Of a stretch of 64,000 bases of DNA, positions 1 to 64,000 are shown in pieces. Under the pieces are notes generated by a model. It had not been told where the DNA came from. It did not search any database and worked only from the letters and a program-made list of their open reading frames with translations. Within the stretch, counting starts at the first letter, position 1; each line of letters begins with the position of its first letter. The translations under genes were made by a program, and so were the position numbers. Origin of the DNA: Nocardioides cavernae (GTDB lineage: Bacteria > Actinomycetota > Actinomycetes > Propionibacteriales > Nocardioidaceae); NCBI RefSeq assembly GCF_016907475.1, contig NZ_JAFBCA010000001.1, forward strand, positions 930,001 to 994,000. Direction: 5' to 3'.

Positions 1-1
1 C

Positions 2-235
2 TCGCTGGGCGCCGTCTCGCTGCCCGACGGGCTCGTGGCGACCGCGTGGAGCGAGGACGGTGTCGTGATGGGCGTGCGCCACGCCTCGCTGCCGCTCGAG
101 GGCGTGCAGTTCCACCCCGAGTCGGTCCTGTCGGAGCACGGCGAGGACCTCGTCAGGAACTTCCTCCGTACCACCCCACGCCCTTCTCCTCCCCCGCTCC
201 GCTCCTCCGGACAACGCCGAGGGGACCCCGGATGA
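2..235 (+). CDS. Class I glutamine amidotransferase, C-terminal part (PabA/TrpG type)
   Basis: This is the 3' end of a gene that begins before the window. The visible 77 residues include the motif [14 protein letters not shown], which carries the catalytic His and Glu of the class I amidotransferase triad; the catalytic Cys would lie upstream. Such subunits release ammonia from glutamine for aminodeoxychorismate or anthranilate synthase. The stop codon overlaps the ATG of the next gene (ATGA at 232-235), and that gene is a PabB-type synthase, so this subunit probably works in the folate branch as PabA, although many bacteria share one protein between the folate and tryptophan pathways. The last 22 or so residues are Pro/Arg/Ser-rich and look like an unstructured tail. 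Confidence 0.85.
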
Positions 236-1512
236 CCGACCCCGTCTCGTTCTTCCGCTCCGTGGCGGCACGGCACGCACGCTGCTTCTGGCTCGACGGG
301 GGTGGCGCGCGCGAGTGGTCGGGCCGGCGCTCGATCATCGGCTGGCTCGACGAGAACGACGCGTCCCTGTCGTGGTCCGCCGCCCGGCGCGAGGTCAGCC
401 TGCACGCAGGCGGGGTCGCGACCGTCGTCGGTGACGACGTCTTCGACGTGCTCGAGCAGCGCATCGCGGCGGGCGAGCAGTGGTTCGGCTACCTCGGCTA
501 CGCCTCGCGCACCGACCTCCCCGCCACCCCCGACCCGACCCTCCCCGACGCGATCTGGATGCGGCCGCGCGCGGTGCGGGTGTTCGAGCACGCCCTCCCC
601 GCCTCGGCCCCGTCGGAGTCCCCGCACGTGCGGGGACTCCAACACTCGGAGGGGGTTGCAACCGCCTACGAGCGCCAGACTTCCCCACCAAGCTCGTACA
701 TCGATGCCTTCGCGCGCGTCCAGGAGCACCTGCACGCCGGCAACTCCTACGAGGTCAACCTCACCCACCGGCTGTCCCGCCGGTCCGACCTCGACCCGGT
801 GACGGCGTACCTCCGGCTGCGCGAGCTCAACCCGGCGCCGTACAGCGGCTTCCTCCAGCACGACGTCGACGGCGCGCGCGCGTGGCTGCTGTCGAGCTCG
901 CCGGAGAGGTACGCCCTCGTCACCGCCGACCGGCACCTGGAGACCAAGCCGATCAAGGGCACCACCCCGCGCGGCGCGACCGCCGAGGAGGACGAGCACC
1001 ACCGCGAGCGGCTCGCGCGCGACCCGAAGAACCGCGCGGAGAACCTGATGATCGTCGACCTGCTCCGCAACGACCTGTCGGTGGTGTGCGAGGTCGGGTC
1101 GGTCGAGGTGCCGGTCCTGATGGAGGTCGAGTCCTACGAGTCGGTCCACCAGCTCGTGTCGACGGTGCGCGGGCGCCTGCGCGACGACGTGTCGACGGTC
1201 GCCGCGCTGCGCGCGCTCTTCCCGGCCGGCTCCATGACGGGCGCGCCCAAGCTGCGCACGATGGAGATCGTCGAGGAGGTCGAGTCGAGCCCGCGCGGGG
1301 CGTACGCCGGCGCGTTCGGCTGGATCAGCGGCGACGGCCCGGCCGACCTCGGCGTCGTGATCCGGTCGCTGATGACCGACGGCAGCGGCACCTGGACCCT
1401 CGGCACCGGCGGCGGCATCACCGTGAAGTCCGACGTCGCCGAGGAGTGGGCCGAGTCGGAGTGGAAGGCCGAGCGGCTCCTCCACGTCTTCGATCTCCCG
1501 GACGCGCTGTAA
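232..1512 (+). CDS. pabB: Aminodeoxychorismate synthase component I
   Basis: A 426-aa chorismate-binding enzyme that aminates chorismate to 4-amino-4-deoxychorismate, the precursor of p-aminobenzoate and folate. The motif PIKGTTPRG near residue 242 contains the Lys typical of PabB rather than the Ala of anthranilate synthase Trp[14 protein letters not shown] and [15 protein letters not shown] are the conserved chorismate-binding blocks, and GTGGGIT lies near the C-terminus. The ATG at 232 is chosen because it overlaps the stop of the amidotransferase gene, giving translational coupling; a longer reading frame upstream lies inside that gene. The final stop TAA (1510-1512) is supplied by the palindromic repeat at 1505-1582. 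Confidence 0.92.
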
Positions 1513-1582
1513 CGCCGGGTTACTGCAACTACCCACTGGGGTGCTCGGGGGTGGGTAGTGGCACTAACCCGGCGTTACAGCG
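1505..1582. repeat. Family A palindromic repeat, copy 1
   Basis: This 78-bp element has perfect 18-bp outer arms (1505-1522 and 1565-1582, CGCTGTAACGCCGGGTTA and its complement). The pairing continues inward to about 32 bp per arm with two mismatches, leaving a G-rich loop. It lies between the convergent pabB and mprB genes and contains both stop codons: TAA for pabB at 1510-1512 and TAG for mprB at 1564-1566. Related copies of the same length lie at 38823-38900 and 53104-53180. It could act as a bidirectional transcription stop, although there is no T-run, or be a small mobile palindrome of REP or MITE type. Confidence 0.9.
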
Positions 1583-2958
1583 GCGACGCCGGGCAGCCAC
1601 AGCGCGAAGCGCGCCCCGCCACCGGGGGCCTCGGTCACCTGGAGCTGGCCGCCGTGGCGGTCGATCACCTGGCGCACGATGGCCAGGCCGAGGCCCGAGC
1701 CGGGCATGGCCCGCGACTCCTCGGCCCGGTAGAAGCGCTCGAAGACGTGCGGCCGGTCGGCCTCGGCGACCCCGGTGCCCTGGTCGTCGACGGTGAGCAC
1801 GCCGTCGGACAGCCGAACCGTGACGGTGCCCTGCGGCGGGCTCCACTTGGCGGCGTTGTCGAGCAGGTTGGTGACCGCCCGCTCGAGGCTGTTGGAGTCG
1901 CCGACGACCCGCCACGGGCCGAGGTCGACGTCGAAGGACACGTCCTGCGCACGACGTCGTACGCGCGTCACCGCCCGCTCGACGACGTCGGTGAGGTCCA
2001 CCTCGGCGACCACCCGGGTCGTCGGCTCGTCGCGGGCGAGCTCGACCAGGTCGCCGACGAGCGCGCTGAGCTCCTCGATCTGGCCGCGGACGTCGTCGAG
2101 GAGCTCGAGCCGGGCATCGGCCGGCAGCGCCGTGTTGCCCTCGGCCTGGCGCAGCAGGTCGAGGTTGGTGCGCAGGGAGGTGAGCGGCGTACGGAGCTCG
2201 TGGCTGGCGTCGGCGACGAGCCGACGCTGGCGGTCGCGGGAGGCGCCGAGGGCGAGCAGCATCTGGTTGAACGCGGTGGCGAGCCGGGCGACCTCGTCGT
2301 CACCCTCCACCCGCAACGGTCGGAGGTCCTCGGTCATCGCGATGTGCTCGACCCTGGAGGTGAGCCGGCGCAGGGGCCGCAGCCCGTTGCGGGCCACCAG
2401 CCAACCGGCGAGCAGCGCGGCCAGCACGCCGAGCGCGCCGAAGACGAACAGCACCCCGCCGAGCTTCTCCAGCGTCCGGTCGTTGGGCGCCAGTGGCTGG
2501 GCGAGGATCAGCGCCTCGCCTCTGCCGGCCTGCACGGTGGCGACCCGGAACCGCTCGCCCTCCTTCGTGACGAGGGTGCGCACGACGGACTCGCGCTGAC
2601 CGGTGACGACGTCGTACTCCTGCTGGCCGAGCGAGAAGTGGGGGATGTCGGAGCCCGACATGCCCTTGCCGTCGGCGGTGATGACGATGATCCGGACGTC
2701 GGCGGCGCCCAGCATCCACGACGGGACGCCGCCCGCGGTGACCCGCGACAGCGTGGTGTTGGCCGTCGCCTTGTGCGCGCGGTTGAGCAACGACTGGTCG
2801 AGCGAGCTCATCAGCTGCTGGCGCATCACCACGAAGGCGGTGAACGCCATGATCGCGATCGAGATGCCGACGGCGATCGTGGTGAGCACGGCGACACGTG
2901 ACGCGAGCGACCTGCGGTAGTGCCAGCGCCCGTCGGGCCAGGCGGTGGCGGTGTTCAT
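1564..2958 (-). CDS. mprB: Sensor histidine kinase, MprB type
   Basis: A 464-aa membrane histidine kinase. A first membrane segment lies near residues 20-45, a sensor region of about 120 residues follows, and a second membrane segment lies near 165-185. These are followed by a HAMP domain, the His box [20 protein letters not shown], the N box and the G boxes DDQGTGV and GSGLGLAIV. The sequence closely resembles mycobacterial MprB, which senses envelope stress and phosphorylates MprA. The start overlaps the mprA stop by 4 bp (ATGA). The protein ends soon after the ATPase domain with the residues AVTPG, which are encoded by the palindromic repeat, so it lacks the longer tail known from mycobacterial MprB. 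Confidence 0.88.
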
Positions 2959-3650
2959 GATTCCTTCAGCACGTAGCCGACGCCGCGCACGGTCTGGATC
3001 AGCCGCGGCTCGCCCTCGGCCTCGGTCTTGCGTCGCAGGTAGCCGACGTAGACCTCGAGCGAGTTGGCGCTGGTGGGGAAGTCGTAGCCCCAGACCTCCT
3101 CGAGGATGAACGAGCGGTCGAGCACCCGGCGCGGGCGGCGCAGGAACATCTCCAGCAGTGTGAACTCGGTGCGGGTCAGCTCGATCGGCCGACCGCCGCG
3201 GGCCACGTCACGGCTCGCGACGTCCATGGTGAGGTCGGAGAAGGCGAGCACCTCGCTCTCCCCGTCGCCGTCGGGCACGACGCGGCGCAGCAGCGCACGC
3301 AGCCGGGCCAGCAGCTCCTCCAGCGCGAAGGGCTTGGTGAGGTAGTCGTCCGCCCCTGCGTCGAGTCCCTCGACCCGGTCGCCGACCGCGTCGCGCGCGG
3401 TCAGGACCAGGATCGGTACGTCGTTGCCCGCTGCCCGCAGCGCGCGCGTCGTCTCGATCCCGTCGAGCCGCGGCATCATCACGTCGACCACCACGACGTC
3501 GGGGTGCTGTGCCCCGACCGCCACGAGGCCCTCAGCGCCGTCGGCGGCCAGCACGACCTCGTAGCCGTTGAACTCCAGCGACCGGCGCAGGGAGTCGCGC
3601 ACGGCCCGGTCGTCGTCGACGACCAGTACTCGGGGCCTGGACTCACTCAC
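2955..3650 (-). CDS. mprA: Response regulator, OmpR/MprA type
   Basis: A 231-aa two-domain regulator. The receiver domain (about residues 7-120) has the acidic DDD pocket, the phosphorylated Asp in [12 protein letters not shown], the switch Thr in LVLTARD and the Lys in YLTKPF. The C-terminal winged helix (about 135-230) has the OmpR signature, including [20 protein letters not shown] and [13 protein letters not shown]. It matches mycobacterial MprA closely. The start is GTG at 3650. It is the first gene of the mprA-mprB operon and probably controls envelope-stress genes with the kinase that follows. The 104-bp gap to the divergent gene at 3755 would hold its promoter. Confidence 0.9.
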
Positions 3651-3754
3651 AGGCCAAGGATGCCACCGGCTCCTGAGGTGATCCTGAAAAGCTGTCGCCC
3701 TTCACGGCACGGCCGATCGGTGGGCGCGGGCAGAGACGCTGAGATGATCGGCAC

Positions 3755-4882
3755 GTGACGAGGATCAGCACGGCGGCCGAGCTCGACGCGCGACTGCGGT
3801 CGATCCGGGACACGCGGGGCGGCGAGGACCAGTTCGTCGCCGAGGCGCAGGAGCTCGGCCGGGACCTAGGCGTGCGGATCGGCTGCGACTCGCTGATCCG
3901 GCTCGCGCTGGCGGGGCTGACCCGCGTCGGTGCCCGTGACCGCCCCGAGCCCAGGTCGGATGCGGTGTTCTCGGGACGGAGCATGGTGCTCGCGCCCGCA
4001 TCTGCCACGCAGTGGGGGGATGCGGACGCCGACGACCTCCTGGAGGCGCTGCTGGGGTCCGTCGCCGAAGCTGTTCCGGCGGTCGGGGTCCAAGGCGAGC
4101 TGCGGTCGACGTACGTCGCCGTGCTGGCCCGACCCGACGTGCGGGCGGCCCTGGGAGCTGATCGGCCCGTGGACCTCCACGCCTTGGCGGCGTTGGTGGC
4201 CGAGCGCACGGCCGCCGGCTTCCGGGTTCCCGAGACGCTGGACCTCGACGTCGAGGTGGGTCTCTTCGACTGGCTGGGCCACGTGCTGGGCGGTCCGTTG
4301 CCGGTCGACTTCCTTGCCGAGGCTCTCAACCGCAGGGATCTGCGGTTGGCCCTGCGGGACGAGCGAGTCGGCTCGACGGCTGCCCGGTTGTGCGAGGTTC
4401 CGGTCTGCGATCTGTTGCCCTTCGAGGGGCCAGACGACACTGTCGTGGATCCGCCGCTTTCCTTCGACCAGCTCGTGCAGTCCGCCGAGACGCTCTCGCG
4501 CACGTCTGCGGGATGGGCCGCCCGGCACCGCGGCATGCTCGACCCCCTCGCGGCTGGCGAGGTCACCCAGCGGCCTTGGGTGATGTCGGGACGCGCGCTC
4601 CGGTGGCTGGTCGACCGCGGGGTGCCGGTCGGTCCGCTGCGCCTCGGGCGGATCGACGAGTACGTCAAGAGCGTCGTCGAGATGCTCGACCGAGGCGAGG
4701 GCACCGAGCCGGTGGGCGCGCACCTCAACGTGGTCGTCGGTCAGGCGGAGGACGGGGTGCACCTGCCGCTGGCCGAGGAGCTCGCCCTCCTCGCCTGGCT
4801 TCTCGACGTGCACGATGACTACGTCGACCTCGAGGCGCTCCTCGACATCCGGAGCAAGGGCCTGCGAGGCGACTTCGGGTGA
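3755..4882 (+). CDS. Protein of unknown function, 375 aa
   Basis: I do not recognise a family. The protein is soluble in appearance, with no signal peptide or membrane segment, acidic, and rich in Leu, Ala, Asp and Val. It contains several predicted helical stretches, for example the region with DLLEALLGSVAEAVPAV near residues 90-110, and ends in a Leu-rich segment. Start GTG at 3755 is the first start in the frame and gives a protein with normal codon use for this DNA. It stands alone, divergent from mprA and convergent with the fructosamine-kinase-like gene. Long open frames on the opposite strand are shadows of GC-rich codon bias. Confidence 0.75.
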   Translation: MTRISTAAELDARLRSIRDTRGGEDQFVAEAQELGRDLGVRIGCDSLIRLALAGLTRVGARDRPEPRSDAVFSGRSMVLAPASATQWGDADADDLLEALLGSVAEAVPAVGVQGELRSTYVAVLARPDVRAALGADRPVDLHALAALVAERTAAGFRVPETLDLDVEVGLFDWLGHVLGGPLPVDFLAEALNRRDLRLALRDERVGSTAARLCEVPVCDLLPFEGPDDTVVDPPLSFDQLVQSAETLSRTSAGWAARHRGMLDPLAAGEVTQRPWVMSGRALRWLVDRGVPVGPLRLGRIDEYVKSVVEMLDRGEGTEPVGAHLNVVVGQAEDGVHLPLAEELALLAWLLDVHDDYVDLEALLDIRSKGLRGDFG

Positions 4883-4898
4883 GGTCGCGCCTCCCGGC

Positions 4899-5762
4899 TC
4901 ACGAGTAGCGCGCCGCCACAGCCCCCGCGCGGGCGCCGTAGCCGCCGCCGAACATGCACGCGTGCACGAGCAGCGGGAAGAGCTGGTGGATCCCGAGCCG
5001 GTCCTCCCAGCCCTCGGCGAGCGGCTGCGCCTCGTCGTACGCCGCCATCACCCGCGGCAGGTGCGTGAGGCCGAACAGGTGCAGCATCGCCAGGTCGAGC
5101 TCGCGGTGGCCGCCGTGCGCTGCGGGGTCGATGACGTGGATGGCGAGGTCCTGGCCCCAGAGGCAGTTGCCGTTCCAGAGGTCGCCGTGGAGCCGGGCGG
5201 GCGCCTCGTCGGGGAGCAGGCCGGTCAGCTTGCCGACCACCGCCTCGACGGCGGCCGCGTCGGTCTCCGAGATCGAGCCGCGGTCGCGGGCCAGCTTGAG
5301 GTAGGGCAGGACGCGACGCACGGCGTAGAACTCCGGCCACGAGTCGGCGGTCTTGTTGGGCAGCGGCAGCCGCCCGATGAAGCCGTCGTGGTCGAGGCCC
5401 CACCCGTCCGCGCCCGCGGCGTGGGTGGCGGCCAGCTGCTGGCCGAAGGTGACGGCGGCCTCGACCGGCGTCTTCGAGCTCTGCTCGACCCACTCGACGA
5501 CGACGCAGTCGCTGGCGGCGGCGAGCACCTCGGGCACCGGGACGCCGCCCTCGACCTCGGCGAGCCACCGCAGCCCGGCGGCCTCTGCCTCGAAGAACCC
5601 CTCCGGTGCGTGGGGGAGCGTCTTCATCAGCGCGGTCTGCCCGCTGGACAGCCGCAGCCGCGTGGCCGTGGCGATGTCGCCGCCCGCCACCGGAGAGGTC
5701 GCGACCACGGCCGTGCCGAGGAGCTCCTCGGCACGCCTGGCGACCAGCGGCTGGCGAGCCAT
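4899..5762 (-). CDS. Fructosamine kinase family protein
   Basis: A 287-aa member of the fructosamine/ketosamine-3-kinase family, which phosphorylates sugars attached to amines and so starts their removal (deglycation). The kinase-fold motif HGDLWNGN with its catalytic Asp is present, followed by the metal-binding IDPAAHGGHRELDLAML. Family-typical blocks are GLDHDGFIGRLPLPN and the region around PEFYAVRRVLPYLKLARDRG. The start ATG at 5762 overlaps the stop of the phosphatase gene by one base (TGATG), so the two are translationally coupled. A kinase and a tyrosine phosphatase side by side in this order is a common actinobacterial pairing and suggests a shared role in sugar-adduct or phospho-protein repair. 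Confidence 0.85.
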   Translation of the reverse strand: MARQPLVARRAEELLGTAVVATSPVAGGDIATATRLRLSSGQTALMKTLPHAPEGFFEAEAAGLRWLAEVEGGVPVPEVLAAASDCVVVEWVEQSSKTPVEAAVTFGQQLAATHAAGADGWGLDHDGFIGRLPLPNKTADSWPEFYAVRRVLPYLKLARDRGSISETDAAAVEAVVGKLTGLLPDEAPARLHGDLWNGNCLWGQDLAIHVIDPAAHGGHRELDLAMLHLFGLTHLPRVMAAYDEAQPLAEGWEDRLGIHQLFPLLVHACMFGGGYGARAGAVAARYS

Positions 5763-6289
5763 CAGGCTCGGCCCCCGCCCGCCCGGTCGCTCGGGTGGCT
5801 CTCGATCGCCGCCTGCAGGGCCGCCACGATCCCGTCGCTCGTGCGCTCGACCATTGCCAGCACCTCCTCGAACCCGTCGTCCCCACCGTAGTACGGGTCC
5901 GGGACCGAGCCACCCGGATCCGCCGGATCGAGGTCGCGGAACATGCCGACCCGCTCGGTGCGTCCGCCGACGTCGGCCAGGTTGACCTCGTCCATCACGA
6001 GCACGAGGTCGTACGCCTCGGGCCAGGTCGCGTCGTACTGCCGGGCGCGGTGCCGGCTCGCGTCGTAGCCGGCGGCGGTCAGGGTGGCCGCGGCGCGCGG
6101 GTCCATCGGGTTGCCGACGTGCCAGCCGCCGGTGCCGGACGAGGCCACCTCTACGCGGTCGGCGAGGCCGGCGTCGGCGAGCCGGCTCTCGAGCACGACG
6201 TGGGCCATCGGCGAGCGGCAGATGTTGCCGAGGCAGACGAGGGCGACCCGATAGGGACCCTCGGCGCGCTGCGGGGGGACGGCCGGCAT
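5762..6289 (-). CDS. Low-molecular-weight protein tyrosine phosphatase
   Basis: A 175-aa cytoplasmic phosphatase. The active-site loop CLGNICRS (Cys19, Arg25) is near the N-terminus as in all LMW-PTPs, and the general-acid Asp lies in VPDPYYGG near residue 128. It hydrolyses phosphotyrosine and sometimes phosphoarginine on proteins. The chosen start, ATG at 6289, overlaps the stop of the upstream membrane-protein gene (TGATG), and its own stop overlaps the next start in the same way, so the three genes from 6678 to 4899 form one coupled operon. Confidence 0.92.
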   Translation of the reverse strand: MPAVPPQRAEGPYRVALVCLGNICRSPMAHVVLESRLADAGLADRVEVASSGTGGWHVGNPMDPRAAATLTAAGYDASRHRARQYDATWPEAYDLVLVMDEVNLADVGGRTERVGMFRDLDPADPGGSVPDPYYGGDDGFEEVLAMVERTSDGIVAALQAAIESHPSDRAGGGRA

Positions 6290-6678
6290 CAGCCGCGGAA
6301 CGGGATCGCGACGCGGACGCCCCAGCCGACGATCGTGATGATGATCGAGCCGAGGAGCGCGTTCCAGAAGCCGTCGACGTGGAAGCCGAGGTCGAAGATG
6401 TCGGCGAGCCAGGCGGTGAACAGCAGCATGGCCGCATTGATCACCAGCAGCAGGAAGCCCAGGGTCAGGATGATGAACGGCAGCGACAGCAGCTTGACCA
6501 CGGGCTCGACGAAGGTCGACACCAGGCCGAGGATGAGCGCCACGCCCAGCACCTCGAGCCACTTGTCCTGGAACTCGGCACTGCCGTTCGTCGCGCCCTC
6601 GAACCAGATGCCGTCCAGCAGCCAGGCCGCGACGGCCAGGCCCGCTGCGTACGTCAGCAGCCACATCAGGAACCTCAT
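6289..6678 (-). CDS. Small membrane protein, PF04020 (phage holin family IV-like)
   Basis: A 129-aa integral membrane protein with four hydrophobic segments, near residues 3-22, 42-58, 62-90 and 107-124. The pattern, with VLGVALILGLVSTFVEPVVK and SLPFIILTLGFLLLVINAAM, is that of the widespread bacterial family often labelled phage holin family; there is no phage context here and the function is unknown. It is the first gene of a three-gene operon with a tyrosine phosphatase and a fructosamine-kinase-like gene, whose junctions are one-base TGATG overlaps. Confidence 0.8.
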   Translation of the reverse strand: MRFLMWLLTYAAGLAVAAWLLDGIWFEGATNGSAEFQDKWLEVLGVALILGLVSTFVEPVVKLLSLPFIILTLGFLLLVINAAMLLFTAWLADIFDLGFHVDGFWNALLGSIIITIVGWGVRVAIPFRG

Positions 6679-6830
6679 GTCACGACACTAGCGGGACCGA
6701 GGAACGAGATCGCCGCGTGTGGCGGGAGGTCGAGTGGCCCCGCGACCGAGCCTGCGAGGTCGTGACGGCATGTATCGAGACCCGCGATGTAGCGGCCAGC
6801 CGGCGGGAGCCGGCGGTTACGGTGTGCCGC

Positions 6831-7406
6831 GTGGTGACGATCGGCGGCACGGGCGTCATGGTGCTCGGCGCCCTCGCGACGGCCGTCGTCGCCGCGCTCC
6901 TCGTGACGGTGCTGCGCCCCCGGCTCGGCACCGCGTCCGCGGTCTCGGTCGCCGGCCTGCTCTGGTCGCTCGTCGCGATCGCGCTGGTGACCCTCGTCCC
7001 GACGCGCCCGGACGTCGGGATCGTGCCGGCCGAGCGCCGCAGCGAGGCGTGCTCGTGGGACTACGGCGGCCCGTCGGGGGCGGCGTTCGAGGTCCTCGGG
7101 TTCGACCAGCGGACCCTCAACGTGCTGCTCTTCGTGCCGGCCGGCATCTTCCTCGTGCTGGCCGTCGGACGCTGGTGGTCGGGCCTCGTGCTCGCCCCGG
7201 TCGGCCTCGTCGCCCTGGCGGCGTACAGCCTCGCGATCGAGCTCACCCAGCTGCAGCTCGCCCGTCTGGACCGCGCGTGCGACGTCACCGACCTGGTCGA
7301 CAACGTCCTCGGTGCGGGCATCGGCTTCGCGATCGGCCTGGTCCTGCTCCCGGTCGTCCGGCCGTGGCGGAGCCGGCAACGACCGGAGCAGCCCGTCGCT
7401 CACTAG
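6831..7406 (+). CDS. VanZ family membrane protein
   Basis: A protein of about 191 aa with several membrane segments. NVLLFVPAGIFLVLAV and CDVTDLVDNVLGAGIGFAIG are the characteristic VanZ blocks; VanZ proteins in other bacteria give low-level teicoplanin tolerance, and most chromosomal copies have no known role. A longer frame begins at 6717, but the region before 6831 is Arg-rich and unlike a membrane protein. A TACGGT hexamer at 6818-6823 sits 7 bases before GTG 6831, as expected for a leaderless transcript; GTG 6834 is an alternative start. Confidence 0.78.
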   Translation: MVTIGGTGVMVLGALATAVVAALLVTVLRPRLGTASAVSVAGLLWSLVAIALVTLVPTRPDVGIVPAERRSEACSWDYGGPSGAAFEVLGFDQRTLNVLLFVPAGIFLVLAVGRWWSGLVLAPVGLVALAAYSLAIELTQLQLARLDRACDVTDLVDNVLGAGIGFAIGLVLLPVVRPWRSRQRPEQPVAH

Positions 7407-7416
7407 GGTGCGGGTC

Positions 7417-8508
7417 ATGCCCTCCATCCCTGCGTCCCCGCAGCCCCGGCCGAACGTGCTCGCCATCCCGGCGTACGTCGCCGGCAAGCCGCCCGTCGCC
7501 CGACCCGGGCTGACGTCGTACAAGCTCTCCTCCAACGAGAACCCCTACCCGCCGCTGCCGGGCGTGCTCGACGCCGCCCGCGAGGCGGCGGCGGAGATGA
7601 ACCGCTACCCCGACATGGGGAGCTCCGCGCTCTACGCCGCCCTGGCCGACACGATGGGCGTGCCGACGGAGGACGTCGCCGCGGCGACGGGGTCGGTCGC
7701 GCTGATCTACCAGCTCGTCAACGCCTTCTGTGAGCCCGGCGACGAGGTCGTCTACGCCTGGCGCTCCTTCGAGGCCTATCCGATCGCGGTCACCGCCGGC
7801 GGGGCGCGCAGCGTGCAGGTGCCGGTCACGGCCGACGGTCGCCACGACCTCGACGCCATGGCCGCGGCGGTCACCGACCGCACCAAGGTCGTCATCGTCT
7901 GCACCCCCAACAACCCGACCGGCCCGGCCGTCACGCAGTCCGAGCTCGACGCCTTCATCGCGAAGGTGCCCTCGCACGTGGTGGTCGTGGTCGACGAGGC
8001 CTACCTCGAGTTCGTGCGGATGGACGACGCCATCGACGGGATCGCCACCTACCGCCGCCACGGCAACGTCGTGCTGACGCGCACCTTCTCCAAGGCCTAC
8101 GGCCTCGCCGGCTTCCGGGTCGGGTACGCCGTCGCTCCCGCACCGCTCGCGGCCGCCCTCCGCGCCGTCTCGCTGCCGTTCGGTGTCAGCCACGTCGCCC
8201 AGGCCGCGGCGATCGCCTCCCTCGCGGCGCAGGCCGAGCTGTTCGTCCGGGTCGAGGACCTCGTCGCCCGCCGTGCCGACCTGGTCGCGCGGCTGCGCGA
8301 GGTCGGCTGGGACCTGCCGGACGCGCAGGGCAACTTCGTGTGGTTCCCGCTGGGCGACCGCGCGCTCGACTTCGCAGCCGCCTGTGGCGAGCTGGGGATC
8401 TCGGTCCGCCCGTTCGCCGGCGACGGCGTCCGCGTCAGCATCGGCGAGGCCGAGGCCTTCGACCGGGTCGTCGAGGTGGCCGCCCGCTTCGCTCCCGCTG
8501 CCCAGTGA
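7417..8508 (+). CDS. pat: Aromatic amino acid / histidinol-phosphate aminotransferase
   Basis: A 363-aa PLP-dependent class II aminotransferase. Visible motifs are the N-terminal KLSSNENPYPP, the substrate and PLP-binding TPNNPTGP, the Asp of VVVVVDEAYLEF and the Schiff-base Lys in RTFSKAYGLAGFRVGY, with an Arg near the C-terminus in GDGVRVSIG. It stands alone rather than in a his operon, and its N-terminus resembles actinobacterial Pat, so phenylalanine/tyrosine transamination is more likely than histidine synthesis; HisC activity cannot be excluded. A TAGGGT hexamer at 7404-7409 lies 7 bases before the ATG, overlapping the stop of the VanZ gene, which suggests a leaderless transcript. Confidence 0.85.
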   Translation: MPSIPASPQPRPNVLAIPAYVAGKPPVARPGLTSYKLSSNENPYPPLPGVLDAAREAAAEMNRYPDMGSSALYAALADTMGVPTEDVAAATGSVALIYQLVNAFCEPGDEVVYAWRSFEAYPIAVTAGGARSVQVPVTADGRHDLDAMAAAVTDRTKVVIVCTPNNPTGPAVTQSELDAFIAKVPSHVVVVVDEAYLEFVRMDDAIDGIATYRRHGNVVLTRTFSKAYGLAGFRVGYAVAPAPLAAALRAVSLPFGVSHVAQAAAIASLAAQAELFVRVEDLVARRADLVARLREVGWDLPDAQGNFVWFPLGDRALDFAAACGELGISVRPFAGDGVRVSIGEAEAFDRVVEVAARFAPAAQ

Positions 8509-8591
8509 TCCCCGGCTGACAGGGAGAGCCTGACAACCTCCGGTCGGGGGACGCCGACGGACGCCCGGCAGCGCGGCAGACCTCGGGTGGG

Positions 8592-9377
8592 CTACCCCGA
8601 GAGGCGGGCGACCAGGCACGGACCGCCTTCGTAGATCCCGCCGTCGATGTCGAGCGCGAGGCCGTCGGCGTAGAGCCGCGGCTCGGAGTAGGAGTCGAAC
8701 GGCTCGTCGAAGTAGTCGCCGATGATGCTGTGGCCGTGGACGATGCGTCGCCCGCCGAGTGTGTCGAGCAGGGTCCGGGCGGCCGCTGGACCGGACGCCC
8801 CGGCGTACTCGTGGCGCCGGCCGAGGCCGACCAGCACGTCGAACCACGCCACCGGGTCGTCCCCGGCGAGGATCTCGCGCACGGCCCGGTTGACGTCGTC
8901 GACGGTGTCGCCCCACTCGAGGTAGGCCAGCGTGTCGGAGTGCATGAGGAGGTGGTCGCCGTCGAGACCGACCGCCGGGAGCCCGGCCAGCCAGGCGAAG
9001 AGCTCGGCGTCGATCCCGTCCTGGTCGGAGTCGCGTCCACCGTTGCGGGCCCAGATCGACTCGAAGGTCCGCACGACCCCGCGGTGGACCACCTCGGTGC
9101 GGCCGAACAACCGGGTGCCCAGGGCGATGACCTCGTGGTTGCCGAGCAACGGGTGCACCGAGCCGCCGGCCGCCGCGGCCTCGTCGACGAGGCGGCGTAC
9201 GAGCGCGATCACGCCGAGCCCGTCCGGACCCCGGTCGAGGAGGTCGCCGAGGACCCACAGCGTCGAGCTGCCGCCGCACCAGTGGGACTCCTCGTCGAGG
9301 AGGCCGGCCTCCTGCAGCGCGGCGGTCAGCTCGGCCAGGTGGCCGTGGGGGTCGCTGGTGGCGAAGGTGGCACTCAC
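8592..9377 (-). CDS. Metallophosphoesterase
   Basis: A 261-aa calcineurin-like phosphatase. The metal-binding series is complete: SDPHGH at the N-terminus, GDLLDRG, GNHE, an HSDTL segment and HGHS near residue 215. The layout is that of the Ser/Thr-phosphatase or diadenosine-tetraphosphatase branch. The true substrate is not predictable. Start GTG at 9377 has the hexamer TACCTT (complement of 9385-9390) 7 bases upstream, fitting a leaderless transcript. The neighbour upstream is divergent (GST-like reductase), and the two share a 45-bp promoter gap. Confidence 0.85.
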   Translation of the reverse strand: MSATFATSDPHGHLAELTAALQEAGLLDEESHWCGGSSTLWVLGDLLDRGPDGLGVIALVRRLVDEAAAAGGSVHPLLGNHEVIALGTRLFGRTEVVHRGVVRTFESIWARNGGRDSDQDGIDAELFAWLAGLPAVGLDGDHLLMHSDTLAYLEWGDTVDDVNRAVREILAGDDPVAWFDVLVGLGRRHEYAGASGPAAARTLLDTLGGRRIVHGHSIIGDYFDEPFDSYSEPRLYADGLALDIDGGIYEGGPCLVARLSG

Positions 9378-9422
9378 GCCTCAGAAGGTATGTCCTCGGC
9401 CGCCCGCGGGTATGGTTGAAGA

Positions 9423-10412
9423 GTGAACGACACGGCGACGTACGCGACCAAGGGCAAGCCCTTCGAGCGCGACATGTCCTACCTGCCCGACCGCGTGCTG
9501 GCGGGCGAGCGGTCGGCTGACCCCCTCGACGACCAGTTCCCGAGCGGGTCGAAGGACAGCCCGCGCGACGTGCCGGTCTGGAAGGCCGAGCCCGGCCGCT
9601 ACCGGCTGATCGCCGCCCGTGCCTGCCCGTGGGCGCATCGCTCGATCATCGTCCGCTCCCTGCTCGGCCTCGAGGACGTCATCTCCTGGGGCGCACCCGG
9701 CCCGACCCACGACGCACGCAGCTGGACCTTCGACCTCGACGAGGGCGGTAGGGACCCGGTGCTCGGCATCGAGCGCCTGCAGGAGGCCTACTTCGCGCGC
9801 CAGTCCGACTACCCGCGCGGCATCACGGTGCCGGCGATCGTCGAGGTCGCGTCGGGCCAGGTCGTGACCAACGACTTCCCCCAGATCACCCACGACCTCG
9901 CCTTCGAGTGGCGCGAGCACCAGCGGCCCGACGCCCCCGACCTGTGGCCCGCCGACCTCCGCGAAGAGATGGTGTCGGTGATGAAGCGCGTCTTCACCGA
10001 GGTCAACAACGGCGTCTACCGCTGCGGCTTCGCCGGGTCGCAGGAGGCGTACGAGGACGCGTACGACCGCCTGTTCACGACGCTCGACTGGCTCGAGGAC
10101 CGGCTCGCCGACCGGCGCTACCTGATGGGCGACGCGATCACCGAGGCCGACGTCCGGCTCTTCACCACGCTGGTGCGCTTCGACGCGGTCTACCACGGGC
10201 ACTTCAAGTGCAACCGCAACAAGCTCACCGAGATGCCGAACCTCTGGGGCTACGCCCGCGACCTGTTCCAGACGCCGGGCTTCGCCGACGAGGTGGACTT
10301 CGACCAGATCAAGAGGCACTACTACGTCGTCCACACCGACATCAACCCGACGCAGATCGTCCCCGTCGGCCCCGACGAGTCGGGCTGGCGCACCCCGCAC
10401 GGTCGCGGCTGA
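9423..10412 (+). CDS. Glutathionyl-hydroquinone reductase-type protein (xi-class GST)
   Basis: A 329-aa member of the YqjG/ECM4 family. The thioredoxin-like N-terminal domain has the catalytic motif ACPWAHRS near residues 63-70, and the all-helical GST C-terminal domain includes YLMGDAITEADVRLFTTLVRFDAVYHGHFKC. In proteobacteria these enzymes remove glutathione from glutathionyl-hydroquinones. Actinobacteria mostly use mycothiol, so the physiological thiol here may differ. Start GTG at 9423 follows TATGGT (9411-9416) by 6 bases, the leaderless pattern. A palindromic hairpin (10433-10477) lies 20 bp after the stop. Confidence 0.88.
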   Translation: MNDTATYATKGKPFERDMSYLPDRVLAGERSADPLDDQFPSGSKDSPRDVPVWKAEPGRYRLIAARACPWAHRSIIVRSLLGLEDVISWGAPGPTHDARSWTFDLDEGGRDPVLGIERLQEAYFARQSDYPRGITVPAIVEVASGQVVTNDFPQITHDLAFEWREHQRPDAPDLWPADLREEMVSVMKRVFTEVNNGVYRCGFAGSQEAYEDAYDRLFTTLDWLEDRLADRRYLMGDAITEADVRLFTTLVRFDAVYHGHFKCNRNKLTEMPNLWGYARDLFQTPGFADEVDFDQIKRHYYVVHTDINPTQIVPVGPDESGWRTPHGRG

Positions 10413-10432
10413 CGCCAGCGGCGTACGACACC

Positions 10433-10477
10433 GAGCCGGCGTCAACGGGTCCCCACGGATCCCGTCGGCGCCGGCTC
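10433..10477. repeat. Family B hairpin, copy 1 (possible terminator)
   Basis: A 45-bp hairpin: outer 9-bp arms GAGCCGGCG and CGCCGGCTC, a symmetric 3/3 internal loop, then an inner 5-bp stem ACGGG/CCCGT and an 11-base loop. A second copy of the same length lies at 15893-15937, where the outer arms read GGGCCGGCG and CGCCGGCCC, so the second base pair has changed from A-T to G-C with pairing kept. This copy starts 21 bp after the GST stop codon. There is no T-run. Confidence 0.8.
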
Positions 10478-10495
10478 TCCTCGTCCCCGGCCTGT

Positions 10496-10558
10496 CCCAA
10501 CTTGGGTACGTGGTCTGGTCCGGGCGGCCCCTATCCGGGCCGCTTTACCAACGTTGGG
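10496..10558 (+). other. Nested stem-loop in the leader of the adhesin gene
   Basis: Outer arms CCCAAC (10496-10501) and GTTGGG (10553-10558) enclose an inner perfect 7-bp stem GCGGCCC (10524-10530) and GGGCCGC (10537-10543) with a 6-base loop. It lies within the 337-bp stretch between the GST gene and the adhesin start at 10750, which holds no convincing gene. The remainder of this gap (10559-10749) shows no further clear structure apart from the ribosome-binding purines before 10750. It may be part of a structured 5' leader; I do not recognise it as a known riboswitch class. Confidence 0.45.
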
Positions 10559-10749
10559 TCAAGCCCCTCCGCAGGAAGCCCGGTGCCTCCTCGCGGTGGA
10601 TTCCCGTCGTGTTCCGCTGACGCCAGTCTTCTGCTCTGAACACACCCGCCGTGCCACTTGGGGCCGCACGGCGACCACGGTCGACAGCGCTGGGGGGCGT
10701 CGGTCACCGATCAGCTTCAGTGGGGACTACTCGCGCCAGGGGGCGGGCA

Positions 10750-13700
10750 ATGCAACGCGTACGAACGATGACGACACAGTGGGGACGACGGGCCAGAGGG
10801 GCCCATGCCGATGGACGGCACGGAGGCTCGGGGCGGCTGAGGGGCACGATCGCGCTCCTCCTGCTCGTCCCGACCGTCGCGGTGCAGGCCGCGACCACGA
10901 CGTCCGCCGGGGCGGGCGTCACCGCCGGCTTCGAGATCGACGGCAACACCTCCGTCGAGGGCGGCGGCACGGACTGGACCAGCCCGGGGGTCGCGCCTCC
11001 GGCGACCGACCCCGTGAAGACCGCCGACGACAGCAACTTCACCGGTGGCTCGAAGGAGTTCGAGAACCCGAGCGACTGGTCGGAGGGCACCGGCACCTCC
11101 ACCGACCAGGGCGACATCTCCGACGTCTACTCGCACTTCGTCACCGGGTCCTCGAGCTGGGCGTTCCTCGGATTCAGGCGCATCGCCGAGAGCGGGACGA
11201 TGACCTTCATGGCCGAGCTCAACCAGAAGGCCAACCTCCCCAAGGAGGCCGGTGACTCCGTCCAGTTCCGGCCGGACCGCACCGTCAACGACCTCCTCCT
11301 CCGCTTCGAGCAGGACGGCAACGGCAACTTCGCCCTCACCGCCGCCTACAAGTGGACCCAGTCCGCGACCGGGACCTTCGACTCGGCGTGCTTCACGGTC
11401 CCCGGCTACGCGACCCCGTCGGCGTGGTGTCCCACCCCGACGGCCGGCGCCGGCTTCGACGGCGCGACCGGTGAGGGCAAGCTCTTCGCCGAGGCCGCGG
11501 TCAACCTCAGCTCCTTCGACACCGTCGGCGACTGCCGCGGTGCCTACGGCGTGATGAACGTCCGCTCCTTCGCCGGCGACTCGGAGAAGTCGTCCCTGCT
11601 GGACTTCGTCGGCGGCATCGGCATCTCGGTGCCGCCCACCTGCGGCAAGCTCGTCATCGAGAAGCGCGACCAGTTCCAGCGGCTCGTCCCCGGCGCCACG
11701 TTCCGGGTCACCGCGAACCCGGTCCCGGGCGCGGCAGGCGCGGCCGCGGCCGAGCTCGTCGTCAAGGACGGCGGCACGCCCGGCGTCGACACCGTCGCCG
11801 ACGGCATCGTGACGATCGACCCCGCCAAGCCCGGCACCTACGCGGTCGAGGAGATCGCCACGCCCGCCGGCTACGCGCCCGACACCACCGTCCACACGGG
11901 CGTGGTCGTCGGGAGCAGCGGCACGAGCGTGGCCACGGTGAAGTTCACCAACAAGCTGTTCTTCAAGCCCCTCGCGGTGGCCAACCAGGCGTCCGGCTCC
12001 TACGGCGTCGCCTATGACTGGCGGGTCCACAAGAGCGTCGTCGGGGACGCGAAGAAGACGATCGAGGAGGGCGCGACCGCCTCGTTCCAGTACCGCGTGG
12101 AGCTCGAGGCCCTGCCCGAGGGGCCGGCCGCGGGCAAGGAGGTGCACGGCACGGTGTCGGTCACCAACCCCAACCCGGCCGCCACGCACCCGAGCATGCG
12201 CGCCACGATCGGCATCGCCGGCGACCTCGCGTGCCACTTCCTGCCGAGCAACGCCGCCGTCGACGTCGACCCGGGCATCCCGGGGGTCCAGGTGGACGTC
12301 GCCGCCGGCACCACGTCGTACGACTACGCGTGCGACCCCGGCGCTGGTGCGCTCGTCGGTGGCACGACGACCGCGACGGTCAGCTGGGACCAGACCACGT
12401 ACCCGCAGAAGGACGTCCACCCCGGAAATGTGGCGGCAGCGGCGACGTACGCCATCACGGTGCAGCCCAGGATCGACGAGCACGCCACGGTGACGGACTC
12501 GTTCGACGGCGGAGCCCCGGTCCCGATCGGTCAGCCCACCTACGCGTGGACGGACGTCTGGAACGCCCCTGACCACCGCGTGGTCGTCGCCACCTACTCC
12601 AACCCCGCAGTGGGCGGGACGGCCGGCGCGTGCCGCAGCTACGACAACGTCGCCCGGGTCGACGAGAGCGACACCGACGACTTCGACACCTCCGGCGCGA
12701 CGGTCGAGGTCTGCGTCGACCTCGACGACCTGGTGGTGACCAAGACCGCGAAGCCGGCGTTCGCGCGGGACTACGACTGGACGATCGAGAAGTCGGTCAC
12801 GGGCTCGTCGTCGCAGACGGTCGACGAGGGAACACCGGCGTCGTTCGCCTACGACGTCGTGGTGACGCCGTCGATCAGCGGTGACGGCCAGTTCGTGGTG
12901 ACCGGCGTGATCTCGGTCCAGAACCCCAACCAGACGACGATCTCCGGGGTGCAGCTGACCGACTCGCTGCCCGGCGGGACCTGCACGATCGACAAGCCCG
13001 CGGGGCCGCTGTCGGTCCCGAAGGGGACGTCGACGTTCGACTACTCGTGCGTGCTTCCCGGTGCGACGGCGAGCACGACGGGCACCAACACGGCGAGCGC
13101 CACGTGGGACAAGGCCGCCTACCACGGGACCAGCGGATCGGCGTCCGGACAGGCCGGCTTCGACTTCGCCGACGCGCAGCCGACGGTGACCGACGCGACC
13201 GCGATCGTGACCGACACCCAGGTCGACCTCGACGGCACCTCGCCGGACGGCGTGGTCGTCAAGGCGTCCGACGGGCCGCGGACCTTCACCTACACGAAGG
13301 CGTTCGACGGCGTACCGGGTGAGTGCACGACGTACGACAACACCGCCAAGGTCGTGGCGACGGACTCGAAGGAGTCGGACAGCGACACCGAGACGGTGAA
13401 GGTCTGCGTCGACCTCGACGACCTGGTGGTGACCAAGACCGCGACGCCGGCGTTCGCGCGGGACTACGACTGGGCGATCGAGAAGTCGGTCACGGGCTCG
13501 TGGTCGCAGACGGTCGACGAGGGAACACCGGCGTCGTTCGCCTACGACGTCGTGGTGACGCCGTCGATCAGCGGTGACGGTGAGTTCGTGGTGACCGGCG
13601 TGATCTCGGTCCAGAACCCCAACCAGACGACGATCTCCGGGGTGCAGCTGACCGACTCGCTGCCCGGTGGCCAGTGCACGATCGACAAGCCTGCAGGGGC

Positions 13701-15834
13701 GGTATCGGTCCCGAAGGGGACGTCGACGTTCGACTACTCGTGCGTGCTTCCCGGTGCGACGGCGAGCACGACGGGCACCAACACGGCGACGGCGTCGTGG
13801 GACAAGGCGGCCTACTACGGCACCAGCGGCAGCGCCTCGGGTGCGGCCGGGTTCGACTTCGCGCAGGCGACGGTGGTCGTCACCGACGCGACGGCGACCG
13901 TGACCGACACGCAGGTCGACCTCGACGGCACCTCGCCGGACGGCGTGGTCGTCAAGGCGTCCGACGGGCCGCGGACCTTCAGCTACACGAAGGCGTTCGA
14001 CGGTGTACCGGGTGAGTGCACGACGTACGACAACACCGCAAAGGTCGTGGCGACGGACTCGAAGGAGTCGGACAGCGACACCGAGACGGTGAAGGTCTGC
14101 GTGGACCTCGACGACCTGGTGGTGACGAAGACCGCGAAGCCGGCGTTCGCGCGGGACTACGACTGGACGATCGAGAAGTCGGTGAAGGGCGCCTCGTCGC
14201 AGACGGTGCCGCAGGGCACGCCGGCCTCGTTCGCCTACGACGTGGTCGTGACCCCGTCCGCCGCGAAGGACACCGCCTTCGTGGTCTCCGGCGTGATCTC
14301 GGTCCAGAACCCCAACCAGACGACGATCTCCGGGGTGCAGCTGAGTGACTCGCTGCCCGGCGGGACCTGCACGATCGACAAGCCCGCGGGGCCGCTGTCG
14401 GTCCCGAAGGGGACGTCGACGTTCCACTACTCGTGCGTGCTTCCCGGCGCGACGGCCAGCACGACGGGCACCAACACGGCGACGGCGTCGTGGGACAAGG
14501 CGGCCTACCACGGCACCAGCGGCTCCGCCTCGGGCACGGCCGGGTTCGACTTCGCGCAGGCGACGGTGGTCGTCACCGACGCGACGGCGACCGTGACCGA
14601 CACCCAGGTCCAGCTGGGTGACGTGCCCGGTGGGGCGGTCGTCCAGGCGTCCGACGGGCCGCGGACCTTCACCTACACGAAGGCGTTCGACGGCGTGCCG
14701 GGTGAGTGCACGACGTACGACAACACCGCCAAGGTCGTGGCGACGGACTCGAAGGAGTCCGACTCCGACGACGCCACGGTCGAGGTCTGCGTGCAGCAGC
14801 CGCTGTGGCTGGCGCCCACGGCCAAGGCCGACCTCGCCGTCGACCACGCCTGGTCGATCACCAAGGTCGCCGACGCCACCCAACGCACGGCCGACGCGAA
14901 CGGCAACGCGACCTTCACCTACACGGTGACGGCCCGGGCCGGCGCAAGGACGGAGTCCGGGTGGCGGCTGCAGGGCGAGGTGGCGATCACCAACCCCAAC
15001 CAGTACGCCGCTGGTGACGTCGTCGCCGACGTCACGGCCTCGACGGACCTCGGTGGCGGCGCGGTGTGCACCGTGACGGGCGGCTCGGACGTCACGGTCG
15101 CCGAGGACAGCTCGAGGACCCTGCCGGTGGCCTGCACCTTCGCCACCCGGCCGGCCGAGTCGGGCACGCTCAGCGTGACCGCGACGTGGGACCCGCCCGG
15201 TGCGGCAACCTCGGCGTCGGTGACCGCCACGACGCAGCCCCTCACCTTCGGCGTCCGCTCGGAGACCAACAAGACGGTCCAGGTCGTCGACGACAAGACG
15301 GTCGCCGGGCAGCGGGTCGTCCTCGACCCGGCGCTGACCTGGGCGGCCGGACTGGTGAAGAGCTACACCTACTCGCTCACCCTTGCCGGTGGCGCCCCCG
15401 GTGCCTGCCGCAGCTGGACCAACACGGCGACGGTCGACCAGCCCGTGGGGACGGACCCGACGGCGAGCGCTGCCGTCCTGGTCTGCACCCCGCCGCCCGT
15501 GGTGGTTCCGCCGGTGGTCCCGCCCGAGGTGCTGACCGAGGAGGCGTTCGGGAAGGCCGTCGGCTCGGCGCGGGCCAGCTGCCAGGGCACGGTGCGAGCC
15601 AGGCTCGCCAACCGCACCGGCGAGAAGGTCGTCTACACGCTCCGCGTGGGCACGAAGGTCCACCGGATCTCCGTGTCGTCCCAGACCGCGAGGAAGTTCG
15701 TCACCCACGGACGTCCTCGGGCGAAGGTCACGTTGAAGGTCGGCTCCACCCGGCTCGACAAGCTCCGCATCCCGGCGTTGTGCGTGGCCCCCGAGGTCCT
15801 GCCCGACACCGGCCTGCGGGCCACGAGCCGGTGA
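10750..15834 (+). CDS. Large secreted adhesin-like repeat protein ending in a bare LPDTG
   Basis: A 1,694-aa exported protein. The N-terminus has an Arg-rich leader of about 30 residues, then a hydrophobic core (TIALLLLVPTVAVQA) and a likely cleavage after VQA. Residues about 50-295 form an N-terminal domain. Residues 298-405 are a SpaA/Cna-B-like fold (start KLVIEKRDQF, conserved YAVEEIATPAGY). Five beta-rich units follow, of which the middle three (654-884, 885-1115, 1116-1345) are nearly identical. The C-terminus is a Pro-Val linker and a basic module. LPDTG occurs at 1684-1688 but only six residues follow, so the membrane segment of a normal sortase signal is missing. ATG 10750 is chosen because the signal peptide follows it and a GGGGGCGGG purine tract precedes it. 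The role is probably surface attachment. Confidence 0.82.
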   Translation: MQRVRTMTTQWGRRARGAHADGRHGGSGRLRGTIALLLLVPTVAVQAATTTSAGAGVTAGFEIDGNTSVEGGGTDWTSPGVAPPATDPVKTADDSNFTGGSKEFENPSDWSEGTGTSTDQGDISDVYSHFVTGSSSWAFLGFRRIAESGTMTFMAELNQKANLPKEAGDSVQFRPDRTVNDLLLRFEQDGNGNFALTAAYKWTQSATGTFDSACFTVPGYATPSAWCPTPTAGAGFDGATGEGKLFAEAAVNLSSFDTVGDCRGAYGVMNVRSFAGDSEKSSLLDFVGGIGISVPPTCGKLVIEKRDQFQRLVPGATFRVTANPVPGAAGAAAAELVVKDGGTPGVDTVADGIVTIDPAKPGTYAVEEIATPAGYAPDTTVHTGVVVGSSGTSVATVKFTNKLFFKPLAVANQASGSYGVAYDWRVHKSVVGDAKKTIEEGATASFQYRVELEALPEGPAAGKEVHGTVSVTNPNPAATHPSMRATIGIAGDLACHFLPSNAAVDVDPGIPGVQVDVAAGTTSYDYACDPGAGALVGGTTTATVSWDQTTYPQKDVHPGNVAAAATYAITVQPRIDEHATVTDSFDGGAPVPIGQPTYAWTDVWNAPDHRVVVATYSNPAVGGTAGACRSYDNVARVDESDTDDFDTSGATVEVCVDLDDLVVTKTAKPAFARDYDWTIEKSVTGSSSQTVDEGTPASFAYDVVVTPSISGDGQFVVTGVISVQNPNQTTISGVQLTDSLPGGTCTIDKPAGPLSVPKGTSTFDYSCVLPGATASTTGTNTASATWDKAAYHGTSGSASGQAGFDFADAQPTVTDATAIVTDTQVDLDGTSPDGVVVKASDGPRTFTYTKAFDGVPGECTTYDNTAKVVATDSKESDSDTETVKVCVDLDDLVVTKTATPAFARDYDWAIEKSVTGSWSQTVDEGTPASFAYDVVVTPSISGDGEFVVTGVISVQNPNQTTISGVQLTDSLPGGQCTIDKPAGAVSVPKGTSTFDYSCVLPGATASTTGTNTATASWDKAAYYGTSGSASGAAGFDFAQATVVVTDATATVTDTQVDLDGTSPDGVVVKASDGPRTFSYTKAFDGVPGECTTYDNTAKVVATDSKESDSDTETVKVCVDLDDLVVTKTAKPAFARDYDWTIEKSVKGASSQTVPQGTPASFAYDVVVTPSAAKDTAFVVSGVISVQNPNQTTISGVQLSDSLPGGTCTIDKPAGPLSVPKGTSTFHYSCVLPGATASTTGTNTATASWDKAAYHGTSGSASGTAGFDFAQATVVVTDATATVTDTQVQLGDVPGGAVVQASDGPRTFTYTKAFDGVPGECTTYDNTAKVVATDSKESDSDDATVEVCVQQPLWLAPTAKADLAVDHAWSITKVADATQRTADANGNATFTYTVTARAGARTESGWRLQGEVAITNPNQYAAGDVVADVTASTDLGGGAVCTVTGGSDVTVAEDSSRTLPVACTFATRPAESGTLSVTATWDPPGAATSASVTATTQPLTFGVRSETNKTVQVVDDKTVAGQRVVLDPALTWAAGLVKSYTYSLTLAGGAPGACRSWTNTATVDQPVGTDPTASAAVLVCTPPPVVVPPVVPPEVLTEEAFGKAVGSARASCQGTVRARLANRTGEKVVYTLRVGTKVHRISVSSQTARKFVTHGRPRAKVTLKVGSTRLDKLRIPALCVAPEVLPDTGLRATSR
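12709..14784 (+). repeat. Three tandem 690-693-bp coding repeats
   Basis: Inside the adhesin gene the sequence beginning GTCTGCGT (protein VCVDLDDLVVTKT) recurs at 12709, 13402 and 14095, and a diverged fourth start lies at 14785. Spacings are 693, 693 and 690 bp. The units differ at scattered positions only, for example TIEKSVTGSSS, AIEKSVTGSWS and TIEKSVKGASS, and keep long identical stretches at DNA level. This points to recent duplication or ongoing homogenisation, and makes the region prone to copy-number change and to misassembly from short reads. Confidence 0.93.
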
Positions 15835-15892
15835 TGGCCGCCTTCATCACCGGGTAGCAGCTGCTGCCCGCGCCTCCAGCCCCCATGGAGGC

Positions 15893-15937
15893 GGGCCGGC
15901 GTCGACAGGTCACCCACGGGCCCGTCGGCGCCGGCCC
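15893..15937. repeat. Family B hairpin, copy 2 (possible terminator)
   Basis: A 45-bp hairpin with outer arms GGGCCGGCG and CGCCGGCCC, a 3/3 internal loop and an inner stem with one A-C mismatch. It is the counterpart of the hairpin at 10433-10477, in the same orientation (both loops contain CCACGG). It starts 58 bp after the adhesin stop codon, so the adhesin gene is bracketed by the two copies. The rest of the 289-bp gap before 16124 shows only a GC-rich palindrome around 15971-15988 and the ribosome-binding site of the next gene. Confidence 0.8.
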
Positions 15938-16123
15938 ATCTGCGTTCCTGCGGGTGTCGTACGACAGGGGCGAGGGGCCCCGCCCAGATTGGTGCTGGCA
16001 GGCTCCGGCCGATACGTTGAGCCTCATCCTGTGGTCGGGGTCACACACGCCGGCGACCACGTGTGCAAGCGTCGGCGTCCGGCGATCCCGTGACTGCCGC
16101 TGCCTGATTGTGAGGAGAGTGCG

Positions 16124-17278
16124 TTGACCGATCCTGTGAGCTTCGGCCCCGACCTTGCGGACGTCTTCGGACCGTCCCAGTCCGACGGTGGACCCGACCT
16201 CGTCCAGCTGCTGACGCCCGAGGGCGAGCGCGTCCACCACCCCGAGTTCGACCACGACTTCTCGGCCGAGGAGCTCCGCGGGCTCTACCGCGACATGGTC
16301 CTCACCCGGCGCATCGACGTCGAGGCCACGGCCCTCCAGCGCCACGGCGAGCTCGGCATCTGGGCACAGCTGCTCGGCCAGGAGGCCGCGCAGATCGGCG
16401 CCGGCCGTGCCCTGCGTCCCCAGGACTACGTCTTCCCGACCTACCGCGAGCACGGCGTCGCCTACTGCAAGGGCGTCGACCCGCTGCGGCTGCTCGGCCT
16501 GTTCCGCGGTGTCGACCAGGGCGGCTGGGACCCCAACGAGAACAACTTCGGCCTCTACACGATCGTCATCGGCGCGCAGACCCTCCACGCCACCGGCTAC
16601 GCGATGGGCATGCAGCGCGACGGTGTCGTCGGCACCGGCGACCCCGAGCGCGACTCGGCCGTGATCGCCCACTTCGGCGACGGCGCGTCGTCCCAGGGCG
16701 ACGTCAACGAGGCGTTCATCTTCGCCGCCTCCTACAACGCGCCCGTGGTGTTCTTCTGCCAGAACAACCAGTGGGCCATCTCCGAGCCGATCGAGCGCCA
16801 GACCCGGATCCCGCTCTACCAGCGCGCGCTGGGCTTCGGCTTCCCGGGCATCCGCGTCGACGGCAACGACGTGCTCGCGACGTACGCCGTCACGAAGGCC
16901 GCGCTGCAGCGGGCGCGCGAGGGCAACGGCCCGTCGTTCGTCGAGGCCTACACCTACCGGATGGGCGCGCACACCACGACCGACGACCCGACGCGCTACC
17001 GCCTCAACGACGAGCTCGAGCACTGGAAGCTCAAGGACCCGATCGAGCGGCTCAAGGTCTACCTGCGCCGCAACGGCCTGGTCGACCAGCAGTTCTTCGA
17101 CGACCTCGACGCCGAGGCCAAGGAGCTGGGCCACCACCTCCGCGAGGGCTGCAAGGCGCTGCCCGACCCGAAGCCGCTCGACCAGTTCGGCTACGTCTTC
17201 AGCGAGATGACCGACGAGATCGCCGCCCAGCGCGACGGCTTCGCCGCCTACCTCGAGTCGTTCGAAGGAGCCCACTGA
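16124..17278 (+). CDS. bkdA: 2-oxoacid dehydrogenase E1 component, alpha subunit
   Basis: A 384-aa thiamine-diphosphate enzyme that decarboxylates the 2-oxoacid and passes the acyl group to E2. The ThDP motif runs from AHFGDGASSQGD to QNNQWAIS, and the phosphorylation-loop region has YRMGAHTTTDDPTRYR. These features are those of the branched-chain 2-oxoacid (and the related actinobacterial pyruvate) dehydrogenase family. The start is TTG at 16124, supported by the strong GAGGAGAG site (16112-16119) just upstream. The E1beta gene starts one base after its stop. Substrate preference (branched-chain versus pyruvate) cannot be settled from sequence alone. Confidence 0.88.
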   Translation: MTDPVSFGPDLADVFGPSQSDGGPDLVQLLTPEGERVHHPEFDHDFSAEELRGLYRDMVLTRRIDVEATALQRHGELGIWAQLLGQEAAQIGAGRALRPQDYVFPTYREHGVAYCKGVDPLRLLGLFRGVDQGGWDPNENNFGLYTIVIGAQTLHATGYAMGMQRDGVVGTGDPERDSAVIAHFGDGASSQGDVNEAFIFAASYNAPVVFFCQNNQWAISEPIERQTRIPLYQRALGFGFPGIRVDGNDVLATYAVTKAALQRAREGNGPSFVEAYTYRMGAHTTTDDPTRYRLNDELEHWKLKDPIERLKVYLRRNGLVDQQFFDDLDAEAKELGHHLREGCKALPDPKPLDQFGYVFSEMTDEIAAQRDGFAAYLESFEGAH

Positions 17279-17279
17279 G

Positions 17280-18266
17280 ATGAGCGCCAACCAGAAGATC
17301 ACGCTTGCCAAGGGCCTCAACATGGGCCTGCGCAAGGCCATGGAGGACGACGACAAGGTCCTGCTCATGGGTGAGGACGTCGGCAAGCTCGGCGGCGTCT
17401 TCCGCATCACCGACGGCCTGCAGAAGGACTTCGGCGAGGACCGCGTCATCGACAGCCCGCTCGCGGAGTCCGGCATCGTCGGCACCGCCGTCGGCATGGC
17501 GCTGCGCGGCTACCGCCCGGTCGTCGAGATCCAGTTCGACGGCTTCGTCTACCCGGCCTACGACCAGATCGTGTGCCAGGTCGCGAAGTACACCTACCGC
17601 TCGCAGGGCAAGGTGAAGATGCCGATCGTCATCCGCATCCCCTTCGGTGGCGGCATCGGCGCGGTCGAGCACCACTCGGAGAGCCCGGAGGCGCAGTTCG
17701 CGCACACCCCCGGCCTCAAGGTGGTGGCCTGCTCCAACCCGGTCGACGGCTACTGGATGATCCAGCAGGCGATCGCCCACGACGACCCGGTCATCTTCCT
17801 CGAGCCCAAGCGGCAGTACCACGCCGACAAGGCCGAGCTCGACGAGACCGCGACGCCCGAGCCGCTCTTCACCTCGCGCGTGGTCCGACCGGGCTCCGAC
17901 GCGACGGTGCTGGCCTACGGCCCGACCGTGAAGACCGCGCTCAAGTGCGCCGAGGCCGCCGAGTCCGAGGGCCGCAGCCTCGAGGTCATCGACCTGCGCA
18001 CCCTCTCGCCGCTCGACATGGCCCCGGTCTACGAGTCCGTACGTCGCACCGGTCGCTGCGTGGTCACCCACGAGGCTCACGTCAACCTCGGCATGGGCGC
18101 GGAGCTCGCGGCCCGGGTCACCGAGGAGTGCTTCTACTCCCTCGAGGCCCCGGTCCTCCGCGTCGGCGCGTTCGACACGCCCTACCCGCCGTCGCGCATC
18201 GAGGAGGAGTACCTCCCCGACCTCGACCGCGTGCTCGACGCCGTCGACCGCAGCTTCGCCTACTGA
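17280..18266 (+). CDS. bkdB: 2-oxoacid dehydrogenase E1 component, beta subunit
   Basis: A 328-aa partner of the E1alpha subunit; together they form the heterotetrameric E1. Family blocks visible are VLLMGEDVGKLGGVFRIT, DSPLAESGIVGTAVGMALRG, the ThDP-contacting EIQFDGFVYPAYDQIV, and near the C-terminus the EIDLRTLSPLD-like VIDLRTLSPLD. ATG 17280 is preceded by GAAGGAG inside the end of the E1alpha gene. The E2 gene follows after 14 bp. Confidence 0.9.
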   Translation: MSANQKITLAKGLNMGLRKAMEDDDKVLLMGEDVGKLGGVFRITDGLQKDFGEDRVIDSPLAESGIVGTAVGMALRGYRPVVEIQFDGFVYPAYDQIVCQVAKYTYRSQGKVKMPIVIRIPFGGGIGAVEHHSESPEAQFAHTPGLKVVACSNPVDGYWMIQQAIAHDDPVIFLEPKRQYHADKAELDETATPEPLFTSRVVRPGSDATVLAYGPTVKTALKCAEAAESEGRSLEVIDLRTLSPLDMAPVYESVRRTGRCVVTHEAHVNLGMGAELAARVTEECFYSLEAPVLRVGAFDTPYPPSRIEEEYLPDLDRVLDAVDRSFAY

Positions 18267-18280
18267 GAGGGGTTTTCCTG

Positions 18281-19816
18281 ATGTCTGAGTTCCTCCTCCC
18301 CGATGTCGGCGAGGGCCTGACCGAGGCCGAGATCGTCGCGTGGAAGGTCAAGGTCGGCGACACGATCGAGATCAACGACGTCATCGTCGAGATCGAGACC
18401 GCCAAGTCGCTCGTCGAGCTGCCCTCGCCGTACGAGGGCACCGTCTTGGCGCTGCTCGTCGCCGAGGGCGAGACCGTGCCGGTCGGCACCCCGATCATCT
18501 CGATCGGCGCCGAGGGTGAGGCCGCTCCCGTGGCCCCCACCTCGACCCCGGCCGAGCAGACCGAGTCCGACCCGTACCTCGGGATGGCCGAGAAGGCAGG
18601 TGCGGCCCAGGTCGACCCGGCCGACATCGACCTGTCCAACCCGGCCGCCTCCGGCTCGATGGAGGGCGCGTCCCTCGTCGGCCGGATCAAGGCCGAGCGC
18701 GGCCCGATGCGCCGGGCCCGTCGCGGTTCGGCGTCCCCGAGCACCGACGCCGGCGCCCAGACGCAGCTGCAGGTGCAGGGCGCGTTCTCGCCCGGCGGCG
18801 CTCAGTCGCAGGACGTGCTGCCGGCCGACGAGTCGCCGGTCCCGGCCGTCGACCAGCGCCCCGAGCCCGCCGCCGCCCCCGCCGAGGCGCTCGTCCCGGC
18901 GGCCGCGCAGGCCGAGCCCAGCGACGTACGCGCGCTGGCGAAGCCGCCGGTGCGCAAGCTCGCCAAGGACCTGGGTGTCGACCTGAGCGCCCTCACCGGC
19001 TCCGGCCCGTCGGGCTCGATCACCCGTGACGACGTCCAGTCCGCCGCCAACGGCCCGGCCTCCACCGCTCCCGCCGTCACCGCTCCCGCTCCCGCAGCGG
19101 TCGCGTCCGGCGAGCGCGAGACCCGCGAGCCGATCAAGGGCGTGCGCAAGATGATGGCGACGGCGATGAGCCAGTCGGCGTTCACCAGCCCGCACGTCAC
19201 CGAGTGGATCACCGTCGACGTCACCGCCGCGATGCAGCTCGTCGCGCGGCTGAAGAAGCGCCCGGAGTTCCGCGACACCCGGGTCAGCCCGCTGCTCGTC
19301 CTCGCCCGCGCCGTCATCCTCGCGATGAAGCGCACCCCGGAGATCAACTCCTACTGGGACGAGGCCGCGCAGGAGGTCGTCTACAAGCACTACGTCAACC
19401 TCGGCATCGCGGCCGCCACGCCGCGCGGCCTCGTGGTGCCCAACGTCAAGGACGCCGACGCGCTCTCGATGACCGAGCTGGCCCAGGCGCTCGCCGCGCT
19501 CACCGCCACCGCTCGCGACGGCAAGACGCAGCCGGCCGAGATGGTGGGCGGCACCTTCACGATCACCAACGTGGGCGTGTTCGGCGTCGACGCCGGTACG
19601 CCGATCATCAACCCCGGCGAGTCCGCGATCCTCTGCTTCGGCGCGGTCAACAAGCGTCCGTGGGTCGACGAGGAGACCGGCGAGATCGTGGTCCGCGACG
19701 TCACGACGTTGGCGCTGTCCTTCGACCACCGTCACGTCGACGGCGAGAAGGGCTCGCGCTTCCTCGCCGACGTCGCCGGGATGCTGCAGGACCCGGGCAC
19801 GGCCCTGCTCTTCTGA
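18281..19816 (+). CDS. bkdC: Dihydrolipoamide acyltransferase E2 component
   Basis: A 511-aa core enzyme. The N-terminal lipoyl domain (residues 1-77) carries the lipoylated Lys in EIETAKSLVEL. A long Ala/Pro-rich linker follows, then a peripheral subunit-binding domain (PPVRKLAKDLGVDLSALTG, about residues 222-260) and the catalytic domain from about 285 with SFDHRHVDG near the end containing the active-site His and Asp. The linker holds one extra segment of about 100 residues between the lipoyl and binding domains, where bacterial E2 proteins often carry a second lipoyl domain; no second lipoyl Lys is seen. Start ATG 18281 follows GAGAGGGG. No E3 (lipoamide dehydrogenase) gene is nearby. Confidence 0.9.
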   Translation: MSEFLLPDVGEGLTEAEIVAWKVKVGDTIEINDVIVEIETAKSLVELPSPYEGTVLALLVAEGETVPVGTPIISIGAEGEAAPVAPTSTPAEQTESDPYLGMAEKAGAAQVDPADIDLSNPAASGSMEGASLVGRIKAERGPMRRARRGSASPSTDAGAQTQLQVQGAFSPGGAQSQDVLPADESPVPAVDQRPEPAAAPAEALVPAAAQAEPSDVRALAKPPVRKLAKDLGVDLSALTGSGPSGSITRDDVQSAANGPASTAPAVTAPAPAAVASGERETREPIKGVRKMMATAMSQSAFTSPHVTEWITVDVTAAMQLVARLKKRPEFRDTRVSPLLVLARAVILAMKRTPEINSYWDEAAQEVVYKHYVNLGIAAATPRGLVVPNVKDADALSMTELAQALAALTATARDGKTQPAEMVGGTFTITNVGVFGVDAGTPIINPGESAILCFGAVNKRPWVDEETGEIVVRDVTTLALSFDHRHVDGEKGSRFLADVAGMLQDPGTALLF

Positions 19817-19846
19817 TCGAGCGGGCACTTCCTGACGCCGATCAAA

Positions 19847-19886
19847 GTCGAGTCGGCGCATCCTGAGCAGGATGCGCCGACTCGAC
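19847..19886. terminator. Perfect 19-bp hairpin between convergent genes
   Basis: Arms 19847-19865 and 19868-19886 pair perfectly across 19 bp with a two-base loop, between the stop of bkdC and the convergent epimerase gene. The sequence CGTGTTT follows on the plus strand. A third, nearly identical copy of the right arm (one mismatch) lies at 19900-19918 and runs to the epimerase stop. It probably acts as a bidirectional terminator. Confidence 0.75.
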
Positions 19887-19919
19887 CGTGTTTCGAGGTC
19901 AGGATGCGCCGCCTCGACG

Positions 19920-20870
19920 TCAGCGGGCGTGCCAGGCCGCCAGCACCTCGGCCTCCCGCTCGGGCGTGAGCGCGGTGACGGGGGAGTCGAGGCAGCCCGG
20001 AGCGGTGTCCGCCAGCGGCCGGAGCCGGAGCCCGGTAGCGACGGCCGGGCCCGGGTCGTGCGCCAGCATGCCGTCGTACTCCGGCCGGGGGAGCCACAGC
20101 GGGAGCGAGTCCTTGCCGGCCCAGGGCGCGGCGCCCTGGCCTTCGAGGAAGTCGCTGTCGACCCAGGTGAGCCGCGGGTCGGTGTTGCCGACGCCGGCGG
20201 CCACCTGCCCCAGCAGGTCGCCGAGCGGCACGGGCTCGCCCACAGCGTCGTACGTCCCCGTCGTGCGCGTCTCGGCCAGCACGAGCAGCCACGCGGCGAG
20301 GTCGCGCACGTCGATCACCTGCACGACGTCCTCGGGTCGCCCCGGCGCCAGCACCTCGCCGCCACGAGCCAGCCGCTGCGGCCAGTGGGCGAAGCGCCCG
20401 GTCGGGTCGCCGGGCCCGACGATGAGGCCGGGCCGCGCGACCACCGACGACGTCGCGCCCGACTGCACGATCTGCTCGCACGCCACCTTCATCCCGCCGT
20501 AGGCCTCCGGGTCCACCGCAAGATCCACGTCGGCGGTGATCGGCTCGAGCAACGGCTCCATCGCAGACGATGAGTTGTCGGCGTAGACGCTGATGGTGGA
20601 CACGAAGACCCAGTGGGCGTACGACGTCGCGGCGACGGCGCTGCTCGCCTGCGACGGGAGCCGCGTCACGTCGACGACCGCGTCCCAGCCGCCGTCGGCC
20701 ACTGCGGCCGGCGGCGGGTCGGCGCGGTCCCACGGCAGGTGGGTGGCGCCCTCCGGCACGGGTCCGGACGCGCCGCGGCAGGCGCAGGTGACGTCCCAGC
20801 CGCGCGCCACCGCCTGCAGCGCGACCTCGCGGGACAGGAACCGGGTGCCGCCGAGCACGAGGAGCAACAT
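19920..20870 (-). CDS. NAD-dependent epimerase/reductase-like protein
   Basis: A 316-aa Rossmann-fold protein of the extended SDR class. The N-terminal motif LVLGGTRFLSREV is a GGTxFLG-type NAD(P)-binding loop, VFVSTISVY and YGGMKVACEQ stand where the catalytic Ser and Tyr-x-x-x-Lys are expected, and VVARPGLIVGPGDPTGRF is the usual downstream block. Tyr is present in YGGMK, so the catalytic pair is intact. The substrate is unknown; relatives are annotated as nucleoside-diphosphate-sugar epimerases or isoflavone-reductase-like. ATG 20870 gives the glycine-rich loop at the very N-terminus, as the family requires. Confidence 0.8.
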   Translation of the reverse strand: MLLLVLGGTRFLSREVALQAVARGWDVTCACRGASGPVPEGATHLPWDRADPPPAAVADGGWDAVVDVTRLPSQASSAVAATSYAHWVFVSTISVYADNSSSAMEPLLEPITADVDLAVDPEAYGGMKVACEQIVQSGATSSVVARPGLIVGPGDPTGRFAHWPQRLARGGEVLAPGRPEDVVQVIDVRDLAAWLLVLAETRTTGTYDAVGEPVPLGDLLGQVAAGVGNTDPRLTWVDSDFLEGQGAAPWAGKDSLPLWLPRPEYDGMLAHDPGPAVATGLRLRPLADTAPGCLDSPVTALTPEREAEVLAAWHAR

Positions 20871-21006
20871 GTGAGCACTCCACCGCCTCGCCCCACCCCC
20901 GGCAAGGGCGGTTCGCTGTGGGCGCAACCGGCCGCTTCCTTTTGGCACGAGAGGCCGTGAACTGCGACAATGGACCCTCCGTAAGGGTGAGAAGAGGAGT
21001 GTGCGG

Positions 21007-22482
21007 ATGGCTCAGGACTCCGCCACGGCTACCCCTGGCGAGCCGCCCACCACCGCGGCCCTGCTGGCACGCGCGCAGCAGGTGGCCGACCAGCTGGTCA
21101 GGGAGGCACGCGAGGAGGCCGAGCGCCTCACGACCGACCTCGCCACCCTGCGTGAGCAGACCCGCCTGCTGAAGGTCGAGACCGAGCGCGACCGCGCCGA
21201 GGCCGGCCGCGCCCGCGCGCAGGCCGAGGAGGTGCTCGCCGGCGCCTCCCAGGAGGCCGCCACGATCGTCGTGGACGCCAACGAGCAGGCCGCGCTCCTG
21301 ATGAGGTCGGCCGAGGGTGCCCGGGACCAGCAGGTCGAGGCGGCCCGGACCGAGAGCGACAAGCTCCGCGCCCAGGCGCAGGACGACGCGGCTTCCCTGC
21401 GCGCCGAGTCGCAGGAGCTGCGCGACACCGCGGCCAGCGAGAAGACCGAGCTGCTGGAGGGCGCGCGGACCGAGGCGGACGCCATGCTCGCCGGCGCCCA
21501 GGAGACCGCGGCCCGCCTCGTCGAGGAGGCCCGCACCGCCGGGCAGCAGCACCTCGACTCTGCGACCGCCGAGGCCGAGTCGCTGCGGGCCAGCGCGTCC
21601 ACCGAGTCCGCCCGGATGCGCGACGAGGCCTCGCTCCACGTCGAGGACCTGCGCCGTACGACCGGCGCGGAGGTCGACCAGATGCGCCGGTCCGCCGAGG
21701 AGATGCTGGCCGCCGCGCGCACCGAGAGCGACGAGAAGCTGCGCCACGCCGCCGAGCAGACCGCGTGGGCCACGCAGACCGTCGAGTCGGTGCTCGCCGG
21801 CGCGGCCACCGAGGCCGACTCGATCCGCAGGTCCGCCCACGCCGACGCCGGTGACCACGCACGGCTGGCCCGCCAGCGCGCCCACGGCGTCATCGTCACG
21901 GTCAACGGCCGGATGGCGCTCGAGCTCGCCGAGGCCAAGCAGCGGGCCGAGGAGATCACCCAGGACGCCGCCAGCACGGCCGCCGAGCGGAAGGCCGAGG
22001 CCAGGGCCGCCCTCGAGCAGGCCGAGGCCGATGCCGCCCGGATCGTCGCCGACGCGACCGACGAGTCCGAGCGGGCGGTCGAGCGGCTCGAACGCCGCCG
22101 GTCCGAGGCCGAGAGCGGTGCGGCCAGCCTGCGCGCGCTCGTCGCCGAGGAGGTCACCCGCAGCCGGGCCGACGCAGCCGAGGACCGCCGCCGCGCACGC
22201 GAGGAGTCCGTCGCGCTCGTCGCCGAGGGCCGCGCCGAGGCCGACCAGCTCCGCGACAGCGCCCGCCGCGCGCTCGAGCGCGCCCGGGCCGAGATCGCGC
22301 AGCTCAAGGAGCAGCGCGACACCATCGCGGCCGAGCTCGGCCAGCTCTCCGGCGTCATCGCGGCGCTCTCCGTGCCCGAGCGCGCGCAGGCCGGAGCCGA
22401 CGACACCGACCCGACCCCCAGCGACCCCCACACCCCGCCACCCCCCACAGCCCCGCCAAGCCAGGAGACCCCCGATGCCTGA
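21007..22482 (+). CDS. Long coiled-coil protein (polar/cytoskeletal type)
   Basis: A 491-aa protein that is almost entirely one coiled coil, rich in Ala, Glu, Arg and Asp with repeated EAxxxRxxA patterns such as AQAEEVLAGASQEAATIV. There is no signal peptide or membrane segment, and the C-terminus is a Pro/Asp-rich tail. Related actinobacterial proteins are annotated as cellulose-binding proteins or Scy/FilP-like cytoskeletal proteins, but length and composition alone are weak evidence. ATG 21007 is chosen over GTG 21001 because AGAGGAG lies 8 bases before it. Its end overlaps the next gene by 8 bp, so the two are probably made together. Confidence 0.75.
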   Translation: MAQDSATATPGEPPTTAALLARAQQVADQLVREAREEAERLTTDLATLREQTRLLKVETERDRAEAGRARAQAEEVLAGASQEAATIVVDANEQAALLMRSAEGARDQQVEAARTESDKLRAQAQDDAASLRAESQELRDTAASEKTELLEGARTEADAMLAGAQETAARLVEEARTAGQQHLDSATAEAESLRASASTESARMRDEASLHVEDLRRTTGAEVDQMRRSAEEMLAAARTESDEKLRHAAEQTAWATQTVESVLAGAATEADSIRRSAHADAGDHARLARQRAHGVIVTVNGRMALELAEAKQRAEEITQDAASTAAERKAEARAALEQAEADAARIVADATDESERAVERLERRRSEAESGAASLRALVAEEVTRSRADAAEDRRRAREESVALVAEGRAEADQLRDSARRALERARAEIAQLKEQRDTIAAELGQLSGVIAALSVPERAQAGADDTDPTPSDPHTPPPPTAPPSQETPDA

Positions 22483-23518
22483 AGAGATGTTCACGACCGT
22501 GCGCCGCGGCTACGACCCGGGCGAGGTCGAGCGTGCCGTGGGTCAGGCCCAGGCGGAGGTCGCCGACCTGCGTCAGCGGCTCGAGGCGGCCGAGGCGGCT
22601 GCCGACTCGGCGAAGGGCGAGGCCTCGGCATCCCGCGAGGCGCTCGTCGCGCGCGAGTCGCACCAGCCCGAGGCGCCGTCGTACGAGCACCTCGGTGAGC
22701 GCATCGGGCAGATCCTCTCGCTCGCCGAGGCCGAGGCCGCCGAGGTCCGTGACCGGGTGCTCGGCGAGGTCGAGACCATGCGCAAGGAGGCCGAGCAGGA
22801 GGTGGGTGCCCTGCGCGCCGACGCCGACCGCTACGCCGAGGACACGCGCCGCGACGCCGACGCCGAGGGCGCCCGCGTCCTCGCCGACGCGCGCAAGGCA
22901 GCCGACGGGGAGCGGGACGCCGCCGAGCGCGACGCCTCCGCGCGTCGCGCCGAGGCCGAGGCCCTCTACGAGGACCAGCGCGCGAAGGCCGCCCAGGCAG
23001 CCGCGGACTTCGAGACCACGCTCGCCGAGCGTCGCCAGAAGGCCACGGCCGAGTTCCAGGCCCAGCAGGCCGCGACCCAGGCCGAGCTCGACGCGATGGC
23101 CGCTCGCAACAAGGACACCGAGGCCACCCTCGAGCGCAACCGGGTGGAGGCCGAGGAGCGCATCGCCCGGATGCTCGCCGACGCCGAGGAGAGGTCGACG
23201 ACCATGGTGTCCGAGGCCCGCACCTCCGCCGACCGCGTACGCGCCGAGTCCGAGCGGGAGCTGGCCGCCGCCGCCCAGCGCCGCGACAGCATCAACGCCC
23301 AGCTGTCCAACGTCCGGCAGATGCTCGCGACCCTCACCGGCACCGTGCCCGGGGTCGTCGGCCTGTCCGACGCGCCCGCCCCCTCGGCCACCGCCCCGCA
23401 CGGCGACCCCGTCGCCGACGCGGCTCGCGCGGAGTCGGACGAGCCCGAGGCCGCGGAGAGCGCCGACGAGCAGGACGACACGCCGGACGACACGCCGGAC
23501 GCGGCCGAGGAGCGGTGA
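22475..23518 (+). CDS. DivIVA-like coiled-coil protein
   Basis: A 347-aa protein. The N-terminus MFTTVRRGYDPGEVERAVGQ resembles the membrane-binding DivIVA/Wag31 domain, whose conserved residues in this stretch include the Phe and the RGYDP segment. A linker with HLGERIGQILSLAEAEAAEV follows, then about 200 residues of coiled coil (KATAEFQAQQAATQAELDAM and similar) and an acidic tail. DivIVA proteins bind curved membrane at cell poles and organise tip growth. The start overlaps the end of the upstream coiled-coil gene (22475-22482) and has CCAGGAG upstream. It is not the canonical wag31, which normally sits next to the ftsZ/sepF cluster; this looks like a second DivIVA-domain protein. Confidence 0.72.
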   Translation: MPEEMFTTVRRGYDPGEVERAVGQAQAEVADLRQRLEAAEAAADSAKGEASASREALVARESHQPEAPSYEHLGERIGQILSLAEAEAAEVRDRVLGEVETMRKEAEQEVGALRADADRYAEDTRRDADAEGARVLADARKAADGERDAAERDASARRAEAEALYEDQRAKAAQAAADFETTLAERRQKATAEFQAQQAATQAELDAMAARNKDTEATLERNRVEAEERIARMLADAEERSTTMVSEARTSADRVRAESERELAAAAQRRDSINAQLSNVRQMLATLTGTVPGVVGLSDAPAPSATAPHGDPVADAARAESDEPEAAESADEQDDTPDDTPDAAEER

Positions 23519-23521
23519 GCC

Positions 23522-23551
23522 AGGCGGGTTCTCACGCTCGAGAACCCGCCT
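23522..23551. terminator. Bidirectional terminator-like hairpin
   Basis: Arms AGGCGGGTTCTC (23522-23533) and GAGAACCCGCCT (23540-23551) pair perfectly over 12 bp with a 6-base loop. It lies 4 bases after the DivIVA-like gene stop and faces the convergent carboxyltransferase gene. There is no T-run, as is usual in actinobacteria. Confidence 0.75.
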
Positions 23552-23555
23552 CACA

Positions 23556-23610
23556 CACCGCTCGATCGGCGACACGCCCCGACGCACCGCTCGGGTGACG
23601 ACACGCCTCG
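23556..23610. repeat. Two copies of a split repeat motif (family C motif)
   Basis: The motif CACCGCTCG, five free bases, then CGACACGCC occurs at 23556 and again at 23585, 29 bp apart, directly downstream of the hairpin at 23522-23551. The same 9+5+9 arrangement recurs once more at 62023, next to other palindromes. The sequence between the two conserved halves differs each time. Confidence 0.8.
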
Positions 23611-23615
23611 GATCG

Positions 23616-25091
23616 TCAGACGTAGCGCCGCGCCCGCTCGTCCGCCGACCCCGGCCCGGAGGTGATGAGAGCGCTGAGCTCGTGCTCGAGCACGGCGCCG
23701 ACGCGACGGCAGAACTCCTCGGCCTCGTCGGCCGCATCGGGCTTCTCGCTCACGATCCGGTCGACCACGCCCCGGCGGTGGAGGTCGATGGCCCGCACCT
23801 GCTGCGCCCGCGCCATCTCGGCGGCGTGGTCGAGGTCGCGGTGCACGATCGCAGAGGCGCCTTCGGGCGGCAGCGGTGACAGCCACGCGTGCTGTGCCGC
23901 AACCACCCGGTCGGCGGGCAGCAGGGCGAGCGCGCCACCGCCGTTGCCCTCGCCCAGCATCAGGCACAGCGTGGGCGCGTCGAGGGTGACGAGGTCCGCC
24001 AGTGAGCGGGCGATCTCACCGGCCAGCCCGCCGTTCTCGGCGTCGGCGGAGAGGGCGGCCCCCTGCGTGTCGATGACCGTCACGAGCGGCAGCCCGAGCT
24101 CGGACGCCAGCCGCATCCCGCGTCTGGCCTCGCGCAGCGCCTCGGGTCCCATCGGGTGGTCGGTGGTCTGGCCGCGGCGGTCCTGGCCGAGGAAGACGCA
24201 CGGCGCCTCGCCGAAGCGCGCGAGCGCGATCAGGAGCCCCGCGTCGCGTTCGCCCTGCCCGGTCCCGTTGAGGGGTACGACGTCGCTGGCGGCGTAGCGC
24301 AGCAGCCGTCGTACGCCCGGTCGATCCGGGCGCCGCGACCGGGTCACGCAGTCCCACGCGTCGACGTCCGGCACGTTCTCCTGCCCCGGGTCCGCGACCG
24401 GGGCGACGCCCTCCCGGGCCGCCATGAGGATGCTGAGCGCGCGGTCGAGGATCTCCTTGATCTCCTCGGGCGGCAGGACGGCGTCGATGATGCCGCGGGC
24501 GTAGAGGTTCTCCGAGGTCTGCACGCCCTCGGGGAAGGGGCGGTCGTAGAGCGCCTCGTAGACCCGGGGGCCGAGGAAGCCGACAAGCGCGCCCGGCTCG
24601 GCGACCGTCACGTGGCCGAGCGAGCCCCACGACGCCATCACGCCGCCGGTGGTGGGGTGGCGCAGGTAGACGAGGTAGGGCAGGCCCGCGGTGCGGTGCG
24701 CGGCCACGGCCGCGGAGATCCGGACCATCTGCACGAAGGCCGGGGTGCCCTCCTGCATGCGGGTGCCGCCGCTCACGGGCGCGGCCACGAGGGGCAGGCC
24801 TTCGCGGGTCGCCCGCTCGATGCCGGCGACGATCCGGTCGGCCGCGGCCCGTCCGATCGACCCGGCCAGGAAGCCGAACTCGCCCACCAGCACGGCGATT
24901 CGTCGCCCGTGCATCCGCGCCTCGCCGGTCAGCACCGACTCGTCGACGCCCGACTTCTCGGCCGCGGCGGCCAGCTCGGCGGCGTACGCCTCGCTGACGC
25001 CGTCACGCGTCGGAGCGGTGTCCCAGGAGGACCACGAGCCCTCGTCGAGGACCAGGTCGATGAGGTCGCGCGCAGTCAGTCGTTCGCTCAT
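23616..25091 (-). CDS. Acyl-CoA carboxylase carboxyltransferase (fused beta and alpha domains)
   Basis: A 491-aa protein with two crotonase-fold halves. The N-terminal half is AccD-like (VLVGEFGFLAGSIGRAAADRI, PVSGGTRMQEGT and HPTTGGVMASWGSLG), and the C-terminal half is AccA-like (VIDTQGAALSADAENGG, MLGEGNGGGALALLPADRV, SPLPPEGASAIV). The oxyanion-hole glycines of both halves are present. It resembles mycobacterial AccD3 in size and order. The zinc ribbon of the E. coli AccD N-terminus is absent. The enzyme transfers carboxyl from carboxybiotin to an acyl-CoA. ATG 25091 follows TAACCT (complement of 25098-25103) by 6 bases, a leaderless pattern. Confidence 0.85.
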   Translation of the reverse strand: MSERLTARDLIDLVLDEGSWSSWDTAPTRDGVSEAYAAELAAAAEKSGVDESVLTGEARMHGRRIAVLVGEFGFLAGSIGRAAADRIVAGIERATREGLPLVAAPVSGGTRMQEGTPAFVQMVRISAAVAAHRTAGLPYLVYLRHPTTGGVMASWGSLGHVTVAEPGALVGFLGPRVYEALYDRPFPEGVQTSENLYARGIIDAVLPPEEIKEILDRALSILMAAREGVAPVADPGQENVPDVDAWDCVTRSRRPDRPGVRRLLRYAASDVVPLNGTGQGERDAGLLIALARFGEAPCVFLGQDRRGQTTDHPMGPEALREARRGMRLASELGLPLVTVIDTQGAALSADAENGGLAGEIARSLADLVTLDAPTLCLMLGEGNGGGALALLPADRVVAAQHAWLSPLPPEGASAIVHRDLDHAAEMARAQQVRAIDLHRRGVVDRIVSEKPDAADEAEEFCRRVGAVLEHELSALITSGPGSADERARRYV

Positions 25092-25269
25092 TGAGCGAGG
25101 TTAGGCCATGCGTCGCGACGGTCCGCCCCGGTGCCGGTCACCCGCAGGGGTAGGGGCGCCTACACCAGCGTAGGTAATCCCGAGCAGGGGATCCCTGACA
25201 GGGCCCTGGCCGGTCCACGGTGCAATCCGCTGTCCATCAGGCTCGGGCCACGCCTGTACGGAGATCGCT

Positions 25270-28200
25270 GTGGTCACTCGAGCAAACCGTCGCGTCGCAG
25301 GCCCCGTCGGCCTGTTCCTCCTCGTCCTGGCTGTGGTGCTGGCGCCCCTCGCGCCGGCGTCCGCAGCCCCTGGGGATCCGGGCACCATCGCGGGCACCGT
25401 CTACGAGCCCGACTTCTTCGAGGCCTCCGGTGCCACGGTCACCCTCTACAACGCGGCGAAGGTCGCGGTGGGGAGCCCCCAGGTCACCGGCGCCGACGGG
25501 ACGTACGAGTTCGGCGGCCTGGACGGCACCTACTACGTCGGCGCGACCAAGTCCGGTGTGGGCACGGTCTTCTACGACAGTGCGGGCACCATCGCCAACG
25601 CCGACGCGATCGCGGTCGACCCAGACTTCGGGGCGGAGTTCGTCGACCTCCAGCTGATCCCGCCGCCCGTCATCGCCGGCACCGTGAGCAACGCGAGCGG
25701 CCCGATCGCGGGAGCGGACGTCACCGCCTACGAGTACGACGACGTCGACGAGTTCTGGTTCGCGACGGCCTTCGCCAGCACCGATGCGTCCGGTCACTAC
25801 GAGCTCGCCGGCCTCGCGCCGAAGGCCTACCGGCTCCGGTTCAGTGCGCTGAATCACATCACGGAGTACTGGAACGACAAGACCTCCGTGTCCACGGCGG
25901 ACGACGTCACGGTGGTGACGGGCGAGGTCCAGCAGGCGAACGCGCTGCTGGCGGCCCGTACCCCGGTCTCCGGGCGGGTCACCGGCACCGGCGGCGCCAA
26001 CGTGGCGAACGCCAGCGTGACCGCGGAGCAACAGGTGACCGACGAGTTCGGGGACACCTACTGGGACGAGGTCGACTTCGCCTCCAGCGCAGCGGACGGG
26101 ACGTACACGCTGCGGGTGCCCGCCGGGCCCACCCGCATCTCGTTCGCCGCGACGGGCTACCTCACGGAGTACTACGACAACGTCCTCGACGCCGCCGACG
26201 CGCAACTGGTCCAGGTGGGGCAGACCCCGGTCGCGAACGTCAACGCCGCGCTCACGGCGGGCGGCAGGATCACCGGGACGGTCCGGACCTCGGGCGGCAC
26301 GGGGATCCCGAGCGTGTCGGTCACGGCGTACCGGCTCGTCGGCGGTCAGTGGCAGACGGCCGGCAGCGGCTTCACCGACAACGCCGGGAGCTACGTCGTC
26401 GACGGGCTGCGCACCGGCAGCTACCGACTGCGCTTCCAGACCTTCGGTGCCGGCGGCTACCTCCCGGAGTACTACCAGGACAAGGACACCCTCGAGACCG
26501 CCACCGACGTCGCGGTCGCCCAGGGCGCGACCGCCACCGCCGACGCCGTCCTCGACGTCGGCGGCCAGGTCTCGGGCACGGTCACGGGGCCGTCGGGTGC
26601 CGTCACGGGTGCCTCCGTCGTGCTCTACACCCCTAGTCGGTTCTCGTCCTCGGGCTGGACCTGGAGCGACTCGGACACCACGACCGCCGGTGGCGCGTAC
26701 TCCTTCACCGGTCTGGCCCCCGGCCCCTTCCGGGTGTGCGTGGACTCGGCAACGGGTCTCGCGCCGGAGTGCTGGAACGACAAGCCGGAGGTGTTCGCCG
26801 CCGACACCATCACAGCCGCCAAGAACAGCACCGCGACCGCGAGCTTCGTGCTGGCGGCGGCGCGGAAGATAACTGGCAGCGTGACCTCGCGCGCCGGGGG
26901 CGCCCTCACGGCGCCCTCCGTCACCGCCTATCGCAAGCTCACCGGTCCTGACGGCGCGTTCTGGTCGTTCGTCAGCTCCACGACGCCCGCGGCGGGCGGG
27001 GCGTACTCCCTGGACGTGGCCCCGGGCACCTACCGCGTCTCCGCCTCGGCGAATGAGCACCAGCAGCGGTTCTACAGCGAACCGGCGACCTCGACCCGGC
27101 CTACCCGGATCGTCGTCGCGGCCGGCGCCGACCAGACGGGCAAGGACATCGCCCTCGACCGCTACGGCCGGATCAGCGGCACGGTGGGCGGACCGTCGGG
27201 CGCCCTGACCGGCGCCACCGTCCGTGTCTACCGGTGGTCCAACCCGAGCTTCGTGCAGGCGGGCTCGGTGCAGACGACCGCCGGTGGCTCCTACACGTTC
27301 ACCGGCCTCAACGCCGGCAACTACCGGGTGGGCTTCTCGGCGGCCGCGATGACACCGGAGTTCAACCTCGACAAGAGCGACGTCGACCTCGGCGACGACG
27401 TGGCCGTGGCGCTCAACGGCACCGCGACCGTCAACGCCACCCTGGCCTCCAACCAGCGCACGCTGTCCGGCACGGTCACCGCGGCCGCAGGCGGAGCGGC
27501 CCTCGCCGATGCCGAGGTGCGCGTCGAGCGCGGCGTGCAGACCCAGGACGACGTCCGCTGGCGCAGCGTCGTCGACCTGACCACGGCGGCCGACGGCTCG
27601 TGGAGCACCACCGTGCCCGACGGCACCTACCGGCTCCGCTTCTCCCGGACGGGCTACCTCGGTCAGTGGTACGCCGGCGCCTCGACCGAGTCCGCGGCCA
27701 CCCCCGTCGTCGTGAGCGGCAGCAACCGCACGGGGCTGAACGCCGCACTGGCGCGGGCCGGCACGATCAGCGGCACCGTCACCGGGCCGGCAGGACCGGT
27801 CACCGACGGGTACGTCACCGTCTACCGCGAGGTCGCCCCGGGCGACTTCGAGGACGTGGACTACGCCTCGACGAGCGCGACCGGCGCATGGACCGTGGAC
27901 TCGCTCGCTCCGGGCACCTACGTCGTCGAGATCGGTGCCGACCGGTTCGTGACGGAGTACTGGAACGACAGGGCCACGTTGGCGGCAGCGGACCGCATCG
28001 TCGTCGGCATCGGCAGCACGGCCACCGCCAATGCCGCACTGGCTGCCGCGCGCACCATCTCCGGGACGCTCACCGGACCCACCGGCTCACCCCTGGCCGA
28101 CGCCGACGTCACCGTCGAGCGCAGGTACGACGACGGTGAGGGTGGCTTCTACTGGGACTACTACTCCGACGCGACGACCGCGGCCGCCGGCACCTGGACG

Positions 28201-31056
28201 ACGTACGTCGCGCCGGGCACCTACCGGGTCGAGTTCCGGCAGAGCGGTCACCTCGTCGAGTGGTGGAACGACGCCGCCACTGCCGCGGCCGCGCAGCCGG
28301 TGGTCGTCTCCGCCTCCGACGTGGGGTCGATAAACGCCCAGCTCGCCGCGGCCACGGTCCTCCGGGGACGGCTGTCCGGACCGGACGGACCGGTGTCGGG
28401 GCAGGTCAGGGTCTACCCGGCGAGTGCCACCGACCTCGGATCGGCACCGGTCCTGGCCAGCGACTTCGCCGGCTCCGACGGTGACTACGTGATCGACACG
28501 CTGCCTCCCGGCAACTACAAGGTCCGCTTCGAGTCGTACCGGCTCATCCCGGAGTTCCACCTCGACAAGGCCGACCTCGCCTCGGCGAACCTCGTCACGC
28601 TGTCGACGGCAGCACCCGTGGCCGTGGACGCGACCCTGGCGAGGGGCCGGGCGATCACCGGCACGATCACCGGTGTCGGCGGCGCCATCGACACTGCGAG
28701 CACGACCTTCTACCAGCTCCAGACCGGGGGCGGTTACAGCTTCTTCGACTCCGACAGCACCGACGCCGACGGCGTATTCCGCGCCCACCTGCCACCCGGC
28801 ACCTACAAGATCAGCTTCTCGGCGTACGACAACCGAATCTCCGAGTGGTGGAACAACGCAGCCACGCAGGCCGCTGCCGGCACTGTCGCGCTCGGCACGG
28901 GCTCCGACGTGACCGGGATCGACGCCGTCCTCGACGACGGAGCCACCGTCACGGGCACGGTGACCTTCCCGCAGCGGCTCTCCGGCTGGGACAGCCGGGT
29001 CGTCATCCGTGACGCCACGACCGGCGCGTTCGCGACCAGCGCCGCGGTGAACGCCCACGCCAACGCCTACTCCGTCAGCAACCTGGTCCCTGGCACCTAC
29101 CGCGCCGAGTTCTCCCGCGACGCGGGCTACGACGTCGCGGAGGCGCAGTTCTACAACGGCAAGGCGGAGCACCTGGGTGTGGGCGCCTCACAGACGTTCA
29201 CTCTCGCTGCCGCCGCGACCCAGGCGGGGGTGAGCGCGGTCCTGGTCGAGGGTGGCCGACTCACCGGTCGCGTGCGGGACACCTCGTCCAACCCCGTCGC
29301 CGGCTGCGTCGTGACGGCCTACTCGGGTGACGGGACCCGGGTCGGACGCGACTCCCGTCCCTCCGCGGCCGACGGCTCGTACGTCGTCCCCGGGCTGACC
29401 ACCGGCAGCTACCTGCTCCGGGTCGTCGGCGGCGGGTGCGGGCCCGCGACGGCCTACTACGACGGCGCGGGCACCGTCTCACCGTCGGCCGGGAGCGCCG
29501 TGGCCGTGTCGGCGACCCGCGCGACCAGCACGGCCGTCCCGCAGGACCTCGTCATCGGTCCGCCAGACGCGCCCCCGATGGTCAACAACAGCCTGCCGAC
29601 GGTCAGCGACACCACCCCCGAGGTGGGGCAGACCCTCACTGCCACCACGGGCACCTGGACGCCGGCCGACGGCACCTACGCCTACCAGTGGCTCGCCGGC
29701 GGCAGCCCCGTCGCCGGGGCGACGACCAGCAGTTACGCGGTGGTCGCCGGTGACATCGGCAAGACGCTCGCGGTGCGGGTGACGGCGAGCAGGGCCGGGT
29801 TCACCAGCGTGAGCGCCACGTCCGCGGCCACCGCGGCCGTCCCGGCTCCGCCCAGGATGACCAACACCGCGGTCCCGACGATCAGCGACACCACCCCGGC
29901 CGTGGCCCAGTCGCTGACCGCGACGCCCGGCACGTGGACGCCGTCCGACGGCACGTACGCCTACCAGTGGCTCGCCGACGGCGCGCCCGTCGCGGGCGCA
30001 ACGACAGCGGCGTACACGGTGGTCGCAGCCGACCAGGGCAAGGTGCTGTCGGTCCGGGTGACGGCCTCGAAGGCCGGCTTCGTCACCGACAGCGCGACGT
30101 CGGCAGCCACGTCGGCTGTCGCCCCGCAGCCCCAGGTGGCCAACACGGCGCTGCCCACCATCAGCGACACGACCCCGGAGGTCGGCCAGGTGCTGACAGC
30201 CGGTGACGGCACCTGGACGCCGAGCGGTGTCACGCTCGCCTACCAGTGGCGCTCGGACGGAACGGACATCGGCGGCGCCGTCTCCAAGACCTTCCAGGTC
30301 CCGGCCGGACAGCTCGGCAAGAAGCTGTCCGTGCGGGTCACCGCGGCCCGGGCGGAGCACCTCCCGGACTCGGCGACCTCGGTCGAGACCACCGCGGTCG
30401 TGGAGACCACGACCGTCTACAACACCGTCGCCCCGTCGATCAGCGACACCACGCCGACCGTGGGCGAGGCGCTGACGGCGACGAGCGGCACGTGGACGCC
30501 GTCCGACTCCACTTTTGCCTACCAGTGGCTCGCCGACGGATCGGCGATCGCGGGGGCGACGACCAGCGGCTACACGCCGGTCGCCGGTGACGTGGGGAAG
30601 AAGCTGTCGGTGCGGGTGACCGCGTCGAAGACGGGTTGGACGGGTGCCACCGCGACCTCGGCGGAGACCGCTGCCGTGGCCGCGGCGGTGGTCCCGCCGC
30701 CGCCCCCGCCGCCCCCGCCGCCCCCTGCGCCGACGCCGACACCCACGCCGGCACCGGTCCCGACGCCGCCCGCGCCCGCACCCGCGCCGGCCGTGATCAC
30801 ATGCCCGACGCCCAAGGTGAGCGGCACCTCCAAGGTGGGCAAAAAGCTGAAGGCGGTCATCGGCACCGTCTCGCCGACGGGCGTCACCGTGACGTACCAG
30901 TGGCTGCGCAACGGCAAGAAGATCAAGGCCGCGACCAAGGCCACCTACAAGCTCACCGCGGCCGACAAGGGCAAGAAGGTCAGCGTCAAGGCGACCTATG
31001 CGAAGGCGGGCCTGGCGACCGTGGTCAAGACCTCGGCGGGAAAGAAGGTGACCTGA
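25270..31056 (+). CDS. Giant secreted protein with 14 carboxypeptidase-regulatory-like and 4 Ig-like repeats
   Basis: A 1,928-aa exported protein. Residues 1-33 are a signal peptide (hydrophobic core GLFLLVLAVVLAPLAP, cleavage after ASA). From 35 to about 1430 there are 14 beta-sandwich units of roughly 95-100 residues, each opening with a GxISGTVxxP-like strand and ending with YRVxFxxxGYxxEYWND. Four Ig-like units start at residues 1438, 1530, 1623 and 1716 with NTxxPTISDTTPxVGQ. A Pro-rich linker (about 1809-1840) leads to a Lys-rich C-terminal module (PKVSGTSKVGKKLKAVIG and on). No sortase signal or membrane anchor is seen. Start GTG 25270 follows GGAG. A related, shorter protein lies at 42718. 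A role in surface or matrix structure is inferred. Confidence 0.85.
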   Translation: MVTRANRRVAGPVGLFLLVLAVVLAPLAPASAAPGDPGTIAGTVYEPDFFEASGATVTLYNAAKVAVGSPQVTGADGTYEFGGLDGTYYVGATKSGVGTVFYDSAGTIANADAIAVDPDFGAEFVDLQLIPPPVIAGTVSNASGPIAGADVTAYEYDDVDEFWFATAFASTDASGHYELAGLAPKAYRLRFSALNHITEYWNDKTSVSTADDVTVVTGEVQQANALLAARTPVSGRVTGTGGANVANASVTAEQQVTDEFGDTYWDEVDFASSAADGTYTLRVPAGPTRISFAATGYLTEYYDNVLDAADAQLVQVGQTPVANVNAALTAGGRITGTVRTSGGTGIPSVSVTAYRLVGGQWQTAGSGFTDNAGSYVVDGLRTGSYRLRFQTFGAGGYLPEYYQDKDTLETATDVAVAQGATATADAVLDVGGQVSGTVTGPSGAVTGASVVLYTPSRFSSSGWTWSDSDTTTAGGAYSFTGLAPGPFRVCVDSATGLAPECWNDKPEVFAADTITAAKNSTATASFVLAAARKITGSVTSRAGGALTAPSVTAYRKLTGPDGAFWSFVSSTTPAAGGAYSLDVAPGTYRVSASANEHQQRFYSEPATSTRPTRIVVAAGADQTGKDIALDRYGRISGTVGGPSGALTGATVRVYRWSNPSFVQAGSVQTTAGGSYTFTGLNAGNYRVGFSAAAMTPEFNLDKSDVDLGDDVAVALNGTATVNATLASNQRTLSGTVTAAAGGAALADAEVRVERGVQTQDDVRWRSVVDLTTAADGSWSTTVPDGTYRLRFSRTGYLGQWYAGASTESAATPVVVSGSNRTGLNAALARAGTISGTVTGPAGPVTDGYVTVYREVAPGDFEDVDYASTSATGAWTVDSLAPGTYVVEIGADRFVTEYWNDRATLAAADRIVVGIGSTATANAALAAARTISGTLTGPTGSPLADADVTVERRYDDGEGGFYWDYYSDATTAAAGTWTTYVAPGTYRVEFRQSGHLVEWWNDAATAAAAQPVVVSASDVGSINAQLAAATVLRGRLSGPDGPVSGQVRVYPASATDLGSAPVLASDFAGSDGDYVIDTLPPGNYKVRFESYRLIPEFHLDKADLASANLVTLSTAAPVAVDATLARGRAITGTITGVGGAIDTASTTFYQLQTGGGYSFFDSDSTDADGVFRAHLPPGTYKISFSAYDNRISEWWNNAATQAAAGTVALGTGSDVTGIDAVLDDGATVTGTVTFPQRLSGWDSRVVIRDATTGAFATSAAVNAHANAYSVSNLVPGTYRAEFSRDAGYDVAEAQFYNGKAEHLGVGASQTFTLAAAATQAGVSAVLVEGGRLTGRVRDTSSNPVAGCVVTAYSGDGTRVGRDSRPSAADGSYVVPGLTTGSYLLRVVGGGCGPATAYYDGAGTVSPSAGSAVAVSATRATSTAVPQDLVIGPPDAPPMVNNSLPTVSDTTPEVGQTLTATTGTWTPADGTYAYQWLAGGSPVAGATTSSYAVVAGDIGKTLAVRVTASRAGFTSVSATSAATAAVPAPPRMTNTAVPTISDTTPAVAQSLTATPGTWTPSDGTYAYQWLADGAPVAGATTAAYTVVAADQGKVLSVRVTASKAGFVTDSATSAATSAVAPQPQVANTALPTISDTTPEVGQVLTAGDGTWTPSGVTLAYQWRSDGTDIGGAVSKTFQVPAGQLGKKLSVRVTAARAEHLPDSATSVETTAVVETTTVYNTVAPSISDTTPTVGEALTATSGTWTPSDSTFAYQWLADGSAIAGATTSGYTPVAGDVGKKLSVRVTASKTGWTGATATSAETAAVAAAVVPPPPPPPPPPPAPTPTPTPAPVPTPPAPAPAPAVITCPTPKVSGTSKVGKKLKAVIGTVSPTGVTVTYQWLRNGKKIKAATKATYKLTAADKGKKVSVKATYAKAGLATVVKTSAGKKVT
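29581..30693 (+). repeat. Four tandem Ig-like coding repeats
   Basis: Within the giant secreted protein, units begin at 29581, 29857, 30136 and 30415 (spacing 276, 279, 279 bp). Each has the protein pattern NT-x-x-P-T-ISDTTP near its start, GTWTPSDxTYAYQWLADG in the middle and VRVTASKAG near its end. DNA identity is partial, so these are older duplications than the repeats of the adhesin at 12709-14784. Confidence 0.9.
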
Positions 31057-31067
31057 CCCGGGCCGGC

Positions 31068-32597
31068 TCAGCCCTGCGGCACCCCGGGCGCCGGCGTCCG
31101 CTGCCCCATGATCCAGCGGTCGAAGAACGCCGACAGCTCGCGCCCGGTCTCCTTCTCCCAGTGGTCGTAGATCTGCTCGCGCGACACCGAGGTGTTGTCG
31201 CGGTCGGCCAGCCACGAGCGGGCGCCGGCGTAGAACTCGTCGTCGCCGAGGTCCTGGCGGAGCTCGTTCCACATCAGCGCGGGCGTGTAGTAGATGTTGG
31301 AGCTGCCGAACTGGCGCGGGTCGTAGGCGCCGGGCGGACCGAACTCGTCGCGCAGCTGCTGGTCGGCGGAGCGGGCGAGGCGCACGCTCTGGCGCAGCGG
31401 CCGGAGGCCGTGCTCGTCCTCGTAGACCCACTGCAGCAGCATCGTCATGCCCTCGTTGAGCCAGACGTCGCGCCAGTCCGACGGCGAGACCTGGTCGCCG
31501 TACCACTGGTGGACGATCTCGTGGGCGATGACCTGCGGCGAGAGGACGTAGTCGTTGGTGCCGAGCGTGACCATCGTCTGGGTCTCCATCGCGCTCTGCG
31601 AGTCGGTGACGACGAGGCCGAGGGAGTCGAACGGGTAGTCGCCGAGCCGGGTCTCGACCCAGTCGACCGTCGCGGCCGCGGTCTTGATCGAGTCGAGCGG
31701 ACGCTTCATGCCTCGCGGGGTCCAGTAGTCCACCCGCAGCCCGCCGTCGGAGGTGTTGCTGCTGTGGACGTAGTCGCCGATCCCGAGCGTGATGAGGTAC
31801 GACGACGCCGGCTCGTCGAGCTGCCAGGACGTGGTCGTGCCGTCCGCGTCGCTGGTGAGCTCGGTGAGCTCGCCGTTGGAGATGCCGGTCCACTCCGACG
31901 GGGCGTGGACGGTGATGTCGTAGAGCGCCTTGTCGGACGGCTGGTCGTTGACGGGGTACCAGGTGTAGGCGCCGTAGGGCTCCTGCATCGTCCACACCTC
32001 GCCCTTGCGGGTCACCGTGAAGCCGATCGTGCTGAAGTCGCCTCGCGTGGTCGGGGCGGGGGCGGGCTCGGGCGTGCCGACGTAGTCGAGGCTGAGCTCG
32101 TAGCGCTGGTCCTCCTCGATCGGCGCGCGCAGCACGAGGTCCTTGCCGCGACGGGCGAAGGGGATCGGCTCGCCATCGAGGGCGACCTCGCCGACGGTGA
32201 GGCCCGACCCGAGGTCGAGCTGGAACCGTGGGGCCGTCCGGGCCGCACGGAAGGTGATGACCGCTTCGCCGGTGAGGTGCTCGGCGTCGGGCTCCCAGGT
32301 CAGGTCGAGCTCGTAGTGCAGCGCGTCGACGCGCGGGTCGCCGACAGCGGGGTAGACGCTGTCCTCGCGCGGCGTCGACACGGCGAGGTCGAGGTCGGGC
32401 TCCTCCGGCTCGCTCACCACCGGTCCGGAGGCGGGACCGTCCGACCTCTCGTCGTCGGGCGCCTCGCTGTCCGAGGACGCGGCGGCGGGAGGCGGGTCCT
32501 GCCGCTCCTCGGTGCCGGCGGACTCACCCGAGCACGCAGCCAGGACGGAGAGGGAGAGGGCCGCCGCCAGCACCCCGCGGACGCGGTGGTGCGTCAC
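31068..32597 (-). CDS. M1 family metallopeptidase, lipoprotein
   Basis: A 509-aa zinc aminopeptidase-type protein. Residues 1-22 are a lipoprotein signal with lipobox LAAC, followed by an Asp/Glu/Pro/Ser-rich linker to about residue 80, so the enzyme is anchored outside the cell membrane. The zinc motif HEIVH, 18 residues, then Glu is complete from about residue 359 (HEIVHQWYGDQV to WLNEGMTML), and SAMETQTM takes the place of the GAMEN exopeptidase motif. The start overlaps the stop of the ECF sigma gene by 4 bp (GTGA), so it is co-translated with that regulator, an unusual partner for a peptidase. Confidence 0.87.
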   Translation of the reverse strand: MTHHRVRGVLAAALSLSVLAACSGESAGTEERQDPPPAAASSDSEAPDDERSDGPASGPVVSEPEEPDLDLAVSTPREDSVYPAVGDPRVDALHYELDLTWEPDAEHLTGEAVITFRAARTAPRFQLDLGSGLTVGEVALDGEPIPFARRGKDLVLRAPIEEDQRYELSLDYVGTPEPAPAPTTRGDFSTIGFTVTRKGEVWTMQEPYGAYTWYPVNDQPSDKALYDITVHAPSEWTGISNGELTELTSDADGTTTSWQLDEPASSYLITLGIGDYVHSSNTSDGGLRVDYWTPRGMKRPLDSIKTAAATVDWVETRLGDYPFDSLGLVVTDSQSAMETQTMVTLGTNDYVLSPQVIAHEIVHQWYGDQVSPSDWRDVWLNEGMTMLLQWVYEDEHGLRPLRQSVRLARSADQQLRDEFGPPGAYDPRQFGSSNIYYTPALMWNELRQDLGDDEFYAGARSWLADRDNTSVSREQIYDHWEKETGRELSAFFDRWIMGQRTPAPGVPQG

Positions 32598-33172
32598 CGC
32601 TCACCGCGCAGCAGCGGCCGGGCGAGCTTGCGGCCGTGGTGGATCTGCGCCTTGACGGTGCCGAGCGGTGCGTCGACGAGCAGGGCGATCTCGTCGTACG
32701 GCAGGCCGTAGACGTCGCGCAGCAGCAGCGGCTCGACGAACTGGGGGTGCTCCTTCTCGATGGTCTCCATCGCCTCGAGCAGGTCGAGCCGGGTGCCCGC
32801 GATGACGCTGGTGGTGCGCGGATCGGGACGGTCGTGCGCGCCGTCCTCGAAGTCGGTCGGCGTGGCGAGGTTCTTCAGCCGGCGGTACGTCGTGCGCGCG
32901 CTGTTGACCGACACGATGTGCAGCCAGGTGGTGAACCGGCCGCGACCGCCCCACGACGCGATCTTGGTGGCGACGTTGAGCATCGCCTCCTGGCAGGCGT
33001 CCTCGGCGTCCCCCGAGTAGGGAAGCACCCCGCGGCAGATGTTCAGCACCCGCGGGCGCACCGCGGCGAGCAGCAGCTCGAGCGCGTCACGGTCGCCGTC
33101 CTGGGCGCGCCGCGCGAGCTCGTCGATGTCGTCTGGCGCCAGCGCGTCGCCCGGGTCCCCCGAATAGTCCAC
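32594..33172 (-). CDS. ECF-type RNA polymerase sigma factor
   Basis: A 192-aa sigma factor. Region 2 is near residues 35-90, with DAEDACQEAMLNVATKIASW covering the core and -10 recognition helices. Region 4 is near 130-185 with PLLLRDVYGLPYDEIALLVDAPLGTVKAQIHHGRKL, an HTH. No gene for an anti-sigma factor follows; instead the M1 lipoprotein peptidase overlaps it. The GTG start lies only 20 bp from the divergent kinase start, and a TATCGT hexamer (complement of 33179-33184) sits 6 bases upstream, overlapping the kinase promoter. Confidence 0.88.
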   Translation of the reverse strand: MDYSGDPGDALAPDDIDELARRAQDGDRDALELLLAAVRPRVLNICRGVLPYSGDAEDACQEAMLNVATKIASWGGRGRFTTWLHIVSVNSARTTYRRLKNLATPTDFEDGAHDRPDPRTTSVIAGTRLDLLEAMETIEKEHPQFVEPLLLRDVYGLPYDEIALLVDAPLGTVKAQIHHGRKLARPLLRGER

Positions 33173-33178
33173 CCCTGC

Positions 33179-33186
33179 ACGATAAT
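33179..33186. promoter_or_regulatory. Overlapping divergent -10 elements
   Basis: Within only 20 bp between two divergent starts, GATAAT (33181-33186) lies 6 bases before the kinase GTG at 33193, and TATCGT on the minus strand (complement of 33179-33184) lies 6 bases before the sigma-factor GTG at 33172. The two hexamers overlap by four bases, so RNA polymerase bound for one gene should exclude the other. Both genes would make leaderless transcripts. Confidence 0.6.
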
Positions 33187-33192
33187 GCCCGG

Positions 33193-34647
33193 GTGTCCGC
33201 TCCCTCTCGTCTCGGTCGTTACCCGGTGCGCCGTCGCATCGGGTCAGGAGCGTTCGCGACGGTCTGGCTCGCCTACGACGAGCACCTCGACAGCGCGGTC
33301 GCCATCAAGGTCCTCGCCGACAACTGGGCCGGCGACCACCACATCCGCCAGCGCTTCCTCGAGGAGGGCCGCTTCCTCCGCAAGGTGGAGTCGCCCCACG
33401 TCGTGACCGTCTACGACGCCGGCGAGCTGGAGGACGAGCGCCCCTACCTCGTGATGGCGTACGCCGACCAGGGCACGCTGGCCGACCTCATCGAGCTCTC
33501 CCCACTGACGCGGTCGCAGGCGGTGTCGGTGATCACGCAGGTCGGCCGTGGGCTCACCGCCCTCCACGACCGCGGCGTGCTGCACCGCGACGTGAAGCCC
33601 GCCAACGTGCTGTTCCGCACCGTGGAGAACGGACGCGGCGCACACATCGTGGCGATGCTCGGCGACCTCGGCCTCGGCAAGGCGATGGACATGTCCTCAC
33701 GGCTCACCATGGCCGGCGGCACCCCCTCCTACGTGGCCCCCGAGCAGGCCCTCGGCGAGGGGCTGGACGCACGAGCCGACCAGTTCTCGCTCGCCGCCCT
33801 GAGCTACCACCTGCTGACGGGTCGCCAGCCCTACGCCCACGCGAGCCTCGCGGCCGCCGAGAACCCCGCTCCGCCCGCGCCGATGGAGATCGATGAGCCG
33901 GCCGTGGAGGAGGTGGTCCTCCGCGGCCTCGCCAAGGACCGCGAGGACCGGTTCCCGGACGTCGCGGCGTTCACTGCGGCCCTCGTGGAGGCCGTGGGCG
34001 AGCCGGTGGACGAGACGCCAGCGACCTGGGTCCCGGCCGACCCCGACCTGACCCGCGCCGCCGCCAGCACCGAGGCGACCGGGGTTGCCGGCGACCCGTC
34101 ACCAGGTCCTCGCTCACGCCGTCGTCGATGGCCGTGGGTGGCGGCCGCCGTCCTGGCCCTCACCACAGGAACCGGCGCCGGCTGGGCGCTCGAGCGCACC
34201 GCCGCCTCCGAGGTGACCGTCAAGGACTCGACCGGCACGGTCTTCGTCACCGTGCCGTCCTCCTGGGCCCGCCAGGTGGACCCCGAGCAGTGGGTCCCGT
34301 TCGAGGGCCGCGCCGAGCAGGCATCGGTGGCCGCCGGCACCCGCTCGGGGTGGAACTCCGACGACGACCCCGGCGAGGGGGTCTTCGTCGGCGTCCTGCC
34401 CGGCGACCGGTTGCCGTCACGCGTGCCCGGCCACCCCGAGTGCTCGGTCCAGCGCGGCCCCTACTTCGACGAGAGGGGGGACGACGACTACATGACGGTC
34501 TTCTTCAGCGGGTGCCCCGGCGTCGACCTCACCGTCGAGCGCGTCATCCGGGTCAACCAGAACCAGCTGCTCTGGGTCCAGATCCGCACCGACGACCGTG
34601 GGATCGCCAACCGGGTCCTCGACTCCGTACGGGCCTCCGGAATCTGA
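33193..34647 (+). CDS. Membrane Ser/Thr protein kinase (PASTA-less)
   Basis: A 484-aa Hanks-type kinase. The kinase domain (residues 8-270) has the glycine loop GSGAFATV, Lys39 in AIKVL, HRDVKPANVLF, an activation loop beginning DLGLG (DLG in place of the usual DFG) and the APEQ motif. After an acidic linker and RSRRRRW, a single membrane segment (about 314-334) leads to an outside domain of about 150 residues with FVTVPSSW at its start. There are no PASTA repeats. Two small membrane-anchored proteins follow on the other strand (34658-35287, 35316-35969) and seem to share the outside fold. GTG 33193 follows GATAAT by 6 bases. Confidence 0.88.
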   Translation: MSAPSRLGRYPVRRRIGSGAFATVWLAYDEHLDSAVAIKVLADNWAGDHHIRQRFLEEGRFLRKVESPHVVTVYDAGELEDERPYLVMAYADQGTLADLIELSPLTRSQAVSVITQVGRGLTALHDRGVLHRDVKPANVLFRTVENGRGAHIVAMLGDLGLGKAMDMSSRLTMAGGTPSYVAPEQALGEGLDARADQFSLAALSYHLLTGRQPYAHASLAAAENPAPPAPMEIDEPAVEEVVLRGLAKDREDRFPDVAAFTAALVEAVGEPVDETPATWVPADPDLTRAAASTEATGVAGDPSPGPRSRRRRWPWVAAAVLALTTGTGAGWALERTAASEVTVKDSTGTVFVTVPSSWARQVDPEQWVPFEGRAEQASVAAGTRSGWNSDDDPGEGVFVGVLPGDRLPSRVPGHPECSVQRGPYFDERGDDDYMTVFFSGCPGVDLTVERVIRVNQNQLLWVQIRTDDRGIANRVLDSVRASGI

Positions 34648-34657
34648 GGCGGCCCGC

Positions 34658-35287
34658 TCAGCCGAGCCGGATGCCCGACCCGACCCGGGCGATCAGGTCG
34701 GCCATGCCCGGGTCGTCGACCTCCCGGCCGGTGACGGCGATCTCCACCTGGGCGTTGTCGGAGCCCGTGAGGTCGAGCCACCGCAGGTAGCCGTGGCGCA
34801 GGTGGTTGGACGTGATGAAGGTGAAGTGCAGGCTGTCGTTGGTCTGGTCGAGCACTTCGACGTTGGTCTCGTCCTCGCGGAGCTCGTCGATCCGTCGGTC
34901 GAGCGTCCACTCGATCGACCGGCGGTTGCTCAGCACCTGCTCCACCCGCAGGACGTAGCCGAAATCCGGCTGGCCGGGCGGTCGCCACTGCCACTCGTTC
35001 AGGGAGTTCTCGGAGAAGGTCCAGCCCTTCGGGACCGGCAAGGTCATCCGGAAGTCGCCGGCGCCGACCGACTGGGAGACCAGCGGGACCCCCGTCTCCA
35101 GCGCCGGGGTCGGCGGATCCGGCAGCAGCTCGGGGACCGGGTCGACCGGCAGGCTGGGTGAGGCGGGCACAGGTGCGGCCGTCCCGTCGCCCGACGGGTT
35201 CTTGCCCAGGACCCAGGACGCGCCGAACCCCGCCGCGACCCCGATGGCGAGCAGCAGCGCGAGCACTGCCGTCCCCCGCCAGTTCAC
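34658..35287 (-). CDS. Small membrane-anchored extracytoplasmic protein, paralog 1
   Basis: A 209-aa protein with an N-terminal hydrophobic segment (residues 5-27, WRGTAVLALLLAIGVAAGFGA), a Pro-rich linker and an outside domain of about 140 residues. The domain starts FRMTLPVPKGWTFSENSLNEWQW and ends in a helix with DDPGMADLIARVGSGI. Paralog 2 (35316-35969) has the same N-terminal MxWRGxAVL, the same EW(Q/K)W and YLRWLDL/FMRWLDL blocks. The layout recalls PsbP/Mog1-type or LpqN-like lipoproteins, a suggestion only. GTG 35287 follows TAGGTT (complement of 35294-35299) by 6 bases. Confidence 0.8.
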   Translation of the reverse strand: MNWRGTAVLALLLAIGVAAGFGASWVLGKNPSGDGTAAPVPASPSLPVDPVPELLPDPPTPALETGVPLVSQSVGAGDFRMTLPVPKGWTFSENSLNEWQWRPPGQPDFGYVLRVEQVLSNRRSIEWTLDRRIDELREDETNVEVLDQTNDSLHFTFITSNHLRHGYLRWLDLTGSDNAQVEIAVTGREVDDPGMADLIARVGSGIRLG

Positions 35288-35315
35288 GGCGCCAACCTAG
35301 TCCGTGGGGGTGTGC

Positions 35316-35969
35316 TCAGCCGACAGGCCCGCCGCCCGCCCCTTCCATGCCCTCGGCCACCCGGCGGATGAGGTCGCGCGTGCCGGGGACGTCCTTCTCA
35401 CGGCCGTGCACGACGATCTCCACGTCGGCCTGGCCGCTGGCGTCGAGGTCGAGCCAGCGCATGAAGCTGTGCCGGGCGTTGCCCTCGTTGCTGCGGTAGG
35501 TGTACTCCAGCGTCTCCGCTCCGCGGTCGACGATGACCACGTCGTCCTGCTCGGCGCGCAGGCGCTCGATGCGGATGTTGATCGCGTCCTGGATCGTGAT
35601 GTCCTGGCTGTTGATCTGCTCGATCCGCATCACGTACGTGTTGTTGGACGTGCCCGGCTTCTTCCACTTCCACTCGTTGCTGGCGTTGGCGTTGGTGCTC
35701 CACCCGACGGGCGCGGGGAAGGTGATCTCGAACTTGCCGGTGCCGACCTTCTGCGGGGCCATCGCGATGTCCGGCTCGAGCGGGGGGTCGGTCGGATCGG
35801 GGACGGGAGGCTGGGGCGCCTCGACCGGCATCTCGGGTGCCTGCGCGGGCACCGGGGCGGGGACGCCCGACCCGATGGATCCGTCGCGGCTCTGTGCGGA
35901 CGCGGCGTAGCCGCCCCCGGCGCCGACCGCCAGGAGCGCGACCAGTACCGCCGGCCCCCGCCACTTCAC
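35316..35969 (-). CDS. Small membrane-anchored extracytoplasmic protein, paralog 2
   Basis: A 217-aa protein with a hydrophobic N-terminus (WRGPAVLVALLAVGAGGGYAA), a long Pro-rich stretch (residues about 30-70) and an outside domain from about residue 75 with FEITFPAPVGWSTNANASNEWKW, SFMRWLDLDASGQADVEIVV and a final helix DVPGTRDLIRRVAEGM. It is homologous in full length to the gene at 34658-35287 and follows it as a tandem paralog; each has its own leaderless promoter pattern (here the weaker CATGAT, 6 bases before GTG 35969). The function is unknown. Confidence 0.8.
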   Translation of the reverse strand: MKWRGPAVLVALLAVGAGGGYAASAQSRDGSIGSGVPAPVPAQAPEMPVEAPQPPVPDPTDPPLEPDIAMAPQKVGTGKFEITFPAPVGWSTNANASNEWKWKKPGTSNNTYVMRIEQINSQDITIQDAINIRIERLRAEQDDVVIVDRGAETLEYTYRSNEGNARHSFMRWLDLDASGQADVEIVVHGREKDVPGTRDLIRRVAEGMEGAGGGPVG

Positions 35970-36056
35970 GGCGCCATCATGTCAGCCCGGGTGGCTGGTC
36001 TGGTCCACCGAGCCGCGCCGGTGCGCCGGACGGCCGCCCGGGCGCACCATCGGGAG

Positions 36057-37310
36057 ATGGGCTCCCGGTGGGCGTTGCGGGCGGGCCGCGCGTTCGACGG
36101 GGTGCGGTTCCTGCCGGACGGCGCCACGGTGCTCGTCGAGGGTGACCGGGTCGTCGGCGTCGAGACCGCTGCGTTCCGCCCGCCGGACGACGTACCCGTC
36201 ACCGACGTCGACGGCACCCTCCTGCCCGGGCTGGTCGACTGCCACGTCCACCTCGTCGCGTCGGGAGCGTTCCCCGGCACGCCCGGGAGCCTCGAGTGGG
36301 CCGGCACGGCCGCCCCGGCGGCAGTGGACGAGGTGGTGACGGCCAGCCTGCGGGCGCAGGTCACGGCGGGGGTGACCAGCGTCCGCGACCTCGGTGACGC
36401 CGGCTACCGCGTGCTCGAGCACCGCGGACGGGAGCGCGAGGGGCTGCCGCGGGTGGTCGCTGCCGGTCCACCGATCACGATCCCGCTCGGGCACTGCTGG
36501 TTCCTCGGCGGTGACGTCGACCCGGACGACCCCCCCACGGTGCACCGCGCCCTGGCGGAGCGGGTGGAGCGCGGCGTCGACCTCGTCAAGGTGATGGCCA
36601 GTGGCGGCTTCCTGACCCCCGGCAGCGACCAGCTCGGCGCCCAGTTCGACGTCGTGCCGCTGCGGGTGATGGTCGGTGCCGCCCACGACGCCGGCCTCCG
36701 GGTCGTCGCCCACACCCACTCGGTCGCCGGGGCGGAGGTCGCGACCGACGCCGGAATCGACGGGCTGGAGCACTTCACGTGCATGAGCGAGGCCGGGGCC
36801 GACCCGCCTTCCGGTCTGCTCGCCCGCGTCGCGGACGCGGGTGTCACCGTGTGCCCGACGCTGGGGAGCGACCCGTCGCGGCTCCCGCCGGTGTCGGCCA
36901 TGCCGCCGCACATCCTCGAGATGCTCGAGCGGATCGGCATCACCGACCGCGACGAGCACTTCGCCCGCGTCGCCGCCAACTCCGTCCGCCTCCGCGAGCA
37001 CGGCATCCGCGTCGTCTCCGGGCTCGACGCCGGAGCGATGCCCGCCAAGCCGCACGGCCACCTGTGGCGCTCGGTCGCCGAGCTGGTGCGGGGCGGGTGG
37101 CCGGTGGACGAGGCGCTCGCGACCGCCACCTCGGTGGCCGCCGAGGACTGTGGCATCGACGCCGGTCGTCTCGCGACCGGCCGGCTCGCCGACCTGCTCG
37201 TCGTCGACGGTGACCTCGCGACCGACGTCACGGCGCTGTCCCGCCCGCTCGCGGTGTGGGTGGGCGGTGTGGCGATCGATGAGCCCCTGGCCCCGCCGGG
37301 AGGGCACTGA
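36057..37310 (+). CDS. Amidohydrolase family protein (imidazolonepropionase-like)
   Basis: A 417-aa metal-dependent hydrolase. The metal ligands are visible as DCHVHL (residues about 60-65), VKVMASGGF with a likely carboxylated Lys, HTHS, and SGLDAG carrying the final Asp. The fold is that of the AmdhC/prolidase-like branch of the amidohydrolases, whose substrates range from imidazolonepropionate to N-acyl dipeptides; the substrate here is not predictable. ATG 36057 follows CACCAT (36045-36050) by 6 bases. The next gene, 50 bp on, is another amidohydrolase but of a different branch. Confidence 0.85.
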   Translation: MGSRWALRAGRAFDGVRFLPDGATVLVEGDRVVGVETAAFRPPDDVPVTDVDGTLLPGLVDCHVHLVASGAFPGTPGSLEWAGTAAPAAVDEVVTASLRAQVTAGVTSVRDLGDAGYRVLEHRGREREGLPRVVAAGPPITIPLGHCWFLGGDVDPDDPPTVHRALAERVERGVDLVKVMASGGFLTPGSDQLGAQFDVVPLRVMVGAAHDAGLRVVAHTHSVAGAEVATDAGIDGLEHFTCMSEAGADPPSGLLARVADAGVTVCPTLGSDPSRLPPVSAMPPHILEMLERIGITDRDEHFARVAANSVRLREHGIRVVSGLDAGAMPAKPHGHLWRSVAELVRGGWPVDEALATATSVAAEDCGIDAGRLATGRLADLLVVDGDLATDVTALSRPLAVWVGGVAIDEPLAPPGGH

Positions 37311-37359
37311 CCAGCGGACCGCTCGCCGGGTCCCGCTCGCTTGGACCTAGCGTGGTGCC

Positions 37360-38841
37360 GTGCTGATCCGCAACGCCCGCCTCGTCGCCGTCACCGAGGC
37401 CGTCCCGGGACCCGTCGACCTACGCCTCGACGGGGGTCGGGTGGTCGAGCTCGGGCCGTCGCTGAGCGGCGACGAGACGTCGTACGACGCCGCCGGGCGC
37501 TGGTTGATGCCCGGGCTCTGGGACCAGCACGTGCACCTCGGCCAGTGGACGCTCACGTCCGCGCGGCTCGACCTCGCTCCCGCCCGGTCCAGCGCCGAGG
37601 CGGTCGCGCTGGTACGCGCGCGGCTGGAGGAGTGGCCCGACGTGCCCGTCATCGGGTGGGGTCACCGGCCCACCGCGTGGCCCGACAACCCCGCGGTCTC
37701 CGACCTCGACGCGATCGACACCGACCAGCCGATCGTGCTCATAGCGGGCGACGGCCACCATGGCTGGCTGAACACGACGGCGCTGCACATGCTCGCGCTG
37801 CCGACCCGCGACAGCGTGGTCAGCGAGGCCGAGTGGTTCATGGCCTACGGGCGCCTGACGACCGTCCTCGGCACCGACGGGACTGGCCCCGACGCCTACC
37901 GACGCTCGATGGAGGCGGCGGCCGCGCAGGGCGTGGTGGGGCTCGTCGACCTCGAGTTCAGCGGCGGCGTCGCCGACTGGGCCGAGCGGTGGGCCGGCGG
38001 CGCCGACCTGCTGCGGATCCGACACGCCTGCTACGCCGACGGGCTCGACGACGTGCTCGCCCGCGGCCTGCGCTCCGGCGACCCGCTCGCCGACGACCCG
38101 CGCCTGACGATGGGTCCGCTCAAGATCATCAGCGACGGCTCGCTCAACACCCGCACCGCCTGGTGCTGCGAGCCCTACGCGGAGAAGGCCGTACCCGGTT
38201 TCGAGGAGGGCCAGCCCAACCAGAGCCCGGACGAGCTCCGGGCGCTGCTGGCCCGCGCCGCGGCCGGCGGGCTCGAGGTCGCCGTGCACGCCATCGGCGA
38301 CCGCGCGGTCACCGAGGCGCTCGCCGCCTTCGAGGACACCGGCGCCCGCGGCGGCATCGAGCACGTGCAGCTCACCACGCGCGACGACGTACGCCGCATG
38401 GCGCACCTCGGCGTGCGCGCCAGCGTGCAGCCCGCTCACCTCCTCGACGACCGCGACGTCACCGAGCGGCTCTGGCCCGGTCGTGCCGAGCGGTGCTTCC
38501 CGCTGCGGTGGATGCTCGACGACGACGTCGAGGTCGTCCTCGGCTCCGACGCCCCGGTGTCCCCGCTCGACCCGTGGCTCGCGATCGCCAGCGCGGTCCA
38601 CCGCTCCGACGACGACCGCGAGCCGTGGCACCCCGAGCAGTCGATCACTGCCCGCGAGGCGCTCGCCGCCTCGACCGACGGCTGGGGCACGGTCGCGGTC
38701 GGGCACCCCGCCGACCTGGTGCTCCTCGACGCCGACCCTCTCGAGGGGGCGTCGGACCGCGAGCACGCCCGCCGGCTGCGGTCCTTCGCCGACCACGTCG
38801 TCGAGACCTGGGTCGCCGGCTCCGCTGTAACGCCGGGTTAG
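37360..38841 (+). CDS. Amidohydrolase family protein (YtcJ/Amidohydro_3 type)
   Basis: A 493-aa hydrolase of the D-aminoacylase/YtcJ branch. Metal-site motifs include QHVHLG (about residues 56-61), VHAIGDRAVTEA and GSDAPVSPLDPW. IISDGSLNTRTAW is the typical mid-protein block of this family. GTG 37360 follows TAGCGT (37348-37353) by 6 bases. The last codons (AVTPG) and the stop TAG at 38839-38841 come from the palindromic repeat at 38823-38900, as in mprB. Confidence 0.85.
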   Translation: MLIRNARLVAVTEAVPGPVDLRLDGGRVVELGPSLSGDETSYDAAGRWLMPGLWDQHVHLGQWTLTSARLDLAPARSSAEAVALVRARLEEWPDVPVIGWGHRPTAWPDNPAVSDLDAIDTDQPIVLIAGDGHHGWLNTTALHMLALPTRDSVVSEAEWFMAYGRLTTVLGTDGTGPDAYRRSMEAAAAQGVVGLVDLEFSGGVADWAERWAGGADLLRIRHACYADGLDDVLARGLRSGDPLADDPRLTMGPLKIISDGSLNTRTAWCCEPYAEKAVPGFEEGQPNQSPDELRALLARAAAGGLEVAVHAIGDRAVTEALAAFEDTGARGGIEHVQLTTRDDVRRMAHLGVRASVQPAHLLDDRDVTERLWPGRAERCFPLRWMLDDDVEVVLGSDAPVSPLDPWLAIASAVHRSDDDREPWHPEQSITAREALAASTDGWGTVAVGHPADLVLLDADPLEGASDREHARRLRSFADHVVETWVAGSAVTPG

Positions 38842-38900
38842 TGCGACTACCCACTGGGGTGCTCCACCGGGGGTACCGCCAGTAACCCGGCGTTACAGCG
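38823..38900. repeat. Family A palindromic repeat, copy 2
   Basis: A 78-bp element, same length as copy 1, with identical 18-bp outer arms (38823-38840 and 38883-38900). The inner pairing is less complete than in copy 1 but the core CTACCCACTGGGGTGCTC is shared with it. It overlaps the end of the upstream amidohydrolase and ends 18 bp before the stop of the convergent PucR regulator gene. Confidence 0.9.
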
Positions 38901-38918
38901 GCCGCGGCGGCCGCTGGG

Positions 38919-40103
38919 TCAGGCCAGCGCGAGCGTGGCGTCGAGGACGAAGGCCGGGTCCTCGAGCCGGTCGCCGTAGATCTCCCGGAGCTGGCCGACG
39001 CGGTAGCGCACGGTCTGGGCGTGGACGAACAGCTCCTCGGCCACCGCGTCCCGGCGACCGTGGTTGAGCAGCCAGCTGCGGAGGGTGTCGGTCAGCTTCT
39101 CGGCCGTCGCGGGGCGTAGGTCGGCAAGCGGTGCGAGCACCCGCGCGCGCAGGTCGTCCCGGGCGGAGGCGTCGGCGGCCAGCACCAGCGAGGCGAGGTG
39201 CTCGTCGGAGTCGACGAGGCCGTCGACGCCGAGGGCCGCGCAACGCAGGGCACGGCGGTACGACGCTGCCGCTTCGAGCCACGGCACGCCGGGGCCGACG
39301 ACCGCGTCGGTGCCGCGCAGCGCGCGGAGCAACGTGGGACGCGAGCCCGCCGAACCGGTGCCCGGCATCAGGAGGAGTGCATGCCCCTCGGGCAGCCCGG
39401 CCACGTCGTCGGTGGGCTGCAGCGTGCGCTGGTCGAGCGCGGTCAGCGCGTGCGAGACCTGCGACTCCGGCAGCACCACGGCCGTCAACGCACCCGGTGG
39501 CTCCCAGTCGGCGCGCTCGGCAGCGGCGTTGACCGCGTCAGCCGGGGCGCCGGTGAGCAGTGCGCGGGCCAGCCGTTCGAGGTTGCGCTGGCGGACCCGG
39601 CCGCTGCTCTCGAGCTCGTCGGTGTGCCCGGCGACCGAGGACGCGGAGAGCTCGTCGATGTAGGCGAACACCAGCTCGGCGAAGCGCGCCAGCTGCTCGG
39701 CGCCGATCCCGGCCTCGACGGCTGCGTCCGCCATGTCGCGCCACGACACGCGTGCGCCGACCCGGTAGGCGGCGAGCAGGGCCTCGACAGTCCGGCCGCT
39801 GCGGGCCTCGCCGCGCCCCAGCTGGTAGGCGCCCTCGATCGCGGGGGCCTTGGGTGGGGCCTTGCCGTCCTGCCGGGTCGCGAGCGTGAGGAAGCCGCCG
39901 AGCGCGAGCTGCACCGCGTTGCGGATCACCTCGCCCATCCGCCCGCTGAACGCGCCGGCATAGCTGGGCACCTCGTCGATGATGGTCAGGACGACCCGGT
40001 CCGCGACCTCGGCCAGCCGCGCCCGCAGCGCCTCGGCCACCTGCGGGTCGAGGCCGACGACGGCCTGCATTTGTGTGGCGGGGCGCACGTCACGGCCAGA
40101 CAT
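38919..40103 (-). CDS. PucR family transcriptional regulator
   Basis: A 394-aa regulator. A central GGDEF-like/RsbT-type region occupies residues about 10-250 (ERLARALLTGAP and following), and the C-terminal HTH of the PucR type lies near 335-390 (LRSWLLNHGRRDAVAEELFVHAQTVRYRVGQLREIYG). ATG 40103 is chosen because AGGAGG lies just upstream on the minus strand. It is divergent from the reductase/desaturase pair at 40206-42602 across a 102-bp gap, so it probably controls those fatty-acid genes. Its ligand is unknown. Confidence 0.85.
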   Translation of the reverse strand: MSGRDVRPATQMQAVVGLDPQVAEALRARLAEVADRVVLTIIDEVPSYAGAFSGRMGEVIRNAVQLALGGFLTLATRQDGKAPPKAPAIEGAYQLGRGEARSGRTVEALLAAYRVGARVSWRDMADAAVEAGIGAEQLARFAELVFAYIDELSASSVAGHTDELESSGRVRQRNLERLARALLTGAPADAVNAAAERADWEPPGALTAVVLPESQVSHALTALDQRTLQPTDDVAGLPEGHALLLMPGTGSAGSRPTLLRALRGTDAVVGPGVPWLEAAASYRRALRCAALGVDGLVDSDEHLASLVLAADASARDDLRARVLAPLADLRPATAEKLTDTLRSWLLNHGRRDAVAEELFVHAQTVRYRVGQLREIYGDRLEDPAFVLDATLALA

Positions 40104-40205
40104 CGCGCCTCCTGAGGTCAGTTTTGTTCGCAGCGAACAAGAGTCTAGCCCCGATTCACGTGCGAGGAGCAGGAAGATCCGCAGTGGATCGACGACATTT
40201 GTGTC

Positions 40206-41336
40206 ATGAGCACGACTCTCGAGCCGCCGGTACGCGGCGCCACCCGCGGCAAGCGACTGGGCGACCAGCTCGTCCGCGTCGCCGAGGCTGCCACCACGCC
40301 CTACCTGCCGGCCGACTTCATGGACCTCTTCGCGCCCCTGCGCTCCGGTGCCGACCTGCGCGGACGCATCGAGTCGGTGCACCCCGAGACCGCGGACGCC
40401 GCGACCATCGTGATCCGCCCCGGCGCCGACTGGGCCGGCCACGTGCCCGGCCAGTACCTCCGCATCGGCATCGACGTCGACGGCGTACGCCAGTGGCGGG
40501 CCTACTCGCTCACCCACGGCCCGCGACGCGACGGCCGCATCTCGATCACGGTCAAGGCCGTTCCCGACGGCCTGGTCAGCAACCACCTCGTCCACGAGGC
40601 GCGACCCGGCACCCTGGTCCACCTCGAGCAGGCGGCCGGCGAGTTCGTGCTTCCGCCTGAGGGCGGCAAGTTCCTCATGGTCACCGCCGGGTCCGGCATC
40701 ACGCCGGTGATCGGCATGCTGCGCAACCTCTTCCCGAGCACCGACGAGGGCGTGCTCCGGCCGGATCGCAGCGCCGACCACGACATCGTGGTCGTCCACG
40801 TCGCGCCCAGCCACCCCCACTCGATCTTCATCCGCGACCTCGAGGCGCTCGACGCCGCGGGCGCGATCCACCTCGTCGCGAGGTACGACGACGAGCACGG
40901 CGTCCTCGCCGTCGACGACCTGGCCGACCTGGTGCCTGACCTGGCCGAGCGCCAGACCCTCGCCTGTGGCCCGGCTGGCCTGCTCGACGCCCTCGCCGCC
41001 CACCACGAGGCGGCCGGCATCACCCTGACCACCGAGCAGTTCCGCACCGCACGTGTCGAGCCCGGCGACGGCGGCACAGTCACCTTCAGCTCGGGCACGA
41101 CGCTCGACCTCGACGGGGCGACGCCCATCCTCGACGCCGCCGAGGACGCCGGGATGCTGATGCCGAGCGGTTGCCGCATGGGCATCTGCATGGGCTGCGT
41201 CATCCCGCTGCGCGAGGGCAGCGTGCGCGACCTGCGCAACGGCGCGATCACCACCGCCGTCCCCGGCGAGACCGGCGACCTCAAGGTGCAGACCTGCATC
41301 AACGCCGCCGCCGGCCCGTGCCACATCGACCACTGA
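40206..41336 (+). CDS. Ferredoxin reductase-like oxidoreductase (desaturase electron donor)
   Basis: A 376-aa flavo-iron-sulfur protein. The FAD domain has RAYSLTHGP, the NAD(P) domain has GSGITPVIGMLRNLF and ACGPAGLLDAL, and the C-terminal plant-type 2Fe-2S domain has CRMGICMGC with the final Cys in VQTCINAA. It corresponds to mycobacterial Rv3230c, which supplies electrons to the DesA3 desaturase; the desaturase gene is indeed the next one (33 bp downstream). GACATT (40194-40199) lies 6 bases before ATG 40206. Confidence 0.9.
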   Translation: MSTTLEPPVRGATRGKRLGDQLVRVAEAATTPYLPADFMDLFAPLRSGADLRGRIESVHPETADAATIVIRPGADWAGHVPGQYLRIGIDVDGVRQWRAYSLTHGPRRDGRISITVKAVPDGLVSNHLVHEARPGTLVHLEQAAGEFVLPPEGGKFLMVTAGSGITPVIGMLRNLFPSTDEGVLRPDRSADHDIVVVHVAPSHPHSIFIRDLEALDAAGAIHLVARYDDEHGVLAVDDLADLVPDLAERQTLACGPAGLLDALAAHHEAAGITLTTEQFRTARVEPGDGGTVTFSSGTTLDLDGATPILDAAEDAGMLMPSGCRMGICMGCVIPLREGSVRDLRNGAITTAVPGETGDLKVQTCINAAAGPCHIDH

Positions 41337-41369
41337 CGCCTGACCTCCACCACCCCTGAGGAGATCGAC

Positions 41370-42602
41370 ATGACCACGATCCAGAAGAAGGCCGTCCTCG
41401 GCCAGACCAGCCCGATCGCGCACCTCACCGAGGCCGACATCGAGCAGATCGGCATCGAGCTCGACGCCATCCGCCAGGACGTCCTCGACAGCCGCGGCGC
41501 CAGCGACGCGGCGTACATCCGTCGCGTCATCGACACCCAGCGCAAGATCGAGCTCGGCTCGCGCGCGGTGCTGCTCTTCAGTGCGTTCCCGCCGGCCTGG
41601 GTGCTCGGCACCGCCGGCCTGAGCATCTCCAAGATTCTCGACAACATGGAGATCGGCCACAACATCCTGCACGGCCAGTGGGACTGGATGCGCGACCCGA
41701 AGATCCACTCCTCGACCTGGGAGTGGGACATGGCCTCGCCCGCCGAGCAGTGGAAGCACAGCCACAACGAGCTCCACCACACCTACACCAACGTCATCGG
41801 CAAGGACAACGACCTCGGCTACGGCATCATGCGCGTCGACGAGGACCAGACCTGGACCCCGGCCTCGCTCGCCCAGCCGCTCTTCTGCTTCATCAACGCC
41901 GTCTTCTTCGAGTACGGCATCGCCGCCTACGACCTCGAGCTCGGCGCGGTGATCAAGAAGAAGCAGACGAAGGACCCCGAGTTCCGCCGCCGCGTGAAGG
42001 CCGTCCTCGGCAAGATCCGCAAGCAGGCCACCAAGGACTACGTCGTCCACCCCGTCCTGTCGATCCCCACCGGTTCCTTCGTCCCGACCCTCGCGGCCAA
42101 CTTCACCGCCAACGTCGTGCGCAACCTCTGGTCCAACTCCGTCATCCTCTGCGGGCACTTCCCGGAGGGCGTCGAGACCTTCGAGAAGCGCTCGATCGAG
42201 GGCGAGAGCAAGGGCGAGTGGTACGTCCGGCAGATGCTCGGCAGCGCCAACATCTCCGGCTCCAAGTTCCTGCACCTGATGACCGGCAACCTGTCGCACC
42301 AGATCGAGCACCACCTCTTCCCCGACCTGCCGTCCAACCGCTACGGCGAGATCGCGCCCAAGGTGCAGGCCCTGTTCGAGAAGTACGACCTCACCTACTG
42401 CGCCCGTCCGATGCCGCAGCAGGTCGCCTCGGCCTGGCACAAGGTCATCCGGCTCTCGCTCCCCAACGGCTGGCTCGCGACGACGAACAAGAAGAACGCG
42501 CCGCAGCAGCTCGCGATCCTCTACAAGATGGCCACCGGCGACCGCCGTACCCGGCGCCTGCTCGGCCGCAAGCTCGAGAGCGAGGCGCGGGCAGCCGCCT
42601 GA
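41370..42602 (+). CDS. Membrane fatty acid / acyl-CoA desaturase
   Basis: A 410-aa integral-membrane di-iron desaturase, similar to mycobacterial DesA3 (stearoyl-CoA delta-9 desaturase). The three His clusters are complete: GHNILHGQWDW (HxxxxH), HSHNELHHTYTN (HxxxHH) and SHQIEHHLFPDLP (HxxHH). Electrons should come from the upstream reductase, and the PucR-type regulator at 38919 faces the operon. The start ATG 41370 is preceded by GAGGAG. A strong intrinsic terminator follows the stop. Confidence 0.9.
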   Translation: MTTIQKKAVLGQTSPIAHLTEADIEQIGIELDAIRQDVLDSRGASDAAYIRRVIDTQRKIELGSRAVLLFSAFPPAWVLGTAGLSISKILDNMEIGHNILHGQWDWMRDPKIHSSTWEWDMASPAEQWKHSHNELHHTYTNVIGKDNDLGYGIMRVDEDQTWTPASLAQPLFCFINAVFFEYGIAAYDLELGAVIKKKQTKDPEFRRRVKAVLGKIRKQATKDYVVHPVLSIPTGSFVPTLAANFTANVVRNLWSNSVILCGHFPEGVETFEKRSIEGESKGEWYVRQMLGSANISGSKFLHLMTGNLSHQIEHHLFPDLPSNRYGEIAPKVQALFEKYDLTYCARPMPQQVASAWHKVIRLSLPNGWLATTNKKNAPQQLAILYKMATGDRRTRRLLGRKLESEARAAA

Positions 42603-42616
42603 CGCATCCATCTCGA

Positions 42617-42657
42617 CCGGCAAAGACCCCCCGTACGGGGGGTCTTTGCCGGTTTCT
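42617..42657 (+). terminator. Intrinsic terminator after the desaturase gene
   Basis: Arms CCGGCAAAGACCCCCC (42617-42632) and its perfect complement (42637-42652) form a 16-bp stem with a 4-base loop, followed by TTTCT. It lies 15 bases after the desaturase stop and is the clearest rho-independent terminator in the window. Confidence 0.92.
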
Positions 42658-42717
42658 GACTCAGGGTGTCGTCGTTCGTTCGTAAGGTATGTCTTGACGC
42701 AGCCGTGGGGGCTGCCT

Positions 42718-44763
42718 ATGTGGGGGTTCGTCTTGCGCGCGTTGTGCCGTTCCGTGCTGGCGTCTGTCGGTCTGCTGTTGGTCATCTTGTCCGGCATCGC
42801 CGTGGTGCCGGTCCACGCCGTCGAGACCGGGGGTATCTCCGGCACCGTGAGGACCGACGGCGGTCCCGCACTCGAAGGGATCCAGGTCACTGCCTATCGC
42901 TGGAGCTCAGGCGCCTGGACATGGGCCGCCGGCGACCCGACCGACGCCGACGGCAACTACTCGATCGACAACCTCGCCCCGGGGACGTATCACGTCGGCT
43001 TCCGCGACGATTCACGGAGCCACTTCCCGGAGTACTACGACAACGAGAAGTTCCTCGATGTCGCCACCGGGGTGTCCGTCGTCGACGGACAGGTGACTCC
43101 TGATGTCGACGCTGGGCTGGCTGCCGCGGGTCTCATCGCCGGCACGGTCACCAAGGGGACTGGCGTCCCGGCTCCCGGTGTCGAGGTTCAGGCCTACGTG
43201 TGGGACATCAGCATGGGCACCGGGTGGTGGCGGAGCGCCGTATCGACCACGACCGGACCGGACGGCACCTACGAGCTGAGGGGGCTGGACACCGACAGCT
43301 ATCGCATCGGCTTCCGGGACTCGATGAACGGTGTGCTGGCCGCCGAGTACTGGGACAACGCGCTGACCCGTGAGGCAGCCACGCCCGTCCAGCTCACACG
43401 TGGGCAGCAGCTGCTGAACCGGGATGCGCACCTCGTGGCCGCGTCCCACATCACCGGTCGCGCAGTAGATCGAGCTGGACTGCCGGTCGAGGGGTTGGTG
43501 GTCTCGGCCTACCAGAAGGACCCGACCTACGGCTACTGGACCCCGGTCTCGTCGACCAGGACAAGCTCGAACGGCAACTACGACATCGGACGTCTCGCGG
43601 CAGGCACCTACCGGATCGGGTTCAAGCACGAGAGCAACAAGTACGTCGAACAGTTCTGGCCCGACGCCGAGTCGTCTTCCACCGCGTCGGACGTGCAGGT
43701 CGGGCCTGAGGCGACAGTCCGGGAGAAGGACGTCGTGGTAGAGCGTCCGGCCAGCATCTCCGGGCTCGTGACGACGTCGGCGGGAACGCCGCTCCTCGGT
43801 GCTTACGTGAATGTCAGGCGATGGAACGACACGCAGCAGGTCTGGGAGTTCATCAGCCTGCCCTTCTCACAGCAGAGCAGCAACGCATCCGGCCAGTACT
43901 CCCTGACCGGTATCCGCCCCGGTCGCTACCTGCTGTCGTTCTCCGCCTACAACGGCTCCACCTCCTTCATGCCGGAGATGTGGGACAACCAGCAGCGCGA
44001 AGAGGACGCGACCCCGATCGAGCTCACTGAGGGGCAGACGCTGACGGGTCTGACGACGGTGATGGAGAAGGGCTCCAGCATCAGCGGGACGGTGCGCCGC
44101 CCCGACCTGAGCCCGGTCGAGGGGCTCGAGGTGCTTCCGTACCGCTGGATCCCGCACCGGGGGGAGTGGCGCGCGCGGGACTGGGCCGCCTGGACCGGCG
44201 AGAGCGGGACCTACAACCTCGACTACCTCCTCTCCGGCACCTACCGACTTGCCCTCCGGCACGACGAAGAGGTCGTCGGCTGGGTCGGAGGAACCTCCTT
44301 GCAGACGGCGAGCGACATCGTCGTCGGGCCGGACGCGGCGGGCATTGGCAAGGATGTCGTCGTGGACGTGCCCGCGTCGAACCCGGAGCCGACCCCGGAG
44401 CCGAACCCGACCCCGACGCCGACGCAGGCGCCCGCGCCGACGCAGGCCCCGGCACCGACTCCGGCGCCGGTCCCGGCGCCGAGCGTGGCGTCGCAGCTGA
44501 CGCAGGTGGCGGATGACCTCGAGGTCACGGGCAAGCCGAAGGTGGGCAAGACGATCAAGGTCGCCAACCTCATCGCGCAGATGCGGACGACGGTCGCCTA
44601 CCGGTTCCAGTGGTACGCCGGCAGCGCGAAGATCAAGAAGGCGACGACGTCGAAGCTGAAGATCACCAAGGCCCTGAAGGGCAAGGTCCTGAAGGTGAAG
44701 GTCACGCTGTCGGCGAGCGGGACGACCAAGGTCGTCACGCTGAAGGTCGGCAAGGTCGCCTGA
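42718..44763 (+). CDS. Secreted protein with five carboxypeptidase-regulatory-like repeats
   Basis: A 681-aa exported protein, a short relative of the giant protein at 25270. A signal peptide (core SVLASVGLLLVILSGIAVVP, cleavage after VHA) precedes five beta-sandwich units that open with GGISGTV, GLIAGTV, SHITGRA, ASISGLV and SSISGTV and carry the EYYDN/EYWDN motif. A Pro-rich linker (residues about 545-590) leads to a Lys-rich module (VTGKPKVGKTIKVAN, LKGKVLKVKVTL) like that of the larger protein. There is no sortase signal. ATG 42718 has GTGGGGG upstream; TTG 42733 is an alternative with its own GGGGG. A bidirectional hairpin follows the stop. Confidence 0.82.
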   Translation: MWGFVLRALCRSVLASVGLLLVILSGIAVVPVHAVETGGISGTVRTDGGPALEGIQVTAYRWSSGAWTWAAGDPTDADGNYSIDNLAPGTYHVGFRDDSRSHFPEYYDNEKFLDVATGVSVVDGQVTPDVDAGLAAAGLIAGTVTKGTGVPAPGVEVQAYVWDISMGTGWWRSAVSTTTGPDGTYELRGLDTDSYRIGFRDSMNGVLAAEYWDNALTREAATPVQLTRGQQLLNRDAHLVAASHITGRAVDRAGLPVEGLVVSAYQKDPTYGYWTPVSSTRTSSNGNYDIGRLAAGTYRIGFKHESNKYVEQFWPDAESSSTASDVQVGPEATVREKDVVVERPASISGLVTTSAGTPLLGAYVNVRRWNDTQQVWEFISLPFSQQSSNASGQYSLTGIRPGRYLLSFSAYNGSTSFMPEMWDNQQREEDATPIELTEGQTLTGLTTVMEKGSSISGTVRRPDLSPVEGLEVLPYRWIPHRGEWRARDWAAWTGESGTYNLDYLLSGTYRLALRHDEEVVGWVGGTSLQTASDIVVGPDAAGIGKDVVVDVPASNPEPTPEPNPTPTPTQAPAPTQAPAPTPAPVPAPSVASQLTQVADDLEVTGKPKVGKTIKVANLIAQMRTTVAYRFQWYAGSAKIKKATTSKLKITKALKGKVLKVKVTLSASGTTKVVTLKVGKVA

Positions 44764-44775
44764 CAGCCGAAGCAA

Positions 44776-44816
44776 GGAAGGGGGGCCGCGACCGACCGGT
44801 CGCGGGACCCCCTTCC
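44776..44816. terminator. Terminator-like hairpin
   Basis: Outer arms GGAAGGGGG (44776-44784) and CCCCCTTCC (44808-44816) flank an inner perfect stem CCGCGACCG / CGGTCGCGG with a two-base loop. It follows the secreted-protein stop by 12 bases and opens the long non-coding stretch up to 45484. Confidence 0.75.
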
Positions 44817-44920
44817 ACGGGTGAAGCAAGCTGGTCTGGACCTCGGTAGAAACACTGATGTATCAGAACGGCTGCAGGAGCATCCTTCTTGTCGTGAGCA
44901 CTCGACATGGGGAGAACGAG

Positions 44921-44971
44921 ATGACCACGAGCACCACCAGGGTGACCGGCACACCGGGCGTGTCCCGATGA
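44921..44971 (+). CDS. Possible 16-aa leader peptide
   Basis: A tiny frame MTTSTTRVTGTPGVSR preceded by GGGGAGAACGAG. Its stop overlaps the ATG of a second small frame (ATGA at 44968-44971), the arrangement of translationally coupled genes. It lies in the gap between the secreted-protein gene and 45484. No family is recognised and chance cannot be excluded. Confidence 0.3.
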   Translation: MTTSTTRVTGTPGVSR

Positions 44972-45090
44972 TCCGCATCGGATCCGTGGGGGAGCCCGGG
45001 TCCGACGTCAGCGCTGAGGCGCGGCCGTTGGTGCCGCGACCGCGTGCGGCCGCGGACGGGGGGTCCACGGTCCGCAAGCCGGTCACCTGA
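44968..45090 (+). CDS. Possible 40-aa small protein
   Basis: A 40-aa frame beginning MIRIGSVGEPGSDVSAEARP and ending TVRKPVT, coupled by a 4-bp overlap to the frame at 44921. It has no membrane segment and no recognised family. Codon choice is GC-rich at the third position like the surrounding genes, which is only weak support in this genome. Confidence 0.3.
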   Translation: MIRIGSVGEPGSDVSAEARPLVPRPRAAADGGSTVRKPVT

Positions 45091-45125
45091 CAGCGCAAGA
45101 CCGACAGCACAGGGGACTGGCGGTC

Positions 45126-45300
45126 AGAGCCGGAGGTCGTACGACGAGGAGTCGCACGGTCTCCGGCTCTCGTGCGTCCGGACCCCGACTACCTGGGTGG
45201 GTCGTCGTCGCACGAGCACCATGCAGGCAGTTCGCCTCTCGCGCCGCGCGGCTGAGCGCGAGGGCGAGGTCCTGGTGCTCGAACTGCCTGCAGGGTGCTC
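45126..45300. other. Strong paired stem-loops in a gene-free gap
   Basis: Two structured segments lie close together in the 393 bp between 45091 and 45483 that hold no convincing gene. At 45126-45170, perfect 10-bp arms AGAGCCGGAG / CTCCGGCTCT enclose 25 bases. At 45214-45300, arms of 21 bp pair with one mismatch (GAGCACC-x-TGCAGGCAGTTCG pattern), and the interior adds CTCGCGC / GCGCGAG. The rest of the gap (45301-45483) shows nothing clear except the ribosome-binding site AAGGAG before 45484. The arrangement resembles a structured RNA or a repeat remnant; which one is undecided. Confidence 0.5.
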
Positions 45301-45483
45301 CCGTGCTTTCGGATCCGGAGCGGCGGTCAAGGTTCCACGGGTCTCGGGAGGTCTGGTCTGGACCGTCTCCCGAAGGCTTCTCACAGACTTCCATGAGTAA
45401 AGGAAGCCCGGCGGCGCGGCTCCTAGTGTCCTCTGCAGACGGTCCGTGGGGGGCCGTCAGGTGGGGACAGAAGGAGTCCGCCG

Positions 45484-45747
45484 ATGAAGCACGACCGAAA
45501 CGCCCAGGGGATCGATCTCACCGGCCGCATCAAGTCGCTCGAGCAGTTCACCGGCGCGCTCGTCGCCCGGCCAGGACCCGGGACGACCGACGGACCCGAC
45601 GCCGACGTCATCCCGATCCACGAGGCACCGCCCTCCCGCGTGCCGACGCCGCGCCGCTCACGCGTCTTCCTGCGCAGCGGGGGCGGGCACGGCTCGTTCG
45701 CCGAGCTCACCCTGACCGCGCCACTGCCCCGCCCGGCCGTCGACTGA
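45484..45747 (+). CDS. Small protein of unknown function, 87 aa
   Basis: An 87-aa basic and Pro-rich protein. ATG 45484 has AAGGAG 7 bases upstream, a good ribosome-binding site, which supports it as a real gene. There is no membrane segment or signal peptide. The segment RIKSLEQFTGALVARPGPG suggests a short amphipathic helix followed by disorder. No family is recognised. The next gene starts 75 bp downstream on the same strand. Confidence 0.55.
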   Translation: MKHDRNAQGIDLTGRIKSLEQFTGALVARPGPGTTDGPDADVIPIHEAPPSRVPTPRRSRVFLRSGGGHGSFAELTLTAPLPRPAVD

Positions 45748-45822
45748 CCGTGTGACGCACGCATCGGGTGCTCCCCGATGCGCCTCCCGGTGTGACGGGT
45801 GGGACTCACCTAGAGTCGCCCG

Positions 45823-47325
45823 GTGGTCTGGCTGGTCGGCGCGCTCCTGCTGCTGTGGGTCGCGCTGGGGCCCGTGGTCCTGCTCCTCGCCGCCGCGCTG
45901 CTGGCGGTCCCGCGTGTCCGCTGGTGGGTCCAGGACCGCGCCTACGTCAGCCGTCGCGTCGTGGCCTGGACCGCCGCGACCGCCGCGACCGCCGGCCTCC
46001 TGGTCGTGGTCGTCCCGGACGGCTGGCTGCCGATCCCGCCGGCCCCGGGCGCGTGGGCCGGTCCGTCGTACGTCGGTCGCCCGGCGTCGCCCCACCAGGT
46101 GCCGGCCGAGGAGGTCCCGCCCAACCCCCACCGCTCCGCCGGCGAGCCGGCAGACCGTCCGGGACCGCTCGGCCACCAGCCGGAGGTCGACACGGCGTGG
46201 TTCGGCCTCCAGCGGTGCGGCCGGCTCGAGCAGACCGCGACCGGTCTCCTCGTCGCGCTCTGCGCCGCCGGCGAGGGCCGCGCCCTGCGCCTCGTCGACC
46301 CCCAGACGCTGCGGCCGGTGGCGTCGCAGGACCTGCCCGACCTGCCCGAGGACTCGCCCTGCGACGGGGAGTCCCTCTACCTCGACGACGCCGAACGGGC
46401 CGTGGTCGGCACCGGTGACCGCCAGGTGCTGGCCGTGCGGACGTCACACGAGGGCGAGCCCGACCTCGAGACCGACGCCATCTGGGACCTCAAGCCCTAC
46501 ATCTCCTTCGGCGACTGCCTCGTCTCCGTCGCACCTGACTGGTCGGGCCGGATCTGGTTTGCCTCCCACGCCGGTCTCGTCGGGACGCTCGACCCGACGA
46601 CCGGCCAGGTCGGCGTCGTCGACCTCGGCGAGGACGTCCGGCACGACGTCGCCGTCGACCCCGGGGCGGCGTACGTCGTCACCGACGAGGCCGTGCACCG
46701 CCTGGTCGTGGGCGGCGACGGCATCCCGCAGGTCACCTGGCGCAGCGAGTACGACGGCGTGAGCGGGTCCGCGCCGGTGCTGGTCGACCGCGGGACGGTC
46801 GCCATCACCGACGAGGTCGAGGACCGCCCGGGAGTGCGGTTCCTCGCCCGCGACGACGGTCGCACTGTCTGCCGGCAGTCCGTGTTCGACAAGGGGGAGG
46901 GTGGCACCCGCAGCACCCTCGCCGACCTGGGTGCGGGTGTGGTGGTGGCGAACGACGCCGGCTACGCGTCCTCACGCCGCGCGCTGCTCGGCTTCACCGC
47001 CGGCGCGGGCGTGGCGCGGGTCGACCTCACCGATGACGGGTGCGCGGTGACCTGGACCACCGACGCCGTCTCGCCGGCCTCGGGCGTGGTCGCCAGTCGG
47101 CCCAACGGGCTGCTCTACGTCTGGGCGAAGCGGCCGTCGCTGACCGGGGTCAGCGCGTGGTACCTCACGGCGATCGACGCCGACTCCGGCCGCCGGCGCT
47201 GGGGCGTGCGCACCGGCACCGGGCTGCTCGCCGGCAGCGACGGCTCGACCGTCACGCTCGGTCGCGACGGCTCGGCCTACCTCGGCACGCGGGCCGGGCT
47301 GGTCCGGGTGCACGACCGCCGCTAG
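45823..47325 (+). CDS. Membrane-anchored beta-propeller-like protein
   Basis: A 500-aa protein with two N-terminal membrane segments (residues about 5-28 and 45-66) and a long outside part, beginning after a Pro-rich linker, that carries repeated beta strands with GQVGVVDLG, GDGIPQVTW and TLGRDGSAYLGTRAGLVRV. The repeats resemble PQQ/quinoprotein-like or Kelch-type beta-propeller blades. The role is unknown. GTG 45823 follows TAGAGT (45811-45816) by 6 bases. Its stop shares the palindrome CTAG with the stop of the convergent SDR gene (47322-47325). Confidence 0.75.
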   Translation: MVWLVGALLLLWVALGPVVLLLAAALLAVPRVRWWVQDRAYVSRRVVAWTAATAATAGLLVVVVPDGWLPIPPAPGAWAGPSYVGRPASPHQVPAEEVPPNPHRSAGEPADRPGPLGHQPEVDTAWFGLQRCGRLEQTATGLLVALCAAGEGRALRLVDPQTLRPVASQDLPDLPEDSPCDGESLYLDDAERAVVGTGDRQVLAVRTSHEGEPDLETDAIWDLKPYISFGDCLVSVAPDWSGRIWFASHAGLVGTLDPTTGQVGVVDLGEDVRHDVAVDPGAAYVVTDEAVHRLVVGGDGIPQVTWRSEYDGVSGSAPVLVDRGTVAITDEVEDRPGVRFLARDDGRTVCRQSVFDKGEGGTRSTLADLGAGVVVANDAGYASSRRALLGFTAGAGVARVDLTDDGCAVTWTTDAVSPASGVVASRPNGLLYVWAKRPSLTGVSAWYLTAIDADSGRRRWGVRTGTGLLAGSDGSTVTLGRDGSAYLGTRAGLVRVHDRR

Positions 47326-48260
47326 GGCCGAGCCGGCGGCCAGGCGAGCCCGACCGTCTCCTCGCTGCTCTCCCACAGCCGTCGCTGCGCCACGTCGTCG
47401 CGAGCCAGTCGTGCGGCGCCGACGATCCGCGGCGGACCGGCGGCCTCGCCGGGACCGCTCGGTCCGACGTACGTCGCCCCCGGGAGGTCGGCGGTGGCCG
47501 CCATCAGCGTCGGTCGGGCGCCCGCCTCGGCGGACTGCGAGACGAGCTTGACCGCGCCGTCGAGGACGGCCGCGCGTCGGCCGCGGGTGGTGCCGAGCTG
47601 TCCGTTGACGGCGAGGTGCGTGCCGGCGAGACCCGGGTGCGCGGCCAGCGCACGGACCGGCGTGCCGGCCTGCCGCAGCCGCCGGTCGAGCTCGAACGTG
47701 AACAGCAGGTTGGCCAGCTTGGTCTGCCCGTAGACGTGCCACCGGCTGTAGCGGTGACTGCCTCGCGGATCACCCACCGGCGCGGACCGGGCGACGCGGT
47801 GCATCTGCGACGACAGCGTGACGACGCGACCGTCACCCGACGCGGCCAGCTGGTCGAGCAGCAGGCCGGTGAACAGGAACGGGCCGAAGTGGTTGGTCGC
47901 CATCTGCGACTCCAGCCCGTCACCCGTGCGGCGGAGGGGCGGAGCCATGATGCCGGCGTTGTTGACCAGCAGGCGCAGCGGGCCGAGTCCGGCGGCCGCC
48001 TCCCCGGCCGCCCGCACCGACCCCAGGTCGGACAGGTCGACGACCAGCGCCTCGGTCGAGGCGGCGGGCACCTCGACCGCGATCGCCTCGGCCGCCGCAG
48101 CGAGCTTGTCGGGCGTACGCCCCGCGAGCACCACCCGGGCGCCGTGCCGGGCGAGCTCGAGCGCGGTGTGGAAGCCGAGCCCACCGAGCGTCGGCCCGGT
48201 GACGACGGCGGTGCGACCGGTCAGGTCGCCGATGTCGGCGGTCGTCCAGGCATCGCTCAC
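47322..48260 (-). CDS. Short-chain dehydrogenase/reductase (SDR)
   Basis: A 312-aa classical SDR-like oxidoreductase of the extended-length retinol/WW-domain-oxidoreductase type. The cofactor loop is TGPTLGGLG, NNAG is at residue about 94, and the catalytic pair is in SRWHVYGQTKLANLLF (Tyr and Lys, Ser preceding in LSSQMHR). NAD(P) specificity is not clear. The start GTG 48260 overlaps the stop of the following gene on the minus strand (GTGA), so it is co-translated with the mycothiol-type enzyme. Confidence 0.85.
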   Translation of the reverse strand: MSDAWTTADIGDLTGRTAVVTGPTLGGLGFHTALELARHGARVVLAGRTPDKLAAAAEAIAVEVPAASTEALVVDLSDLGSVRAAGEAAAGLGPLRLLVNNAGIMAPPLRRTGDGLESQMATNHFGPFLFTGLLLDQLAASGDGRVVTLSSQMHRVARSAPVGDPRGSHRYSRWHVYGQTKLANLLFTFELDRRLRQAGTPVRALAAHPGLAGTHLAVNGQLGTTRGRRAAVLDGAVKLVSQSAEAGARPTLMAATADLPGATYVGPSGPGEAAGPPRIVGAARLARDDVAQRRLWESSEETVGLAWPPARP

Positions 48261-49120
48261 GGGGTCACGCCGAGCGAGGCGACCACGCGCTCGCCGAGCG
48301 CGGTGTCGCCGGTGACGCGTACGTCGTCGGCGGCAGTGGCGCGGCGACCACCCGCCAGCACGACGAAGGTCCCGCGGTCCATGGCCAGCGTGACGGTCGG
48401 CTCGCCGTCGTCGGAGGTGGCGCGACGACCGCGCCCGTCCTCGCCGACGGCGACGGTCACCGGCGCGTGGCCGGCCACCTCGAGGCGTACGACGGACCCG
48501 ACCGGCGCCTGCGCCCGCTTGCCGACGACGTAGGGGAGGCTCTCCATGAGGTAGTCGACGGTGTGGACGGCCGCCGCGGAGTCGAGGTTGCCCGGCATCG
48601 CGAGCGCGCGGCGCACGTCCTGCTCGTGCATCCACACGTCGAGCGGGCGGTTGCGCAGCAGCAGGCCCGTCGTCCAGCCGATCGCGCCGAATGCTCCGGG
48701 CGCGGGCGCCGAGGCGTCCGTCGGCGGGTCGGCCAGCAGCTGGGTGTGGCGCGCGGTCGTCGACTCGCGGATCTCGGTGATGAGGTCGTCGGGCGTCTCG
48801 TCGCGCCGGGCCAGCACGCCCTGCTCGGTGAACCGGCCCATCATCCCACGCGCGTGCGGCGCCTCACCGATCTCGACCTCCTCGTGCGGGCGCCCCGCCA
48901 GCAGCGCCTCGAGGTGGGCGGTGTGGGCGGCGACGGCCCGGACGTCCCAGCCGGGCAGGTCGGTCGGGGTGGACCACTGGTCGTCGGCGACGTGCTCGAG
49001 CACCTTGGTGAAGGAGTCGACGGCACCCCACCAGAGCGCGACGAGCGCAGCGAGCCGCTCCCGGTCCGTCGCGGTCTCGGCCTCGGGGCTTGTCGCGGCG
49101 TCGGCCGCGGGATCGGTCAT
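48257..49120 (-). CDS. Maleylpyruvate isomerase / DinB-type mycothiol-dependent protein
   Basis: A 287-aa protein of the MDMPI family. The N-terminal metal-binding helical domain (residues about 20-170) has the spaced His residues of this fold, seen in VRAVAAHTAHLEALLAG and in LRNRPLDVWMHEQDVRRA. The C-terminal part (about 180-285) is the usual small beta domain ending DVRVTGDTALGERVVASLG. Such enzymes use mycothiol as cofactor, which fits an actinobacterium. The substrate is unknown. ATG 49120 follows TACCCT (complement of 49127-49132) by 6 bases. Confidence 0.85.
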   Translation of the reverse strand: MTDPAADAATSPEAETATDRERLAALVALWWGAVDSFTKVLEHVADDQWSTPTDLPGWDVRAVAAHTAHLEALLAGRPHEEVEIGEAPHARGMMGRFTEQGVLARRDETPDDLITEIRESTTARHTQLLADPPTDASAPAPGAFGAIGWTTGLLLRNRPLDVWMHEQDVRRALAMPGNLDSAAAVHTVDYLMESLPYVVGKRAQAPVGSVVRLEVAGHAPVTVAVGEDGRGRRATSDDGEPTVTLAMDRGTFVVLAGGRRATAADDVRVTGDTALGERVVASLGVTP

Positions 49121-49255
49121 GGGGAGAGGGTAGGGGACCGGTCCGACGTCACCCGGCACAGCGGGGTCCCCGCGTTCGGCCCCTCCCGGTCCTACGCTGC
49201 GGGAGCGGTCCTGCCCCTGCCGGCCCGCCGCGCGCCCACTCACGAAGGAGTCGTC

Positions 49256-49468
49256 ATGGGAATCGGACTCGGCATCCTCCTGCTCGTCCTCGGCCTGATC
49301 CTGCTCTTCGCGATCAAGGAGTTCCCCGACTCCCTCCAGGAGGTCGTCGACCCGACCACGGTCGGCTGGATCCTCGTGATCGCCGGCGTCCTGGCGCTCG
49401 TGCTCGGCCTCGTGATGAACAACCAGCGCTCGAGGACGACCCACGTCGAGGAGCGCCGCGAGCTCTGA
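49256..49468 (+). CDS. Small two-segment membrane protein (DUF6458 type)
   Basis: A 70-aa protein with membrane segments at residues about 3-21 and 36-55, joined by a short polar loop FAIKEFPDSLQEVVDPTTVGW. The pattern GIGLGILLLVLGLILLFAI followed by a TVGWIL block fits the actinobacterial DUF6458 family, of unknown function. ATG 49256 has AAGGAG (49245-49250) upstream. Frames that extend further upstream overlap the mycothiol enzyme gene on the other strand and are not used. Confidence 0.8.
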   Translation: MGIGLGILLLVLGLILLFAIKEFPDSLQEVVDPTTVGWILVIAGVLALVLGLVMNNQRSRTTHVEERREL

Positions 49469-49473
49469 CGAAG

Positions 49474-49620
49474 CTACTCGTCGTCGGCGCCGGTCAGTCC
49501 GCGTAGCAGCTGGGCGGCCTCGCGCTCGCACGCCTGCCAGAAGGCGGGGCTGAACAGGCTCCCCGGCTCGTGCGGCGTCACGCGGTCGATCTCCATGATG
49601 TCCAGCCCGTCCGTCCGCAC
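49474..49620 (-). CDS. Possible 48-aa small protein
   Basis: On the minus strand a short frame reads VRTDGLDIMEIDRV and continues to EREAAQLLRGLTGADDE. Nearly every codon ends in G or C, and the composition is that of a small soluble helical protein, so it looks coding although it is short and no family is recognised. GTG 49620 has GAGGA about 6 bases upstream; the frame stays open further upstream, so the start is uncertain. It lies between the DUF6458 gene and the response regulator. Confidence 0.45.
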   Translation of the reverse strand: MRTDGLDIMEIDRVTPHEPGSLFSPAFWQACEREAAQLLRGLTGADDE

Positions 49621-49693
49621 GGTGCGTCCTCGAAGAGGAGACGTCGCCGCCCCCGAACCGTGACGCCGAGGCGACGGACAGGATCGGACGACC

Positions 49694-50299
49694 TCACAGC
49701 CAGCCGCGGTCCTGCGCGATCCGGGCCGCCTCGCTGCGGGTGGTGGCGCCGGTCTTCCCGATCGCCGCGGACAGGTGGTTGCGGACCGTGCCCTCGGAGA
49801 GGTGCACGCGGGCGGCGATCGTGGACACCGGGGACCCGTCGAGGGCGTGGGTCAGCAGCTCGCGCTCACGTCCGGTGAGCGGGCTCGGTCCGTCGATCAG
49901 CGACTCCGCGGCGAGGTCCGGGTCGATGACCCGCAGGCCGGCGTGGACGCGTCGTACGGCGTCGGCGAGCTGGCGGGCCGGGGTGTCCTTGACGACGAAG
50001 CCCGACGCCCCCGCCTCGATCGCCCGGCGGACGTAGCCCGGCCGGCCGAAGGTCGTGACGACCAGGGACCGCACGCCGGGGAGCTCGCGTCGTACGGCCG
50101 CGGCGGCGTCGATGCCGTTGAGGCCGGGCATCTCGATGTCGAGCAGGCACACCTCGGCTCCCGAGGCGCGGGCGGCGTCGACCACCTCGTCGCCGCGACC
50201 GACCTGGGCCACGACCTCGAGGTCGGACTCGAGGTCGAGCAGCGCGGCGAGCGCGCCACGCACGAGCGCCTGGTCGTCGGCGAGCAGCAACCTGATCAC
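49694..50299 (-). CDS. Response regulator, NarL/LuxR (DesR-like) type
   Basis: A 201-aa regulator. The receiver domain (residues 1-120) has DDQ, the phosphorylated Asp in CLLDIEMPGLNG and the switch Thr in VVTTF. The LuxR-type HTH (about 135-200) has LTGRERELL and LSEGTVRNHLSAAIGKTGA. It is the last gene of a four-gene operon; its start overlaps the stop of the sensor kinase (ATGA at 50296-50299). It probably controls the ABC transporter genes of the same operon. Confidence 0.9.
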   Translation of the reverse strand: MIRLLLADDQALVRGALAALLDLESDLEVVAQVGRGDEVVDAARASGAEVCLLDIEMPGLNGIDAAAAVRRELPGVRSLVVTTFGRPGYVRRAIEAGASGFVVKDTPARQLADAVRRVHAGLRVIDPDLAAESLIDGPSPLTGRERELLTHALDGSPVSTIAARVHLSEGTVRNHLSAAIGKTGATTRSEAARIAQDRGWL

Positions 50300-51342
50300 G
50301 GCAGGGCCACCTCCACCCGGGTGCCGGGAGCGGCCGGACCGACGGCGAGGGTGCCGCCGACCCCGGTGACGCGCTCGCGCATGCCGCGCAGGCCGTTGCC
50401 CTCGGCGCCGTCACAGCCGGAGCCGTCGTCGGTCACGGCGATGCCGGTCGGGCCGAGCTCGATCACGACCGACCGTGCCTGCGCGTGGCGTACGACGTTG
50501 GTGACCGACTCGCGCAGCACCCAGGCCAGCAGCGCCCGGTGGCGCGGGTCGGTGTCGGCGACGGATCCCTCGACGGTCGTGGTGATGCCAGCGTCCGCGA
50601 GCACGCGGGGTGCGGCGGCGAGCTCGGCCTCGAGGTTGCCGGCGCGCAGCCCGCCGACCGTCGCCCGCACCTCGGCCAGCGCCTGGCGTGCGGTGGCCTG
50701 GATCGACTCGAGCTCCTCCTTGGCACGCTCGGGGTCGATGTCGATGAGCCGCGCGGCGAGCTCGGCCTTCACCGACAACGCCGTCAACGAGTGCCCGAGC
50801 ACGTCGTGCACGTCGCGGGCCACCCGCTCGCGCTCGATGACCACGGCGTGCTCGCGGAGGGCGGCGTTGGCGACGTACTCACGCTCGCCGAAGAGCCGCA
50901 GCATCACGCCCCCGATCATGACCGGCCAGAGCATCAGGAAGAAGAAGGTCGGGAAGCCGTCGATGTCGAGCAGGGACAGCAACGGGAAGGCCGCCCAGAG
51001 CCCCACGGCCCACTTCCACCACGGCGCCGGCAGCTCGAGCGCCGAGAGGATCGCGAGGTAGGGCGTGAACGAGATGACCCCGATCCCGATCACCGGCACG
51101 GTGGCCAGCGCCAGCGCCAGCATGATGCCCAGGGCCCACCACGAACTGAGGCGGGAGGAGTAGCCGAGCACGTTGGCCACCGCGAAACCGGCGATGCAGA
51201 GCAGCGCGACGACCTTCGCCGGGATCCCCACCTCGGACTCGACGACGGCGATGACCGGGAAGGCGAGGAACACCAGCCAGATGGCGGCGAAGGCCCACCC
51301 CCACTTCTCCCAGGGGTTGTCGGGGAGCGGCGTCGCCGTCAC
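50296..51342 (-). CDS. Sensor histidine kinase, DesK/NarX-like
   Basis: A 348-aa membrane kinase with four to five membrane segments in residues 1-170, then the His box RERVARDVHDVLGHSLTAL of the HisKA_3 family (His about residue 188), an N box AWVLRESVTNVVRHA and a DDGSG G box. Such kinases often sense membrane or envelope state. GTG 51342 is chosen because it overlaps the stop of the permease gene by 4 bp (GTGA); a longer frame would run into the permease gene. Its stop overlaps the start of the regulator gene. Confidence 0.88.
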   Translation of the reverse strand: MTATPLPDNPWEKWGWAFAAIWLVFLAFPVIAVVESEVGIPAKVVALLCIAGFAVANVLGYSSRLSSWWALGIMLALALATVPVIGIGVISFTPYLAILSALELPAPWWKWAVGLWAAFPLLSLLDIDGFPTFFFLMLWPVMIGGVMLRLFGEREYVANAALREHAVVIERERVARDVHDVLGHSLTALSVKAELAARLIDIDPERAKEELESIQATARQALAEVRATVGGLRAGNLEAELAAAPRVLADAGITTTVEGSVADTDPRHRALLAWVLRESVTNVVRHAQARSVVIELGPTGIAVTDDGSGCDGAEGNGLRGMRERVTGVGGTLAVGPAAPGTRVEVALP

Positions 51343-52157
51343 GTGCGCGCCCGGCTCCGGCGTACGCCCCACAGCGCCACCAGCCCGAAGATCACCGTCC
51401 ACGCGAGCACGTTAGCGACCGGCAGCCACAGCGGGTCGCGGCCGCCCACCGGAAGCCACCCGTCGGTGAGCGGGAAGCGGGCCAGCGTGACGTAGCCGTA
51501 GAGGGGCGTGAACCGACCGAGGTCGAGCATGAAGCCGCTCATGGGCGTGAAGACGTTGCCCAGGAAGGCCAGCACCACGATCATCCCGGACGCGATGCCG
51601 GCCGCGTTGTTGCCGCGGAAGACCAGGCAGACCGCCAGGCCGTACACCGCGAAGAGCGCGGAGCCGAGCCAGACGAGCGCGCCCGACAGCACCCAGTCCG
51701 ACCAGTCGCCGCGAGCGCCGGTGGCGGCACCGATGGCGAAGATCGCGAGCACCGGCACCGCTGCCACCGTCATCGCGACGCCGGCCTTGGCGGCCACGAA
51801 GGCGACCGGTCGCATGGGCGTGAGCCCGAGCTGGCGGCCCCAGCCCATCACCTGCTCGGTCGCAGCGCTCCCGGCGACGCTGGTGGTCGCGGTGACGGCG
51901 CCGTACGCCGCCATCGAGATCATCACGTACATCCCGACGTTGCCGCTGCCGACGGGGTCGTCGGAGCCGATCCCGAAGACGAGGTACATGAACGTCGGCA
52001 GCCCGACGACGAAGAACATGCCGATCCGGTCGCGCAGCTGGCGACGCAGGTCGAGGCGCGCGTAGGTGACCATCGCCGGGCGGGGGGTGGGGCGCGCCCC
52101 GCCCGCGACGCGGGTGGTCGCTGCCGTGGTCTGGGTGGTGGCGGTGGTCGCGGTCAT
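51339..52157 (-). CDS. ABC transporter permease
   Basis: A 272-aa membrane protein of the ABC-2 type. After a Thr/Ala-rich N-terminal tail, six hydrophobic segments are visible, in line with the drug/lipid exporter family DrrB. The block FTPLYGYVTLARFPLTDG is typical. It overlaps both neighbours by 4 bp and should form a complex with the ATPase encoded at 52154-53023. Confidence 0.85.
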   Translation of the reverse strand: MTATTATTQTTAATTRVAGGARPTPRPAMVTYARLDLRRQLRDRIGMFFVVGLPTFMYLVFGIGSDDPVGSGNVGMYVMISMAAYGAVTATTSVAGSAATEQVMGWGRQLGLTPMRPVAFVAAKAGVAMTVAAVPVLAIFAIGAATGARGDWSDWVLSGALVWLGSALFAVYGLAVCLVFRGNNAAGIASGMIVVLAFLGNVFTPMSGFMLDLGRFTPLYGYVTLARFPLTDGWLPVGGRDPLWLPVANVLAWTVIFGLVALWGVRRSRART

Positions 52158-53023
52158 CGTGCGGCTCCGATCGGCTCGTTGTCTGCGGTGAGGGCGAGGA
52201 AGGCGGCCTCGAGGCTCGCGGCCGAGACGTCGACGTCGGTGACGCCCAGCGGCTCGAGGGCGGTGCGCACCCGGGCGAGCCAGTCGGCGTCGATGCCGTC
52301 GGTGTCGACCACCTCGGCCGGTGGCCGGAAGGTCAGCGTGCGACCGCCGTACGCCGCCCGCACGTCGGTCGTCGCGGCGTCGTGGACGATGCGGCCGTGG
52401 TTCATCAGGACGGTGCGCTCGGCGAACTCGTCGGCCTCGGCGAGGTAGTGGGTGGCGAAGACGATGGTGCGGCCGAGCGCGGCGTCCTCGCGCATCGCCC
52501 GCCAGAACTCCTGCCTCGCACCGACGTCCATGCCGGTGGTCGGCTCGTCGAGGACGACCAGGTCCGGGTCGGGCAGCAGGGCGAGGGCGAACTTCAACCG
52601 CTGCTGCTCACCGCCCGAGCAGGCCTCCACCCGTCGCCCGGCCAGGTCGGCGAGCCGCGCGCGGTCGAGCACCACCTCGACCCGGTCGGACCGGCCGTGC
52701 AGGGCGGCGATCGCCCGCACGGTCTCCTCGACGGTGAAGTCGTTGAGCAGGCCACCGGTCTGCATGACCGCGGACACCAGCCCCTGCCGTACGGCGTCGG
52801 CCGGCGACGTGCCGTAGACCTCGATCGACCCTTCGTCCGGCGCGGTGAGGCCGAGCAGCATGTCGACGGTCGTGGTCTTGCCGGCACCGTTGGGGCCGAG
52901 GAACGCCACGATCTCCCCGGGCTGGACGACCAGGTCGACGTCGTCGACCGCGACCACGGCGCCGCCGTCGGTGGATCGGAAGGCCTTGCGCAGCCCGGTC
53001 GCGCGGATGGCTGGGGTTGTCAT
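52154..53023 (-). CDS. ABC transporter ATP-binding protein (DrrA-like)
   Basis: A 289-aa ATPase. Walker A is GPNGAGKTT (residues about 44-52), the signature is CSGGEQQRLKFA, Walker B is LVVLDEPTTGMD, and the switch His is in ATHYL. The C-terminal extension with PPAEVV and an alpha/beta tail is that of the DrrA/antibiotic-export group. It is the first of four genes coupled by 4-bp overlaps with permease, kinase and regulator, a layout usual for envelope-stress or drug efflux systems. Upstream lies a family A palindrome (53104-53180). Confidence 0.9.
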   Translation of the reverse strand: MTTPAIRATGLRKAFRSTDGGAVVAVDDVDLVVQPGEIVAFLGPNGAGKTTTVDMLLGLTAPDEGSIEVYGTSPADAVRQGLVSAVMQTGGLLNDFTVEETVRAIAALHGRSDRVEVVLDRARLADLAGRRVEACSGGEQQRLKFALALLPDPDLVVLDEPTTGMDVGARQEFWRAMREDAALGRTIVFATHYLAEADEFAERTVLMNHGRIVHDAATTDVRAAYGGRTLTFRPPAEVVDTDGIDADWLARVRTALEPLGVTDVDVSAASLEAAFLALTADNEPIGAAR

Positions 53024-53103
53024 GCTCCTAGCGTGTCGGCGTACGGCCTCGCGTCCCTGACCGAAGTGTCACGACCTGCCCGTGACACCTGTCATCCGCC
53101 GAA

Positions 53104-53180
53104 CGCTGTAACGCCGGGTTGGTGGCCCTACCCACGGTGGTGCAAGGCAGTGGGTAGTCGCACCAACCCGGCGTTACAAG
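53104..53180. repeat. Family A palindromic repeat, copy 3
   Basis: The 72-bp core (53107-53178) has perfect 15-bp arms, TGTAACGCCGGGTTG and CAACCCGGCGTTACA. Compared with copies 1 and 2, the innermost arm base pair is G-C instead of A-T, with the partner strand changed to match. Inner pairing continues for about 19 bp with three mismatches. It lies 26 bp after the stop of the acyl-CoA dehydrogenase gene and 81 bp before the start of the ATPase gene, both on the minus strand. The innermost pair change argues that the paired structure, not only the sequence, is kept. Confidence 0.9.
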
Positions 53181-53205
53181 CAGTACGCCGATCAGCGGAG
53201 CAGGT

Positions 53206-55080
53206 TCAGAAGGACGCCTCGTCGAGGTCCATCAGGTCGAGGGTGGTGGCCTCGGCGATGGCGCGCTCGGCGCTGATCTTCGGCAGGTTGGTCTGGGCGA
53301 AGAACTGGGCGGCGAGGACCTTGCCCTCGTAGAACGCCTTGTCCTTGTCCGACACGTCGCCGGCCAGCTTCTCCAGCGCGACCTCGGCCTGGCGCAGGAG
53401 CAGCCAGGCGCACACGACGTCGCCGAGCACCATCAGCAGGCGGGACGTGTTGAGGCCCACCTTGTAGATGTTGCGCAGCTCCTCGGCCGACGACATGAGG
53501 TCGTTGATCATGTGGCCGACGATCGCGTTGGCGTCCTCGAGCGCGGTGGCGAGCAGCGCCCGCTCATTCTTGAGGCGACCGTTGCCGGCCTCGGAGGCGA
53601 TGAAGCCCTCGATCTCCTTCGCGAGGTGGCCGAGCGCGCGGCCCTGGTCCTTGACGATCTTGCGGAAGAAGAAGTCCTGGCCCTGGATCGCGGTGGTGCC
53701 CTCGTAGAGGGTGTCGATCTTGGCGTCGCGGACGTACTGCTCGATCGGGTACTCCTGCAGGAAGCCGGAGCCGCCGAAGGTCTGCAGCGACTCGGTGCCC
53801 AGCAGCACCCACGAGCGCTCGGAGCCGTAGCCCTTGACGATCGGGAGCAGCAGGTCGTTGACCGCGGCGGCGAGGCGGGCCTCGTCGGAGTCGGTGGTGC
53901 CCTCGTGCTCGGCGATCATCACCTGGTCCTGCCAGGTCGCCGTGTAGAGCACCAGCGCGCGCATCGCCTCGGCGAACGACTTCTGGGTCATCAGCGAGCG
54001 ACGTACGTCGGGGTGGTGGGTGATCGTCACGCGGGGCGCGGTCTTGTCGGCGGCCTGGGTGAGGTCGGCGCCCTGGACCCGCTCCTTGGCGTAGTCGAGG
54101 GCGTTGAGGTAGCCGGCCGAGAGGGTGGCGATGGCCTTCGTGCCGACCATCATGCGGGCGTTCTCGATGACCTGGAACATCTGGGCGATGCCGTTGTGGA
54201 CCTCGCCGAGCAGCCAGCCCTTGGCCGGCTCGCCGCCGCCGACCTGCGGGTCGCCGAAGGTGACCTCGCAGGTGTTGGAGACCTTGATGCCCATCTTGTG
54301 CTCGACGTTGGTGACGTAGACGCCGTTGCGCTCACCGGTCAGCTCGCCGGTCTCGGGGTCGAAGTGGTGCTCCGGCATCCAGAAGAGCGAGAGGCCCTTG
54401 GTGCCGGGGCCGCCGGCGCCCTCGACGCCCTCGGGGCGCGCGAGGACGAGGTGCATGATGTTCTCGCTCATGTCGTGGGTCGCGCTGGTGATGAAGCGCT
54501 TGACGCCGGTGATGTTCCACGAGCCGTCCTCGTTGGCGACGGCCTTCGCGCGGCCGGCGCCGACGTCGGAGCCGGCGTCGGGCTCGGTGAGGACCATGGT
54601 GCAGCCCCACTGGCGGTCGACCATGTGCTGGGCGACGGCCTTGTCGCGCTCGTTGCCGTTGCGGTGGACGACGTTGGCGAACGCCGGGCCGGCGGCGTAC
54701 ATCCACACGGGCGCGTTGGCGCCGAGCACCATCTCGCCGAGCGCCCAGATCAGGGACGAGGGGGCGGGGGTGCCGCCCATCTCCTCGAAGACCTGGAGAC
54801 GCCAGAACTCGGAGTCCATCCACGCCTGGTAGCTCTTCTTGAACGACTCGGGCACCGGAGCGGTGTGGGTGGCCGGGTCGAAGACGGGCGGGTTGCGGTC
54901 GCTGTCCTCGTAGGAGGCGGCCAGGTCCTCGCGGGAGAGGCGCTCGACCTCGCGGAGGATCTCGCGAGCGCTCTCGCCGTCGACCTCGCCGAAGGGGCCG
55001 GTGCCGAGCACGGCGTCGCGGCCGAGCACCTCGAAGAGGTTGAACTCGATGTCGCGGAGATTGGTCTTGTAGTGGCTCAC
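53206..55080 (-). CDS. Acyl-CoA dehydrogenase (FadE family)
   Basis: A 624-aa flavoenzyme, longer than the common 380-aa type and of the same class as mycobacterial FadE5-like proteins. [10 protein letters not shown] and [11 protein letters not shown] match the FAD/substrate blocks, [21 protein letters not shown] precedes [13 protein letters not shown], which holds the catalytic Glu region, and an extra C-terminal helical domain of about 130 residues follows. It oxidises an acyl-CoA in beta-oxidation. GTG 55080 is chosen; GGTGGA lies upstream. A dyad element (55127-55152) lies in its promoter region. Confidence 0.9.
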
Positions 55081-55126
55081 AGCTTCCACCTGTTCCGTGT
55101 GCGGTCTGCGGTCTCGGGGGCGAGCC

Positions 55127-55152
55127 CTACTGAGTAGTTCTACTCGCCAGTA
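55127..55152 (-). promoter_or_regulatory. Two adjacent short dyads, possible TetR-type operators
   Basis: CTACT-G-AGTAG (55127-55137) and TACT-CGCC-AGTA (55141-55152) sit next to each other, 47 bp before the acyl-CoA dehydrogenase start. The spacing and symmetry suit a regulator of fatty-acid oxidation, but the protein is unknown. The 295 bp between this start and the TSUP gene hold no gene; the other clear feature in it is the inverted repeat at 55297-55323. Confidence 0.4.
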
Positions 55153-55296
55153 ACTAAAGGATGCCTCGCAACCGGGGTTCGCGCAACACGAACGCCGAAA
55201 ACCCGGACCGGACGGCGGGGTTCGACGTACGACATCGCCCACCGCGGCGGTGCAAGGACACGCCGTGGGCTAGATCGGTTTTGTCTATCACCCTAA

Positions 55297-55323
55297 GTAT
55301 GTCTACCCTTTCACCTGACATAC
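55297..55323 (+). promoter_or_regulatory. Inverted repeat GTATGTC / GACATAC before the TSUP gene
   Basis: GTATGTC (55297-55303) and GACATAC (55317-55323) are perfect 7-bp arms with a 13-base spacer, 53 bp before the TSUP start. GACATA also occurs at 56379-56384, just before the Rrf2 regulator gene at 56403. A shared operator for an Rrf2-type regulator is a reasonable guess, not a proven one. Confidence 0.4.
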
Positions 55324-55375
55324 CCCAGTCGCACGACTAACTGGTCGCCACTCAGTCCCGGAAGGACCCTGCACC

Positions 55376-56281
55376 ATGCGCAAGCTCATCGTTCTCGGCG
55401 TGGTGGGCCTCATCGCCCAGCTCATCGACGGCTCCCTGGGCATGGCCTACGGCGTGACCTCCTCGACGCTGCTGCTCGCAGCCGGGGTCGCGCCCGCCGC
55501 CGCCTCGGCCGCTGTCCACTTCTCCGAGCTCGGCACCTCGCTGGTCTCCGGCGCCTCGCACCACAAGTTCGGCAACGTCGACTGGCGCACCGTGTCGATC
55601 CTCGCGGTCCCCGGGTTCGTCGGCGCGTTCCTCGGGGCGACGCTGCTGTCCAACATGGACGCCGCGGTCGCCAAGCCGGTCGTCGCCGTGATCCTGCTGA
55701 GCCTCGGCTTCTACGTCGTCTACCGCTTCCTGCGCCTCGGCGGCGCCCGTCCGACCTTCAAGGGCCACCCCTCCGCGATGTTCCTCGCCCCGATGGGCCT
55801 CGTCGCCGGCACGCTCGACGCCGTCGGTGGCGGCGGCTGGGGTCCGGTCGGCACCACGTCGCTGCTCTCCAGCGGTCGGCTGGAGCCGCGCAAGGTCGTC
55901 GGCTCGATCGACACCTCCGAGTTCGTCGTCGCCGTCGGTGCGTCGCTCGGCTTCCTCCTCGGCCTCGGCTCCCAGGGGATCAACTGGGGCTACGCCGGCG
56001 CGCTGCTCGCCGGTGGCGTGATCGCCGCCCCGATCGCCGCGTGGCTGGTCAAGCACCTCGCCGCCCGCGTCCTCGGTGTGGCCGCCGGTGGCCTGATCAT
56101 CCTCACCAACTCCAAGACGCTGCTCGAGGCCGTCGGCGTCCCGGGCGTCGGCGTCGCCGTCACCGCCGCGGTCATCTTCGTCCTCTGGGTGTCCGGCATC
56201 GTGTGGGCCGTCAAGCAGGAGCGCCTGTCCCGGGCCGCCGTCCGTGCCGACGAGGCGGAGCTCGAGACCGTCACCGCCTGA
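55376..56281 (+). CDS. Sulfite exporter TauE/SafE (TSUP) family permease
   Basis: A 301-aa membrane protein with eight or so segments. Two similar halves can be seen, with IDGSLGMAYGVTSSTLL in the first and VGGGGWGPVGTTSLL in the second, the family's tandem motif. TSUP proteins move sulfite, sulfoacetate or related anions. ATG 55376 has GGAAGGA upstream. The next gene downstream is an Rrf2-type regulator, and Rrf2 proteins (such as CymR) often control sulfur genes, which supports a sulfur-related substrate. Confidence 0.85.
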   Translation: MRKLIVLGVVGLIAQLIDGSLGMAYGVTSSTLLLAAGVAPAAASAAVHFSELGTSLVSGASHHKFGNVDWRTVSILAVPGFVGAFLGATLLSNMDAAVAKPVVAVILLSLGFYVVYRFLRLGGARPTFKGHPSAMFLAPMGLVAGTLDAVGGGGWGPVGTTSLLSSGRLEPRKVVGSIDTSEFVVAVGASLGFLLGLGSQGINWGYAGALLAGGVIAAPIAAWLVKHLAARVLGVAAGGLIILTNSKTLLEAVGVPGVGVAVTAAVIFVLWVSGIVWAVKQERLSRAAVRADEAELETVTA

Positions 56282-56402
56282 CCCGCTCCGCCCGTCGACG
56301 TACGCCGTCTCCGCACCCGCGGGGGCGGCGTACGCGCGTGCGTGCGGGCTCCGTGTCGACCAAGAGCAGTGACTCTGCCGACATATCTGACAAACTGGGC
56401 AT

Positions 56403-56861
56403 ATGCGCGTCTCCGCCAAAGCCGACTATGCCCTCCGGGCCCTGATCGAGATCGCGGTACGCACCGACGGGACCGCGGTCAGCGCCGAGCAGCTCGGCAA
56501 GGCGCAGGGCATCCCGCACGGATTCCTCCAGGCGATCCTCGCCGACCTCCGACGTGCCGACATCGTGGTGTCGCAGCGCGGCCAGTCGGGCGGCTGGCGC
56601 TTCGCGCGCAAGCCCGAGTCGGTGACGGTCGCCGACGTGATCCGCGCGGTCGACGGGCCGCTCGTGTCGGTCTACGGCCTGCGCCCCGAGGCGGTCGAGT
56701 ACGACGACAGCGCGAAGGTGCTCCAGCACGTGTGGATCGCCGCCCGGCACTCGCTCCGGATGGTCTTCGAGCAGGTCACCATCCAGCAGCTGGCCGACGG
56801 CACGCTGCCGCAGGCGGTCTCGGCCCTCACTGAGGACGACGACGCCTGGCAGCCGCACTGA
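56403..56861 (+). CDS. Rrf2 family transcriptional regulator (no Fe-S cysteines)
   Basis: A 152-aa winged-helix regulator. The N-terminal HTH has VSAKADYALRALIEIA and the wing has QRGQSGGWRFAR. The protein contains no cysteine at all, so it cannot hold an iron-sulfur cluster as IscR, NsrR or RsrR do; it is closer to the CymR-type members that respond to a protein or metabolite. The ATG at 56403 follows CAAACT (56391-56396) by 6 bases. Together with the TSUP gene it probably forms a small sulfur-responsive unit. Confidence 0.85.
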   Translation: MRVSAKADYALRALIEIAVRTDGTAVSAEQLGKAQGIPHGFLQAILADLRRADIVVSQRGQSGGWRFARKPESVTVADVIRAVDGPLVSVYGLRPEAVEYDDSAKVLQHVWIAARHSLRMVFEQVTIQQLADGTLPQAVSALTEDDDAWQPH

Positions 56862-56870
56862 CCGCCAGCG

Positions 56871-57404
56871 TCAGGCGGCCGGCCTCCGGTCGAGCATCCG
56901 GCGTCGCCGGGACACCTTGGCGAGCCGGCGGTCGAGGCGCGCCTCCTCCTCCATCAGCGCGATCCGCGCCACCTGCGCGGCCAGCTGCTCGTCGCTGAGC
57001 CGGGCGGGCAGCACGTGCGAGCGCTCGTCCTTCACCAGCGACAGCCAGGCGCGCGGCGGGTCGGTGAACCCGCTGGTCGCCACGAGCACGACGCGGAAGT
57101 CCGCGAGGCCGTCGAGCGCCAGTGCCGCCTGCTCGGGCGTCGCCCCGAACCACTCCGGCATGCTCACGAAGCAGTCCGTGCCGGTCTTGCGGGCGCGTCG
57201 GCACACCCGTGCCCACGATCCCTCGACGTCCTTGCGCCGGAGACCGGCGGCCCGGTGCGCGCGCAGGATCTCGACCTGGGCGTGGGCGAGGGCGTCGGCG
57301 TCCACGGCGGGGGTCCGGACGCCGCCGACCGCCAGCGCCTCGGTCATCGACTGCACGTCCACCGGGTCGGGACCGAGGTGGAGGATGAAGAGTCTCTTCG
57401 CCAT
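56871..57404 (-). CDS. Protein of unknown function, about 177 aa
   Basis: I do not recognise a family with certainty. The N-terminal block KRLFILHLGPDPVDVQSM resembles the opening strand of some sulfotransferase-like or P-loop-like proteins, but the phosphate-binding glycines are missing. A basic C-terminal tail (RRLAKVSRRRRMLDRR) may bind nucleic acid or protein. ATG 57404 has GAGG upstream; GTG 57422 is an alternative. It is convergent with the Rrf2 gene (stop codons 10 bases apart). Confidence 0.65.
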   Translation of the reverse strand: MAKRLFILHLGPDPVDVQSMTEALAVGGVRTPAVDADALAHAQVEILRAHRAAGLRRKDVEGSWARVCRRARKTGTDCFVSMPEWFGATPEQAALALDGLADFRVVLVATSGFTDPPRAWLSLVKDERSHVLPARLSDEQLAAQVARIALMEEEARLDRRLAKVSRRRRMLDRRPAA

Positions 57405-57559
57405 GGCGCGAGCCTCGGCCACGCGCCCGACCCCTGCGTGAACACCGCGCCACGGGCGGCCGAACTCCGCCCGTCGCCCGAACCGGTGCCTACGGTGGTG
57501 TGACGCGACGGGGCTCCCGTGCGTCTGTACGGGTGACGCCGATCAACCCAGGGAGAGAC

Positions 57560-58066
57560 ATGCCCCGCACGCAGGAGGAGTTCGAGGAGTTCGCGGTCGC
57601 GCGGACCCCTCAGCTCTACCGAGCCGCGTGGCTGATGTGCGGTGACGCCCACCGGGCCGAGGACCTCGTCCAGGAGACGCTGGCCAAGGTCTACGTCCGG
57701 TGGCACCGTCGCCTGGGCGGACCGATCGAGCACCCGGTCGCCTACGCACACACGACGTTGACGCGCACCTACATCAGCGCCCAGCGCCGTCGCAGCAACC
57801 ACGAGACGCCGGTCGACGACCTGCCCGAGCGGGTCGAGCAGGGTGGGGACGCCGCCACCACGCTCGCCCTTCGGGCCGCCCTCGCCCAGCTCGCACCACT
57901 GGACCGCGCGGTCCTGGTGATGCGCTTCCTCGAGGACGTGTCGGTCGCCGACACCGCGGACGCCCTCGGGGTCAGTCCGGGTGCCGTGCGCAACCGCACG
58001 CTCCGCGCCCTCGACCGTCTCCGTGCCGTGCTGGGTCCGTCCCTCCGCGACCTGCTCGAGATCTAG
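57560..58066 (+). CDS. SigE-family RNA polymerase sigma factor
   Basis: A 168-aa sigma factor of the actinobacterial SigE-like ECF group. Region 2 starts near FEEFAVARTPQLYRAAWLMC and region 4 near DRAVLVMRFLEDVSVADTADALGVSPGAVRNRTLRALDRL. ATG 57560 is chosen over upstream in-frame starts because AGGGAGAG sits just before it and region 2 begins soon after. The next gene, 8 bp on, encodes a one-segment membrane protein that may be its partner. Confidence 0.88.
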   Translation: MPRTQEEFEEFAVARTPQLYRAAWLMCGDAHRAEDLVQETLAKVYVRWHRRLGGPIEHPVAYAHTTLTRTYISAQRRRSNHETPVDDLPERVEQGGDAATTLALRAALAQLAPLDRAVLVMRFLEDVSVADTADALGVSPGAVRNRTLRALDRLRAVLGPSLRDLLEI

Positions 58067-58074
58067 GAGAACCC

Positions 58075-58854
58075 ATGTCCACCGACGACACCGGCGTCAC
58101 CGAGCTCCTCCGCCGTGCCAGTGACGGCCTCACCCCCAACGTCGACCGCCTCGTCAGCGGCGGCATTGCCCGCGGACGCGCTCACCGGCGCCGCGCCCGG
58201 ATCGGTACGACGGTCGCCTCGCTCGCCGTGATCGGCGTCGTCGGCGGGGTGGCGGTCGTCGTACCCCGACTCGGCGAGGCCGACAGCGCCAGCTCCGGGG
58301 TGGCGGATCGCCCCGACGCGGTCACCTCGCGCGCCGCCGACCCTGACCGGCCGCCACCCGCCGACGAGCTGCGGGCACTGGTCGACCCGGACGCGATGGC
58401 CACCACCCTGCTGGCGATGACCGGCGCGTCCCGGCTGGACTCTTACGCCGTCGACGCGACCTCGGCCGACCTCCAGCGCGTCGCGCACGTCGTCGTCGAC
58501 GGCGCGGAGGTGTCGTTCCGGATCCGGTGGTACAACAATCCGCTCGTCGTGGCGGACGGTGGTGAGCCGCTCCCGCCCAGCCACGTCTGCGACCCCGCGC
58601 CCGACACGGACTGCACCACCCTGCCCGACGGCTCGCGGCTGCTGCGCGAGGAGGTGCGACCCGCGGGTGGCACCGGCGTGCCGACCTCCTTTCAGGAACG
58701 CACGCTGACGCTGGCCACTGCGGATGGCTGGCAGATCGACGTCATCGCCCGCAACACCTCCGGAGAGAAGGAGGGTTCGGTCATGTGGGACCAGCCTGTG
58801 TTGACGATGGAGGAGATGCAGGCCATCGCCACCAGCGACGCCTGGTACGAGTGA
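58075..58854 (+). CDS. Single-pass membrane protein, possible partner of the sigma factor
   Basis: A 259-aa protein. The inside part (residues 1-40) has a positively charged RGRAHRRRAR segment, a membrane segment follows at about 42-63 (IGTTVASLAVIGVVGGVAVVV), and the rest is outside. The order sigma factor, then membrane protein with a charged N-terminus, is typical of ECF sigma/anti-sigma pairs, although the N-terminal region is short and has no zinc-binding HxxxCxxC motif. ATG 58075 has TAGGAG upstream. Confidence 0.7.
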   Translation: MSTDDTGVTELLRRASDGLTPNVDRLVSGGIARGRAHRRRARIGTTVASLAVIGVVGGVAVVVPRLGEADSASSGVADRPDAVTSRAADPDRPPPADELRALVDPDAMATTLLAMTGASRLDSYAVDATSADLQRVAHVVVDGAEVSFRIRWYNNPLVVADGGEPLPPSHVCDPAPDTDCTTLPDGSRLLREEVRPAGGTGVPTSFQERTLTLATADGWQIDVIARNTSGEKEGSVMWDQPVLTMEEMQAIATSDAWYE

Positions 58855-58857
58855 GCC

Positions 58858-59490
58858 TCAGTCGACCGGGACCGCCCGCAACCAGCTGACCAGCGGGCGC
58901 AGGGACTTCCAGTCGGCGCGCACCCGGTCGACGAGCCCGGCGTCGATCGCGTCGGCCTCGAAGCCGTAGGACCGGCCGACGAAGAGCTGCTTGCGCCGCA
59001 GCAGGTGGATGCGCGGGTGGTCGGTGTCGTAGCCGCGTGGCGACGTCTTCAGCTGCTCGCCGCCGACCTCGAAGCCGTCCTTCTCGAGCCGCTTGAGGAG
59101 CCGGTCGAGGGCTGCGCCGGTCTTGTCGTCGGCCATCGCGTCGCGGATCGCGGCGAGGGTGGGTCCGTCGGCGTCGTAGAACCCGGCACCGACCCGCGTG
59201 CCGCGGGGCGAGATCTCGAAGTACCAGCCCGTGCGTGGGCCGGCGGCGACGAACGCCCCCTGGTGGGTCTTGTAGGGCGTCTTGTCCTTGGCGAACCGGA
59301 CGTCGCGGTATGGCCGGAACACCTTGGCCGTCCCGAACTCCGGCTCGAGGGCGGCCATCAGCGCCTTCGTCGGCGCCTCGACCGACTCCTTCCAGACGTG
59401 CTTGTGGCTCTCCCAGAAGGACTTGGTGTTGTCCATCTCGAGGTCGTCGTAGAAGTCGAGCGCGGCGACGGGGAATCCGGTGAAGCTCAC
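58858..59490 (-). CDS. DUF2461 family protein
   Basis: A 210-aa cytoplasmic protein. FPVAALDFYDDLEMDNTKSFW near the N-terminus, RDVRFAKDKTPYKTHQGAF in the middle and the SPRGTRVGAGFYD segment are the diagnostic blocks of DUF2461 (TIGR02453). The function is unknown. GTG 59490 lies one base after the stop of the upstream lipoprotein gene (TGA-C-GTG), so it is the last gene of a coupled operon with a lipoprotein and a C39-like peptidase. Confidence 0.85.
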   Translation of the reverse strand: MSFTGFPVAALDFYDDLEMDNTKSFWESHKHVWKESVEAPTKALMAALEPEFGTAKVFRPYRDVRFAKDKTPYKTHQGAFVAAGPRTGWYFEISPRGTRVGAGFYDADGPTLAAIRDAMADDKTGAALDRLLKRLEKDGFEVGGEQLKTSPRGYDTDHPRIHLLRRKQLFVGRSYGFEADAIDAGLVDRVRADWKSLRPLVSWLRAVPVD

Positions 59491-59491
59491 G

Positions 59492-60628
59492 TCAGGATAC
59501 GTTAGCCCAGACGTGCTGGTCGCCCTTCTCGCCGTACGACGCCAGCGTGAGCACGCCACCGCCGCAGGTCGGCTCGCCGAGGAAGGCGTTGCCGGTCGAC
59601 GGGGACTCGTAGGCGACCTCGAGCGTGCGCTGCGGTGTCCAGCGCATCAGCCGCGCCGGCTCGTCGGGACCCTGCGGGTCGCGGACGAAGAAGACCGAGT
59701 CGCCGCAGGGGACGGCGGTGCCGGTGGTACCCGGCCCGAGGTCGAAGAAGGTGCCGTCGGCGGAGGCGTGGAAACGGGCCTCCTCCTGCCGGCGGGGCTT
59801 GGGCACCTCGGACCACACGGCGCCGTCGGCGGTGGCGGCGACGTCCCACGCCGTGCAGTCGTCCGGCCCCTTGAGCGGCTGCGGCACGCCGCTGCCGTCG
59901 AGGAGGTTGGCAGTGCGACAGGCCACTGGGCGGGTGTCGTCGAAGGTCATCACCCCGACCCCGTGCTCGCTCGCCGTGAGCCCGGAGAAGCCGCTGCGGT
60001 CGGGGGCGCACCAGCCGTCCTCGCCGTTGCTGTCGGCCAGGGCCGCGGTGGCCAGGCAGTAGGCCCCGCCGTCGCCGTACGTCGGGAAGTGGAGGTCGCC
60101 GGCCGTGAGGGCCCACGAGCCGCCGCTCGCCGCCGGGGGAGTGGCGACCTCGCCCGTCTCGCCGGTGGCGAGGTCGACGACCGCCACCTCGCTCGGAGCG
60201 GTCTCGGCCTTGTCCTGCCGGACGACGACGGCCCACTCCTCGCTCATCAGGACCTCGGAGATCGTGCGCCCGCGGCCGGCCACGACCGTCACGGCCTTGC
60301 CGTCGCGCGCGAGCTCGACCCGGGTGTCGCCGGCGTCGCCGAGCGCCTCCCACTCCGGTCCCTTGATGTAACGGGTGCCGGCCTCGACGCCCGTGTCCTG
60401 CCAGTCCAGCGGGGCGGCTGCGGGCTCGGCCTCGACCGGCTCGTCGACCGGGCCACCGCTCGGCAGGTCGGCGGGCTCGTCGGTGCTGCTCGCGCTCGGT
60501 GACTCCGTGTGGCTCGGGTCGTGGCTCGCGTCGTGGCTCGGGTCGTCGCCCGGGCCGGGCTCGTCGGTCCCGGCGCAGCCGGTCAGCGCGAGCAGCAGCG
60601 CCAAGGTGGCCGTCGTACGTCCGCGCAC
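59492..60628 (-). CDS. Secreted lipoprotein, beta-rich
   Basis: A 378-aa lipoprotein: signal with lipobox LTGC (Cys18), then a linker of about 50 residues rich in Asp, Ser, Pro and His with SHDASHDPSHTES. The rest is beta-rich with several Cys residues (about residues 192-310), which suggests disulfides outside the cell. No family is recognised; the blade-like repeats recall beta-propellers. GTG 60628 follows the stop of the upstream gene by one base (TGA-C-GTG), like the junction to the DUF2461 gene. Confidence 0.8.
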   Translation of the reverse strand: MRGRTTATLALLLALTGCAGTDEPGPGDDPSHDASHDPSHTESPSASSTDEPADLPSGGPVDEPVEAEPAAAPLDWQDTGVEAGTRYIKGPEWEALGDAGDTRVELARDGKAVTVVAGRGRTISEVLMSEEWAVVVRQDKAETAPSEVAVVDLATGETGEVATPPAASGGSWALTAGDLHFPTYGDGGAYCLATAALADSNGEDGWCAPDRSGFSGLTASEHGVGVMTFDDTRPVACRTANLLDGSGVPQPLKGPDDCTAWDVAATADGAVWSEVPKPRRQEEARFHASADGTFFDLGPGTTGTAVPCGDSVFFVRDPQGPDEPARLMRWTPQRTLEVAYESPSTGNAFLGEPTCGGGVLTLASYGEKGDQHVWANVS

Positions 60629-60629
60629 G

Positions 60630-61859
60630 TCAGACGCCGATGTTGTGCTGGAAGTGGGCGAGGTTGGCGCGGAACGAGCGGTAGGCGTTGCGCCACTGCA
60701 CGCGGCCGATCGCCGGCTCGCTGGGGTCGAACTTCGACTGGTCCCACGGCTCGAAGTAGCCGAGCTGCGGGTTGCCGCCCGGGTTCTGGTCGAAGCCGCG
60801 GCCGACCTGGAAGTGGCCGCTCGCGTCGTCGTCGAGGTAGGGGTAGTACTGCGTGAGCAGCGACGGGTGGAGGACGACGGGCGCCTGGTAGTCGTGGATG
60901 TGGCGCATCATCAGCCGGTACCACTGCTTGAAGCTGAAGTCGCTGATGTCGAGCACGACGTAGGGACCGGCATGGGTGTCCTCGTCGTAGTCGGTCTTGT
61001 TGTTGACCACGCGCACCATGTCGGAGATCGCGGTGCCGGCTGTGGTGGTGCCGAGGCGGCGGGCCCAGTAGGACTGGTTCTTCCGCTTCTCCTGCGAGCC
61101 CCAGCCGATGGCCTGCATCGTCGCCGGGCCGCACCAGTAGGTGTTGTTCTGGGCCTGGGCCACCTTGCTGCTGAGGATCTTGGAACGCTTCGGGTAGGAC
61201 TCCCCGAAGCCGCCGCGGGCCTCGACGCCCGCCGTCACCTCGGGGTGGCGCGCGGCGAAGCCCTCGGGCAGCGGCACGCCCTGGATCTCGTGGCGGAGCA
61301 TCCAGACCTTGCCGACCGACCGGGCCGCCATCGTCAGCTCGGCGCGCTCCGCCTCCGTGCGTGCGGTCGACGTACGCGACTGGGCGCGGGCCAGCAGCCC
61401 GTCGGCGTCCAGGTCGCCGGTGCGCTCGGTGGCGCGGGCCGTGGGGCGGGTCTCCAGCCGCGCCGCGAGTACCTCTTCGGACTGGTTGGTCCAGCCGAAG
61501 CCGAAGTAGCGCTGGCCCTCGAAGGTCGCGCACCGCACCGACGCCTGCGCGATCGCCGTACGCCCCTCCGCGCGGTCGAGCGCCGCCCCCTCGGCGAGCA
61601 CGCGGTCGATCTCGGCCCGCATCGCGGGCGTGACTCCGCCGCGGCTGACGGCGCCGGGAGCACGGGTCGTCTCGGCGGTCGGGGCGATCTCGCCGCGGTC
61701 GTCCTGCCCGCCGTCGGGGAGGAGCGGGACGGCGCCGAGGGTGAGCGCGAGGGCCGCGGCGGCGATGGTCACGGGGTGGCGCCAGAGCGGGCGCGAGGCG
61801 TCCTCGTCGGCGATGCGGTGGGCGACCTTGCGGAGGGTCGGGCGGGGAAGTGCAGGCAT
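60630..61859 (-). CDS. C39-like cysteine peptidase, membrane anchored
   Basis: A 409-aa protein with one membrane segment near residues 33-52 (TIAAAALALTLGAVPLL), a charged linker of about 150 residues, and a C-terminal papain-like domain. The catalytic Cys lies in NNTYWCGPATMQAIGW and the His in DASGHFQVGRGFD, the pattern of the C39-like/peptidase C39_2 families that cleave leader peptides or surface proteins. ATG 61859 has a modest GAAGG upstream. It heads a three-gene operon. Confidence 0.8.
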   Translation of the reverse strand: MPALPRPTLRKVAHRIADEDASRPLWRHPVTIAAAALALTLGAVPLLPDGGQDDRGEIAPTAETTRAPGAVSRGGVTPAMRAEIDRVLAEGAALDRAEGRTAIAQASVRCATFEGQRYFGFGWTNQSEEVLAARLETRPTARATERTGDLDADGLLARAQSRTSTARTEAERAELTMAARSVGKVWMLRHEIQGVPLPEGFAARHPEVTAGVEARGGFGESYPKRSKILSSKVAQAQNNTYWCGPATMQAIGWGSQEKRKNQSYWARRLGTTTAGTAISDMVRVVNNKTDYDEDTHAGPYVVLDISDFSFKQWYRLMMRHIHDYQAPVVLHPSLLTQYYPYLDDDASGHFQVGRGFDQNPGGNPQLGYFEPWDQSKFDPSEPAIGRVQWRNAYRSFRANLAHFQHNIGV

Positions 61860-62022
61860 GGGGGAAGACCTTCGATCCGAGACAGACGGACGCCTCACTG
61901 TCCTCTTTGGCCCCAGAAGTCGCAAGTCTCACTCCTGCCCCATCCGGGGGATGTGGGCGACGCGCTCGATCCGTCGGAGCGGTGCGTGAGACAGGTTTTC
62001 GCGCCCCAGAACGTGCGTCACT

Positions 62023-62049
62023 CACCGCTCGTACGACGACACGCCGGGG
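62023..62049. repeat. Family C split motif, third copy
   Basis: CACCGCTCG, five bases, CGACACGCC appears here as at 23556 and 23585. It follows CACT and is preceded by a GGTGCGTGAG segment that pairs with its start, so the motif lies in a hairpin arm. The short region between 61860 and 62022 shows no other clear feature. Confidence 0.75.
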
Positions 62050-62053
62050 CAGC

Positions 62054-62192
62054 GGGCGGTGCGTGAGCGACATTCCGCGGGCCGGGAATGTGGGTGGGCC
62101 ACCGCCCGGGGCGGGGACACGCCGGGGCGCGCCGGCGGGCGGTGCGTGAGCGACATTCCGCGGGCCGGGAATGTGGGTGGGCCACCGCCCGG
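62054..62192. repeat. Two tandem 56-bp hairpin repeats
   Basis: The two copies at 62054-62109 and 62137-62192 are identical over 56 bp and have a period of 83 bp. Each is an imperfect hairpin: outer arms GGGCGGTG / CACCGCCC (8 bp), a symmetric 8/8 internal loop, an inner ACATTCC / GGAATGT stem and an 8-base loop. They lie between the C39-like gene and the tandem array of tRNA fragments. Confidence 0.85.
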
Positions 62193-62221
62193 TGCGCCTG
62201 CTGGAGACAAACGTGGATGGA

Positions 62222-62254
62222 GCGGATGACGAGATTCGAACTCGCGACATCGAC
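62222..62254 (-). pseudogene. tRNA-Gly 3'-half fragment 1
   Basis: Identical to the last 33 bases of the intact tRNA-Gly gene, including the T-arm and acceptor strand, but the D-arm and anticodon half are missing; GATGGGCAGAGCGTC stands where the anticodon half should be (on the plus strand). It cannot fold as a tRNA. It is one of two such fragments. Confidence 0.85.
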
Positions 62255-62323
62255 GATGGGCAGAGCGTCGCGCTCGGCGCGACTACCGAGAGACAGGTGC
62301 GCCTACCTGGAGACAAACGTGGA

Positions 62324-62356
62324 GCGGATGACGAGATTCGAACTCGCGACATCGAC
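62324..62356 (-). pseudogene. tRNA-Gly 3'-half fragment 2
   Basis: A second 33-bp copy of the tRNA-Gly 3' half, identical to fragment 1 and to the intact gene and placed exactly midway between them (102 bp each way). The adjoining sequence differs from fragment 1 at one position (CGTCGAGC against CGTCGCGC). Confidence 0.85.
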
Positions 62357-62425
62357 GATGGGCAGAGCGTCGAGCTCGGCGCGACTACCGAGAGACAGGT
62401 GCGCCTACCTGGAGACAAACGTGGA

Positions 62426-62497
62426 GCGGATGACGAGATTCGAACTCGCGACATCGACCTTGGGAAGGTCGCGCTCTACCAACTGAGCTACATCCGC
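62426..62497 (-). tRNA. tRNA-Gly (anticodon CCC)
   Basis: A full cloverleaf on the minus strand, 72 bases: acceptor GCGGATG / CATCCGC, D-stem GCTC / GAGC, anticodon stem CGACC / GGTCG with loop TTCCCAA (anticodon CCC, reading GGG), and T-stem GCGAG / CTCGT with loop TTCGAAT. CCA is not encoded. The 3' end faces the repeat array at 62191-62425. Reading frames that run through this segment (for example MTRFELATSTLGR) are artefacts of the tRNA sequence. Confidence 0.95.
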
Positions 62498-62539
62498 AGT
62501 GCCGTCCGGGGACGGCGGGCCAGATGCTACTAGACGGGT

Positions 62540-63313
62540 CTACCGGACCGGGGGTCGCACGGTGGAGAGGGCGGGATGCTTGGGCGCGACGGTGTCACCG
62601 GACGAGCGCCCGGTGAGCCGGCGGTGCACCCATGGCACGAGGAACTCGCGGGTCCACTGCGCGTTGGCGGCCCAGGTCTCGCGGCGTCCGAGGACAGGGA
62701 GCGGACCGACGGTCACCGGGTCGAGGCCGTGCTCGACGCCGATGGCCTCGAGGACGGCGTGGGCCATGTGGGTGTGGCCGGAGCTGTTGAGGTGCATCCG
62801 GTCGGTGTCCATCACGCCGGCGATCTCGATGTCGCGCATCCGCCACATGTCGACGACGCTCGCGCCGTGGCGGTCGGCGATCTCGCGGACCCACTCGTTG
62901 AAGATCGCCATCCGGCCGCGCATCGGGCCGTAGATCCCGCCGGCGCCCGGGTCGAAGATGGTGAACATGACGACGTGCGCGCCGCTCGCGCTGAGCCGCG
63001 CGATCGCGTCGTCGTACGTCCGGGCCAGCGCGTCGATGTCGACGCGCGGGCGGAGCACGTCGTTGCCGCCGCCGTGGATGGTGACCAGGTCGGGCTGGAG
63101 CGCGAGGGCCGCGTCGACCTGCTCGGTGACGATGGCGCCGAGCTTGCGACCGCGGATGGCGAGGTTGGCGTAGCCGAAGTCGTCGGTCTGCTGGGCGAGC
63201 ACCTCGGCGACGCGGTCGGCCCAGCCGCGCAGGCCGTTGGGTCGAGCAGGGTCGGGGTCGCCGACACCCTCGGTGAAGGAGTCGCCCAGGGCGACGTAGC
63301 GGTGGAAGGTCAC
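62540..63313 (-). CDS. SGNH/GDSL family hydrolase
   Basis: A 257-aa esterase-type enzyme. The catalytic Ser is in GDSFTEG (block I), the Gly of block II and the GGGND block III follow, and [14 protein letters not shown] is block V with the catalytic Asp and His. There is no signal peptide, so it acts in the cytoplasm or is exported another way. GTG 63313 follows CACAAT (complement of 63320-63325) by 6 bases. Substrates of this family vary widely. Confidence 0.88.
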
Positions 63314-63369
63314 CGATCCATTGTGGCCACGAGGGCCGCGGTCTCGAAACTGAGGCTAGGGTCGGCCGC

Positions 63370-63945
63370 GTGCTGCTCTCTGATCGCGACATCGCCGCCG
63401 AGATCGACGCCGGCCGGATCGCCCTCGAGCCCTGGGACCCGCAGATGATGCAGCCCTCGAGCATCGACGTCCGGCTCGACCGCTACTTCCGCGTCTTCGA
63501 GAACCACCGCTACCCCCACATCGACCCGGCGGCCGACCAGTCCGAGCTGACGCGCGAGGTCGAGCCGGAGGGGGACGAGCCGTTCATCCTGCACCCGGGC
63601 GAGTTCGTGCTGGGGTCGACGTACGAGGTCGTGTCGCTGCCCGACGACGTCGCCGCGCGGGTGGAGGGGAAGTCGTCGCTGGGCCGGCTCGGGCTGCTCA
63701 CCCACGCGACCGCGGGGTTCGTGGACCCGGGCTTCTCGGGCCACGTCACGCTCGAGCTGGCCAACGTCGCCACGCTGCCGATCAAGCTCTACCCCGGCAT
63801 GAAGATCGGGCAGTTCTGCTTCTTCCGGCTCTCCTCGCCGAGCGAGCACCCCTACGGCTCCGAGAAGTACGGCTCGCGCTACCAGGGACAGCGCGGCCCG
63901 ACCCCGAGCCGGTCGTTCCAGGGGTTCCACCGCACGTCCATCTGA
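63370..63945 (+). CDS. dcd: dCTP deaminase
   Basis: A 191-aa trimeric enzyme that deaminates dCTP to dUTP for thymidylate synthesis. The family block [31 protein letters not shown] is complete, with the catalytic Glu in it, and IGQFCFFRL and [15 protein letters not shown] complete the active site. Actinobacterial versions are often bifunctional dCTP deaminase-dUTPases. GTG 63370 follows TAGGGT (63357-63362) by 7 bases. After the stop (63946-64000) only short non-coding sequence remains. Confidence 0.92.
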
Positions 63946-64000
63946 GGTTCGTCAGGTCCACATCGCGGATTACGGCACACCCCTGTTGCCTTAATCGAGT

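Follow-up and report, generated by a model that had tools for sequence, protein, structure and literature searches.

The dispersed 72-bp palindrome of Nocardioides cavernae, denoted P, has a partner gene that is flanked by two copies of it, beyond what the window, a 64,000-nucleotide stretch of contig NZ_JAFBCA010000001.1, alone could show. This gene (nuc) encodes a 347-residue nuclease-domain protein and is located between yebC and ruvC outside the window, where P-nuc-P spans contig positions 2,607,646–2,608,919. We consider the nuclease gene to be mobile, with P as its recognition site on double-stranded DNA and as its small non-autonomous counterpart, and P-nuc-P would be the autonomous unit. 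A probability of approximately 0.65 was given to this reading, which was drawn from comparison of genome sequences.

Three copies of P were located in the window where the first-pass annotation had marked them, with the 72-bp cores at 1508..1579, 38826..38897, and 53107..53178 (no strand assigned). Copy 1 lies between the convergent pabB (+) and sensor kinase (−) genes, and contains the stop codons of both, namely the TAA of pabB and the TAG of the kinase (mprB in that annotation). Copy 2 lies between a convergent amidohydrolase gene (+), whose TAG is inside P, and a gene for a PucR-type regulator (−). These three stop codons had been assigned correctly, and the Pfam assignments of the neighbors agree (chorismate-binding enzyme for pabB, sensor kinase, and amidohydrolase). 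Copy 3 follows an acyl-CoA dehydrogenase gene (−), 28 bp beyond its 3′ end, and precedes an ABC transporter gene (−) by 84 bp. The same layout was observed for all 11 copies of the genome: an arm TGTAACGCCGGGTT, 8 variable bases, TACCC, an 18-base center, GGGTA, 8 variable bases, and the arm, which amounts to exactly 72 bp with symmetric and paired ends. In copy 1, the left arm, whose sequence TGTAACGCCGGGTT is shared by all 22 genomic arms, is at 1508..1521 (+) and its inverted partner, the right arm, at 1566..1579 (−). The inner box TACCC (1530..1534, +), invariant in the 11 copies, and its mirror GGGTA (1553..1557, +) enclose the 18-bp center (1535..1552, no strand assigned), in which the bases next to the dyad and the partner protein's recognition helix covary from genome to genome. 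Since the variable bases differ freely among the copies, the constancy of arms, boxes, and length is no sign of very recent copying and looks like constraint. The AVTPG-stop ending described for two gene ends was also present, and across the 11 copies it was found in three genes including nuc. The innermost pair changes from A-T to G-C within the window, as had been pointed out, while this pattern does not hold genome-wide, where seven A-T, one G-C, one wobble, and two broken pairs were counted (n = 11).

A pattern search of the 4.85-Mb N. cavernae genome detected 22 exact arms that make up the 11 complete palindromes. Near-miss arms numbered 0 at one mismatch and 7 at two mismatches, and the backward pattern gave 8 matches when as many as two mismatches were allowed. 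Of the 215 genomes of the genus, 30 contain the full 72-bp pattern with at most three mismatches, at 1 to 13 copies each, and the backward control was 0. Further copies in this genome and its relatives, for which the first-pass annotation had proposed to search, were thus found. In other families of the order, the arm counts at two mismatches exceeded the backward control in some genomes and not in others. Three P-bearing genomes (G121, G152, and G017) possess 9–11 copies each and no nuclease at E ≤ 1e-80; either their nuclease was recently lost or the partner has diverged.

The pairing between gene and palindrome was scored for 40 loci of the nuc family, of which 30 were derived from the first nuclease search (38 hits in 37 genomes) and 10 (L274–L283) from a class-wide search that gave 20 loci not among them. 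A palindrome was found on both sides at 28 loci, on one side at 10, and on neither side at 2. This tally leaves out L273, whose genome G021 has the palindrome on both sides, and L284–L292, which were viewed at looser settings only. As a control, 29 ruvC loci were examined, and the palindrome was absent at 27 and one-sided at 2, one of which is presumably the solo P of G017. The gene resides between yebC and ruvC at 24 of the 30 loci (three with only one of the two neighbors seen) and elsewhere at 6, and its orientation relative to yebC or ruvC is the same in 14 cassettes and opposite in 10. P-nuc-P measures 1263–1310 bp in six genomes (G000, G129, G030, G235, G130, and G222), and its ends are full palindromes often flanked by CCGC and GCGG. 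The N. cavernae cassette consists of one called gene between the palindromes without a toxin partner, with YebC and RuvC as neighbors. None of the three distant paralogues of nuc in this genome has matching palindromes alongside, and a 10/14 arm match at the paralogue locus L126, located far from the gene, looks like chance. Nocardioides cavernae and N. lacusdianchii came up as named relatives in a genome contig scan. The nuclease of L115 (G204), a genome with 12 palindromes, has a C-terminal end out of frame relative to its relatives, and is probably a decaying copy. A second P pair, spaced by approximately 2.5 kb around another gene region, was also seen in four genomes (L092, 3037–5610; L093, 3027–5638; G030; and G130), and no nuclease gene was found between the two copies in L092 and L093.

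In the protein, an AbiEi-type winged helix is joined to a C-terminal nuclease domain, for which a model match suggests the fold of the Vsr-like homing endonuclease I-Bth0305I; the model also matches AbiEi proteins. Pfam (E ≤ 0.01) assigned AbiEi_4 to all 28 proteins and AbiEi_1 to four of them, with no other family, and hence no known transposase domain, among the 28. The AbiEi models of PADLOC match residues of about 14–185, and NCBIfam gave no match for the protein. Solved structures searched by sequence yielded two abortive-infection proteins with E of about 0.5, and the current database labels of such proteins are AbiEi antitoxin or hypothetical. The sequence set A3 excludes L103, in which the frame continues beyond the gene into ruvC, and L100, which is nearly identical to L099. 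The protein had no match in the phage records, no relative among 21 pattern matches in viral contigs, which also contained no exact palindrome, and one weak partial match (29%) in plasmids.

The arms are clade-specific and shift as the protein diverges: TGTAACGCCGTGTT, GGTAACGCC, TGTAACGCGCCGTT, AAGTAACGCGGTGTT, TTGTAACGCGCTGTT, and others were identified, and in most of these the ends carry GTAACG. Dispersed palindromes having such other arms numbered 24 in G032, 12 in G204, 6 in G008, and 5 in G028. Ten further genomes exhibited 3 to 17 forward matches against 0 to 2 for the backward controls, where a non-palindromic stretch of 69 bases shared by several genomes is still counted and is to be subtracted, and rows for G227 and G231 are absent. 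In G098 and G088, the palindrome matches are located solely beside the gene. The class-wide search gave hits in 24 of 394 genomes, and the 11 loci outside Nocardioides comprised 4 with the palindrome on both sides, 1 on one side, and 6 with none found. In another actinobacterial family, 3 of 7 genomes contain 22, 40, and 43 dispersed palindromes (backward 0, 0, and 1) and 4 of 7 contain none; those palindromes are all 44 bp among the rows listed for two of the three genomes, where the pattern allowed 40 to 48. The pairing of the gene with a palindrome hence appears to be general.

The center of P was next compared with the protein by distance correlation. For 26 genomes, the five dyad-side bases correlated with residues 30–44, giving a partial r of 0.44 after whole-protein distance. 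This best segment was reached by 0 of 300 permutations and was the same in 26 of 26 jackknives, while an earlier run on 18 genomes had given 0.53 for residues 24–43. Here, the center bases were taken from gene-flanking P copies, the permutation was performed without a tree model, and L115 was omitted from both runs, as were genomes without a 70-nt core from the 18-genome run and those without an even-length core from the 26-genome run. No significant correlation with the protein was obtained for the outer four among the nine central bases (170/300), nor did any protein segment reach significance when the outer arms were tested window by window (87/300). A rough inspection by eye paired the helix PHDV with the center GAGCAC/GTGCTC, ANDV or GNDV with GATATATC, PNDVR with GATGCATC, and NSDLRRL with GAAATTTC; DD-DLR was mostly paired with CTGCAG or CTGCAAC, and G189 has GATGCAAC. 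Amino-acid-changing sites in three protein pairs with different centers were 0.30, 0.21, and 0.24 for the N-terminal part (to residue 53) versus 0.08, 0.11, and 0.07 for the nuclease domain, which is an N-terminal excess of about two to four times. No excess was detected for two same-center pairs (0.04 and 0.02 versus 0.08 and 0.03), and a sixth pair, with unclassed centers, showed 0.03 versus 0.01. The distance of nuc was 0.12–0.22 versus 0.02–0.06 for YebC/RuvC in the five pairs listed. No significant association of palindrome and nuclease emerged from a global partial Mantel test over 20 genomes that took species distance into account. Across these genomes, the P and nuclease distances are inseparable from species distance, so that the claim of coevolution is limited.

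Concerted evolution of P was observed for 73 copies of seven genomes, where ortholog pairs with one matching flank were left out of the means. Of the 44 interior positions, 30.1 were alike in orthologous pairs whose flanks matched on both sides (n = 103), as against 29.1 in non-orthologous pairs (n = 2144) and 33.7 in within-genome pairs (n = 359). Between the close genomes G000 and G030, the flanks of eight orthologous loci are 91.7% identical and the interiors 56%; the interiors scored 26.0 for orthologous versus 26.2 for non-orthologous copies, and the arms keep 27–28 of 28. The palindromes at orthologous loci of these two genomes are overwritten. G129 has both types in its P stock (6 and 7 copies), and a tree conflict involves the same genome. 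The nuclease tree places G129 with G000 (support 100) and rejects G000 + G030 (p-AU 0.003), and the flank tree of five loci places G000 with G030 (99/100) and rejects G000 + G129, with 4 of its 7 rows under half filled. The YebC + RuvC tree also places G000 with G030, yet G000 + G129 was not rejected (p-AU 0.11). On these alignments, the simplest reading would be that the gene was replaced horizontally in place and that part of the P stock has the matching type.

A solo P is present in G017 at the site that P-nuc-P occupies in six genomes, and G121, G091, G231, G065, and G022 are without P there. The yebC–ruvC spacer of L134 (G065) is filled with a cluster of CCAACTCACGAGTTGG-like short palindromes. 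When the pabB junction was inspected by eye in 30 genomes, a recognizable P was seen in 7, a decayed one in 3, a right-arm stub in 3, an unrelated palindromic element in 9, and none in 8. The stubs (L185, L191, and L193) have a common left junction and look like deletions through short homology. The unrelated element, which has a GTCACCGGATATCCGGTGAC-like palindrome at its end, occupies the pabB–mprB junction of L170, L171, L178–L181, L183, L192, and L194, and may represent a second family favoring the same spot. Strong inverted repeats unrelated to P were also found in the window at 19847–19918, 23510–23563, 42616–42653, and 45214–45300, of which 42616–42653 is a perfect palindrome with 19-bp arms.

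As the most economical model, we propose that a dimer of the nuclease would sit on P, with its two recognition helices reading the dyad-side bases and other parts reading the boxes and arms, and that the enzyme would cut at P or nearby. Repair from other P or P-nuc-P copies could then copy the resident type over other sites and install the cassette at a P site, while recombination of the two flanking P copies could leave a solo P. When a new nuclease arrives by horizontal transfer, its matching P type would be expected to spread. Indirect signs of such cutting and copying, as in a Vsr-like homing endonuclease element, are the overwriting, the tree conflict, and the solo P of G017. On the best reading of the sequences, the system would resemble REP/RAYT but be driven by an unrelated nuclease of the homing type. 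We give even odds to the wider proposal of a new class of actinobacterial selfish element, in which a free-standing AbiEi/Vsr-type nuclease maintains the uniformity of a populous family of long palindromic double-stranded DNA sites, and the sites change by change or swap of the winged helix, the nuclease domain staying.

A covarying helix and center, together with half-sites that assort independently, would also suit a mobile or duplicated operator, through which the AbiEi-type protein, its nuclease domain being incidental, regulates genes or organizes the chromosome, while ordinary recombination spreads and homogenizes the copies. AbiEi is described to bind pairs of 23-bp inverted repeats (PMC7319586), which are much like the half-sites of P. 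The nuclease motif residues are, however, invariant in 28 of 28 proteins with dN/dS of 0.14–0.25 for nuc, and 9 of 11 copies are at 3′ ends against 2 between divergent starts. Two-sided flanking of the gene and the tree conflict are also unexpected for a plain regulator, and we regard the operator as rather unlikely. Similarly doubtful is a conventional transposon, for which nuc would be a cut-and-paste or copy-paste transposase of restriction-endonuclease fold, the P copies its ends, and the solo P copies MITEs. Although the compact cassette with like ends, its occurrence in both orientations, and the six loci away from yebC–ruvC fit such an element, each end is a complete palindrome instead of a single terminal repeat, and there is nearly always one cassette per genome. 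No clear target duplication was seen by eye in the flanks of the 11 P copies, the 28 proteins lack a known transposase domain, and transposition alone does not explain the overwriting at orthologous loci.

The first-pass annotation had placed all three window copies at 3′ ends. Of the 11 copies in the genome, 9 contain a 3′ end or have one no more than 40 bp away, and the other 2 lie between divergent 5′ ends. Gene ends were called here with a simple codon-usage gene caller; five of them fall inside P, no called gene has P in its interior, and the called 5′ end nearest to any copy is 67 bp off. Because the majority of intergenic regions have a 3′ end on at least one side, any intergenic placement would, by our rough estimate, give about 9 of 11, and the association with 3′ ends is thus probably nonspecific. 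The RNA fold of the three window copies is very stable on both strands (z of −6 to −11) because P consists of two inverted half-sites, and it is best seen as a by-product of them. When halves were swapped among copies, left and right halves paired about as well as before in 8 of 8 genomes; the closest to an excess was one region of G032, which was equaled by 36 of 500 shuffles. The left and right arm types of G032 agree in 6 of 24 copies versus 5.1 expected. The earlier suggestion that the hairpin itself is conserved was therefore not borne out, as pairing was not clearly above that of shuffled halves in any of the 8 genomes. What survives of the REP/MITE-like mobile palindrome that it proposed for gene ends is the dispersal, the additional copies, and the five gene ends inside P; hairpin conservation does not survive, and 3′-end specificity probably does not. 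An intrinsic terminator (a stem and then a T run) was not detected at copy 1, the copy scanned, and Rfam at gathering thresholds identified a tRNA and nothing else in the whole window, so that P is no described RNA family there. A role of P as an RNA or cruciform hairpin, namely a bidirectional terminator or mRNA stabilizer, would benefit from the stable fold and the neighboring gene ends, but it is very improbable in view of the half-swapping result, the terminator scan of copy 1, and the covariation with a protein helix. Lowest in probability is a defense or toxin–antitoxin device, with P marking self or the AbiEi-like protein acting as antitoxin, which the PADLOC matches favor and which the single-gene cassette of N. 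cavernae without a toxin partner and the phage and viral searches oppose.

To our knowledge, short palindromes that accompany an enzyme gene lying between them are known mainly from REP/RAYT. Its reported features are an enzyme gene between two copies of its palindrome, dispersed extragenic copies, coevolution, and an enzyme diverging faster than its neighbors (PMC2817692, PMC3116915, and PMC3733652). The present system resembles it in the gene flanked by its own palindrome (both sides at 28 of 40 loci), the clade-wise arms, the helix–center covariation, and a nuc faster than YebC/RuvC, with the global partial Mantel test not significant. REP is defined as a palindrome of 20–40 bp with an unpaired GTAG or CGTC tag at one end (PMC3733652), whereas the site here is 72 bp (44 to about 72 bp in other clades) with no such unpaired tag and with halves that do not covary. 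RAYTs (TnpA-REP) are tyrosine transposases of the IS200/IS605 kind, in contrast to the AbiEi winged helix and Vsr-like nuclease. By analogy of architecture, the P-nuc system would work like REP/RAYT, yet it is not a member, because enzyme and site both fail the definition. The nearest relatives by enzyme are Vsr-like homing endonucleases and AbiEi proteins. I-Bth0305I is intron-encoded. It is described as a phage-derived EDxHD/Vsr-like enzyme that forms a dimer on an unusually long target, of almost 60 bp (PMC3943268). The modeled nuclease-domain fold is the likeness; nuc differs in being free-standing, with two complete flanking sites and many genomic solo sites, and in having an AbiEi winged helix where NUMOD-type regions are described (PMC3943268). 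AbiEi antitoxins of type IV toxin–antitoxin systems (S. agalactiae AbiEi and Rv2827c), for which the binding of two inverted repeats was mentioned above, share the N-terminal winged helix and middle domain. They differ from the present protein, which has an extra nuclease domain, no adjoining AbiEii nucleotidyltransferase toxin, genome-wide sites, and YebC/RuvC neighbors at 24 of 30 loci. The REP13E12/13E12 repeat elements of mycobacteria are repeated loci tied to a nuclease-domain gene, in which HNH/DUF222 genes reside in long repeats, not short palindromes. No such palindrome/nuclease pair appeared among the matches listed from open-licence PMC papers, and in the main text of a REP survey (PMC3733652), "Actinobacteria" and "Nocardi" have 0 occurrences and the phylum is unnamed.

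If true, the proposed system would be an independent solution to the pairing of a palindrome with an enzyme, made with an unrelated enzyme that acts on duplex DNA. For proteins presently labeled AbiEi antitoxin or hypothetical, it offers a hypothesis open to testing in vitro. It would also provide a natural recognition code from winged helix to site center, for which matched protein–site pairs are readable from genomes. As P copies differ in type among related genomes, site conversion may be visible between strains. The palindromes near gene ends in these bacteria would then be explained by selfish DNA, not by termination.
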